Translations under genes and position numbers: made by a program
Source: Gammaproteobacteria bacterium
GTDB lineage: Bacteria > Pseudomonadota > Gammaproteobacteria > Thiomicrospirales > Thiomicrospiraceae
DNA: 43,454 nucleotides
NCBI GenBank assembly: GCA_014763665.1
Contig: JACXUY010000009.1
Coordinates: 1 to 43,454, forward strand
Reading direction: 5' to 3'
The notes under the pieces: model-generated
The model's database searches: none
The model's input: the letters and a program-made list of their open reading frames with translations, nothing else
Told to the model about the DNA's origin: nothing
Shown: positions 1-43,454 of the stretch, in pieces
Layout: every line of letters begins with the position of its first letter
Numbering within the stretch: the stretch's first letter is position 1

Positions 1-1
1 T

Positions 2-199
2 ATCATGGAAATCAAACGTGATACCTCTGCAACCTACGATAGCTCGCAAGACAATCCTGCCCTAAAGCAAATTATTGAAAATAACTATGCTCAAAAATAC
101 TTAGTGCAACAAGAACAGGGTAAAAAGATCATTCAACTGGGATTGGTATTCAATACCAATGCACGGAATTTGGTGGCTTTTGATGCATTAAGCTGCTAA
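2..199 (+). CDS. C-terminal fragment of a PD-(D/E)XK nuclease-domain protein (5' end outside window)
   Basis: The reading frame is open at the left edge, so only the last 66 codons are present. The visible part begins I-M-E-I-K-R-D, which fits the E-x-K half of a PD-(D/E)XK active site. It continues with the pattern AL-x-QI-x(5)-YA-x-KYL, then KKI-x-x-LGL-x-F and N-x-R-N. That order is the C-terminal signature I know from the PDDEXK_9 (formerly DUF1703) domain, usually fused behind an AAA-type ATPase domain. The ATPase part would lie upstream of this window and cannot be checked. These proteins often occur in several copies per genome and their role is not settled. The internal ATG at position 5 is unlikely to be the true start because it sits inside the catalytic motif. 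Confidence 0.6.
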   Translation: MMEIKRDTSATYDSSQDNPALKQIIENNYAQKYLVQQEQGKKIIQLGLVFNTNARNLVAFDALSC

Positions 200-238
200 A
201 AAAGTTACCACACATTAGTGTGAAGGTTCGTGCTAGGG

Positions 239-289
239 TTGTATCTTGTTGCAGGAAGGCGAGTCCCTCGGCCATCCATGAGATACAGG
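239..289. other. Imperfect inverted repeat / hairpin next to the dispersed 35-nt repeat
   Basis: TGTATCT (241-247) can pair with AGATACA (281-287). Inside this loop GGCGAG (258-263) can pair with CTCGGCC (267-273) around TCC, with one bulged base. The element lies between two convergent genes and its right arm overlaps the 35-nt repeat at 274-308. No clear T-tract follows on either strand, so it is not a convincing intrinsic terminator. Confidence 0.35.
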
Positions 290-308
290 GATTTTAGATG
301 ATTATCAC
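274..308 (+). repeat. Dispersed 35-nt repeat, copy 1
   Basis: This stretch matches 30958-30992 at 32 of 35 positions. The three differences are C/A at 277, G/A at 300 and C/A at 306. The core ATGAGATACAGGGATTTT is identical in both. Both copies are intergenic and lie in the same orientation in this window, about 30.7 kb apart. No coding function is apparent. Confidence 0.75.
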
Positions 309-316
309 TCAGTTAA

Positions 317-1159
317 TCAGTTAATCCCCGACAACGATTGATTCAATCCAGAAGTAATAAGCTGACCGATCAGTTTATCTGCATCAAAATCTTGCTGCCA
401 AATTTCTTGAATAACCTGCCAAGCATGGTGATTCCCTTTAACAGCCAAATCAGTCAATTTTGTCAGAACATAATCATCGTCACCATCATGACCAAAATTG
501 AAAATAAGCTCAACCGCCATCAGAATCAATTTATCGCTGTTCGATGCCAGCATGTCACTGAAAATAAAGTTTTTACCATCGACACTAAGAGAATCATCAT
601 CCAATTCAGACAGCGAATTTAAAAAACCCTTATCGTACAAGTCTTCAAAAAAATGATGCGCTCTTTCAATAAGATACTTCTTAGCCAACTCATTATCATT
701 GAAGGATTCTTTAACCTTTCTGAACATCAACAGACTTGCTTCACTGGGTTCGCTCATCAGAGATAGCCAATGATCAATCAATACTAAGGCGCTTTTCTCA
801 TCCTGGTCATTAAATTCGAACAGTAAACAAGTGGCTGTATCACAAATCAACTCGCACAATTCTGTAAAGGATTCACAGGCATTTACTTTCTCTGGCAAGA
901 GTTCATCCACTTTTTTGGCCAACAGCATGAGCACATAGCCAACAGCAATCACACGATGAAAGCCAATAGATTCAATTTCATCCATTAATTCGATGAGTTT
1001 TTGAGCGCTGATAGGGAATCGATAACCTCGATTGTATAAATGCTCACCAATCAAACGAAGAGCCACAGGTAAACCAGATTCATCACCTAACCTAGCACCC
1101 TGAAACATGGCTGTTCGAATGTCATTTGCTAAGCTATTTTCAACAGTCGAGGTCATCAT
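317..1159 (-). CDS. Hypothetical acidic protein, 280 aa
   Basis: I do not recognise this family. The protein is rich in Leu, Asp and Glu, appears all-helical and has no signal peptide or membrane segment, so it is probably cytoplasmic. The central and C-terminal parts contain acidic runs such as ELDDDS and HDGDDD. Two adjacent ATG codons form the start; GGGAG lies about 8 nt upstream on the minus strand. It follows lpdA by 47 nt in the same direction, so it could be the last gene of the pyruvate dehydrogenase transcript, though nothing in its sequence links it to that complex. Two copies of AGTTAATC (311-318 and 319-326) abut the stop codon. The frame is intact and long, so I regard it as a real gene of unknown role. 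Confidence 0.7.
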   Translation of the reverse strand: MMTSTVENSLANDIRTAMFQGARLGDESGLPVALRLIGEHLYNRGYRFPISAQKLIELMDEIESIGFHRVIAVGYVLMLLAKKVDELLPEKVNACESFTELCELICDTATCLLFEFNDQDEKSALVLIDHWLSLMSEPSEASLLMFRKVKESFNDNELAKKYLIERAHHFFEDLYDKGFLNSLSELDDDSLSVDGKNFIFSDMLASNSDKLILMAVELIFNFGHDGDDDYVLTKLTDLAVKGNHHAWQVIQEIWQQDFDADKLIGQLITSGLNQSLSGIN

Positions 1160-1206
1160 TATGTTGCTCCCAGTCTAGCCATAGACAGTTTGTCTCTTTT
1201 AAAAAA

Positions 1207-2967
1207 TCACTTCTTACGATGTTTGGGTGCAATCAAATCCGTAATGGTTCCTTCTGCCATTTCAGCAGCAAAAGCAAAGGTTTCAGACAAGGTAGGATGA
1301 GGATGAATGGTTAAGGCAATGTCAGCCATATCAGCCCCCATTTCCAACGCAAGTGATGCTTCAGCTACCAACTCACCCGCATTCGGCCCAGTCATGGCCG
1401 CACCTAATAAACGATGGGTTTTGGCATCAAAAATGGCTTTGCTCATGCCTTCATCTCGACCTAAGCTCAAACTACGACCGCTAGCTGCCCAAGGGAAGAT
1501 ACCGACTTCAATCTCAAAGCCCTTTTCCTTAGCCTCACGCTCCGTCATGCCAACCCACGCCACTTCCGGATCAGTGTAGGCAACCGAAGGAATGCTAACC
1601 GGCGTGAATGCTGATGGCAAGCCACAAATCACTTCTGCCGCTACCTTACCTTCATGTACCGCTTTATGCGCTAACATCGGCTGACCGATAATATCACCAA
1701 TGGCATAAATATGATCGACATTGGTTTTCTGACGCTGATCAACAGGAATAAAGCCACGTTCCGTTACCATGACGCCTGCTTTTTCAGCATCGATCATCGC
1801 ACCATTTGGCGCACGACCGACCGCCACTAGCACCGCATCAAAATCTTCTTGCCAAGTCTTATCGCCTTCGCCCACAAAAGTAACACTCAAGGCTTCTGGC
1901 TTGGCTTCGACAGCCGTTACTTTGGTTTTCAGATGAATGGCCTTGTATTTGGGTTTGATGCGCTTGACCAGCGGACGTACCATATCCGGATCAGCACCCG
2001 GAATCAGCTGATCCATTAACTCAACGACGGTAATTTCCGAACCCAAAGCACCATATACCTGTGCCATTTCCAAACCAATAATACCGCCACCCAAAATGAG
2101 TAAGCGATTCGGAATAGTCTGTAAATTCAAGGCATCAGTTGAATCCCAAACACGAGGATCATCATGCGGAATGAACGGCAATTTAATGACACGAGAACCA
2201 GCGGCAATAATGGCTTGTTCAAAACGAATCGTTTTAACTATGCCTTCTTTGTCTGTAACGGCTAGCGTATGACTATCGGAAAAAGCGCCCAAACCATGCA
2301 CCACTTGCACTTTACGTTGCTTAGCCAAGCCCATTAGGCCTGTGGTGAGTTTTTTAATGACACTTTCTTTGAAGCCACGCATTTTATCTAAATCGATTTG
2401 TGGCTCGGCAAAGCTAATACCATGTGCGCCCATTTCCTTGGTTTCATTGAGAATGTGTGACATATGTAACAAGGTCTTTGAAGGAATACAGCCGACATTC
2501 AGACATACGCCACCAATCACATCATAACGCTCGATCAAAATGACCTGCTTGCCCAAATCGGCTGCACGAAAAGCGGCAGTGTAACCACCGGGACCACCAC
2601 CTAACACTAATACTTCGCAGTGCATGTCCGCATCACCTGTCACAGGCAAGGCCGAAGGCACACTATTCGTAGTTTCACTGGCAGGTTTAGCCGTCTGCTT
2701 TTCCGCTTCACTCAATTTAGCCGTACTAGAGCTGGCCATTTGACCAATGACCACGCCTGTATTGATGATATCGCCAACTTTAACACTGAGCGAGGCGATT
2801 TTTCCCGAATGCGGGCTGGGAATCTCCATTGTCGCTTTGTCGCTCTCTAGCGTGATCAGCGGCTGATCAATCGATACATCCTCACCGGCGCTAACCAGAA
2901 TCTCAATCACACGAACGTCTTTAAAATCGCCCAAATCAGGAATCTTAATATCAATAATTTGTCCCAT
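1207..2967 (-). CDS. lpdA: Dihydrolipoyl dehydrogenase (E3) with N-terminal lipoyl domain
   Basis: This is the E3 component of pyruvate dehydrogenase; it reoxidises dihydrolipoyl groups with FAD and NAD+. At 586 aa it is about 110 residues longer than a plain E3. The extra part is an N-terminal lipoyl domain (about 1-80, lipoyl lysine K44 in ESDKATMEIP) joined by an Ala/Ser/Thr linker (80-112). The E3 core shows the FAD motif GGGPGG at 123-128, the redox disulfide C155/C160 in GGVCLNVGCIPSK, the NAD motif GGGIIG from 293, and the active-site HPHPTLSE with H557 and E562. AAGGAG lies 6 nt before the ATG. It starts 9 nt after the aceF stop, in the order aceE-aceF-lpdA. Lipoyl-E3 fusions are known from Neisseria and some betaproteobacteria. 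The identity is secure. Confidence 0.97.
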   Translation of the reverse strand: MGQIIDIKIPDLGDFKDVRVIEILVSAGEDVSIDQPLITLESDKATMEIPSPHSGKIASLSVKVGDIINTGVVIGQMASSSTAKLSEAEKQTAKPASETTNSVPSALPVTGDADMHCEVLVLGGGPGGYTAAFRAADLGKQVILIERYDVIGGVCLNVGCIPSKTLLHMSHILNETKEMGAHGISFAEPQIDLDKMRGFKESVIKKLTTGLMGLAKQRKVQVVHGLGAFSDSHTLAVTDKEGIVKTIRFEQAIIAAGSRVIKLPFIPHDDPRVWDSTDALNLQTIPNRLLILGGGIIGLEMAQVYGALGSEITVVELMDQLIPGADPDMVRPLVKRIKPKYKAIHLKTKVTAVEAKPEALSVTFVGEGDKTWQEDFDAVLVAVGRAPNGAMIDAEKAGVMVTERGFIPVDQRQKTNVDHIYAIGDIIGQPMLAHKAVHEGKVAAEVICGLPSAFTPVSIPSVAYTDPEVAWVGMTEREAKEKGFEIEVGIFPWAASGRSLSLGRDEGMSKAIFDAKTHRLLGAAMTGPNAGELVAEASLALEMGADMADIALTIHPHPTLSETFAFAAEMAEGTITDLIAPKHRKK

Positions 2968-2976
2968 ATTCGCTCC

Positions 2977-4287
2977 TTACAACAGCAATTGACGAATATC
3001 GGTCAGCATTTGACCCAAATAAGTGGTAAAACGAACGCCTTGCGCACCGTCAATCACACGATGATCGTAAGACATGGAAAACGGCATTATCAAGCGCGGT
3101 TCAAAGCTTGAACCATTCCATACCGGCTGCATTTTCGCTTTAGAAACCCCTAGAATAGCCACTTCAGGCGCATTCACAATTGGTGTAAACTGAGTGCCGC
3201 CAATACCACCTAGGCTAGAAATGGAGAAAGTCGCTCCTGACATATCAGCAGGAGACAACTTACCTTCACGCGCTTTATGACTGAGTTCTTTCAAGGCTTC
3301 TGCCAATTCCCAAACTGACTTTTTATCTGCATCACGAATGACAGGAACAACCAAGCCATTGGGTGTGTCTACCGCCACACCAATATGGTAATACTGCTTA
3401 AGAATCAGATTCTCACCATCGGCAGATAAAGAAGCATTCACCTGTGGGAACTTCTTCAAGGCTGCAATCGCTGCTTTGATAACGAAAATCAGCGGTGTCA
3501 CACCCACACCACGAGCTTTCGCTTGCTCTTTTAAGCTGGTGCGGAAAGCTTCCATTTCGGTAATGTCGCATTCATCGAACTGAGTAACATGGGGAACATT
3601 CAGCCAGCAAGCGTGCAGATGCTTACCCGAAATTTTCTTAATACGTGATAATGGCTCAGAAGCAATCTCACCAAAATCAGCAAAGTTAGGCTGTTTGATG
3701 GATGGGATACCCATACCGCCTGCAGCGCCAGCCGAATTCGGTAAGGCTTTAGCACCAGACATCACACCCTTAACAAAGGCTTGTACATCATCTTTACTGA
3801 TACGCCCCTTAACCCCTGTGCCTGTCACTAAGGACAAATCCACACCCAACTCACGGGCAAACAAACGAACCGATGGGCTGGCATGTGCCTTAGCACCCGC
3901 AACAGGTGCATTAATCGGTTTTTCTACTGGCATAGTGGGTGCTGGAGTTGGCGTTTGAACTGCTGTCGATACTGGAGCTGAGGCAGGGGCTACTGGTGGT
4001 GCAGAAGTTGGCTGAGGTGCAACAGTGGTTTGAACCGCAGCTACTGACTCATCCGCTTCGATATCGGCAATCAGCACCCCCGTGCTCACCTTATCACCCA
4101 CTTTCACTTTCAGGCTAACGATTTTACCGGCCATCGGCGAAGGAATTTCCATCGTTGCTTTGTCGCTTTCTAATACCAACAAGGCATCATCAACGGCAAC
4201 CACATCACCTTCTTTCACTAAAATTTCAATGACATCAACGCCCTTAAAGTCGCCGATATCTGGGAGAAGCATTGGTTTAATAGACAT
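2977..4287 (-). CDS. aceF: Pyruvate dehydrogenase E2, dihydrolipoyl acetyltransferase
   Basis: This is the core enzyme that moves the acetyl group from lipoyl to CoA. The 436-aa protein has one lipoyl domain (1-80, K43 in ESDKATMEIP), an Ala/Pro-rich flexible linker (about 85-130), a peripheral-subunit-binding domain (136-173, SPSVRLFARELGVD then GRISKDDV) and the trimeric acetyltransferase domain to the end. The catalytic motif is DHRVIDG with H409 and D413. The start is placed at ATG 4287, not the longer frame from 4314, because GGGGAGGA sits 8 nt upstream of it and the longer frame overlaps the end of aceE. E. coli AceF has three lipoyl domains. Here E2 has one and E3 supplies another, so the complex distributes its swinging arms over two subunits. 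Confidence 0.97.
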   Translation of the reverse strand: MSIKPMLLPDIGDFKGVDVIEILVKEGDVVAVDDALLVLESDKATMEIPSPMAGKIVSLKVKVGDKVSTGVLIADIEADESVAAVQTTVAPQPTSAPPVAPASAPVSTAVQTPTPAPTMPVEKPINAPVAGAKAHASPSVRLFARELGVDLSLVTGTGVKGRISKDDVQAFVKGVMSGAKALPNSAGAAGGMGIPSIKQPNFADFGEIASEPLSRIKKISGKHLHACWLNVPHVTQFDECDITEMEAFRTSLKEQAKARGVGVTPLIFVIKAAIAALKKFPQVNASLSADGENLILKQYYHIGVAVDTPNGLVVPVIRDADKKSVWELAEALKELSHKAREGKLSPADMSGATFSISSLGGIGGTQFTPIVNAPEVAILGVSKAKMQPVWNGSSFEPRLIMPFSMSYDHRVIDGAQGVRFTTYLGQMLTDIRQLLL

Positions 4288-4301
4288 ACTGCATCCTCCC
4301 C

Positions 4302-6959
4302 TTAAACTGTCCAAGGTGCGGGTTTATCCGCATCGATATCATAACGTACAATCGCATCAGCGACCATTTGAGCAGGCACTTCGCCACGATCCGCCAAAGC
4401 CTTGAGTGTTGCAATAACAATATAATGCGCATTGACTTCAAAGAACTGACGTAGTTGAGCGCGTGTATCCGAACGACCAAAGCCATCGGTTCCCAAAACC
4501 ACAAAATCACTTGGAACAAAGGCACGAACTTGATCGGCATAAGCTCGTAGGTAGTCTGTTGCCGCAATCACCGGCCCTTCACTACCCGCTAACTGTTTAG
4601 TAATAAACGGAACGCGTTTATGTTCGAGCGGATGCAAGGTATTCCAACGCTCACACTCATCACCGTCTCGTTTGAGTAAATTGAAGCTGGTTGCTGACCA
4701 AACGTCGGCCTGAACACCCCAATCTTGCGACAGGAGTTCTGCTGCTTTAATCACCTCACGTAAAATCGTACCCGAACCCATTAACTGAGCACGAGGACCC
4801 CCTCCAGAGGCTTCAGAAAAACGATACAGCCCCTGAATAATCTGATCTTCGACACCAGCTGGCATGGCAGGATGCTCATAATTTTCATTCATCACGGTGA
4901 CATAGTAGAAGACTTTGTCTTTTTCGGCCGTCATGCGACGTAAGCCGTCTTGAACAATCACCGCCAATTCATAAGCAAAGGTCGGATCGTAAGTCATACA
5001 GTTAGGTACTTGACCAAACTGGATCAGGTTGTGACCGTCTTGATGTTGCAGACCCTCACCCGCCAAAGTGGTACGACCGGCAGTACCACCAAGCATAAAG
5101 CCACGCGCTTGAGAGTCGCCCGCTGCCCACACCAAATCGCCAATTCGTTGGAAACCAAACATCGAGTAATAAATGTAAAAAGGAATCATCGCTACGCCAT
5201 GATTGGCATAGCTGGTTGCGGCCGCGATCCAAGAGGACATAGCGCCCGCTTCGTTAATGCCTTCTTGTAACACCTGACCATTCTGTGCTTGCTTGTACCA
5301 CATCACTTGGTTGGCATCGACTGGCTCGTAAAGCTGACCTGCCGGATCATAAATACCCACTTGGCGGAACAGACCTTCCATACCAAAGGTACGCGCCTCA
5401 TCAGGAATAATAGGTACAACGCGTGGACCAACCGCTTTATCTCGCAACAACACCGCTAAAATACGCACAAAGGCCATGGTGGTTGACATGGTGCGTTCAC
5501 CCGTTCCCTGCAACAATGCATCAAAAGCCGACAACTCTGGTACAGGCAATGTCTCCGAACGATCCTGACGAGAAGGCAAATAGCCACCCAAAGCAGCACG
5601 ACGCTCATGTAAATAGCTCATCACTGCTGAATCGTCTTGTGGCTTATAGAAAGGAACATTATCGAGTTCACTATCAGAAATGGGGATGCTAAAACGGTCA
5701 CGGAAATGACGTAACCCGTTGATGTCTAGTTTTTTCTGTTGGTGCGCAGCCATCGTACCCTCACCATACTCGCCCATGCCATAACCCTTAACTGTATGGG
5801 CTAGGATAACGGTAGGCTGACCTTGATGTTCGGTTGCCTGCTTGTAAGCCGCATAAATCTTACGTGGATCATGACCACCACGCGACAGCTTAAAGATTTC
5901 ATCGTCTGACATATCTTTGACAAGATCAGCCGTTTCTGGATACTTACCAAAGAAATGCTCACGCACATAGGCAGGACCGCGCGCTTTGTAGGCTTGATAC
6001 TCGCCATCAACCACTTCCATCATGCGCTGCATTAACTTACCAGACTTATCGCGTGCTAGTAAACCGTCCCACTCACTGCCCCAAACAACTTTAAGAACAT
6101 TCCAGCCAGCACCTCGGAAGTTGCCTTCTAATTCTTGAATAATTTTGCCATTACCACGAACGGGGCCATCCAGACGTTGCAAGTTACAGTTAACAACAAA
6201 AATTAAATTATCTAATTGCTCACGATTTGCTAAAGCTATCGCACCTTGCGATTCAGGCTCGTCCATTTCGCCATCACCCAGGAAGGCCCAGACTTTACGT
6301 CCTGTTGCATCAATCAAACCACGCGCATGCATATACTTCATAAAGCGTGCTTGATAAATCGCCATTAATGGACCAAGCCCCATCGATACCGTAGGGAACT
6401 GCCAAAAATCAGGCATCAACCAAGGGTGAGGATAAGAAGATAAACCTCCGCCATCGACTTCTTGGCGGAATTTGCCCAAATCTTCCTCGGTTAAACGACC
6501 TTCCATGAAGGCACGAGCATACATACCGGGCGATGTGTGACCTTGGAAGAAAATCATATCGGCGCCCGTTGGTGCATCGGGACCTTTAAAGAAGTGGTTA
6601 AAACCCACTTCATAAAGGGTTGCGCTAGAGGCAAAAGAGGCAATATGACCACCCAATTCAGTCGATAAACGATTGGCTTTTACCACCATCGCCATCGCAT
6701 TCCAACGAATCAATGAACGTAAACGACCCTCTATTTCTTGATCGCCCGGATAAGCTGTTTGTTGCTCAGCGGGAATGGTGTTGATGTAAGGGGTATTCGC
6801 ACTGTAAAGGGTATCAATGCCATATTTGCGCGCGTGAGCGATTAGACTATTGATGAGATGTTGTGCTTTCTCCGTTCCTTCAAACTCCACCACCGACGCA
6901 AGGGCATCCAACCACTCTTGCGTTTCTTGTGGATCGAGGTCAACAAAGGTTTCGCTCAT
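4302..6959 (-). CDS. aceE: Pyruvate dehydrogenase E1, homodimeric type
   Basis: This thiamine-diphosphate enzyme decarboxylates pyruvate and acetylates the E2 lipoyl groups. At 885 aa it has the normal length for the homodimeric E1 of gammaproteobacteria. The ThDP/Mg motif runs from GDG at 228-230 to NCN at 257-259, and QGHTSPGMYARA from 139 carries the conserved active-site histidine H141. No gap or frameshift is visible. GAGGAAG is 5-6 nt upstream of the ATG. It is the first gene of aceE-aceF-lpdA on the minus strand, with only 14 nt before aceF. The 141-nt gap upstream separates it from a HAD phosphatase gene, so the PDH promoter probably lies there. That gap contains a TATAAA box on the minus strand but I could not assign a convincing -35. 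No PdhR-type operator was recognised. Confidence 0.98.
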   Translation of the reverse strand: MSETFVDLDPQETQEWLDALASVVEFEGTEKAQHLINSLIAHARKYGIDTLYSANTPYINTIPAEQQTAYPGDQEIEGRLRSLIRWNAMAMVVKANRLSTELGGHIASFASSATLYEVGFNHFFKGPDAPTGADMIFFQGHTSPGMYARAFMEGRLTEEDLGKFRQEVDGGGLSSYPHPWLMPDFWQFPTVSMGLGPLMAIYQARFMKYMHARGLIDATGRKVWAFLGDGEMDEPESQGAIALANREQLDNLIFVVNCNLQRLDGPVRGNGKIIQELEGNFRGAGWNVLKVVWGSEWDGLLARDKSGKLMQRMMEVVDGEYQAYKARGPAYVREHFFGKYPETADLVKDMSDDEIFKLSRGGHDPRKIYAAYKQATEHQGQPTVILAHTVKGYGMGEYGEGTMAAHQQKKLDINGLRHFRDRFSIPISDSELDNVPFYKPQDDSAVMSYLHERRAALGGYLPSRQDRSETLPVPELSAFDALLQGTGERTMSTTMAFVRILAVLLRDKAVGPRVVPIIPDEARTFGMEGLFRQVGIYDPAGQLYEPVDANQVMWYKQAQNGQVLQEGINEAGAMSSWIAAATSYANHGVAMIPFYIYYSMFGFQRIGDLVWAAGDSQARGFMLGGTAGRTTLAGEGLQHQDGHNLIQFGQVPNCMTYDPTFAYELAVIVQDGLRRMTAEKDKVFYYVTVMNENYEHPAMPAGVEDQIIQGLYRFSEASGGGPRAQLMGSGTILREVIKAAELLSQDWGVQADVWSATSFNLLKRDGDECERWNTLHPLEHKRVPFITKQLAGSEGPVIAATDYLRAYADQVRAFVPSDFVVLGTDGFGRSDTRAQLRQFFEVNAHYIVIATLKALADRGEVPAQMVADAIVRYDIDADKPAPWTV

Positions 6960-7100
6960 ATTTCTTCCTCATGGGGTCATGAAAATTAACACACCACGAA
7001 CACACGCAGACGGGTAAGTCAGGCAGGCATGCACTATGAGCCAGCCCTTTTATACGCCCATTCATGGCAAAATGATTTTAATATGATACCAGATATCCTG

Positions 7101-7763
7101 CTAAACTTCCCGCAGAGACATGATTGGCCATGCATGCGATTGTGCGTATTCACGCAAAACATCATCAGGATCAACCGCAATAGGATGGTTAACTTGTTGT
7201 AATAATGGCAAATCATTACGAGAGTCAGAATAGAACCAGGTTTCAGAGGGCGTGAAGCCTTTTTGCGCTAACCAGTGTTGCAAGCGCTGTATTTTTCCTT
7301 CTTGAAAACTGGGGATACCGACCACATCACCTAAGACATGCCCCTGTTCATCAAAGGCGGGATCGGTAGCAATAATTTCATCAATCCCTAACCAACGCAC
7401 AATGGGTTCGGTAATAAAACGATTGGTTGCGGTAATCACCAATAGCTGATGACCTTGGGAACGATGTTGTTCAATCAAGGCAAAGGCTTTGGGTAAGGCC
7501 AAAGGCTCAATAACCGTTTGCATAAACTCTTGGTGTAATGCCTTAAGTTGAGCTACCGGAATACCCACTAAAGGAGCAAGCGCAAAGCGCTGATAAGCAA
7601 TAATATCTAATTGACCTGACTTATAGTCTTCATAAAAAGCGGCATTTTGCGCTGCATAAGTCTGCGCATCAACCAAGCCCTTGCGCACCACAAACTCACC
7701 CCACTCATAATCACTATCGCCAGCGATAAGGGTATTATCCAAATCAAATATCGCTAATTTCAT
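7101..7763 (-). CDS. HAD-superfamily IB phosphatase
   Basis: This 220-aa protein carries all four HAD motifs: I, DLDNT with D7 and D9; II, T111 in VITATN; III, K157; IV, SDSRND with D180 and D184. The helical cap inserted after motif I and the overall length match the subfamily IB group that includes phosphoserine phosphatase SerB and related small phosphatases. Substrate specificity cannot be read from the sequence. SerB usually carries extra N-terminal sequence that is absent here, so I call only the family. GAGAAG precedes the ATG by about 8 nt. It lies upstream of aceE in the same direction, but the 141-nt gap argues against tight coupling. Confidence 0.85.
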   Translation of the reverse strand: MKLAIFDLDNTLIAGDSDYEWGEFVVRKGLVDAQTYAAQNAAFYEDYKSGQLDIIAYQRFALAPLVGIPVAQLKALHQEFMQTVIEPLALPKAFALIEQHRSQGHQLLVITATNRFITEPIVRWLGIDEIIATDPAFDEQGHVLGDVVGIPSFQEGKIQRLQHWLAQKGFTPSETWFYSDSRNDLPLLQQVNHPIAVDPDDVLREYAQSHAWPIMSLREV

Positions 7764-7880
7764 ATCCAGCTTCTCATGATTCTAAAAAATTTGATGCATG
7801 CTATACCATCTTGATCGGCATTAAAATGATTTTTAAAAAAAGACCACAATAGTCACGTCAACTCTAGCGGCGGCAACACC

Positions 7881-7909
7881 TTCCCATTCTATTGACAATA
7901 CCTTATGAT
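7881..7909 (+). promoter_or_regulatory. Possible promoter of the cytochrome c gene
   Basis: TATGAT (7904-7909) is a good -10 match. TTCCCA lies 17 nt upstream as a weak -35. A CTTGATCAAG palindrome (7934-7943) lies between this -10 and the ATG at 7956. The pairing is by eye only. Confidence 0.3.
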
Positions 7910-7955
7910 GATCTTGTACCACCATTAATAATACTTGATCAAGAGGGCTAATATC

Positions 7956-8228
7956 ATGTTGAAACCATTACTTTTTACAGGCATTTGCTTGAGCATCAGC
8001 GCACCCAGCTTTGCTAATACCGATCATGCCAAAAAACTCATTCAAACCAACTGCGTCAGCTGTCACCAAGCAGACGTTTACAAACGTGACAACCGCAAGG
8101 TTAAAAACCTAACCAGTCTAGCGACTTTTGTTGAGAACTGTAATACACAAACCTCCGCTGGCTGGTTTCCAGAAGATGTTGATGCGGTGGTTAAGTATTT
8201 AAACGCCAACTATTACAAATTTAAGTGA
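7956..8228 (+). CDS. Small periplasmic monohaem cytochrome c lacking methionine in the mature chain
   Basis: The 90-aa precursor has a signal peptide (about 1-20, cleavage after SFA) and one haem-binding motif, CVSCH at 33-37. The start is ATG 7956 with AGAGGG 8 nt upstream; the upstream TTG at 7935 lacks a binding site. The predicted mature protein has no methionine, so the usual Met axial ligand of class I cytochrome c is absent. The C-terminal half contains FVENCNTQ (59-66) followed by a helix ending YLNANYYKF. An NCN next to the terminal helix resembles my memory of SHP, the Asn-ligated haem protein of Rhodobacter, which would make N61 or N63 a candidate ligand; C62 is another. The redox partner is unknown. 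The gene appears to be transcribed alone and ends at a hairpin shared with rluB. Confidence 0.85.
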   Translation: MLKPLLFTGICLSISAPSFANTDHAKKLIQTNCVSCHQADVYKRDNRKVKNLTSLATFVENCNTQTSAGWFPEDVDAVVKYLNANYYKFK

Positions 8229-8238
8229 GACCAAGCAC

Positions 8239-8268
8239 AAAAAAGCCAGCAAATAAGCTGGCTTTTTT
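8239..8268. terminator. Bidirectional intrinsic terminator
   Basis: AGCCAGC and GCTGGCT flank the loop AAATAA, with an A-run before and a T-run after. It can therefore terminate the cytochrome gene on the plus strand and rluB on the minus strand. Confidence 0.88.
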
Positions 8269-8287
8269 GCATCATATTTCGTTCGCA

Positions 8288-9340
8288 TCAATCAATATAG
8301 TCATCATCGTTATCCCGCCACGTCTTGCGAGGTACAGGTTTACGACTGAGCGTTGTTCGGGTTGGAGCTTGCGCCTTCCCTTGCGTTACCGCAATGATTT
8401 TGCGTGGAGTCGGCATGGCATTACGAAGTCTGCCTGTCGCAGTCAGCTGGCTTCTCTGGCGACCTTCTGAAAAACGCCAGTCATCATGATCTGCACTATC
8501 ATTCTGCTTAGGCTTAACAGGTGGCAATGCCATGCGTTTACCGTCACGGTTGAACGGACGAGCGGCTTTACGTGGTTCTGGTGCCTCCATCTTAGGCAAA
8601 TCCACCATGGTCAAGAGGTCATTAATTTGCGCTAATGTGGCTGACATGGTTTTACCCTGACGCAAGGTTTTTGGTAGGCTGATATTGCCAAAGGCAATAC
8701 GCTTCAAACGACTCACTTGTACACCCTGACTTTCCCACAATCGTCGCACCTCGCGGTTACGACCTTCTAACAAAGTTACCTTGTACCAACGATTAATACT
8801 GTTCGTTGGTTCAAAAGATTTCAAGGGTTCGAGCTTATCAAAATTCGCCATACCATCATCCAAGGGAACACCTTGCACCAGCTTATCCAAAATATCTTTG
8901 GAAACCTCACCAAACACACGCACTAGGTAAGCTCTTTCAATGGCCTTTGAAGGATGCATGAGTCGATTGGCCAATTCACCGTTATTGGTTAACAACAGCA
9001 ACCCCGTCGTATTGATGTCCAAACGACCAACCGCAATCCAGCGCCCCGACTTAGGTTTGGGCAAACGCGCAAAAATGGTGTCTCGCCCTTGTTCATCCGA
9101 ACGCGTAACCAATTCATTTTCAGGCTTATTATACAAAATAACTTCAGTAACAGGCACAGCCAGCTCTTGTGGCGATAAGCGACGACCACGTACTTGCAAC
9201 TGGTCCTTTTCCGACACACGATCACCCAACTTGGCAACCTGTCCATTCACTTTAACAAAACCGGCACTAATCCATGCTTCAATTTCACGTCGTGAACCTA
9301 ATCCCGCTCGCGCCAAGACTTTTTGTAATTTTTCATCCAT
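8288..9340 (-). CDS. rluB: 23S rRNA pseudouridine synthase, RluB family
   Basis: The enzyme isomerises a uridine of 23S rRNA (U2605 in E. coli numbering for RluB) during ribosome assembly. The 350-aa protein starts with an S4 RNA-binding domain (LQKVLARAGLGSRREIE, about 4-50). The synthase core has the catalytic aspartate D108 in GRLDINTTGLLLLTNNG, the form shared by RluB/RluE/RluF/RsuA. The last 90 residues are a basic, low-complexity tail typical of RluB. The start at ATG 9340 was chosen because the S4 domain begins immediately after it and AAGGT lies upstream; the frame could be extended to 9397 but would then overlap the upstream gene. It follows the YciO-like gene by 13 nt, so the two are cotranscribed. 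RluF is less likely because of the long tail. Confidence 0.92.
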   Translation of the reverse strand: MDEKLQKVLARAGLGSRREIEAWISAGFVKVNGQVAKLGDRVSEKDQLQVRGRRLSPQELAVPVTEVILYNKPENELVTRSDEQGRDTIFARLPKPKSGRWIAVGRLDINTTGLLLLTNNGELANRLMHPSKAIERAYLVRVFGEVSKDILDKLVQGVPLDDGMANFDKLEPLKSFEPTNSINRWYKVTLLEGRNREVRRLWESQGVQVSRLKRIAFGNISLPKTLRQGKTMSATLAQINDLLTMVDLPKMEAPEPRKAARPFNRDGKRMALPPVKPKQNDSADHDDWRFSEGRQRSQLTATGRLRNAMPTPRKIIAVTQGKAQAPTRTTLSRKPVPRKTWRDNDDDYID

Positions 9341-9353
9341 GTGTTTTTTTACC

Positions 9354-9962
9354 TTATAATTTTCCAGCACCCTGACGAATGATTTCCGCTTCACCACTAG
9401 TTAAATCTACCACGGTTGTCGGCTCATGCCCCACCCAACCTGAATCGATGATGCCATCAATCTGTGCTCCAATGCGCTCTTCAATGGTATCTGCATCAAC
9501 CAAAGGCCAATCCTCATCGGGCATAATTAAACTCACGCTCAATAAAGGACCAGCTAACTCGTTCAGTAATGCGTGTACCACTTTATAGTCTGGTATACGC
9601 AGACCAATGGTGCTGCGCTTAGGGTGCCAGAGTCGTTTGGGCACATCTTTGGTTGCTGGTAAAATAATGGTGAAGGCACCTGGCGTCATGCTTTTTAGCA
9701 TACGAAAAACGCGATTATCTACCTGAGCATATTGACTTAAATGCGATAAGTCTTTACAAACCAGTGTGAAGTGATGGGTTTCGGATAAGGCACGAATACG
9801 ACGGATACGCTCTACCGCTTCTTTGCTGTCGAGGCAACAACCCAGAGCATAACCTGAATCTGTGGGATAAGCGATTACTCCCCCTTTTTGCAAACACTGC
9901 GTCGCTTGCAACAACAAGCGTTGTTGCGGATTGTCTGGATGAACTTGCCAACGTTGAGGCAT
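9354..9962 (-). CDS. yciO: YciO/YrdC/Sua5-family protein
   Basis: The 202-aa single-domain protein carries the YrdC fold signature: GGVIAYPTDSGYALGC near 27-42, then the KR-type ATP-binding pattern, GAFTIILPAT and SVSLIM. Sua5/TsaC members make threonylcarbamoyl-AMP for the t6A modification of tRNA. Here TDSGYALGC, rather than the TET-x-GL form common in TsaC, and the ending IIRQGAG suit the YciO subgroup, whose role is less certain. TsaC function is therefore not assigned. It lies directly upstream of rluB, an arrangement I know from other gammaproteobacteria, and is divergent from the peroxiredoxin gene across a 132-nt gap. No unusual composition was noticed. Confidence 0.85.
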   Translation of the reverse strand: MPQRWQVHPDNPQQRLLLQATQCLQKGGVIAYPTDSGYALGCCLDSKEAVERIRRIRALSETHHFTLVCKDLSHLSQYAQVDNRVFRMLKSMTPGAFTIILPATKDVPKRLWHPKRSTIGLRIPDYKVVHALLNELAGPLLSVSLIMPDEDWPLVDADTIEERIGAQIDGIIDSGWVGHEPTTVVDLTSGEAEIIRQGAGKL

Positions 9963-10094
9963 AACAGACGACTCACTCTCTATATCAATAATTTCATGTG
10001 ATGTATATTATAGCTTGAAGCTAGTCTAACGGCTTAGCGCTGCCGGTAAATTAGTTAAGCTTTATTGTTTGTCCTTCACATGGAGTCTACTGAG

Positions 10095-10565
10095 ATGAGT
10101 ATTTCGTTAAATCAAGCACTTCCCGCCTTTTCTGTTTCTGCTTACCCAGAACAAACACTTACTCAAGATAACTTTAAAGGTCATTGGACTGTACTTTATT
10201 TTTATCCACGCGATGACACACCGGGTTGTACGCAAGAAAGCTTAGCTTTTCAAGAACGTCTAAACGATTTTGAAGCCTTGTCAACAGCGGTGATTGGCGT
10301 ATCTCGTGATGATATGAAATCACACGAAAAGTTTTCGCATAAATTTAACCTAACTTTTCCATTGATTTGTGATACTGATGAACAACTATGTCAGCTTTTT
10401 GCGGTTTTAAAAGAAAAAACCAACTATGGCAAAAAATACATAGGGATTGAACGCAGCACCTTCTTAATTGATCCAGAAGGCGTTGTGCGCCATGAATGGC
10501 GTAAGGTGAGCGTACCTGAACACGTAGAGGCAGTGCTCGTGCAGCTGAAACAACTGATGGCGTAA
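10095..10565 (+). CDS. bcp: Thioredoxin-dependent peroxiredoxin, Bcp/PrxQ family
   Basis: This protein reduces peroxides in the cytoplasm. The 156-aa chain has the peroxidatic motif DDTPGCT with C45, and T42 and R121-region residues as expected. E. coli Bcp has a second cysteine five residues after the first; here that position is S49-L50, so the usual resolving cysteine is missing. Other cysteines are C92 and C99 in PLICDTDEQLCQ. The protein either works as a 1-Cys enzyme or uses one of these. The start is ATG 10095 with GGAG 9 nt upstream; the longer frame from 10065 adds only a poor leader. It is followed 28 nt later by the PhoH-like gene in the same direction, so the two may share a transcript. 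Confidence 0.93.
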   Translation: MSISLNQALPAFSVSAYPEQTLTQDNFKGHWTVLYFYPRDDTPGCTQESLAFQERLNDFEALSTAVIGVSRDDMKSHEKFSHKFNLTFPLICDTDEQLCQLFAVLKEKTNYGKKYIGIERSTFLIDPEGVVRHEWRKVSVPEHVEAVLVQLKQLMA

Positions 10566-10593
10566 TTTATGACGACTAACTAGGAGCGACTCG

Positions 10594-12042
10594 ATGATTG
10601 CCAACCGCACCCACATTACTGGTAAACGCCTTTTTGTCATCGACACAAACGTATTGATGCATGACCCAATGGCATTATTTGCATTCGACGAACACGATTT
10701 ATTCATTCCCATGGTGGTACTCGAAGAGTTAGATGCCAACAAAAAAGGGATTTCCGAAATTGCTCGCAACGTTCGTGAAACCAACCGACTATTAGATCAA
10801 TTAATTGGCAGTGCCAGCGCTGCAGAAATCGAAAAAGGTCTACCTTTAGCAAAAATTGCGAGTATGGGTGTGGGCAAGAATAAACCAGTGGGTAAAGGGC
10901 GTAAGGGCAATCCTGGGAAATTGTATTTTGAAACGCGTCCACTCGATTTTGACCTTAATGAAATTTTCCCGACGCATAAAGCCGACAATACCATTCTCAA
11001 GTGTGGGTTAGCACTGCAGCAACTCGATCCAAAAACACACGTTACGCTCGTCACTAAAGACATTAACATGCGCATTAAGGCATCAGCTGTCGGTTTACAT
11101 GCCGAAGATTATTTTAATGACAGTGTTGTTGAAGACAGTGATTTACTCTACACAGGCATGCGCGAGCTACCTGATGACTACTTTGAAAATAATGGTAAGG
11201 CCCTAACTTCTTGGCAAGAAGGCAGCAATACCTTCTATCGCATTGAAACGCCGACAGATAATCCTTGGGTACCAAATGAATGCCTACATACCGCCGATGA
11301 ACATGGCTTCTCCGCCATCGTTGACCATATCGATGGCAACAGCAGTGTACTGCGCTTCCCACGCGACTATCGCAACAGTCACCAAGGCGTATGGGGTATT
11401 CATGCACGCAATCGGGAACAAAATTTCGCGCTCAATTTTTTAATGGATCCCGACATTGATATTGTTACCTTACTTGGTCCGGCTGGTACAGGTAAAACCT
11501 TACTCGCCCTAGCCGCTGGACTGGCACAAACGATTGACGATAAGCGTTATAACGAAATTATTATGACACGTGCAACTATTCCCATTGGTGAAGATATCGG
11601 TTTTTTACCTGGCACGGAAGAGGAAAAAATGGCACCATGGATGGGTGCACTCATGGATAACCTTGAAGTACTCACCCAACCTGAAGAAGGTGCGGCCAAA
11701 TGGCAGACGAACACCACGCAAGAAATCATTAAACAACGCATAAAAATTAAGTCAATGAACTTTATGCGTGGCCGAACCTTCTTGAATAAGTTTATCATCA
11801 TCGATGAAGCGCAGAACCTAACACCCAAACAGATGAAAACGCTCATTACGCGCGCTGGTCCTGGAACTAAGATGGTGTGTATTGGTAACATTGCCCAAAT
11901 TGACTCACCTTATTTAAGCGAGACGACTTCAGGATTAACCTTTGTGGTCGATCACTTTAAAGGATGGCAACACAATGCTCACATTACCTTACAGCGTGGT
12001 GAGCGTTCTCGTCTAGCTGACTTTGCTCAACAAGTAATGTAG
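10594..12042 (+). CDS. PIN domain-PhoH family ATPase
   Basis: The 482-aa protein joins an N-terminal PIN-type nuclease domain to a PhoH P-loop ATPase. The PIN part shows VIDTNVL (D17) and VVLEELD (E44/E45/D47), the acidic residues expected to bind metal. The ATPase domain starts near 280, with Walker A GPAGTGKT at 295-302 and Walker B-like FIIIDEAQN, followed by the PhoH-typical TPKQMKTLITRAG. PIN-PhoH proteins of actinobacteria have been described as RNA helicase-ribonucleases; the same activity is inferred here. The gene is distinct from the shorter phoH/ybeZ. AGGAGCG precedes the ATG closely. The gap downstream contains an unusual structured element. Confidence 0.93.
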   Translation: MIANRTHITGKRLFVIDTNVLMHDPMALFAFDEHDLFIPMVVLEELDANKKGISEIARNVRETNRLLDQLIGSASAAEIEKGLPLAKIASMGVGKNKPVGKGRKGNPGKLYFETRPLDFDLNEIFPTHKADNTILKCGLALQQLDPKTHVTLVTKDINMRIKASAVGLHAEDYFNDSVVEDSDLLYTGMRELPDDYFENNGKALTSWQEGSNTFYRIETPTDNPWVPNECLHTADEHGFSAIVDHIDGNSSVLRFPRDYRNSHQGVWGIHARNREQNFALNFLMDPDIDIVTLLGPAGTGKTLLALAAGLAQTIDDKRYNEIIMTRATIPIGEDIGFLPGTEEEKMAPWMGALMDNLEVLTQPEEGAAKWQTNTTQEIIKQRIKIKSMNFMRGRTFLNKFIIIDEAQNLTPKQMKTLITRAGPGTKMVCIGNIAQIDSPYLSETTSGLTFVVDHFKGWQHNAHITLQRGERSRLADFAQQVM

Positions 12043-12093
12043 GTAACTGCTAAAAACCTCACTTCGCTTGATTTTTAACTTCCCTAGATTATT

Positions 12094-12219
12094 TTAGCTG
12101 GTGGAAGGGTATTCGTAATTTAGCAACCTGCTAATAAGTTCAACCCTTCCCCTTCGCTTTAGTGCTGCGTAAACAGGATTCCCGTCCCATAAGCATTTGA
12201 GCGGAGCTATCCCAGCTAA
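12094..12219. ncRNA. Candidate structured RNA or repeat element: three concentric stems
   Basis: Three perfect inverted repeats are nested. The outer stem is TTAGCTGG (12094-12101) with CCAGCTAA (12212-12219). The next is GGAAGGGT (12103-12110) with ACCCTTCC (12143-12150). The inner is TTAGCA (12120-12125) with TGCTAA (12129-12134) around ACC. About 60 nt between the second and outer right arms holds weaker pairing. On the minus strand the second stem is followed by ACCA, giving a tRNA-acceptor-like end. The minus strand also has an open frame without an ATG (it would read GIAPLKCLWDGNPVYAALK), ending at the TAA within the outer stem. It fills the 217-nt gap between the PhoH-like gene and the next gene. 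I recognise no known RNA family. It may be an independent RNA, a UTR structure or a dispersed repeat. Confidence 0.45.
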
Positions 12220-12259
12220 GCATTAACCGATGGAACAGTAATTTTTTGGAAGTGATCAC

Positions 12260-12847
12260 ATGATTCTCAATCAAATCGCCCTCAACCCCACAGTTCATTA
12301 TCAAAACTTGGCGCAACACATTCAACAACAGTTGCCAACCTTAATGATTCCGGTCTTTAAGCTAGATCCAACCAGTGCAAGCCGCGCTGTGGAAGAATTA
12401 CCGCTAGATCATGAAAAATCATCAGAACACATTGATCTTCACACGCTAGTCGATTATCAACCATGGTTAAAACGCTTTTATCGTCAGTGGCAAATCGCAC
12501 TCAAACAGAATTTTTCGCAACTAACGGCCACAAACAACCTTTCTGAACCAGATCACTGGCATCCAGAAAACACAGCTAAAGCCATGAATGCGCTAGCACT
12601 TTCTTACACAGGAAAACTCATTCACTTGTTAAAGCAGGATCCCATCACCGTTGTCGATAGAACGACCTTGTTGTGGCGAGATACTTGGCAAAGCTTCCGT
12701 CATGAACTTGAACTTCAACAAACTAAGTTACCCATATTGCAGGCATTAGATAATACTGCCCACTATTTTCAACAGTTTTGGTTAGAATCTTGGCTACACA
12801 TTGCCGAATTACAATCGACCTTACCATCAAACCCCAACAGAAAATAA
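12260..12847 (+). CDS. Hypothetical helical protein, 195 aa
   Basis: I do not recognise this family. The protein is rich in Gln, His, Leu and Trp, looks mostly helical and has no signal peptide or transmembrane segment. GGAAG lies 8 nt before the ATG. Tryptophans recur in pairs (HWHPEN, LLWRDTWQSF, QFWLESWLH), suggesting helical packing or an interaction surface. It lies between the structured element and a small membrane-protein gene, all on the plus strand. A loose resemblance to helical accessory proteins such as PhaE is not good enough for a call. The intact frame, ribosome binding site and conserved direction support a real gene. Confidence 0.6.
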   Translation: MILNQIALNPTVHYQNLAQHIQQQLPTLMIPVFKLDPTSASRAVEELPLDHEKSSEHIDLHTLVDYQPWLKRFYRQWQIALKQNFSQLTATNNLSEPDHWHPENTAKAMNALALSYTGKLIHLLKQDPITVVDRTTLLWRDTWQSFRHELELQQTKLPILQALDNTAHYFQQFWLESWLHIAELQSTLPSNPNRK

Positions 12848-12914
12848 CAACAAAACACCGTAAAACAGTTACAATGTAACAATTGTTAACGAACATACAT
12901 AATGGAGAGTTTTA

Positions 12915-13193
12915 ATGCTGGTTTTCGGCATTTTTATTGGCATGCTAGTGGCTATAGGGTTGGGAATTTGGCTAGAAACCAGTCTGCTAGCTAATTTAGT
13001 AGCCTTGTCAGGCATAACAGGACTATTGATTTTCTATTTTCATAATGCAGATCAGACAGAAGGTCGAATCAGTCGCTGGTTGATGGGATTAAATCGAAAT
13101 CAAAAAAAACAGTGGTACGGCTTATTTGCTGTTAGCCTGTTTTTTGGGTTGATGTTCGGCAGCTTTTGGAATGATAACATGGGTGGGCTTTAA
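12915..13193 (+). CDS. Small inner-membrane protein, 92 aa
   Basis: Three hydrophobic segments are visible: about 2-20 (FGIFIGMLVAIGLGIW), 24-43 (LLANLVALSGITGLLIFYF) and 68-86 (YGLFAVSLFFGLMFGSF). A polar loop with TEGRISRW and NRNQKKQW separates the second from the third. GGAGAG sits just upstream of the ATG. The next gene starts 2 nt after this stop, so the two are probably translationally coupled. No family is recognised. The positively charged loop predicts that the region around residues 50-66 faces the cytoplasm. Confidence 0.7.
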   Translation: MLVFGIFIGMLVAIGLGIWLETSLLANLVALSGITGLLIFYFHNADQTEGRISRWLMGLNRNQKKQWYGLFAVSLFFGLMFGSFWNDNMGGL

Positions 13194-13195
13194 CC

Positions 13196-13639
13196 GTGTT
13201 TGGATCGGACAGGAAGAGTCTACGCCAGTTTTATAAAACCAGCTGGCAAAAACACCTGCAAGGACAAGTACTCAGCACGCTAGAGCAGCAAGTAGTACAA
13301 GTGATCGCCGAACATCCAGAGTATCACCAGCAAGTATTAGCCGATAATGCTTCCTATCGCGACTGGGCAGTCGAATCGGGAGATACTAATCCTTTTTTGC
13401 ATATGGGCATGCATTTGGCTTTGCGTGAGCAAATCGCGACAGACAGACCTTTGGGCATAGCCCGTTGTTATCATTTACTCTGCCAATCCACACAAGCATC
13501 ACTAGAAGCAGAGCATCAAATGATGGAATGCCTTGGACAGGCTTTGTGGCAAGCACAGCGCAACAACAGCATGCCAGACGAAATCGCCTATCTCAATTGT
13601 TTACAAACACTAACCCAAGATTTACACAGTTACCCTTAA
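13196..13639 (+). CDS. DUF1841 family protein
   Basis: The 147-aa protein contains the features I associate with DUF1841: NPFLHMGMHLALREQ, followed by DRPLGIARCYHLL, then AEHQMMECLGQALW and PDEIAYLNCLQ. The function of the family is not known to me. The histidine/glutamate pattern (H in HMGMH, E in AEHQMMEC) resembles a metal site, but that is inference. The start is GTG 13196, two nt after the stop of the membrane-protein gene, which points to coupled translation. There is no signal peptide or membrane segment. It lies 48 nt before icd in the same direction. Confidence 0.82.
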   Translation: MFGSDRKSLRQFYKTSWQKHLQGQVLSTLEQQVVQVIAEHPEYHQQVLADNASYRDWAVESGDTNPFLHMGMHLALREQIATDRPLGIARCYHLLCQSTQASLEAEHQMMECLGQALWQAQRNNSMPDEIAYLNCLQTLTQDLHSYP

Positions 13640-13672
13640 TTTTACCACTTAGTTTTACCCCTTAAGTTTTAG

Positions 13673-15922
<2,250 letters not shown>

Positions 15923-16013
15923 GCATTGCATAGTTGAAGGAAGTGGTGCTGTTTGAGTTATCATCTTAAACAGCCAAGGTTGTTCAGTGTAATTTTAAGT
16001 TTCGGTGCCTTAG

Positions 16014-16805
16014 ATGATGAACTTATTTGATGCAGAAAAAGACTATTATTCGGTATTGGGCGTAGCGCAGGCTTGTGAGCTTTCGACAATTAAGGCTGCT
16101 TTTCGCAAGTTGGCGAAACAATATCATCCAGATGTGAGTGATCATCCTCTGGCTACCAGTCGTTTTCAAGAAGTATCAGAGGCTTACGAAGTATTAAGTC
16201 GTCACAGACAAGCTTATGACTCAGCGGTTCAGTCTCTTGCGCAAGCAGCGCAGCGGGCACAACATCAGCGTCATCAGGGACAGCATCACACACCCAGTTA
16301 CCAATATTCACGCCCTCATCGTTCAGCTCAATTCGATCATTGGACGCCGCAGGCCGGGCGTGGACGTGATCGCAATATGGTTTATCCGCTAACATTAAAG
16401 TACGCTTTTCGTTTACTACGAGAGGGTTCGTTTTTAGTTCCCAGTCTCAATACACGCTTGCCTTTTGATAGTAGCGCTTTAAATAATAAAGAGTTTCGTT
16501 TCCTCGGAAAAGGTTTCCCTGGATTATTTGGTGGTCCAGCAGGTGATTATGTTGTCTCATTTAAACTCACCCATCATGCTCCCTTCAAAATTCGCGGTGG
16601 CGATCTTTACATGCTCATCAAAGTACCACGTCGTTTGTGGGAAACGGGAGGAGAAATGTACTACGATACCCCCTCAGGATTATTTAAAGTCAATATTACG
16701 AAACAGGTAAAGGAAGGTAGCTATATCCGTTTTAAGCATAAAGGGCTACCTGCTGATCGCCATCAACCTGGTGGTCATTTGTACGCTAAAGTCACGCTAG
16801 AATAA
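16014..16805 (+). CDS. cbpA: DnaJ-like co-chaperone, CbpA type
   Basis: The 263-aa protein has an N-terminal J domain (about 9-68) with the DnaK-stimulating HPD at 38-40. A short His/Gln-rich linker (about 72-115) replaces the G/F region. The C-terminal part has the beta-rich substrate-binding repeats of type II DnaJ proteins: VYPLTLKYAFRLLREGS, then GDLYMLIKVPRRLWETGG and LPADRHQPGGHLYAKV. There are no zinc-finger cysteine pairs, so it is not canonical DnaJ. It is about 40 residues shorter than E. coli CbpA. Two ATG codons stand at the start and either could be used. It lies 24 nt before clpS, placing a Hsp70 co-chaperone next to Clp protease components. DNA binding, as for E. coli CbpA, is not shown by the sequence. 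Confidence 0.85.
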   Translation: MMNLFDAEKDYYSVLGVAQACELSTIKAAFRKLAKQYHPDVSDHPLATSRFQEVSEAYEVLSRHRQAYDSAVQSLAQAAQRAQHQRHQGQHHTPSYQYSRPHRSAQFDHWTPQAGRGRDRNMVYPLTLKYAFRLLREGSFLVPSLNTRLPFDSSALNNKEFRFLGKGFPGLFGGPAGDYVVSFKLTHHAPFKIRGGDLYMLIKVPRRLWETGGEMYYDTPSGLFKVNITKQVKEGSYIRFKHKGLPADRHQPGGHLYAKVTLE

Positions 16806-16829
16806 CGTCATATCAAGAGCTTACCAACT

Positions 16830-17138
16830 ATGTCCTTATCCGATTTAGCTCCAGAACTACTCGAGCAACTACACTATCAACCACCGCGTCGCTACGATGT
16901 CATTTTGCATAATGACGATTTCACACCGATGGATTTTGTTATCGATTTACTCATGCGCTATTTTCGCCATCCAGTTGAACAAGCCACCGAAATTATGTTA
17001 CAAATTCACCATGAAGGCAGTGCCGTTTGTGGTACTTACTATAAAGAAATCGCTGAAACAAAAGTCAGTCAAGTGCAGCAAAGTGCCCGAGCTGAAGGCT
17101 ATCCTTTATTGGCAACCATGCAACCAGAGCGTTCATAA
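16830..17138 (+). CDS. clpS: ClpS adaptor for ClpAP protease
   Basis: ClpS delivers N-end-rule substrates to ClpA and inhibits ClpA turnover. The 102-aa protein has a short flexible N-terminus and the core motif ILHNDDFTPMDFVIDLL (24-40); N26, D27 and D28 belong to the pocket that binds N-terminal bulky residues. It continues with the family pattern IHHEGSAVCGTYYKEIAETK. It lies 18 nt upstream of clpA on the plus strand, the usual clpS-clpA pair. Confidence 0.97.
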   Translation: MSLSDLAPELLEQLHYQPPRRYDVILHNDDFTPMDFVIDLLMRYFRHPVEQATEIMLQIHHEGSAVCGTYYKEIAETKVSQVQQSARAEGYPLLATMQPERS

Positions 17139-17156
17139 ATAAGAAGAGAGTCCATT

Positions 17157-19445
17157 ATGTCTATGCTAGATAAAGATGTGCAAACGCTACTCTCCAATAC
17201 CTTTGGCTTTGCGCAATCTCAGCAACATGCCTACGTTACCTTGGAACATTTACTGCGACTACTCACACAGCAGAAAAATGTACAACAAGCTTTAGCCGCT
17301 TGCTTAGTCGACATTCAAAAACTGAATGAACAACTTGATGACCTGATTGATCATCAAGAGCTGATTGATGGTGAAGAAGAAGAGCCTATTCCTACCATTG
17401 CCCTACAACGTGTCATCGAACGGGCTATTTTTAATAGTCAACAGCAGCAACCAGCTCAAAAAGTTACCAGTCTCGGTATTTTAGTCGCACTTTATAGTGA
17501 GCGCGATAGCCAAGCCGTTGCCCTGTTAGAAAGCTCTGGTGCCGATAAAGCCAGCATGCTCAGTTACATCGCACATGGTTTACGTAAAGATGAACCTAGC
17601 GCAACACAGAAAACACACACACACAAAGCTGATAAAGAAGAGACGGAAGATGCACTCTCACTTTACGCCATTCATCTAAACAGTCTAGTGAAAGCGGGCA
17701 AAATTGACCCAGTGATTGGACGAGACAGCGAACTACTCCGCGTTAGCGAAATCTTACTGCGACGTCGTAAAAACAACCCGCTTTTGGTCGGAGAACCCGG
17801 CGTAGGCAAAACCGCTATTGCTGAGGCACTGGCGTTAGCCGCCGAACAAAATACACTAGCAGAAGGTCTAGCTAATGCGCAAATTTATAGTATCGATTTG
17901 GGTGCGCTATTAGCAGGCACACGCTATCGAGGTGACTTTGAAAAACGTTTCAAAACCATGCTGACACAACTGGAACGCATTCCCAACGCCGTCATTTTTA
18001 TTGATGAAATCCACACCATTGTCGGCGCTGGTAGCGTGCAAGGTAGTGCTATGGATGCAGCTAATTTGCTAAAGCCAGCCCTCGCACGTGGCACGCTAAA
18101 GTGTATCGGGGCAACCACCTTTGAAGAGTATCGCCAAAGTTTTTCAAAAGATAAAGCATTGAATCGACGTTTTCAAAAAGTGGATGTACTCGAACCCAGC
18201 GTGCAAGACACGGTTAGCATTTTAAAAGGACTGAAAACGCAGTTTGAACAACACCATCAAGTACACTACACCAACAGCGCCCTAACCGCAGCAGCAGAAC
18301 TGTCAGCTCGTTACTTAACTGATCGTCATCTGCCCGACAAAGCTATTGATTTGATGGATGAAGTCGGAGCACAAGAACGCGCAAAACCAGCAAACAAACG
18401 AAAGTCTCGTATTACGGCTAGCGATATTCGCCACTTACTGAGTAAGCAAACACAGATTCCCCTAACCGACTCTAACACTGATGATAGAGAGCAGTTGCGC
18501 GCCCTCAACAGTAGCCTGCAGCATGTTGTGTTCGGTCAAAACGCCGCCATTCAACGGGTTGTCGATGCCATCAAATTGGCACGCGCAGGTCTTAGAGCAC
18601 CCAATAAACCTTGGGGAAGCTTTCTGTTCACCGGTCCAACAGGTGTGGGTAAAACCGAACTGGCCAAACAACTAGCAAAACATCTCGGCATTCCGCTACA
18701 TCGCTTTGATATGTCGGAATACATGGAAAGCCATAGTGTGGCACGACTGATTGGCGCCCCACCCGGCTATGTAGGCTATGAAAAAGGTGGATTGCTCACT
18801 GAGGCCATCCTCAAACAATCTCACTCAGTGCTGTTACTCGATGAGATCGAAAAGGCTCATCCTGATATTTTCAACTTGCTACTACAAGTGATGGATGATG
18901 GTCGTTTAACGGACAACAACGGACGTACAGCAGATTGTCGTAATTTAATTCTGATTATGACCTCTAACGTTGGCGCTGAGCAATTGCAACGTAACACCTT
19001 GGGATTTGTCGATGCAGATAGCTTTGCGCATCAATCACAAAAAGCTTTAGACAACACCTTTAAGCCTGAGTTTCGTAATCGACTCGATGCCATTATTCCC
19101 TTCTCGCCCCTGTCGGCAGAGGTGATGCCAAAAGTGGTCGATAAAGCTATTTTTGCCCTTGAAGCATTGGTAGCCAACAAAGGCTACCAGTTGCAGTTGT
19201 CACATGAAGCCAGAAGTTGGTTGGCTCGAAAAGGCTATGACGTAAAAATGGGCGCACGCCCCCTAGACAGAGTGATCGAAACAGAACTCAAACGCCCCCT
19301 TGCCGATGCCATTTTATTCGGTGATTTAGCCAAGGGAGCTTGTTTAACCGTAGAGGTCAATGAAGCTAGTGACGCATTGGCCATTTCAACGGACAGCCTG
19401 AGACACATTGACGCTAATACCTTAGTTGAAGCCAGCAATGGATAA
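17157..19445 (+). CDS. clpA: ATP-dependent Clp protease ATP-binding subunit ClpA
   Basis: This AAA+ unfoldase feeds substrates to ClpP. The 762-aa protein has the N-terminal ClpS-binding repeat domain (1-145), an acidic linker, nucleotide-binding domain 1 (Walker A GEPGVGKT at 212-219, Walker B VIFIDEIH) and domain 2 (Walker A GPTGVGKT at 493-500, Walker [13 protein letters not shown]). The C-terminal ClpP-docking region should contain an IGF/IGL-type loop, and LQRNTLGF near 617-624 is a possible match. There is no coiled-coil middle domain, which separates it from ClpB. GAGAG precedes the ATG, with clpS just upstream. The gene ends 60 nt before the 3' end of the oppositely oriented tmRNA gene. 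Confidence 0.97.
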
Positions 19446-19468
19446 ACTTGAGATGAATCTCGAGCATT

Positions 19469-19492
19469 AAAAAAGCCGTTATAAAACGGCTT
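19469..19492 (-). terminator. Intrinsic terminator of ssrA
   Basis: AAGCCGTT (19473-19480) and AACGGCTT (19485-19492) flank the loop ATAA. The run of A at 19469-19474 becomes a T-run on the minus strand. The structure therefore fits the end of the tmRNA transcript; on the plus strand it has no T-tract and would be weak for clpA. Confidence 0.82.
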
Positions 19493-19504
19493 GAATTGGC
19501 TAAT

Positions 19505-19854
19505 TGGTGGAAGCGGGGGGAGTTGAACCCCCGTCCGAAGATGCTTAACTATCGGTTCTACATGTGTAGTCTGTTTATTATTCTCGTTGTCGCTCAACCC
19601 AACAGACAGGGAGAACAACAACACAGTCTATTAAGTTTAGCCACGACTTATAGACATCGTCATGACGATCTGATGTAAATGACCTTGGTAAATTAGCCCA
19701 TCAGAGAGCTAATGGCAAGGGCCTCGCGTTTAAGCGGCGAGAGCGAAGTTTTCGTCGTTTGCGACTATATTTTGTCAAATGGATTTACGAGGTACCCGAC
19801 ACCCTCGACATGCCCCTTTAGCCTTACTATCCCCGTCGAAGCCAGTACGCCCCC
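19505..19854 (-). ncRNA. ssrA: Transfer-messenger RNA (tmRNA), one-piece
   Basis: Read on the minus strand the RNA begins GGGGGCGTACTGGCTTCGAC and ends with GGTTCAACTCC, then CGCTTCC-A-CCA encoded in the DNA. The 5' GGGGGCG pairs with 3' CGCTTCC to form the acceptor stem with two G-U pairs. The tag frame at 19730-19762 reads ANDENFALAA then TAA. tmRNA with SmpB rescues ribosomes stalled on broken mRNA and marks the product for Clp and other proteases. The tag has Phe where E. coli has Tyr (ANDENYALAA). No rearrangement into two pieces is seen. Its neighbours are clpA, convergent, and a small periplasmic protein gene upstream. smpB is not in the window. Confidence 0.97.
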
Positions 19855-19866
19855 AACAGATCTGTA

Positions 19867-19894
19867 ATACTACAGGTGATATTAGCATTGTAAA
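19867..19894 (-). promoter_or_regulatory. Likely ssrA promoter
   Basis: On the minus strand TTTACA (19894-19889) is a good -35. TAGTAT (19872-19867) lies 16 nt further on as a -10, about 12 nt before the mature 5' end. Alternatively TATTAC (19869-19864) at 19-nt spacing serves as -10. The mature 5' end is normally cut by RNase P, so a start a few bases upstream is expected. Confidence 0.45.
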
Positions 19895-19925
19895 GTTTAT
19901 TGAGTCGACACGCAAGCACTAAGTT

Positions 19926-20384
19926 TTATTTCGAGTGACTTGTTATTTTTACCTGAAAATTACACGGCTTATTCATCGTACACAGCGGCTGAACATCCCA
20001 GCGACGACCACGAATATCCATCAGATTTTCAACAGATAATTCCGTTAAGTTGGCTAAGTCGTAATCTTCACGCAAATGCTTAATGAGCTTTTCAATCGAC
20101 TTTTCCGATAAGGGACGCGTCAACACCACTAATTCATCTGCTTTACCATCTTCGGCAAAGCTCACTCGTGCTTGCTGAATAACCGGATTGAGCAGTCGCA
20201 ATAAGCCGTTACCCTGAATCACCGCGTCCCCATTCGCCATCACTTCACAATCAGCAAACACACGGTCTGCTTTTTGGCAAACCGTTTTAGCCGTATCACT
20301 ATCTAAGGTAATACCAAAATAATCTTTTGCCTGCACATTCAAAGCAAATAACGTTAATACAAGTACCGTCGTTATTCGAACCAT
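19926..20384 (-). CDS. Hypothetical exported protein, 152 aa
   Basis: I do not recognise the family. The start is placed at ATG 20384 because a signal peptide begins there (MVRITTVLVLTLFALNVQA, cleavage after VQA) and GGTGG lies 6 nt upstream. The frame can be extended to 20417. Starting at 20384 the gene overlaps the end of the upstream gene by 13 nt in another frame. The mature protein has two Cys pairs, C-x(9)-C near the N-terminus (TVCQKADRVFADCEV) and C-x(5)-C near the end (PLCTMNKPCN), plausible periplasmic disulfides. It is the last gene of the alaA-hom-thrC run, which does not suggest a function. Confidence 0.65.
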   Translation of the reverse strand: MVRITTVLVLTLFALNVQAKDYFGITLDSDTAKTVCQKADRVFADCEVMANGDAVIQGNGLLRLLNPVIQQARVSFAEDGKADELVVLTRPLSEKSIEKLIKHLREDYDLANLTELSVENLMDIRGRRWDVQPLCTMNKPCNFQVKITSHSK

Positions 20385-20839
20385 TTCTGCCACCAGCTTT
20401 TTTGTTGCATGACCCATAACCCATTAATGGGTAAGTAACCCTGTTGCTCTCGCTGGACATTAACGGAATCTGAAAACCACAGCATTTGCAATTCATTCAA
20501 CAGTTTTCGCCATTTTCCTGCATCTTTTCCACGCTGCCAAGCATCACGACAATTCATTGACTCAGCCTGTTCTAATGAAGGAAAGTTTAGTTTCCACTGC
20601 TGCTCTGAGCCTAAAAACCAATCTCTTTCCGATACTGCATACAAACAATAGCCATCTTCGGCAAAATGGCCATTAAAAGCCTCAACAAGCCCTTGAGCTT
20701 CTGGCAAAGACAATCCCAAGCCAGAAGTCGGAGCTAATACCAGCGTATCTCGATCTGCAATCAAATGCACAGGGCAAACAGGCAGCCAAAAGGCTGCCTG
20801 TTGCTCAATCGCTGGAGGTAAGTTTATTTTACCCTTCAT
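20372..20839 (-). CDS. Short homologue of a COG4255-like uncharacterised family
   Basis: The C-terminal half shows a pattern I associate with a family sometimes annotated as phosphoglycerate mutase-related (COG4255): R-K-LLNELQMLW, then VNVQREQQGYLPINGLWVM. The middle has FNGHFAEDGYCLYAVSERDWFL, also typical. Known members are, from memory, around 300 aa. This one is 155 aa and ends just after the NGLW motif, so part of the usual protein is missing. No phosphoglycerate mutase active site is visible and I would not assign that activity. It begins 9 nt after thrC in the same operon and its end overlaps the next gene. In betaproteobacteria this family also sits near threonine genes, which supports a true orthologue. 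Confidence 0.55.
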   Translation of the reverse strand: MKGKINLPPAIEQQAAFWLPVCPVHLIADRDTLVLAPTSGLGLSLPEAQGLVEAFNGHFAEDGYCLYAVSERDWFLGSEQQWKLNFPSLEQAESMNCRDAWQRGKDAGKWRKLLNELQMLWFSDSVNVQREQQGYLPINGLWVMQQKSWWQKWFE

Positions 20840-20848
20840 GCTAACGAC

Positions 20849-22000
20849 TTATTGAGCCATGTTATTTAGAATGGCCGTACGCACTGCTTCTAATTCAGCT
20901 GGAATTTGCACCATAACCGATTTACCCGTACATTGCGCAATAGCAGTGTCAGGATCTTTCATACCATTACCGGTAAGCGTCAAGACAATGGTGCTACCTT
21001 CAGCGATTTTACCCAACTGAATGTCCTTCATCGCACCAGCGAAGGAAGCAGCTGATGCTGGCTCACAGAAAACACCTTCGTATTGTGCTAACATTTTTTG
21101 CGCCACTAAAATATCTTCATCCGTGCATTCATCGAACCAACCACCTGACTCTTGCATCACTTTCCAGGCGCGATCCCAGCTTTGTGGATGACCAATGCGA
21201 ATGGCAGTGGCAATAGTTTCAGGATCATCAACCATGCCACCACGAATAAAGGGAGCTGAACCAGCAGCTTGGTAACCAATCATTTTCGGACGGTTGCCCA
21301 CAATGCTCCCAGCATACTTACAATGCCCTTCACAGAAAGCACAAGATTCAGTCACTTTGGTCACATCAGTCGCTGATGATTCACAGTAACCCATCCAGTG
21401 CGCTGTAATATTACCAGCATTACCTACTGGCAAACAGTGATAGTCAGGAGCACGACCTAGCTCTTCGATAATTTCGAAAGCAGCCGTTTTTTGACCTTGC
21501 AAACGATAAGGATTGATTGAGTTCACAATGGTTACAGGGGCTTTGTCGGCCACTTCTTTAACCAAACGCATGCCATCGTCAAAATTACCTTTAATCTGAA
21601 TGGTAATAGCCCCATACATCATGGCTTGCGCTAATTTACCCATTGCAATTTTGCCATCAGGAATAAGCACAAACGCGGTAATGCCCGCACGCGCCGCATA
21701 AGCTGCCGCCGCTGCCGAGGTATTACCCGTTGAAGCACAAATAATGGCTTTGGAACCCGCTTCGACTGCTTTGGTCACCGCCATGGTCATACCACGATCT
21801 TTGAATGAGCCCGTTGGATTTAAGCCTTCATATTTGACGTAAATATCAACATCTTTCTTCAAAACTTTAGGCAGGTTATGCAACTTAATCAGTGGAGTAT
21901 TGCCTTCACCCAAACTGATAATCGGTGTTGATTCTGATACAGGTAGACGATCACGGTAACGATCGATCAGGCCAGTGTAACGATGTCCAAAAGCATTCAT
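20849..22000 (-). CDS. thrC: Threonine synthase
   Basis: This PLP enzyme converts O-phosphohomoserine to threonine. The PLP lysine is K67 in NPTGSFKDRG, and PVGNAGNITAHW near 191-202 is the phosphate-binding glycine/asparagine loop. From ATG 22000 the protein has 383 aa and is the short class of threonine synthase. An in-frame TTG at 22015 is a less likely start. An unusual segment at 205-235 contains C220-x2-C223-x2-H226-C227 (SCAFCEGHCKYAG) just before RPKMIGYQAAGSAP, where I expect a shorter link. The cluster could bind a metal. The gene lies 37 nt after hom and is followed by two small genes, giving the operon alaA-hom-thrC on the minus strand. No threonine attenuator leader was seen. Confidence 0.96.
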   Translation of the reverse strand: MNAFGHRYTGLIDRYRDRLPVSESTPIISLGEGNTPLIKLHNLPKVLKKDVDIYVKYEGLNPTGSFKDRGMTMAVTKAVEAGSKAIICASTGNTSAAAAAYAARAGITAFVLIPDGKIAMGKLAQAMMYGAITIQIKGNFDDGMRLVKEVADKAPVTIVNSINPYRLQGQKTAAFEIIEELGRAPDYHCLPVGNAGNITAHWMGYCESSATDVTKVTESCAFCEGHCKYAGSIVGNRPKMIGYQAAGSAPFIRGGMVDDPETIATAIRIGHPQSWDRAWKVMQESGGWFDECTDEDILVAQKMLAQYEGVFCEPASAASFAGAMKDIQLGKIAEGSTIVLTLTGNGMKDPDTAIAQCTGKSVMVQIPAELEAVRTAILNNMAQ

Positions 22001-22037
22001 ATTGTGAATATCCAATTAAAATTAAACTTTATAAAAA

Positions 22038-23342
22038 TCAAGCAAGGTGTTCCACGCGTAACCAAGCAACAGGCGATTTGAGATCGGTCAATGCCGACAA
22101 CTGCGTTAACGCATTCATAAAAGCGGCCTCTTTAACCACATTGGTTAAGAGTACCAGTGCAGCAGCCGACCTTGCACTGTCCGGTTGTTGACGCATTTCT
22201 TCAATACTAATGCCTTCATGCGCCAATACGGCAGAAATCTTAGCCAACACACCCGGCGCGTCCGTCACGCTTAAACGCAAATAATAAGCCGTTTGAATCT
22301 CTGACGATGGGAGAATGGGTAAAGGCGACAAATCCTTCATCGCTATACCTAGTGCTGGACGTAACACTTGACCAGTACGCATGGCGATGCAGACATCAAC
22401 AATATCCGCAACCACGGCAGAACCCGTTGGCAAACCACCTGCACCAGCACCCGAATAGAGCGTCGTACCAACGGCATTACCATTGACCATTACCGCATTC
22501 ATCACATCATCAACATTGGCGAGCAACTTAGATTTAGGCACTAACGCCGACTGAACACGCAATTCAATGCCCGCTTCACGACGACGCGCAATACCTAATG
22601 ATTTGATTTTATATCCTAAGTCATCAGCCCAAGCGATATCATCCGCTGTAACCATGGTAATACCTTCAATCAACATACCCTGACGAGATAAAGGAACACC
22701 AAAAGCCACTGATGCCAAAATAGCCAGTTTGTGCGAAGCATCAATACCATCAATATCAAAACTTGGCTCAGCTTCAGCGTAACCCAAGCGTTGCGCTTCT
22801 TTTAATACTGGCGCGAAATCATTGCCGGGCTTAGCCATCTCGGTGAGCATGTAATTGCAGGTGCCATTAATGATACCAGCAACCCAGTTAATGGCATTAC
22901 CTGCCATACCCTCTTTCAGTGCTTTGATAACTGGTATACCTCCCGCAACTGAAGCTTCAAACGCAACCATAACGCCTTTTGCTTCAGCCAAAGCGAGCAA
23001 TTCATTACCGTGTTCAGCAAGTAGCGCTTTATTGGCGGTAATCACGTGTTTGCCGGCCTCAATAGCGGTACGAACGACATCAACTGCCAAACCTGTTCCA
23101 CCCATCAATTCAACAACCACATCCACATCAGCAGCGGTAGCAACACTTAATGGGGTATTAACCAGTCTAATACCTTGCGTATCACAAGTGCGCGGACGTG
23201 ATAAGTCACGCACTGCTGCAGTGCTAACACGAATATCGCATCCCGTACGCTGCGCCAACAAACTCGCGTTATCTCGCAGAATACTGAGTGTACCGCAACC
23301 AACCGTACCTAAACCAACAATACCGAGTCTTACAGAAGTCAT
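22038..23342 (-). CDS. hom: Homoserine dehydrogenase
   Basis: The enzyme reduces aspartate semialdehyde to homoserine, the branch point to threonine and methionine. From ATG 23342 the protein has 434 aa. The N-terminal Rossmann motif is GLGTVGCGT (about 10-18), followed by the catalytic domain with GTCNYMLTEM and a C-terminal ACT domain (YYLRLSVTDAPGVLAKISAVL) that usually mediates threonine feedback. It has no aspartokinase fused, unlike ThrA of E. coli. The frame can be extended to a GTG at 23363 without a ribosome binding site, so the shorter start is preferred. It sits 36 nt after alaA and 37 nt before thrC. The substrate comes from Asd, encoded about 13 kb away in the same window. Confidence 0.97.
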   Translation of the reverse strand: MTSVRLGIVGLGTVGCGTLSILRDNASLLAQRTGCDIRVSTAAVRDLSRPRTCDTQGIRLVNTPLSVATAADVDVVVELMGGTGLAVDVVRTAIEAGKHVITANKALLAEHGNELLALAEAKGVMVAFEASVAGGIPVIKALKEGMAGNAINWVAGIINGTCNYMLTEMAKPGNDFAPVLKEAQRLGYAEAEPSFDIDGIDASHKLAILASVAFGVPLSRQGMLIEGITMVTADDIAWADDLGYKIKSLGIARRREAGIELRVQSALVPKSKLLANVDDVMNAVMVNGNAVGTTLYSGAGAGGLPTGSAVVADIVDVCIAMRTGQVLRPALGIAMKDLSPLPILPSSEIQTAYYLRLSVTDAPGVLAKISAVLAHEGISIEEMRQQPDSARSAAALVLLTNVVKEAAFMNALTQLSALTDLKSPVAWLRVEHLA

Positions 23343-23378
23343 TGAACTTGTTATTCCTATCACTGAGGGGGCAACGAA

Positions 23379-24608
23379 TTAAAGCGTCCCAAAACGCTTT
23401 CGATAATTATGAAAGAAACGCTCCATGCGTTTCATCGCATCTTGTAAATCATCACCATTGGGTAAAAATACCATGCGGAAATGATCTGGACGAATCCAGT
23501 TAAAGCCTGTACCTTGCACGATTAAGACTTTTTCTTCTTTTAACAAATCGAGTGCAAACGATTGATCGTCAATAATCGGATACACCTTAGGGTCCAACTT
23601 GGGGAACATATACAGAGTTGCATCAGCTTTAACCGTAGTGATACCGGGAATACTGGTCAGCATGTCATAAGCCATATCTCGTTGACGGCGTAAACGTCCA
23701 CCCTCTCCAACGAGATCATAAATACTCTGATACCCCCCTAAGGCGGTTTGAATGGCAAACTGGCCCGGAACATTCGAGCACAGACGCATTGAAGCGAGAA
23801 TATTCAGCCCATCAATATAGTCTTTCGCATGACGCTTCTCACCTGAAACAATCATCCAACCAGCACGATAGCCACAGGCACGATAATTCTTAGATAATCC
23901 ATTGAGTGTCACAAACAACACATCATCTGCTAGCGATGCAATTGAGGTATGCGTACGACCATCATAAAGCATCTTGTCGTAAATTTCGTCAGCAAAAATA
24001 ATCAGTTGATGTTCGCGAGCAATTTGAATCAGCGACTTCAAAATCTCATCGGTATACAAAGCACCCGTTGGATTATTAGGATTAATAATGACCAAAGCGC
24101 GCGTTTTGTCGGTGATTTTACTGCGCATATCCTCAAGGTCGGGCATCCAGCCAGATCCTTCATCGCAAATGTAGTGTCTTGGCGTGCCGCCAGAAAGGCT
24201 CACTGCTGCCGTCCATAACGGATAGTCGGGACTTGGCACCAGTACCTCATCACCATTATTCAGAAGTCCTTGAAGCGCCATAACGATCAATTCAGAAGCA
24301 CCGTTGCCGATATAAACATCGTCTAGATCAACTCCTTTAATGCCTTTTTCCTGCGCATAATGCACTACAGCTTTGCGCGCTGAAAAAAGCCCTTTGGATT
24401 CGGTGTAGCCCGATGCCTGTGGTAAATTATGAATCACATCGCGTTGAATTTCTTCGGGCACATCAAAACCAAATGGCGCTAAATTGCCAATATTTAACTT
24501 GATGATACGATGCCCTTCTTCTTCCATTTCACGTGCATGCGCCATGACAGGACCGCGAATGTCATAACACACATTCGCTAATTTAGACGATTTTACAATG
24601 GGTCGCAT
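23379..24608 (-). CDS. alaA: Alanine aminotransferase, AlaA type
   Basis: The 409-aa fold-type I PLP aminotransferase closely follows E. coli AlaA: it starts with SSKLANVCYDIRGPV, contains LNIGN-x-APFGFD, IIINPNNPTGALY-like sequence, FADEIYDKMLYD and the PLP lysine in LNGLSKNYR, followed by ASMRLCSNVPGQFAIQ. AlaA makes alanine from pyruvate and glutamate. One small difference is L in LNIGNLAPFGFD where E. coli has P. Being first before hom-thrC is common in gamma- and betaproteobacteria. The promoter should lie in the 150-nt divergent gap to the Mth938-like gene. Confidence 0.95.
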   Translation of the reverse strand: MRPIVKSSKLANVCYDIRGPVMAHAREMEEEGHRIIKLNIGNLAPFGFDVPEEIQRDVIHNLPQASGYTESKGLFSARKAVVHYAQEKGIKGVDLDDVYIGNGASELIVMALQGLLNNGDEVLVPSPDYPLWTAAVSLSGGTPRHYICDEGSGWMPDLEDMRSKITDKTRALVIINPNNPTGALYTDEILKSLIQIAREHQLIIFADEIYDKMLYDGRTHTSIASLADDVLFVTLNGLSKNYRACGYRAGWMIVSGEKRHAKDYIDGLNILASMRLCSNVPGQFAIQTALGGYQSIYDLVGEGGRLRRQRDMAYDMLTSIPGITTVKADATLYMFPKLDPKVYPIIDDQSFALDLLKEEKVLIVQGTGFNWIRPDHFRMVFLPNGDDLQDAMKRMERFFHNYRKRFGTL

Positions 24609-24712
24609 TATGGTCCAGTTCTCATTAAAATTGATTGCTCAGTCAACAAGCTGATCGAGCTTATTCACTGTTTCATGCAAAATATTGTGATTTTAGTCGA
24701 TTTATGGCAAAT

Positions 24713-24742
24713 TTGGCTATATCCTAGCCCATAGTTTATGAT
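24713..24742 (+). promoter_or_regulatory. Likely promoter of the Mth938-like gene
   Basis: TTGGCT (24713-24718) and TATGAT (24737-24742) are separated by 18 nt. A transcript would start near 24749, which places the ATG at 24738 inside the -10 box and supports the start at 24759. Confidence 0.5.
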
Positions 24743-24758
24743 CACAAACAGGTTTTTT

Positions 24759-25136
24759 ATGAAATTCGTCGAATATCAAGATGTTTCTCGTTACCAAATT
24801 CGTGCTTACGAAAACAACCGCATTCGCATCGAACAGGATTGGCTCTATCTTCCCTGCGCACTCTGCGCTCAAGCGTTGGTGAGTGATTGGCAACCAGTTA
24901 ATGCAGAACAGCTCTGCTTAGCCGACTTCACCTCGCTGTTAACTACGCATCCAGCCGATCTGATTATCGTCGGAAGAGCAAATCAACCGAGTTGGAATCC
25001 CGAATGGATGCAGTTACAAGCACAGCTCAACGCACAAAATATTGGTTTGGAACAAATGCAAACCGACGCCGCCATTCGCACCTTTAACGTGCTGACGACC
25101 GAGGAGCGTTCTGTTTGGCTGGTACTGCTCGGCTAG
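24759..25136 (+). CDS. Mth938-like (DUF498) domain protein
   Basis: The 125-aa protein matches the Mth938-like fold family (COG3737): a central LIIVGRAN stretch equivalent to the family glycine loop, then NIGLEQMQTDAAIRTFNVLTTEERSVWLVLLG, which corresponds to the family end GI-x-VE-x-M-x-T-x-AA-x-RTYN-x-L. The biochemical role is unknown in bacteria; human AAMDC belongs to the same fold. The start is ATG 24759, with ACAGG 7 nt upstream and a promoter that excludes the ATG at 24738. The last 53 nt overlap, on the opposite strand, the 3' end of the LysM lipoprotein gene. Confidence 0.85.
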   Translation: MKFVEYQDVSRYQIRAYENNRIRIEQDWLYLPCALCAQALVSDWQPVNAEQLCLADFTSLLTTHPADLIIVGRANQPSWNPEWMQLQAQLNAQNIGLEQMQTDAAIRTFNVLTTEERSVWLVLLG

Positions 25137-25503
25137 GTAAGCTCAATGGGGTGAGGCTTTCTGCTGCAAAGCCTGCTGGCTTGCTGCTTTCAATGCCTTG
25201 CACCGATAAATCTGCTTCGACCACGGGTGCGCTAGGATCAGCTCGCAACCAAACCACCGTGTTTTCAGCAAAGGGTTGACGTGTTGTCAACCAGGCGTTA
25301 TGGCGAATAAGCAAGGCCTCATCAACCTGACAGGTTTTCGCCACATCCGCCAAGCTTTGGCCTTTGAACGCAATAAAGAAACCGTGTGGTTGACAAGGCA
25401 CCTCAACCCAGCGATCAACTCTCACCTGATGCTGACAGCCCATGACCAAAGCTGATAAACCCAACAAACCGCCCCACTGAACGACTCGACTCCATTGCAT
25501 CAT
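25084..25503 (-). CDS. LysM-domain lipoprotein in the nlpD position, without peptidase domain
   Basis: The 139-aa protein has a lipoprotein signal with lipobox LVMGC (Cys23), so it should be lipid-anchored. A LysM-like segment follows (IAFKGQSLADVAKTCQVDEALLIRHNAW), suited to peptidoglycan binding. The rest is a Pro/Ser-rich tail. In many gammaproteobacteria the order surE-pcm-yqaA-nlpD-rpoS occurs; NlpD has the same lipobox and LysM but then a LytM/M23 domain that activates amidases. Here that domain is absent and no rpoS follows. The start overlaps the yqaA stop as ATGA, so translation is coupled. The 3' end overlaps the Mth938-like gene by 53 nt. It may be a reduced NlpD or an independent LysM lipoprotein. 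Confidence 0.75.
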   Translation of the reverse strand: MMQWSRVVQWGGLLGLSALVMGCQHQVRVDRWVEVPCQPHGFFIAFKGQSLADVAKTCQVDEALLIRHNAWLTTRQPFAENTVVWLRADPSAPVVEADLSVQGIESSKPAGFAAESLTPLSLPSRAVPAKQNAPRSSAR

Positions 25504-26090
25504 ACCGATTTCGCACTATTCCAAATAACCAAACCAACAATCGCCACCAACACAAACAACCAACCCATTGCATCAGAATACTTTTGCATAATGGGTAAGG
25601 CTCTCACGCCACCATACTTCATAATCGCCGCAACTAAGTAAAAACGTTTTGCTCGCCCAAAAAACGCAACCGCAATAAATGGCAATAATGCCATATCCAT
25701 AACACCAGCTGTTACCGTAAAAACCTTGAATGGAATGGGTGTAAAGGAGCCGATCAGTACTGCCCAAATACCATATTCAGCAAAAAAAATTTTCGCCTCA
25801 TCGAACTTAGCCATGTAACCCCATTCTTGAATGTAAGGCAATAATAATTCGATACCATAATAGCCCATGGCATAACCCAAGAATGAACCCAAGACTGCCG
25901 TCCAAGTGGTCAACCAAGCTAAACGCCAAGCATCATCCGGACGCGCTAGCACCATCGGGATCAAGAGTACATCGGGCGGAATAGGAAAAAAAGCGGCTTC
26001 GGTGCAACTCACACCACCAAGGTACCAGCGTGCATTTGGCGCTTCCGCCCAACGCATGGTTGCCGCCAGCAATCCCGAAAATAGCTTCAT
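25500..26090 (-). CDS. yqaA: YqaA-family inner membrane protein (DedA/VTT superfamily)
   Basis: The 196-aa integral membrane protein has the YqaA pattern: EAAFFPIPPDVLLIPMVL, followed by a glycine-rich segment GSFLGYAMGYYG and then GSFTPIPFKVFTVTAGVMDM, a motif shared with DedA/SNARE-associated (VTT) proteins that have been linked to lipid scrambling. Four to five transmembrane helices are apparent, the last at VLVAIVGLVIWN. The acidic E and the PIPP and PIPFK prolines are family hallmarks. AAGGA lies 5 nt upstream of the ATG. It lies 9 nt after pcm and overlaps the next gene by 4 nt, inside the surE-pcm-yqaA run. Specific function is unknown. Confidence 0.87.
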   Translation of the reverse strand: MKLFSGLLAATMRWAEAPNARWYLGGVSCTEAAFFPIPPDVLLIPMVLARPDDAWRLAWLTTWTAVLGSFLGYAMGYYGIELLLPYIQEWGYMAKFDEAKIFFAEYGIWAVLIGSFTPIPFKVFTVTAGVMDMALLPFIAVAFFGRAKRFYLVAAIMKYGGVRALPIMQKYSDAMGWLFVLVAIVGLVIWNSAKSV

Positions 26091-26099
26091 AGTAATCCT

Positions 26100-26792
26100 T
26101 TATTGCTCAATTAAAGGAACAAATAATACATTACCCAATAGTTGTTGTTTAATGCCAGTTGCCGTTTTATCAATTACCACTAACTGTTGTGTTTGGTAGT
26201 TTCCGCCAATGGGAATCACCAAACGCCCACCCACCGCAAGCTGCTGAATTAAACTCATCGGTACTTCCTCGGGTGCTGCAGCCGATAAAATCGCATCGAA
26301 AGGAGCAGCATCTGCCCAGCCTAATTCTGTGTCCGTATGGCGATAACGAATGTTGCTCAATCCCAATTGATGCAACACTGAGTGAGCGCGATCTTGCAAA
26401 GGCTTCAAGCGCTCTACCGTCCATAACAAAGGCACTAACTGAGACAAAATCGCGGTTTGGTAGCCTGAACCCGTACCAATTTCTAATACACGTTTCGGTT
26501 GATGACCATTCAGCAGAGCTTGCGTCATCATCGCCACCACGCTCGGCTGAGAAATGGTTTGCCCGAAGCCAATGGGCAAAGCCGTATCTTCGTAAGCGCG
26601 TGATGCCAGTGCTTCATCAACAAACACATGGCGAGGCGTCACACGCATGGCTTGAATGACACGGGCATCAATTAATCCCGACTGCATCAGCGACTGTACC
26701 ATGCGGTCACGCTGACGCTGTGACGTTAAGCCAATTCCTTGCACTTGTTCAAATACCGAATTGGGATAAACCAGTGGCGGTAATGCCATCAT
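26100..26792 (-). CDS. pcm: Protein-L-isoaspartate O-methyltransferase
   Basis: The enzyme uses S-adenosylmethionine to methylate isoaspartyl residues as the first step of repair of damaged proteins. The 230-aa protein has RHVFVDEALASRAYEDTALP, the IGFGQTISQPSVVAMM substrate-loop motif and the SAM motif VLEIGTGSGYQTAIL. The start is placed at ATG 26792, overlapping the surE stop as ATGA. The longer frame from GTG 26810 would overlap surE further. The length is a little above the usual 208-220, mostly at the N-terminus. surE-pcm is a classic pair, often linked to stationary-phase survival. Confidence 0.95.
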   Translation of the reverse strand: MMALPPLVYPNSVFEQVQGIGLTSQRQRDRMVQSLMQSGLIDARVIQAMRVTPRHVFVDEALASRAYEDTALPIGFGQTISQPSVVAMMTQALLNGHQPKRVLEIGTGSGYQTAILSQLVPLLWTVERLKPLQDRAHSVLHQLGLSNIRYRHTDTELGWADAAPFDAILSAAAPEEVPMSLIQQLAVGGRLVIPIGGNYQTQQLVVIDKTATGIKQQLLGNVLFVPLIEQ

Positions 26793-27547
26793 GATGCCGA
26801 CATCAACCACTGACGAATTTCGGTTTGCTGACGATAGTGCGTTAAGTCAACCGATAAGGGCGTAATGGCGACACGTTTATGTTCAACCGCAAAAAAATCC
26901 GTACCCTCACCGGCATCAGCACCCGCTCCCGCTGGCCCGACCCAATAAATTTCCTTACCACGAGGGTCTTTCATTTTAATCATCGGTTCCGCTTTATGGC
27001 GCAAGCCTAAACGTGTCACTTCTCGTCCAGTCAGTTGCTCATAAGGCACATCGGGAATATTAACATTGAGCAAGGTATCTTTAGGTAAAGGCGACTGGCA
27101 CAAACGCACCAACAACTCCAAAATCACCTGCGCAGCCGTGTCGTAGTGAGTATGTCCATTCAAAGAGACAGCAATAGCGGGCAAGCCCATAAAGCGTCCT
27201 TCCATAGCCGCTGCTACCGTACCTGAATAGAGCACATCATCGCCCATATTCGCACCTTCATTGATACCTGAAATTACCAAATCGACCGGACTATCAATGA
27301 AACCTGTGAGTGCCAAATGCACACAATCGGCTGGCGTACCGGTAACAAAAAAAATGTCATCTTCTATTTGGTCTTTGTAAACACGCAAAGGCTCTTGAAT
27401 GGTCAGTGAATTCGAAGCGGCCGAACGATTACGCTCTGGTGCCACTACCGTTACCTTGGCAACCTCTGGATGTGCTTTCAGATTCGCGTATAATGTACGC
27501 AATCCAGGGGCGAGGTAACCATCATCATTGGATAATAAAATATGCAC
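26789..27547 (-). CDS. surE: 5'-nucleotidase / polyphosphatase SurE
   Basis: SurE hydrolyses nucleoside monophosphates with a divalent metal. The 252-aa protein starts M-H-I-L-L-S-N-D-D-G-Y; D8 and D9 are the metal-binding pair. It continues with RNRSAASNSLT and SGINEGANMGDDVLYSGTV, both family motifs. The start is assigned to GTG 27547 because the family begins at this point and AAGGA is 7 nt upstream. The in-frame ATG at 27565 would place that ribosome binding site inside the coding region. pcm follows with a 4-nt overlap. The gene is divergent from the Smr gene across only 50 nt. Confidence 0.96.
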   Translation of the reverse strand: MHILLSNDDGYLAPGLRTLYANLKAHPEVAKVTVVAPERNRSAASNSLTIQEPLRVYKDQIEDDIFFVTGTPADCVHLALTGFIDSPVDLVISGINEGANMGDDVLYSGTVAAAMEGRFMGLPAIAVSLNGHTHYDTAAQVILELLVRLCQSPLPKDTLLNVNIPDVPYEQLTGREVTRLGLRHKAEPMIKMKDPRGKEIYWVGPAGAGADAGEGTDFFAVEHKRVAITPLSVDLTHYRQQTEIRQWLMSAS

Positions 27548-27597
27548 CAGACATTCCTTAATCATCGATTCATCAATAGCGAATATTATACAAGCCA

Positions 27598-28164
27598 GTG
27601 ACTAAGATTACAGAAGAAGCCAAACAATTATTTCGTCAAAGCATTGGCGAGATTACGCCATTGCGTTGCACTGAACGCATTGAGCGACAAAATCATCATC
27701 AGGTGCTCAAAAAACGCCTACACTTGCGTCGTCGTGGTCTGCCTGAAACTTGGTTTAGTGAATGTGATGAGCCTCATACGGTCAATGGCTTAGCGCGTTC
27801 AGAAACCAGCCTGATTTTTCAACGCTGCGCATTACCCAGCAAGCAATTGAGTGCCTTAAAAAACGGTCACTTTTCCACTCGATGTGTCATTGATTTACAT
27901 GGACTCAGCGAGCCACAAGCCGAAGAAAAAATGAAACACACTTTACAACGCTGCCATCAGCGCAGCGACCGCTACTTACTGGTCGTGCATGGCAAGGGAC
28001 TGAGTGGTTCCAGTGAACACCCCATCTTAAAAAACTGGCTGAATTGGTGGTTGCGCAATCAAAAACGCGTTCTGGCCTTTCACACCGCGCAACGGGCGGA
28101 TGGGGGTAGTGGCGCTCTTTATGTGCTACTGGCACCTGTCAATCATCACATCACACAACCTTAA
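27598..28164 (+). CDS. Smr-domain endonuclease-like protein
   Basis: The 188-aa protein has a basic, unstructured N-terminal half and a C-terminal Smr domain (about 98-185): VIDLHGLSEPQAEEKM, LLVVHGKG, then HTAQRADGGSGALYVLL. These DLHG, HGKG and GGSGA-x-YV elements define the family. Small Smr proteins of gammaproteobacteria have been reported as nicking endonucleases, and newer work links some Smr domains to RNA cleavage on ribosomes. The start is GTG 27598 with only a weak ribosome binding site; TATTAT and TATACA in the short upstream gap could be part of a promoter. It heads an Smr-recJ-histidine phosphatase run with 14 nt before recJ. Confidence 0.9.
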   Translation: MTKITEEAKQLFRQSIGEITPLRCTERIERQNHHQVLKKRLHLRRRGLPETWFSECDEPHTVNGLARSETSLIFQRCALPSKQLSALKNGHFSTRCVIDLHGLSEPQAEEKMKHTLQRCHQRSDRYLLVVHGKGLSGSSEHPILKNWLNWWLRNQKRVLAFHTAQRADGGSGALYVLLAPVNHHITQP

Positions 28165-28178
28165 TTGAAAACGACCCT

Positions 28179-29939
28179 ATGAAACTCATTGAACGCCCTG
28201 TCAACACCGCGGTTAAGCAAGCCTTAAGTCGTCAGTTGCCCGACTGGTTGGCCGACATCATGGCACGTCGCCTAGATTGTCCTATTGCCGCTGAAACCTT
28301 GCTACAGTCAGGACTAGGTCAATTACCCAATCCGAATGGACTACCTGATATGGGTATCGCTGTTAACTTGTTAACAACGATTATTACGCAACAACAGCGC
28401 ATCCTATGCGTCGTTGATTATGATACCGATGGCATTAGCTCAGGTGCAATTTTGCAAGAAGGCTTAACTGCCTTAGGCGCAACCGTTGACGTAATGGTCA
28501 CCAATCGCCATGAAGATGGCTATGGTTTTTCAAGCGGTGCCTGCCATCGCGTCATGAAACTCAACCCGCTGCCCGATTGTTTGATTACTGCCGATTTAGG
28601 CTCTTCTGATGGCAAACAATTCGAACAACTTCAACGCTTTTACGCCTCCAAAAACAAGTCGATTGTCATCATCGTTACCGATCATCACCACATCAGTAGC
28701 ACGACACCACCGAGCAGCGTTGATGCCTTTATCAACCCTCATCGCCAAGACAGTGATCATGAGTATCGTCATCCGATTTGTGGCGCCATGGTAGCCTGGA
28801 ATCTCATCGCTGCGCTGCGTGCTCATGGTCGTCAACAAGCTGAATTAATTGACTTGCACGCCAAAGCAACCACATTCGATGTCAAGCACCTGCTCGACCT
28901 CGCCGCTATCGCTACCATTGGCGATATGGTTGATTTATCCAACCCAGTCAATCGCACCGTGGTGCGTGTTGGCTTAGCCCGCATGAACCAACGACTCAGA
29001 CCCGCTTGGCAATTATTAAAAGAAGCCCTGGATAGCGGCGCCAGTATTGATGAAGAAACGGTCGGTTTTCAAATTTCACCCCGCATCAATGCCCTCTCAC
29101 GTATGGGCGATGATGGCCATACAGCCCTCACCTGGCTCACCACCGCGCACATGAGTAGCTGTCAGCAAGCCTGGGCCAGCATGAGTCAAAACAACGAAGA
29201 GCGAAAAGAAGAACAAGCCCTCTGTGAAAACCTTGCTTTACAACAAGCTGAACAACAGATTCAACAACAGCGTTTTATCCTCGTGGCTTACGTTCCCGAA
29301 GCCAGTCATGGTGTGGTTGGTTTAGCAGCTGGCAGGCTAGCGCAACGCTTTGGACGTCCTGCCATCGTGTTTTCACAATGCGACAAAGGCCAACTGACAG
29401 GGTCTGCTCGCTCTATTCCTGGTTACGACATTCGAGCGCTACTGGAAGCTGTACAACAAAGCACTGACTGCATCCGTAAATACGGTGGACACGCTGCAGC
29501 CGCAGGGCTTTCAATCGCGCCTGAAAACCTAGCTCAACTAACGGCAGCACTTGAAACTCAGATTCGTGCCGATTTTAACGAGCAAGCTCCCGAACCTTGC
29601 TTGCATCACGATGGGCATTTACCCACCGAGCTCTACTCATTAGAGGGCGTACAACAGTTGAAACAATTATCGCCCTTTGGGCAAGGATTACCTGCGCCCA
29701 ACTTTATGCTCGATACGCTGGTACTCAATCATAGCGCTATGGGCAAAACAGGGCAGCACAAACGCCTGACGTTACAAACACTCACTAACAGCACCTTAGA
29801 AGCAGTTTGGTTTAATGCAGATCAAAATCTGGCTTTGAGTAGCCAACAAGGCTATCGCTGCGTGTTACAAATTTCCATTAACCATTTTCGCGGACAAGCC
29901 AAAGTACAAGCGATGATCCAAACCTTGGTCGCCCTCTAA
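28179..29939 (+). CDS. recJ: Single-stranded-DNA-specific 5'-3' exonuclease RecJ
   Basis: RecJ degrades single-stranded DNA 5' to 3' in recombination and mismatch repair. The 586-aa protein has the DHH phosphoesterase motifs: VVDYDTDGISSGAIL (about 79-93), a DLGSSDG segment and VTDHHHISS, giving the metal-binding aspartates and histidines. The DHHA1 part ends with SARSIPGYDIRALLE and KYGGHAAAAGLSI, and the C-terminal OB-fold region is present. The length is normal and the frame intact. The stop and the next start overlap by one base (TAATG). Confidence 0.95.
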   Translation: MKLIERPVNTAVKQALSRQLPDWLADIMARRLDCPIAAETLLQSGLGQLPNPNGLPDMGIAVNLLTTIITQQQRILCVVDYDTDGISSGAILQEGLTALGATVDVMVTNRHEDGYGFSSGACHRVMKLNPLPDCLITADLGSSDGKQFEQLQRFYASKNKSIVIIVTDHHHISSTTPPSSVDAFINPHRQDSDHEYRHPICGAMVAWNLIAALRAHGRQQAELIDLHAKATTFDVKHLLDLAAIATIGDMVDLSNPVNRTVVRVGLARMNQRLRPAWQLLKEALDSGASIDEETVGFQISPRINALSRMGDDGHTALTWLTTAHMSSCQQAWASMSQNNEERKEEQALCENLALQQAEQQIQQQRFILVAYVPEASHGVVGLAAGRLAQRFGRPAIVFSQCDKGQLTGSARSIPGYDIRALLEAVQQSTDCIRKYGGHAAAAGLSIAPENLAQLTAALETQIRADFNEQAPEPCLHHDGHLPTELYSLEGVQQLKQLSPFGQGLPAPNFMLDTLVLNHSAMGKTGQHKRLTLQTLTNSTLEAVWFNADQNLALSSQQGYRCVLQISINHFRGQAKVQAMIQTLVAL

Positions 29940-30526
29940 TGTCTATTATCTTACTTAGACACGGTCTAACCGAACACAATAACGGTTTTTATGGCAGCAC
30001 CGATAGTCAACTCACCGATGAGGGCTTTCAAGCCATGCTTGAAGCCGTGAGTAACTTGAACTTTGATCACATTATCAGCTCGCCCTTACAGCGTTGCGCC
30101 AAGGTTGCTCAACAGTTAGCACAGCAACGATCATGCTCTTATCACATTCTGCCAGAATGGCAAGAATATCATTTTGGTGACTGGGAAACCTTGCCGATAC
30201 AACAACTTTGGAATGAACAGCCCGAAGCCCTAACGGCATTTTGGCAAAACCCCTATCAATCCACGCCACCGAATGCCGAAGCCTTTGATGTTTTTTTAGA
30301 CAGATTACGCAAGGCTAAGCAACACTTAATGGAAAACTGTCAGACAACTCGAACACTAATTATCACTCATGCAGGCGTTATTCGCGGTTTGAGATTAATC
30401 GCAGAACAGACCACTGCCAACGAATGGCTAACTTATCCCGTTGCCCATGCTAGCTTGCACCATCTCTGTCCGCACTCAGGCAAGGTCGAACCATTTACAT
30501 CGCTTAATGCTAGTGTTAATGGATAA
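29939..30526 (+). CDS. Histidine phosphatase family protein
   Basis: The 195-aa protein begins MSIILLRHGLTEHN, with the phospho-accepting histidine H8 in the RHG motif. The second catalytic histidine is in LIITHAGVIRG. E-Y-H-F-GDWE in the middle is typical of the alpha-ribazole phosphatase (CobC)/phosphoglycerate mutase branch. No cobalamin genes are nearby, so CobC is not claimed. The ATG overlaps the recJ stop by one base and no separate ribosome binding site is seen, so translation is likely coupled to recJ. Confidence 0.82.
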   Translation: MSIILLRHGLTEHNNGFYGSTDSQLTDEGFQAMLEAVSNLNFDHIISSPLQRCAKVAQQLAQQRSCSYHILPEWQEYHFGDWETLPIQQLWNEQPEALTAFWQNPYQSTPPNAEAFDVFLDRLRKAKQHLMENCQTTRTLIITHAGVIRGLRLIAEQTTANEWLTYPVAHASLHHLCPHSGKVEPFTSLNASVNG

Positions 30527-30532
30527 AATCGC

Positions 30533-30538
30533 TATAAT
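30533..30538 (+). promoter_or_regulatory. Possible -10 box of the parvulin gene
   Basis: TATAAT is a perfect -10 match, 36 nt before the ATG at 30574. No good -35 is found at 16-18 nt, so the promoter may depend on an activator or be weak. Confidence 0.35.
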
Positions 30539-30573
30539 AAATGGTCATTACAACTTATTTAGGAAACATCATC

Positions 30574-30858
30574 ATGGCAAAAATGGCAAGTGCACGTCAC
30601 ATTTTAGTGAATACGGAAGCAGAATGTTTGGCACTCAAATCTCAAATTGAAGCAGGCGAAGACTTCGCGTTTGTTGCTCAAGAACACTCTAGCTGCCCTT
30701 CTAGCCGTCAAGGTGGTGACTTGGGTTCATTTCGTCCAGGCATGATGGTACCAGAGTTTGATAAAGTCGTTTTCAGCGCACCAATTGGTGTAGTTCAAGG
30801 CCCTGTTAAAACACAATTTGGTTATCATTTGGTTGAAGTGACTTCTCGTACTGAATGA
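30574..30858 (+). CDS. ppiC: Parvulin-type peptidyl-prolyl isomerase
   Basis: This small single-domain PPIase of 94 aa has the parvulin sequence pattern: ARHILVNTEAEC, EAGEDFAFVAQEHSSCPS, GGDLGSFRPGMMVPEFDKVVF and VKTQFGYHLVEV. There is no signal peptide, so it should act in the cytoplasm like E. coli PpiC (Par10). AGGA lies 9 nt before ATG 30574; the upstream ATG at 30541 overlaps the promoter region and adds a poor leader. It is followed directly by an intrinsic terminator. Confidence 0.94.
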   Translation: MAKMASARHILVNTEAECLALKSQIEAGEDFAFVAQEHSSCPSSRQGGDLGSFRPGMMVPEFDKVVFSAPIGVVQGPVKTQFGYHLVEVTSRTE

Positions 30859-30884
30859 TCAAGCTCCTAAGCTATCGTTAAAGC

Positions 30885-30913
30885 TAGCCCCGCATTGTGG
30901 GGCTATTTTTTTC
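30885..30913 (+). terminator. Intrinsic terminator of the parvulin gene
   Basis: TAGCCCC (30885-30891) and GGGGCTA (30899-30905) flank a 7-nt loop and are followed by a run of T, with one C near the end. Confidence 0.9.
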
Positions 30914-30957
30914 TCTTGGTTTGATTTAAGGAAGTCTATAATCGCTGCTTTGCATCT

Positions 30958-30992
30958 ATCAATGAGATACAGGGATTTTAGATAATTATAAC
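30958..30992 (+). repeat. Dispersed 35-nt repeat, copy 2
   Basis: This is the second copy of the element at 274-308, 32 of 35 bases identical and in the same orientation. It lies between the parvulin terminator and the gatB terminator, in a gap with no gene. The flanking bases differ between copies, which marks the limits of the repeat. Confidence 0.75.
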
Positions 30993-31020
30993 GCATCAAA
31001 ATCAGTAGAGTGCCAACGAA

Positions 31021-31050
31021 CAAAACCCCACTAAGATTAGTGGGGTTTTG
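31021..31050. terminator. Intrinsic terminator, mainly of gatB
   Basis: CAAAACCCCACT (31021-31032) and AGTGGGGTTTTG (31039-31050) form a perfect 12-bp stem around AAGATT. On the minus strand it is 18 nt after the gatB stop and ends in TTTTGTT. Confidence 0.85.
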
Positions 31051-31067
31051 ACATGCTACGAAAGGTG

Positions 31068-32501
31068 TTACTTAGCCAATTCGTCTTTCAGAATTTGATT
31101 GACTTGACCGGGATTGGCTTTGCCTTTGGTTGCTTTCATCACCTCGCCAACAAAGAAGCCAAACAGCTTATCTCGACCGCCTTTGTATTGCGCTAATTGC
31201 TCAGGGAACTGATCGATGACACCACGCACCATGGCGGCAATGGCTACCGGATCGGTGATTTGTTTCAAGCCTTTGCTTTCGATAATGGCATCGGCGGAGT
31301 CTTGACTCGTCCACATAGCATCGAACACATCTTTGGCAATTTTGCCCGAAATGGTTTGATCGAGGATTCGGGCAATTAACCCTGCCATACGCTGTGCATC
31401 AACAGGCGATTCGCTAATACTCAAGTTATCGTTGTTCAAACGTGCGTTGAGCTCACCCATCACCCAGTTAGCGGCGATCTTGGCATCTTTTCCACCCGTT
31501 GCAGCCACCACCGCCTCGTAATAATCAGCAATTTCTCGACTGTTGGTCAATACCATCGCATCATAATCGTTCAGGCCATACTGGCTCATAAAACGCGCAC
31601 GTTTGGCGTCAGGCAATTCTGGCATATCAGCCTTCACCGCCTCAATCATCGCTGGGGTAATAATCAGTGGCAATAAATCAGGGCAAGGGAAGTAACGATA
31701 ATCCATCGCTTCTTCTTTAGAACGCATCGAACGGGTTTCATCTTTTGCGGCATCGTACAAGCGTGTTTCTTGCACCACTTGACCACCTGCTTCAATGACA
31801 TCAATTTGACGTTCCACTTCAAACATAATGGCACGTTCTAAAAACTTGAACGAGTTAACGTTTTTAATCTCGGCACGCGTACCAAAAGGTGCACCAGGGC
31901 GATGTACCGACACATTGGCATCGACACGGAAAGAACCTTCTTGCATATTGCCGTCACAAATACCCAAGTATTGCACTAACTCATGCAACTTTTTCGCATA
32001 GGCAACTGCTTCCGCTGGCGAACGCAAATCTGGCTCAGAAACGATTTCTAACAGTGGCGTGCCCGCACGGTTTAAGTCGATACCTGAGTAGCCCTCAAAG
32101 TCTTCATGTAAGGATTTGCCCGCATCTTCTTCTAAATGTGCACGCGTCAGGTTAATAACTTTTTTCTTACCATCCACTTCAATGGTAATCTGACCCCCTA
32201 AGACGACTGGCAACTCAAATTGCGAAATTTGATAACCTTTAGGTAAATCGGGATAGAAATAATTTTTACGCGCAAATACCGATTTTTCTGCCACGGTAGC
32301 ACCAACGGCCAAACCAAAGCGAATCGCCATATCGACCACGCCTTTGTTCAGCACTGGCAGAACTCCAGGCATACCTAAATCAACCAAACAGGCTTGCGTA
32401 TTGGGCATAGCCCCAAAAGCGGTTGATGCTGCCGAGAAAATTTTTGTATTGGTAGCCAGTTGAGCATGAACCTCAAGGCCAATGACTGTTTCCCATGTCA
32501 T
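31068..32501 (-). CDS. gatB: Asp/Glu-tRNA amidotransferase subunit B
   Basis: GatB is the kinase/tRNA-binding subunit that activates the misacylated Glu-tRNA(Gln) or Asp-tRNA(Asn) for amidation. The 477-aa protein starts [13 protein letters not shown] and has [28 protein letters not shown] and [12 protein letters not shown], all diagnostic, with a C-terminal YqeY-like tail ending [13 protein letters not shown]. It is the last gene of gatC-gatA-gatB on the minus strand, 18 nt after gatA. The presence of GatCAB implies that at least one of Gln-tRNA or Asn-tRNA is made indirectly here; which one cannot be read from this window. Confidence 0.97.
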
Positions 32502-32519
32502 AGTAAGTTAACTCCTTGG

Positions 32520-33980
32520 TTAGGCAAATGCGGCTGGCATTTGGATGTGATGCTGGGTCGCTTGTTGATATTGATGCGCTACATTGAGCAATTTAGGCTC
32601 ACTGAAATAGTTACCAATCAACTGCACACCGACGGGTAGTCCACCTGAAAACCCAGCTGGCAAGGCAATCGCTGGCAATCCTGCTAGATTGACCGGAATG
32701 GTATAAATATCGGCCAAGTACATAGCGGTTGGGTCAGCTGTTTTTTCACCTAACTTCCAAGCTGGTGTGGGTGCAACTGGTCCTAAAATCACATCACACT
32801 GATCGAAGGCATTAACGAAATCTTGTTTAATTAACCGACGTACACGCTGCGCTTTAAGATAATAAGCGTCGTAATAACCCGCTGACAACACATAGGCACC
32901 AACCATGATGCGGCGCTTAACCTCCGCACCAAAACCTTCTGAGCGCGAGCGTGTGTACATATCTTTTAAGTCTTTAGGATTGTCACAACGATGACCAAAT
33001 CGCACGCCGTCATAACGCGACAAATTCGAGCTGGCTTCTGCTGGTGCAATCACGTAGTAAGCGGGCATTGCTGCCGAGGTGTTGGGTAAAGAAACTTCAA
33101 CCAAAACAGCGCCTTGTTTTTCTAATTCAGCCGCCACCGCCATGGTCGCCGCCTTTACTTCTGCCGATAAGCCTTCACCAAAGTATTCTTTAGGTAAGCC
33201 AATACGCAAGCCTTTCACCGAATCATTCAGGCCTGCCACATAATCGGGACGCGCCCCTTCGGCACAGGTTGAGTCTCGCTCATCGAAACCCGCCATCGCT
33301 GACAATAAATGTGCGCAATCTTCGGCCGTTTTCGCCATTGGGCCGCCTTGGTCTAGACTAGAAGCGTAAGCGATCATACCGTAACGTGACACGCTACCAT
33401 AAGTCGGTTTAATGCCCGTCACGCCACAAAACGCCGCTGGCTGACGAATTGAACCACCAGTATCCGTACCAGTTGCCACCGGCGCAAGCCCAGCCGCTAA
33501 GGCAGCCGCTGAACCGCCCGATGAACCGCCCGGTACCGCATCCAAACTCCATGGATTACGCGTGACGCCAAAAGCGCTGTTTTCGGTGGTTGAGCCCATA
33601 GCGAACTCATCCATGTTCACCTTACCCAACGTGACCATACCAGCTGCATTGAGCTTTTCCACCACGGTTGCATTGTAAGGAGCTTTGAAATTAGCCAGCA
33701 TTTTCGAGGCACAAGTGGTAATGACATCTTTGGTACAAAAAATATCTTTATGGGCCAGCGGCATACCTAATAACAACCCGTCTTCACCAGCAGCACGACG
33801 TGCATCGGCAACTGCGGCTTGCGCCAACGCCAGATCAGGCGTTTGTGTGATATAACTGTTAATCTGACCGTCAAACTGCGCCATGCGGTCTAGAAAATAC
33901 TGTGTCAGTTCGACACTCGACACTGACTTGTTACGCAGCTGCTCTGCCAACTGCACCATGGTCATTTGATGAAAATTCAT
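32520..33980 (-). CDS. gatA: Asp/Glu-tRNA amidotransferase subunit A
   Basis: GatA is the amidase that releases ammonia from glutamine for transfer through a channel to GatB. The 486-aa protein has the amidase-signature Ser-cisSer-Lys triad: K78 in AHKDIF, S153 in [10 protein letters not shown] and S177 in [10 protein letters not shown]. The positions are within one residue of the Staphylococcus aureus enzyme as I remember it. The frame is complete. A gap of 136 nt to gatC contains a REP-like inverted repeat, unusual in this operon, whose genes normally lie close together. Confidence 0.97.
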
Positions 33981-34026
33981 AATGAGACCTTATAGACTTT
34001 AACTTTGCTAATCTCTGAAAATCGCA

Positions 34027-34097
34027 CTTCGACAAACCCAGCGCGAACGGAGTGACATAAAAACAAACAATTATCTTTCGTCCTGAGCTTGTCGAAG
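34027..34097. repeat. REP-like inverted repeat pair between gatC and gatA
   Basis: The left arm (34027-34049, CTTCGACAAACCCAGCGCG then AACG) and the reverse complement of the right arm (34075-34097, CTTCGACAAGCTCAGGACG then AAAG) agree at 18 of 23 positions. The spacer is 25 nt and AT-rich. The consensus TTCGACAAGCTCAGGACGAA is, from memory, a form of palindromic intergenic repeat seen in many proteobacterial genomes. In the gatC-gatA transcript it would fold into a long hairpin and could affect message stability or the subunit ratio. Confidence 0.7.
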
Positions 34098-34116
34098 GAT
34101 TAAACAGTGTTTTTTA

Positions 34117-34401
34117 TTACTCGATCACTTTAGGTACTAAATATAATCCCGCTTCTACTTTGGGAGCGATTTGCTGCACATATTCATGAATATCAGTTTC
34201 AGTAACGACATCCTCACGCAAACGCTGCACTTGGTCTAACGGATGTGCCATAGGTTCAACGCCATCGGTGTTAATCGCTGCTAACTGATCGAATAGACCC
34301 AAAATCGCATTCAGTTTTTGCCCTACCGCCGCGACTTCATCATCGCTCACTGCTAAGGCGCCTAAACGAGCCACCTTATGAACATCAATTTGATCGGACA
34401 C
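34117..34401 (-). CDS. gatC: Asp/Glu-tRNA amidotransferase subunit C
   Basis: GatC is the small stabilising subunit that wraps between GatA and GatB. The 94-aa protein has the family pattern VHKVARLGALAVSDDE, NAILGLFDQLAAINTDGVEPMAHP and RLREDVVTE, and ends KVEAGLYLVPKVIE. The start is GTG 34401 with AAGGA about 8-9 nt upstream. It precedes gatA, separated by the inverted repeat. Upstream, 97 nt separate it from the end of trpF; that gap contains a CAATTCA/TGAATTG inverted repeat without a T-tract. Confidence 0.95.
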   Translation of the reverse strand: MSDQIDVHKVARLGALAVSDDEVAAVGQKLNAILGLFDQLAAINTDGVEPMAHPLDQVQRLREDVVTETDIHEYVQQIAPKVEAGLYLVPKVIE

Positions 34402-34498
34402 TTTCGCTTCCTTATGTCAATTCAACAAATAGATCAATTTTATCGGGTTAGGCATTGAATTGCCAGCATAGTTAATCAGGATTCCCCATTTAGCCACG

Positions 34499-35116
34499 CT
34501 AACCAGTTACAGCTTTCATAAAAGCGGTAATACGATGCTTATCTTTGATACCCTTAGCGGATTCTACACCACCCGAAACATCGACAGCATAAGGAGCCAC
34601 TAGTTTAATAGCATCGCTAACATTATCAGGCGTTAATCCACCCGCCAAAATCAGCGGCTTGCTCAACGAAAGCGGCAAACACTGCCAATCGAAGGACTCT
34701 CCTGAACCACCAGGAACGCCGGGCTTGTAGGTATCGACCAGCAACCCTAAAGCGTCATCATAGACGCTTGCTTGTTGAGCCAAATCGACTTCATTACGCA
34801 TCGGAATGGCTTTAATGTAGGCTCGACCAAATTGACGACAAAACGCTGGCGATTCATCGCCGTGAAACTGCAATAAACTGATCGCCGGAATCTGTGTAAG
34901 GACAGCTTGAACCTCAGCGACCGTCGGATTGACAAACAAAGCCGTTACCGTGACAAACGGCGGCACATCTTTTAGGATCAGCCTCGCTTGTTCGACGGTC
35001 ACCGCTCTAGGGCTGGGTGGATAAAACACCAAGCCAATAGCGTCGGCACCTAAGGCACAGGCTGCCAGCACATCTTCTGTTCGCGTTAATCCGCAAATTT
35101 TAACCCGCGTTCTCAT
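34499..35116 (-). CDS. trpF: Phosphoribosylanthranilate isomerase
   Basis: The enzyme converts phosphoribosylanthranilate to the carboxyphenylamino-deoxyribulose phosphate in tryptophan synthesis. The 205-aa TIM-barrel protein begins MRTRVKICGLTR; C8 is the general base of the family. It also has LLQFHGDE, ILAGGLTPDNV and VDVSGGVESAKGIKD, with the aspartate and phosphate-binding glycines expected. The ATG overlaps the truA stop as ATGA, so the two are coupled. truA-trpF is common in beta- and gammaproteobacteria. trpB and trpA do not follow as they often do. Confidence 0.96.
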   Translation of the reverse strand: MRTRVKICGLTRTEDVLAACALGADAIGLVFYPPSPRAVTVEQARLILKDVPPFVTVTALFVNPTVAEVQAVLTQIPAISLLQFHGDESPAFCRQFGRAYIKAIPMRNEVDLAQQASVYDDALGLLVDTYKPGVPGGSGESFDWQCLPLSLSKPLILAGGLTPDNVSDAIKLVAPYAVDVSGGVESAKGIKDKHRITAFMKAVTG

Positions 35117-35904
35117 GCAGCACCTCGCCATAAATAGCTTAAATCCAACTGAGGAAAAGAATAGACTTCGGGATAACGCACGTGAGTGAGATATAACCCT
35201 GCCGCCGGAGCTGTCGGCGCGGCTAATTTTCGATCTTTCGCCTGCAATAACTCAGTAATCCATGTTACCGGACGCTCACCACGACCAACCACCAACAGAC
35301 TACCAACAATATTACGCACCATATGATGTAAAAAAGCATTGGCTTCAATATCAACAAACACATGCACACCATCACTGTGCACCGACACTTGCGTAACGCA
35401 ACGCACCGGATGTTTGGCTTGGCACTCTGCAGCACGAAAACTGGTAAAGTCCTGCTCACCCAATAGTGCTTGCGCAGCCTCATGCATCTTATCAATGTTT
35501 AGGTCATAAGATACCCATGCCTGCAAGCTGGCAAACACGGCCGATTGCACACGTCGGTTCAAAATGACATAACGATAACGCCGAGCCGTGGCCGAAAAAC
35601 GCGCATGAAAGCTTTCATCCACCTCACGAGACCACAACACCCGCACGCCGCTGGGCAAATGGGTATTAGTTCCTCGCACCCACGCCTCATCGGGACGATG
35701 AACCGAGGTATCGAAATGCACCACCTGACCAATGGCGTGAACACCACGGTCTGTACGACCTGCACAGAATACTTCTATAGGTTCACAGGCGATTTTTGCC
35801 AGACCTCGCTCTAAATGGGCTTGCACACCAATACAATCTTGCTGCTTTTGCCAGCCACAATAAGCATGACCAGCATATTCAATCCCTAACGCGATACGTG
35901 GCAT
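35113..35904 (-). CDS. truA: tRNA pseudouridine(38-40) synthase
   Basis: TruA modifies uridines 38-40 of the anticodon stem-loop. The 263-aa protein starts MPRIALGIEYAGHAYCGWQKQ. It has the catalytic aspartate D52 in CAGRTDRGVHAIGQV and the C-terminal HHMVRNIVGSLLVVGRGE motif. The start at ATG 35904 matches the family; a GTG three codons upstream is possible. The coding sequence is intact. Upstream lies a 134-nt gap holding a large imperfect palindrome, where many relatives carry fimV between asd and truA. Confidence 0.96.
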   Translation of the reverse strand: MPRIALGIEYAGHAYCGWQKQQDCIGVQAHLERGLAKIACEPIEVFCAGRTDRGVHAIGQVVHFDTSVHRPDEAWVRGTNTHLPSGVRVLWSREVDESFHARFSATARRYRYVILNRRVQSAVFASLQAWVSYDLNIDKMHEAAQALLGEQDFTSFRAAECQAKHPVRCVTQVSVHSDGVHVFVDIEANAFLHHMVRNIVGSLLVVGRGERPVTWITELLQAKDRKLAAPTAPAAGLYLTHVRYPEVYSFPQLDLSYLWRGAA

Positions 35905-35940
35905 AACTAACACAACTTAAAAGTGTCATGAGCAGTTAAG

Positions 35941-36033
35941 ATTGCAAGGCGCACGTAACGCAGAACAAGGCGTGTACAACCAGTACATAACGATGTTCGA
36001 GTAACGTGCAACACAGCAAGACAACTGCGCAAT
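35941..36033. repeat. 93-nt imperfect palindromic element between truA and asd
   Basis: The element starts ATTGC and ends GCAAT. Centred near 35980, GCACGTAAC (35951-35959) faces GTAACGTGC (36001-36009, 8 of 9 paired). GAACA (35963-35967) faces TGTTC (35994-35998), and TGTAC (35973-35977) faces GTACA (35983-35987). The arms are interrupted by mismatches. No T-tract follows, so it is not a standard terminator, and no conserved protein frame is seen. It may be a miniature or REP-type repeat. Confidence 0.55.
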
Positions 36034-36038
36034 AACGT

Positions 36039-37061
36039 TTAATTTAGGTAATCACGAATCAACACTTGCGCGATCTGCACCGCATTCGTTGCTGCACCTT
36101 TGCGCACATTGTCCGCTACTACCCATAGGTTCAAGCCTTTTTCACACGAAATATCTTCACGAATGCGTCCGACATAAACTGGGTTAGTATCAGCAACATC
36201 TGTGGCCGTTGGATAACCACCTGGCTCGCGCTCGTCCATTACCACAATACCTTCCGCTTTGCTTAACAGTTCACGTGCTTGATCAGCGGTAATTTTATCG
36301 CGCGTTTCAATATGCACCGCTTCACTGTGACCAAAGAATACGGGAACACGCACCGCTGTCGGATTCACTAAAATGGAATCATCACCCATGATTTTTTGTG
36401 TTTCCCACACCATCTTCATTTCTTCTTTGGTGTAGCCGTTTTCCATGAATATGTCAATTTGTGGAATAACATTAAAAGCAATACGTTTTGCAAAAACATC
36501 ATTACTGGTGGGTTTGAAATTCAATAGGTTGGCCGTTTGTGTTGACAGTTCCTCAATGGCTTCTTTGCCCGCACCCGATACCGCTTGGTAGGTCGCCACA
36601 TTAATACGGGTAATGCCTACAGCATCATAAATGGGCTTTAATGCGACCAACATCTGAATGGTTGAGCAATTAGGATTGGCAATAATGCCACGTTTTTTGT
36701 ATTGGGCAATGGCTTTAGGATTCACCTCAGGTACGACCAGAGGAATATCATCGTCGTAACGGAACTGCGAGGTGTTATCAATCACCACACAACCGGCAGC
36801 TGCAGCTTTAGGGGCATAAATGGCCGAAATACTCGCTCCTGGTGAGAACAATCCAATTTGCGTTTTAGAAAAGTCAAAAGTCTCTAAATCTTCTACGGTC
36901 ACCTCTTGGTCACGGAAAGTGACTTTTTTTCCAGCGGAGCGGCTACTTGCCAAAGGATAAAGCTTGCCTACCGGAAAGTTCATTTCCTCCAACACACGCA
37001 TCATGGTCTCACCGACCGCACCTGTTGCACCGACTACCGCGACATCATACAATTTAGACAT
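36039..37061 (-). CDS. asd: Aspartate-semialdehyde dehydrogenase
   Basis: The enzyme makes aspartate semialdehyde from aspartyl phosphate with NADPH, feeding lysine, diaminopimelate, threonine and methionine. The 340-aa protein has the NADP motif GATGAVGETM (11-20) and the catalytic cysteine C132 in NPNCSTIQM. VSGAGKEAIEEL and GHSEAVHIET with the general-base histidine are also present. The length and sequence match the Gram-positive-like/Pseudomonas second type, not the 367-aa E. coli Asd. It is part of the leuB-...-asd-truA-trpF run on the minus strand. The product is the substrate for Hom in the same window. Confidence 0.97.
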   Translation of the reverse strand: MSKLYDVAVVGATGAVGETMMRVLEEMNFPVGKLYPLASSRSAGKKVTFRDQEVTVEDLETFDFSKTQIGLFSPGASISAIYAPKAAAAGCVVIDNTSQFRYDDDIPLVVPEVNPKAIAQYKKRGIIANPNCSTIQMLVALKPIYDAVGITRINVATYQAVSGAGKEAIEELSTQTANLLNFKPTSNDVFAKRIAFNVIPQIDIFMENGYTKEEMKMVWETQKIMGDDSILVNPTAVRVPVFFGHSEAVHIETRDKITADQARELLSKAEGIVVMDEREPGGYPTATDVADTNPVYVGRIREDISCEKGLNLWVVADNVRKGAATNAVQIAQVLIRDYLN

Positions 37062-37099
37062 GACCCAATTCCTTTACTTCAAAATTTTCAAAAACCCAA

Positions 37100-37534
37100 T
37101 TAAACGGGCTTTTCAGACCCACTATTTGTCTGCGTTAATAAAGCCACTTCTGGCTGCTGCGCCAATACTTCTAAGGCAACGGCCGTTGCAGAATCTTTGG
37201 TGCTACCAATGAAGCGAGCGCCTTTTTCCACCACTAAATCATGACAATTAACTTCACCATTTAGCTGACAACCCGCCAACAACTCCAACAATTCACAGTG
37301 AATTTTCCCCTCAACTTTGCCTGCCAGAATAACGTGTTTAGCCCGAACAATGCCGTTCAGATGACCCTGTTTACCAACAGACAACTGTACGGCTTCGATT
37401 GTCCCTTCCAGGGAACCATCTAAGTGAAGATCACCCGCTAATTTAACTTGCCCGGCGATATGACAGCCGTCGGCAATGACTGTTTTAGCACAAGCAGTTT
37501 TTCCTGAATGACCAGATCGGCGAAAGACTCCCAT
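37100..37534 (-). CDS. Bactofilin
   Basis: The 144-aa protein has the bactofilin beta-helix (DUF583): repeated short strands GCHIAGQVKLAGDLHLDGSLEG, KQGHLNGIVRAKHVILAGKVEG and LNGEVNCHDLVVEKGARFIG, flanked by a short N-terminal tail and a C-terminal tail. Bactofilins polymerise without nucleotide and scaffold cell-shape or peptidoglycan enzymes. AAGGAGGT, a full consensus ribosome binding site, lies 4 nt upstream of ATG 37534 and is located inside the M23 peptidase gene. The two genes overlap by 97 nt in different frames. Pairing of an M23 peptidase with a bactofilin is known, for instance CcmA with Csd1 in Helicobacter. Confidence 0.92.
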   Translation of the reverse strand: MGVFRRSGHSGKTACAKTVIADGCHIAGQVKLAGDLHLDGSLEGTIEAVQLSVGKQGHLNGIVRAKHVILAGKVEGKIHCELLELLAGCQLNGEVNCHDLVVEKGARFIGSTKDSATAVALEVLAQQPEVALLTQTNSGSEKPV

Positions 37535-38403
37535 GGAACCTCCTTCACTTGTTTAAAGACTGAATGGGCACGACGTGAACTCCAATCAGCAAATGGTCTT
37601 GGATTAAGTTTATTATTCATAAAATGTACTTCATAATGCAGATGCGGACCACTACTCAAACCCGTATTACCCGATAATCCAATATCATCGCCTTTAGCAA
37701 CAACTTCACCACGCTTAACTGAGGCTTTACTCAGATGTGCATAAACGGTTTTGAAGCCATAGCCATGATTAACAACAACTTTAAGCCCATAACCACCATC
37801 CCAACCCGCACTTTCAACAACCCCATCGGCGGTAGTTTGTACCGGTGTCCCAACATCACAGCTAAAATCCAAACCCTCGTGAAAGGACCGCTTCTTGGTC
37901 ACTGGGTGCGTGCGCCAACCAAAACCATCGGAAATCATTTTGAAAGTGGTTGGCATGCCGCTGGGAATTTTGTTCATCATCAATTCAATATCAACCGGCG
38001 CCAACTCGGATAAACGCTTCGCATCACCGCTTTCAACCAAGCCAATTTGCGCTTCTAACTGTCCAAAAGTGTTTTGTAGAAAACTTAACTGACCCTCTTT
38101 AGCCTGAACCTCATTTTCCAATGCCATTTTGTCCTGGTTCAACTCGGTATAGAGTTCATTCTGTTGCGCCAATGCCTGACGATAATCGCTTTCAAGCAAC
38201 TCTTTCTGACGATGCAAATCAGAAATTTGCATCTCAAGGGTAGCGCGCTCTGCCAAGAACTTCCACACCAATCCGGTACCAACTAAGCTTAACAACGCCA
38301 GCACCAGTAAAATCACGACGATAAAACGCTTAATGAAGTGCGTCAGCGTGAACTGACGCGATCCATGAACGTCGGTAATGGTAATAGTTAGCTGATTACG
38401 CAC
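37438..38403 (-). CDS. M23 family peptidoglycan endopeptidase with N-terminal membrane anchor
   Basis: The 321-aa protein has one transmembrane helix (about 26-50, FIVVILLVLALLSLVGTGLVW), a coiled coil (about 55-110) and an M23 domain near 160-280. Zinc motifs are H in FHEGLDFSCD with its aspartate, and HLHYEVH; GFGWRTHPVTKKRSFHEG is typical. It should cleave peptide cross-links in the periplasm. The start is GTG 38403 with AGGA 9 nt upstream. Its last 32 codons overlap the bactofilin gene, but its end, PWESFADLVIQEKL, looks like the normal family C-terminus and not a random extension. It lies 21 nt after leuB. The neighbour bactofilin suggests a localised cell-shape enzyme. Confidence 0.92.
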   Translation of the reverse strand: MRNQLTITITDVHGSRQFTLTHFIKRFIVVILLVLALLSLVGTGLVWKFLAERATLEMQISDLHRQKELLESDYRQALAQQNELYTELNQDKMALENEVQAKEGQLSFLQNTFGQLEAQIGLVESGDAKRLSELAPVDIELMMNKIPSGMPTTFKMISDGFGWRTHPVTKKRSFHEGLDFSCDVGTPVQTTADGVVESAGWDGGYGLKVVVNHGYGFKTVYAHLSKASVKRGEVVAKGDDIGLSGNTGLSSGPHLHYEVHFMNNKLNPRPFADWSSRRAHSVFKQVKEVPWESFADLVIQEKLLVLKQSLPTAVISPGKLN

Positions 38404-38424
38404 CAGTCGCCGTCCTATCGCTGA

Positions 38425-39495
38425 TTAAAGCGCAGCGGCAATAGCATCACCCATCTGACTGGTGGATACTTTCTGGCAGCCTTCGGTCCAAATATCACCG
38501 GTGCGCAAGCCAGCATCCAGCACTTTACCGACAGCGACTTCAATACGTGCTGCTTGCTCAGGCGCATTCAGTGAGTAACGCAACATCATGGCTGCTGATA
38601 AAATGGTGGCAATCGGATTCGCCAATCCCTGACCGGCGATGTCAGGCGCTGAACCGTGACTCGGTTCATACATACCCTTATTATGCTCATTCAATGAAGC
38701 CGACGCCAACATGCCAATTGAACCCGTCAACATGGAAGCTTCGTCAGACAAAATATCGCCAAACATATTGTCGGTTAACATCACATCAAACTGTTTCGGT
38801 GCTTTAACCAATTGCATGGCAGCGTTGTCCACCAACATATGGCTCAGTTCAACGTCTGGATATTGCGCTGCAATACGGGTTACCACTTCTTTCCAAAGTG
38901 CGGTCGTTTCAAGCACGTTCGACTTATCAATCGAACAAACACGTTTACCCCGTTTTTGCGCCGCTTTGAATGCAACATGGGCAATACGTTCAATCTCAGA
39001 TTCGCTATAGACAAGCGTGTTATAACCCTGACGCTCACCAGTTTCCAAGGTGCGCAGGCCGCGTGGCTGGCCAAAGTAAATACCGCCCGTTAACTCACGC
39101 ACAATCAACAAGTCTAATCCAGAAACGACCTCTGGTTTTAAGCTACTGGCATGTGTTAGTTGAGGGTAAAGCACCGCTGGTCTTAAATTGGCAAATAAAT
39201 TCATCCCTTTGCGCAAGGCCAACAGCCCTTTCTCTGGACGATTCGCCATCGGCAGCGCATCCCACTTGGGCCCCCCTACCGCACCCAATAATACAGCATC
39301 TGCAGCTTGCGCTTGCGCCAGGGTATCATCAGTTAAGGGCGTGCCATGCACATCAATACTGGCTCCACCAACCAAACCTTCACTGGTTGTGAGCGATAAG
39401 CCGTGGTCTTTACTCAATACTTGCAGCACCTTAACGGCTTCAGCAACGATTTCAGGACCAATACCATCACCAGGCAGAACGAGCACATGTGCCAT
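38425..39495 (-). CDS. leuB: 3-Isopropylmalate dehydrogenase
   Basis: The enzyme oxidises and decarboxylates 3-isopropylmalate to 2-oxoisocaproate in leucine synthesis with NAD+. The 356-aa protein begins with [12 protein letters not shown] and has [27 protein letters not shown] and the metal-binding signature [15 protein letters not shown], followed by [21 protein letters not shown]. The NAD-type residues are in place of the NADP form of ICDH. AAGGA precedes the ATG. leuC and leuD do not lie beside it in this window. It heads the run leuB-M23-bactofilin-asd. Confidence 0.97.
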
Positions 39496-39532
39496 GAGAA
39501 AAATTCCTTAAACTTTTAGACAATAGTCGCTT

Positions 39533-39561
39533 ATGATACGCAGTTAAAGCTGTTAACTCAA
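39533..39561 (-). promoter_or_regulatory. Likely leuB promoter
   Basis: On the minus strand TTGAGT (39561-39556) and TATCAT (39538-39533) are 17 nt apart, a fair sigma-70 match 38 nt before the ATG. No leucine-rich leader peptide was seen in the short upstream region. Confidence 0.45.
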
Positions 39562-39599
39562 TGCGCAAGTTCTATTTTACCCACCTTAAAGGACAGAAT

Positions 39600-39740
39600 A
39601 TGGGATTTGAACACTGGATCATGAACAATTTTTGGCCTGTCATCATTGGCAGTTTGGTGTTACTGGTTATCGCCCACTTTGCCGTCGCTTGGTTAATGCG
39701 ACAAGGTGGTAAAAAGCACACAGATGAAACGCAAGATTAG
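39600..39740 (+). CDS. Small single-span membrane protein, 46 aa
   Basis: The frame starts at ATG 39600 with AAAGGA 5-6 nt upstream and ends at TAG 39738-39740. The protein has a short N-terminus (GFEHWIMNN), one transmembrane helix (about 11-32, FWPVIIGSLVLLVIAHFAVA) and a basic/acidic tail (MRQGGKKHTDETQD). This topology predicts the tail in the cytoplasm. It lies in the divergent gap from leuB and ends 7 nt from the convergent MFS gene. I do not know the family. The good ribosome binding site and hydrophobic pattern support a real small gene. Confidence 0.6.
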   Translation: MGFEHWIMNNFWPVIIGSLVLLVIAHFAVAWLMRQGGKKHTDETQD

Positions 39741-39747
39741 TCAAAGC

Positions 39748-40908
39748 CTATGCCTGCTTCACTTTCCATACCAGTGCGCTGGCAAGCAAGGAAACCAAGC
39801 CAGCCAATCCGAAAGTCCACTCACCGCCACCATAGGACCATGCATAGCCAGCCACTAAACTGCCCAAAACACCACCCACACCATAACTGAAACTTGCATA
39901 AAGCGCCTGCCCCTGTGCCTGATGACCAACAAAGGTTTCGTGCAACCATTGCACCACCACAGCATGAAAGACGGCAAAAGTAGCCGCATGAAGTAATTGT
40001 GCCAAAATCATCAGCACCAAACTGTCAACAAAAAAACCCGTTAACCACCATCTCAGCACCGACAACAAGGTCGCCATTAACAACCAATGATGAAAATGCA
40101 ATAAAGGCGATAGACGCCAAAAAAACCAAAACAAGACAATTTCAGCCACCACACCCAATGACCAAAGCAGTCCAATACTAGAATGACTGTAACCCGCATC
40201 GGCCAGCAAAATGGAGTAAAAACTATAGTAGATACCATGCGCAATTTGGGTCAACAAAGCAATCGTTAACACCCACCACACCAGTGGCCGACGCAACAAG
40301 ATCAATAAGCCTTGCCAATCCACCGATCCTGGACGCAGTTGCGGCGATTCACGATTCCACTGCGCAATGAGCGCCGTTGCCATGAAAAAGCAAGTCGTTA
40401 CCAGCAGAAAAGCAAACTGCCCATAGACCTCAATCAGCCAACCTGACCCCAAAACAGCAACAATAAAACCAACCGAACCCCATAACCTAATTCGACTGTA
40501 AGCTGACAACTGACTACCCAGATGCGATAAGGTTAAACTTTCCATTGGCGGCAAGGCAGCATGCCAGAAGAAACCTAACCACGCCATCAGCCATAGTAGT
40601 GACCAAAAGCCCTCTAACCACCACAAACCCAATACCAAGCCAGCCGATAACCAAGAAGCCAACTGAACATAAAAAAGAAAGTTACCCTTGCGATCCGCTA
40701 ATAGCGCCCAAATGGGTGGCGAAACAATACGTGCAAAGGACAAGACCGCCAGCAGTTGCGCAATTTCGATAGCACTGAGCCCAAGCGACTGAAAATACAG
40801 CCCCAGAAACGGCAGAACAATGCCAACAGCGGCAAAATAAAAAAAATAGTAGCCCGACAACGAAAAATACGGAATCTGTGATTCCGTATTAGATGAAGTG
40901 CTGTGCAA
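39748..40908 (-). CDS. MFS transporter, phenylpropionate/nucleoside-permease-like subfamily
   Basis: The 386-aa protein has about 12 transmembrane helices. Its N-terminus, YFSLSGYYFFYFAAVGIVLPFLGLYFQSLG followed by LARIVSPP-like FARIVSPPIWALLADRKG, is characteristic of the MFS_1-like/HcaT (3-phenylpropionate permease) group. The substrate is not predictable. The start is uncertain. The first codon used here is TTG 40908; a perfect 10-bp inverted repeat with a T-tract (40866-40890) lies within codons 7-14. If translation starts at TTG 40860 (Leu17) the hairpin would be outside the coding region. It follows aroC by 19 nt on the minus strand. Confidence 0.8.
   Translation of the reverse strand: MHSTSSNTESQIPYFSLSGYYFFYFAAVGIVLPFLGLYFQSLGLSAIEIAQLLAVLSFARIVSPPIWALLADRKGNFLFYVQLASWLSAGLVLGLWWLEGFWSLLWLMAWLGFFWHAALPPMESLTLSHLGSQLSAYSRIRLWGSVGFIVAVLGSGWLIEVYGQFAFLLVTTCFFMATALIAQWNRESPQLRPGSVDWQGLLILLRRPLVWWVLTIALLTQIAHGIYYSFYSILLADAGYSHSSIGLLWSLGVVAEIVLFWFFWRLSPLLHFHHWLLMATLLSVLRWWLTGFFVDSLVLMILAQLLHAATFAVFHAVVVQWLHETFVGHQAQGQALYASFSYGVGGVLGSLVAGYAWSYGGGEWTFGLAGLVSLLASALVWKVKQA
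40861..40890 (-). terminator. Terminator-like hairpin at the aroC-MFS junction
   Basis: AATACGGAAT (minus strand, 40890-40881) and ATTCCGTATT (40875-40866) form a perfect 10-bp stem around CACAG, followed by TTTCG. It begins 38 nt after the aroC stop and falls in the first codons of the annotated MFS frame. It could end most aroC transcripts and reduce MFS expression. Confidence 0.6.
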
Positions 40909-40927
40909 AATAAACCCGCGTTAAGCG

Positions 40928-42022
40928 TTAGGATTGAGCGATGTTAGGTACCGTCACCAAGGCATCGGCATTTTGTCCCCGCTGACGCAAGGCATGATCC
41001 ATCAACACCAACGCCAGCATCGCTTCAGCAATGGGTGTGGCGCGAATTCCCACACAAGGATCATGGCGACCTTTAGTAATCACTTCTTGTTCATTACCCC
41101 AACGATCAATGCTTTGACCCGGAATTTTTAAGCTCGATGTCGGTTTGAGTGCCATATGGGCAATGATTTCTTGACCCGATGAAATACCACCTAACACACC
41201 GCCTGAATGATTACTGAGAAACCCATTTTGCGTCATCTCATCACGATGCTGCGTACCGAGCTGCTCAACGACGGCAAAACCATCACCAATTTCAACACCT
41301 TTCACCGCATTAATACTCATTAATGCCTTGGCAATATCCGCATCTAAGCGATCAAAAACAGGCTCGCCCCAACCCGGCGGTACGTTACGCGCTACCACCG
41401 TCACTTTAGCGCCCACTGAGTCACCCGTTTTTTTTAGCTCGGTCATGTAGGATTCCATCTCTGCCACCTTATCGGCATCCGGACAGAAAAAGGGATTCGT
41501 CTCGATGACGCTAAAATCTACCTTATCAATTTTAACCGGCCCCAGTTGCGACAAATAACCTTGAATTTCGACACCATAACGTTCTTTTAGCCACTTTTTG
41601 GCAATGGCACCAGCGGCTACGCGCATCGCCGTTTCACGTGCCGACGAGCGACCACCGCCACGAAAATCGCGCACACCATATTTGTGTTCGTAGGTATAGT
41701 CGGCATGGCCAGGACGGAAGACATCCATCAAATTACCGTAATCTTGCGAACGCTGGTCGGTGTTTTCGATGAGCAACCCAATTGGGGTTCCTGTCGTACG
41801 ACCATTGAGCACACCCGATAAAATTTTCACACAATCATCTTCGCGACGCTGAGTGGTAAAGCGCGATCTACCCGGCTTACGACGATCCAAATCAATTTGC
41901 AAATCCGCTTCTGTCAGTTCCAGACCAGGAGGGCAACCATCAATAATCGCACCCAGAGCAATACCATGACTCTCGCCAAAAGTGGTCACTCGAAAGGCCT
42001 CACCCCATGTATTCGCTGCCAT
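40928..42022 (-). CDS. aroC: Chorismate synthase
   Basis: AroC makes chorismate from EPSP using reduced FMN, the last step of the shikimate pathway. The 364-aa protein begins [21 protein letters not shown]18 and GESHG form signature 1; it continues with [14 protein letters not shown] and [17 protein letters not shown] (signature 3), and [17 protein letters not shown] at the C-terminus. The start is ATG 42022 with AGGAAAG upstream, since the family starts here; the in-frame ATG at 42046 adds eight residues. It is divergent from trpS across a 152-nt gap. Chorismate leads to the tryptophan branch served by trpF in this window. Confidence 0.97.
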
Positions 42023-42174
42023 TGCCGTCTTTCCTGTCAAAATCATTATTAAAGGATATTTTAACAGAAAGCATCACTGCTCAACACCCATGCTTTAACT
42101 AACCAAATTCGCACACAATGAGCCTTCTGCGTTAAAATGATGAGTTGATTTAAAGCAGACACTAGGACAGATTC

Positions 42175-43170
42175 ATGGCACGCGATATTCTCTTCTCTGG
42201 TATTCAACCTTCAGGACAACTGAACATTGGCCATTACTTTGGCGCAGTTAAAAACTGGTTACGAATGCAAGAAGATTTCGACTGCCTGTTTTCATTAGTT
42301 AACCTACACGCCATTACGGTACGTCAAGCTCCCGCTGAGCTGAAAAAGCGCAGTTTAGACTTCGTGGCGGCCTATATGGCTTGCGGCATCGACCCTGAAA
42401 AAAGTGTCATTTTTGCCCAATCAGATGTACCTGAACATAGCGAGCTGATGTGGTTATTATCTTGTCACACCTACATGGGTGAGTTAGAGCGTATGACGCA
42501 ATATAAAGATAAAATCGCCAAACATACCGACAACATTAATTTGGGGTTATTCTCTTATCCCGTGCTCATGGCTGCTGATATTTTACTCTATCAAACCAAG
42601 GCCGTTCCCGTTGGCGCTGACCAAAAGCAACACTTGGAATTAGCGCGTGATTTAGCCAACCGTATGAATAATGCCTACGGTCAACTGTTCACTGTGCCAG
42701 AGCCCTATATCCCCAGCACCGAAGCGGGTGGACGCATTATGAGCTTACTCGAACCAGAAAAGAAAATGTCCAAGTCGGATGAAAATGCAGGCAATTACAT
42801 TGCGCTATTAGACGACCCTAAAACCATTCTTAAAAAAGTTAAACGTGCCGTCACCGATACCGACACCATTATTCGTTATGATCGTGACAATAAACCAGGC
42901 GTTAGTAACCTTCTGACACTGCTGTCTGGTGCGACAGGCAAAGCCATCAGCGAATTGGAAAGCGAATATGATGGCAAAGGCTATGGCCACCTAAAAACAG
43001 ACACGGGCGAAGCGATTGTAGCGCTGCTAGCGCCCATTCAAGCCGAATTCCATCGGCTACGCGACAATGAAGCCGAACTCATGCAGGTGATGAAACAGGG
43101 AGCCTGTAAAGCACGTGAACGCGCCAGCCACACACTGAAACAGGTAAAAAAAGCGATGGGATTGATGTAA
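42175..43170 (+). CDS. trpS: Tryptophanyl-tRNA synthetase
   Basis: This class I synthetase of 331 aa charges tRNA(Trp). The HIGH-equivalent is NIGH at 17-20, following SGIQPSGQ. The KMSKS loop is at 197-201. LGLFSYPVLMAADILLYQ and VPVGADQKQHLELARDLA are also diagnostic. ACTAGGACAG upstream of the ATG contains an AGGA ribosome binding site. The length is normal. On the 5' side TAAAAT near 42134 may be part of a -10, but I found no confident -35. No trp attenuator or T-box was seen. Confidence 0.97.
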   Translation: MARDILFSGIQPSGQLNIGHYFGAVKNWLRMQEDFDCLFSLVNLHAITVRQAPAELKKRSLDFVAAYMACGIDPEKSVIFAQSDVPEHSELMWLLSCHTYMGELERMTQYKDKIAKHTDNINLGLFSYPVLMAADILLYQTKAVPVGADQKQHLELARDLANRMNNAYGQLFTVPEPYIPSTEAGGRIMSLLEPEKKMSKSDENAGNYIALLDDPKTILKKVKRAVTDTDTIIRYDRDNKPGVSNLLTLLSGATGKAISELESEYDGKGYGHLKTDTGEAIVALLAPIQAEFHRLRDNEAELMQVMKQGACKARERASHTLKQVKKAMGLM

Positions 43171-43454
43171 TTCATAAGGCATCATGATATGCCAACCCAA
43201 ATATCTGACCCTAGGAATGACCAGATGACAAAACTTAGAGAGTGGCAACAAACCAATCCCGAGTTATTTGTGAAAAAAGCTAGCAATCAGTCAAGTCTCG
43301 ATACATGCTGGACAAGCCCGCACTAACCCTGTGAAGCAGACACGCCTACAGCACCCAGTTGCCTACGACCAAAAAGCCCCGATGGCAGCAACGCCATGAA
43401 AACCCAACTCCTTGGCTTGCACTAAGTGCGAAGGGGACACACCACCAAGCGCAT
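43171..43454. other. Unexplained hairpin-rich tail after trpS
   Basis: No convincing gene is present in these 284 nt. GGCAT (43178-43182) and ATGCC (43189-43193) form a small inverted repeat just after trpS. A 45-codon frame runs 43189-43326 (starts MPTQISDPRND) with AAGG 10 nt upstream, but has no recognised features. Further on, ATGGC (43382-43386) pairs with GCCAT (43393-43397), and CTTGCAC (43416-43422) pairs with GTGCGAAG (43426-43433) with one bulge. The plus strand also carries a frame reading HPVAYDQKAPMAATP then stop, without a start. The segment looks like a decayed or repeated intergenic element that continues past the window edge. Confidence 0.35.

Follow-up and report, generated by a model that had tools for sequence, protein, structure and literature searches.

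The intergenic region downstream of a phoH-like gene in an uncultured gammaproteobacterium of the Thiomicrospiraceae (contig JACXUY010000009.1; "the window" below is the whole stretch of 43,454 nt that was analysed) possesses three perfect inverted repeats packed into 126 nt (positions 12094-12219). This raises the question of what kind of element lies here. The initial annotation, made from the sequence letters, held the arrangement to be hard to explain by chance and suggested a dispersed structured repeat or an RNA family. According to our analysis, what lies here is almost certainly an old, worn copy of a MITE (non-autonomous DNA transposon) rather than a novel type of RNA. The suggestion was thus right as to the dispersed repeat, which has dozens of copies with covarying stems, and wrong as to the RNA family, since the repeat is a transposable DNA element.

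All three inverted repeats were recovered by a repeat search of the window: an outer one of 8 bp (12094-12101/12212-12219, TTAGCTGG/CCAGCTAA), a second one of 8 bp (12103-12110/12143-12150, GGAAGGGT/ACCCTTCC) and a third one of 6 bp (12120-12125/12129-12134, TTAGCA/TGCTAA). The plus strand of the 126 nt folds with -46.3 kcal/mol (z -5.2; equalled by 0 of 200 dinucleotide shuffles) and the minus strand with -44.7 kcal/mol (z -3.7 versus dinucleotide shuffles). The fold of minimum energy has two arms inside the outer stem, one formed by stems 2 and 3 and the other by positions 12152-12206. The stems had been described as concentric, which is not strictly the case; stems 2 and 3 make up a single arm standing next to a second one.

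A first DNA search with the region gave weak partial matches, both in the genome it comes from and in those of two congeners. A search with a covariance model built from 15 copies (matches with E ≤ 0.01 were counted) yielded 75 copies in the own 2.17-Mb genome and 70, 20 and 32 copies in three congeners; no copy was found in another 71 genomes, of which 43 belong to the same family. Furthermore, a pattern scan for the internal stem across 85,000 species genomes, which may not include the closest records to the window's own genome, gave true matches only in Thiotrichales bacterium 35-46-9; three further single matches look like chance. As far as searched, the family is therefore confined to one genus of uncultured Thiotrichales. 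Because several contigs start or end at element copies (C148, C169, C187 and C231 of the window's own genome, G000; C29, C30 and C14 of the congener G003), the repeat probably breaks assemblies, and the copy numbers are probably minima.

The family consensus of ~155 nt is GGGAACCTCTAAAAACC-(TCGCTTCGCTgA)-GGTTTTTAGmGTCCCTAGTTTATTTTTTGGCTGGTGGAAGGGT-(~35 nt)-ACCCTTCCCCCAGAACCCCCAACCCTATAGGTTTTTAGAGGTTCC. It begins left of the interval 12094-12219, and the natural unit at this locus is larger than that interval and shifted (12042-12213). The element consists of a left repeat, an inverted copy of this repeat (both together forming the left hairpin), an internal hairpin, a C-rich stretch and a right repeat. 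It is non-coding, and its ~155 bp leave no room for a transposase gene (134 copies read with their flanks). A second subfamily (L074, L079, L081, L122, L126, L127, L128, L130, L137, L139), whose ends are AGGAAGGTCTGAATAATGCGC...CAGACTTCCT, with a right end like TTTTGCAGAGCTTCCTT, is mixed with the first one in the same genomes, and a variant of ~174 nt (L072, L073, L087, L120) has an extra small hairpin TTTTCGTTCCGAAATCTTCGGTA in the loop of the left hairpin. Short versions without the internal hairpin can be found in G003 (L156 1501-1596, 96 nt, with perfect TAGA duplications; L145 2418-2503, 86 nt), as can a solitary left hairpin of 46 bp that lies between perfect TAAG duplications (L190 2001-2046; G003:C24:17291-17336). 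This hairpin might be a mobile unit of extremely small size. However, as the right repeat and the inner copy of the left one are direct repeats, it is likely the product of a deletion between them, and this simpler explanation led us to reject the solo hairpin (L190, L217) as an independent mobile unit.

Evidence of mobility comes from the ends and flanks of the copies. Both ends, with the terminal inverted repeats GGGAACCTCTAAAAACC...GGTTTTTAGAGGTTCCC, are recognisable in 108 copies, 39 of which possess perfect 4-bp target duplications exactly at the junctions, versus 1.75 expected when right flanks are shuffled among copies (maximum of 8 in 1000 shuffles). In G003, where the copies are most alike and youngest, 15 of 21 have a perfect 4-bp duplication. 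The targets that were duplicated are rich in A and T, and their last position is preferentially A (24/39). When the joined flanks of twelve insertions were compared with the genus, clear empty orthologous sites with a single 4-mer were found for AGGA (97% identity over 240 nt), TACA (96%), TTAT (93%) and AGTA (93%), and empty sites with more diverged flanks for ATTA and TCAG. Because of its terminal repeats, its 4-bp duplications, its high copy number and its presence or absence between related genomes, we assign the family to the MITEs; indeed, it is short and without a transposase gene, and its sites occur empty as well as filled.

One insertion illustrates what such a duplication can do: L120 1501-1674 (G001:C102) is inserted in AGGA, the apparent ribosome-binding site of the next gene, and the duplication restores the site. 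The gene behind it reads MAINRDMRILVVDDFSTMRR and is CheY-like by eye.

The copy in the window was aligned end to end with the family consensus by way of L004, its better preserved orthologue in G001 (Table 1), and the covariance model (R1) matches it at 12042-12182 with 74 bits (E 2.6e-15). In G003 and G002, phoH ends with ATG TAA, there is no element, and the next gene starts ~50 or 5 nt further on. In the window's own genome and in G001, the gene reads ATG TA/G or ATG TA/A (the slash marks the left end of the element), and the element's first base serves as the last of the stop codon; in the window copy, the G of TAG is supplied in this way. The element at the phoH site is thus an old insertion shared by two sister genomes and absent in two congeners. 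Its flanks have no matching target duplication (TGTA versus AGCT), as expected if the insertion is old, and we infer that this copy is now inert and decaying. The protein encoded downstream has no Pfam or NCBIfam match.

Table 1. Features of the phoH-site element and its surroundings (window coordinates).
Feature	Position	Strand	Basis or remark
phoH2-like gene, PIN + PhoH ATPase	10594..12042	+	element inserted in stop codon; orthologues without element end with TAA
Whole degenerate MITE copy	12042..12213	+	covariance model hit, alignment via L004 to consensus, absence in two congeners
Left terminal inverted repeat GGTAACTGCTAAAAACC	12042..12058	+	first base is third base of phoH stop TAG
Left-end hairpin CTAAAAACC...TTTTTA	12050..12084	+	left terminal repeat, then inverted copy of itself; family structure and covariation
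T-rich linker, consensus TAGTTTATTTTTT	12085..12095	+	family consensus
Outer stem of the initial annotation, TTAGCTGG/CCAGCTAA	12094..12219	+	left arm is element linker; right arm is element right end plus host flank
Internal hairpin, conserved stem GGAAGGGT/ACCCTTCC	12103..12150	+	stem 2 of the initial annotation; family covariation
Variable apical stem of internal hairpin	12120-12125/12129-12134	+	stem 3 of the initial annotation
C-rich stretch, rearranged in window copy	12151..12193	+	22 nt absent from orthologous L004
Decayed right terminal inverted repeat, CATTTGAGCGGAGCTATCCC versus family GGTTTTTAGAGGTTCCC	12194..12213	+	alignment via L004
Downstream gene, 195 aa	12260..12847	+	conserved throughout the four genomes of this genus

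The anatomy of the family also changes the reading of the stems. The outer stem is confined to this site and has no counterpart in the family; as its right arm runs from the element's right end into the host flank and CTGG in other copies pairs with CCAG of CCCCCAG instead, it has most likely arisen locally by accident, even if it occurs in both sister genomes (G000 and G001). A tRNA-like ACCA end had been noted on the minus strand, yet ARAGORN detected no tRNA or tmRNA in 11900-12400, and ACCA is simply the complement of the family-invariant TGGT beside the internal stem. (The tmRNA gene of the window, at 19505-19854 on the minus strand with 220.7 bits, is an ordinary one.) The minus-strand frame GIAPLKCLWDGNPVYAALK does exist (12213-12151), but the impression that such frames recur in other proteobacteria was not borne out: it has one copy in the own genome, its best match among 274 Gammaproteobacteria has E 0.007 (chance level), and no plasmid match was found. 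This frame is unique to the window copy and runs mostly through the rearranged C-rich part, which contains 22 nt missing in the orthologous L004.

The two inner stems, in contrast to the outer one, are features of the family and are kept partly by compensatory changes. Across 108 copies, standard pairs make up 82% of cells in the left hairpin and in the internal and apical stems, and for 21 of 30 pairs some copies have changes at both positions. Covariation was 0.214 versus 0.124 in shuffled and ≤0.085 in slid controls, in an alignment of related copies that was fitted to the structure tested. A clear case of a preserved internal stem is that of the G003 subfamily, CTGAAGGAAGG/CCTTCCTTCAG (CTGAAGG/CCTTCAG in place of CTGGTGG/CCCCCAG). 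Rfam covariance models have no match to the region at the gathering threshold or even at E ≤ 10, in agreement with the remark that it fits no known RNA family. A single copy, missing covariation or an Rfam match was to count against the original suggestion; what was found is many copies, covarying stems and no Rfam match.

How do other explanations fare against these data? That the inverted repeats are a chance arrangement in a single intergenic region can practically be dismissed: the outer stem alone is indeed particular to this site, but the fold stands far outside the shuffles on the plus strand, and the dozens of homologous copies refute chance for stems 2 and 3. A REP/REPIN-type extragenic palindrome moved by a RAYT-like single-strand transposase would share the hairpins, the high copy number and the extragenic location, but is extremely improbable in view of the clear terminal inverted repeats, the 4-bp target duplications and the empty sites. 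Palindromes of this type come without target duplication, and to our knowledge terminal repeats together with target duplications and empty sites are not expected from a REP/RAYT mechanism. A family of structured RNAs that act in cis or in trans (as leaders, attenuators or small RNAs) and have three functional stems is also very unlikely in our view. The double-sided changes and the preserved internal stem of the G003 subfamily would suit such an RNA, as would the prevalence of sense over antisense orientation between codirectional neighbours (51 versus 27 copies, with neighbours called by open frames; one-sided binomial 0.004, with orthologous shared sites counted separately). However, the copies occupy every gene context, including convergent (20) and divergent (19) pairs, they adjoin unrelated housekeeping genes, their presence differs among sister species with target duplications at the sites, and the outer stem is not common to them. 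Furthermore, compensatory changes could also arise by DNA hairpin correction (template switch), which could mimic selection on the stems, and the window element has no promoter-like site on its plus strand. A 5'-leader or attenuator in particular was considered when the first 18 copies seemed uniformly sense, and was rejected with the full set in all contexts.

The preferred reading as a MITE leaves the question of why so many copies sit at stop codons. In 39 of the 64 copies with a nearby upstream stop, the left end lies 0-7 nt from it, and in 18 of the 64 the element supplies the third base of the stop (11 TAG, 7 TAA); these 18 correspond to ~14 independent sites, as they include four pairs of G000-G001 orthologues. 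Most simply, this reflects the survival of insertions that leave the protein intact, favoured by a target often ending with TA and a first element base G or A, which restore the stop. A portable transcription terminator, that is, a mobile element whose copies would be retained since the left hairpin ends transcripts after the stop, is a possibility to be taken seriously, if an unlikely one. Besides the clustering just behind stops, it is favoured by terminator-like left hairpins in 34 of 131 copies, on either strand and by a simple rule, versus 0.5% of shuffles. Nevertheless, only a quarter of the copies qualify, the T run is paired inside the stem, a standard terminator scan called none in two copies (that of the window included), and survival of gene-sparing insertions gives the same placement. 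It is quite unlikely that the element is actually shaped to enter stop codons, as a mobile "stop plus terminator" cassette of low host cost. In such a cassette, the AT-rich 4-bp target often ending with TA and the first G or A would rebuild TAG or TAA, the terminator-like hairpin would directly follow the rebuilt stop, and hairpins working in mRNA may favour retention.

As for the mechanism, terminal repeats and duplications of fixed length imply a DDE transposase. The MITE would have been moved by such an enzyme, provided in trans and working on the terminal repeats, and the source of the enzyme may now be lost from, or unassembled in, the four genomes. Transposases of PF01609 and PF13586, the two families searched, are absent from all four genomes; as these are all draft assemblies, multi-copy insertion sequences could be missing from them. 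IS5-type elements have a 4-bp YTAR target, a GGAAGGTGCG-like repeat and a DDE_Tnp_1 transposase. The target of the present family is 4 bp and AT-rich but not YTAR, and PF01609 is absent from the four drafts. The ends of the second subfamily (subfamily B; GGAAGGTCTGAATAA, AGGAAGGTCTGAATAA) presumably resemble IS5-type ends and provide a lead. Surviving copies would be those mainly between genes or at stops, where the first base can restore the stop thanks to the AT-rich target, and in some copies transcription of the upstream gene may end at the left hairpin.

Small mobile sequences of this general kind are well known in bacteria (reviewed in PMC2229807). The closest described element in habit is QMITE2 of Coxiella burnetii, a MITE of 150-190 bp with tens of copies, stable hairpins and large and small versions, which lies mostly in 3' untranslated regions and overlaps gene 3' ends by 1-10 bp (PMC5896051). 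It is likewise gammaproteobacterial and similar in size, copy number, hairpins, 3' location and gene-end overlap, but its description sets it apart, with direct repeats of 7-11 nt and a GTAG REP (PMC5896051) as against the 4-bp duplications here. MITEAba12 of Moraxellaceae (~113 bp, non-coding, with 16-bp terminal repeats, AT-rich targets and recent bursts; PMC6382973) is similarly short and non-coding, with terminal repeats, AT-rich targets and recent bursts in some strains, whereas it has 9-bp duplications, a parent (ISAba12), weak secondary structure and no reported orientation preference (PMC6382973). Correia/NEMIS and RUP are short intergenic MITEs with terminal repeats, many copies and base-paired transcripts; most of the reviewed elements have 5'-TA at their termini, and an IS630 parent was proposed for RUP (PMC2229807). 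They share the short intergenic form, the terminal repeats and the high copy number with our family, which differs in its GGGAA ends and 4-bp target. The CIR repeats of Caulobacter also have two hairpin arms joined by a linker and are partly MITE-like, with unexplained mobility (PMC2229807), whereas terminal repeats, duplications and empty sites are demonstrated in the present family.

As the family was found neither in Rfam nor in genomes outside the genus, and the literature search revealed no paper on MITEs of this group, it is apparently undescribed: apparently a new MITE family within a well-known kind, and not a new kind of system. It offers unusually clear evidence of movement and a concrete case in which an interrupted stop codon is rebuilt by the insertion itself. 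Annotators of this genus also gain an explanation for a set of structured intergenic regions, which might otherwise pass for new RNA families or short genes.
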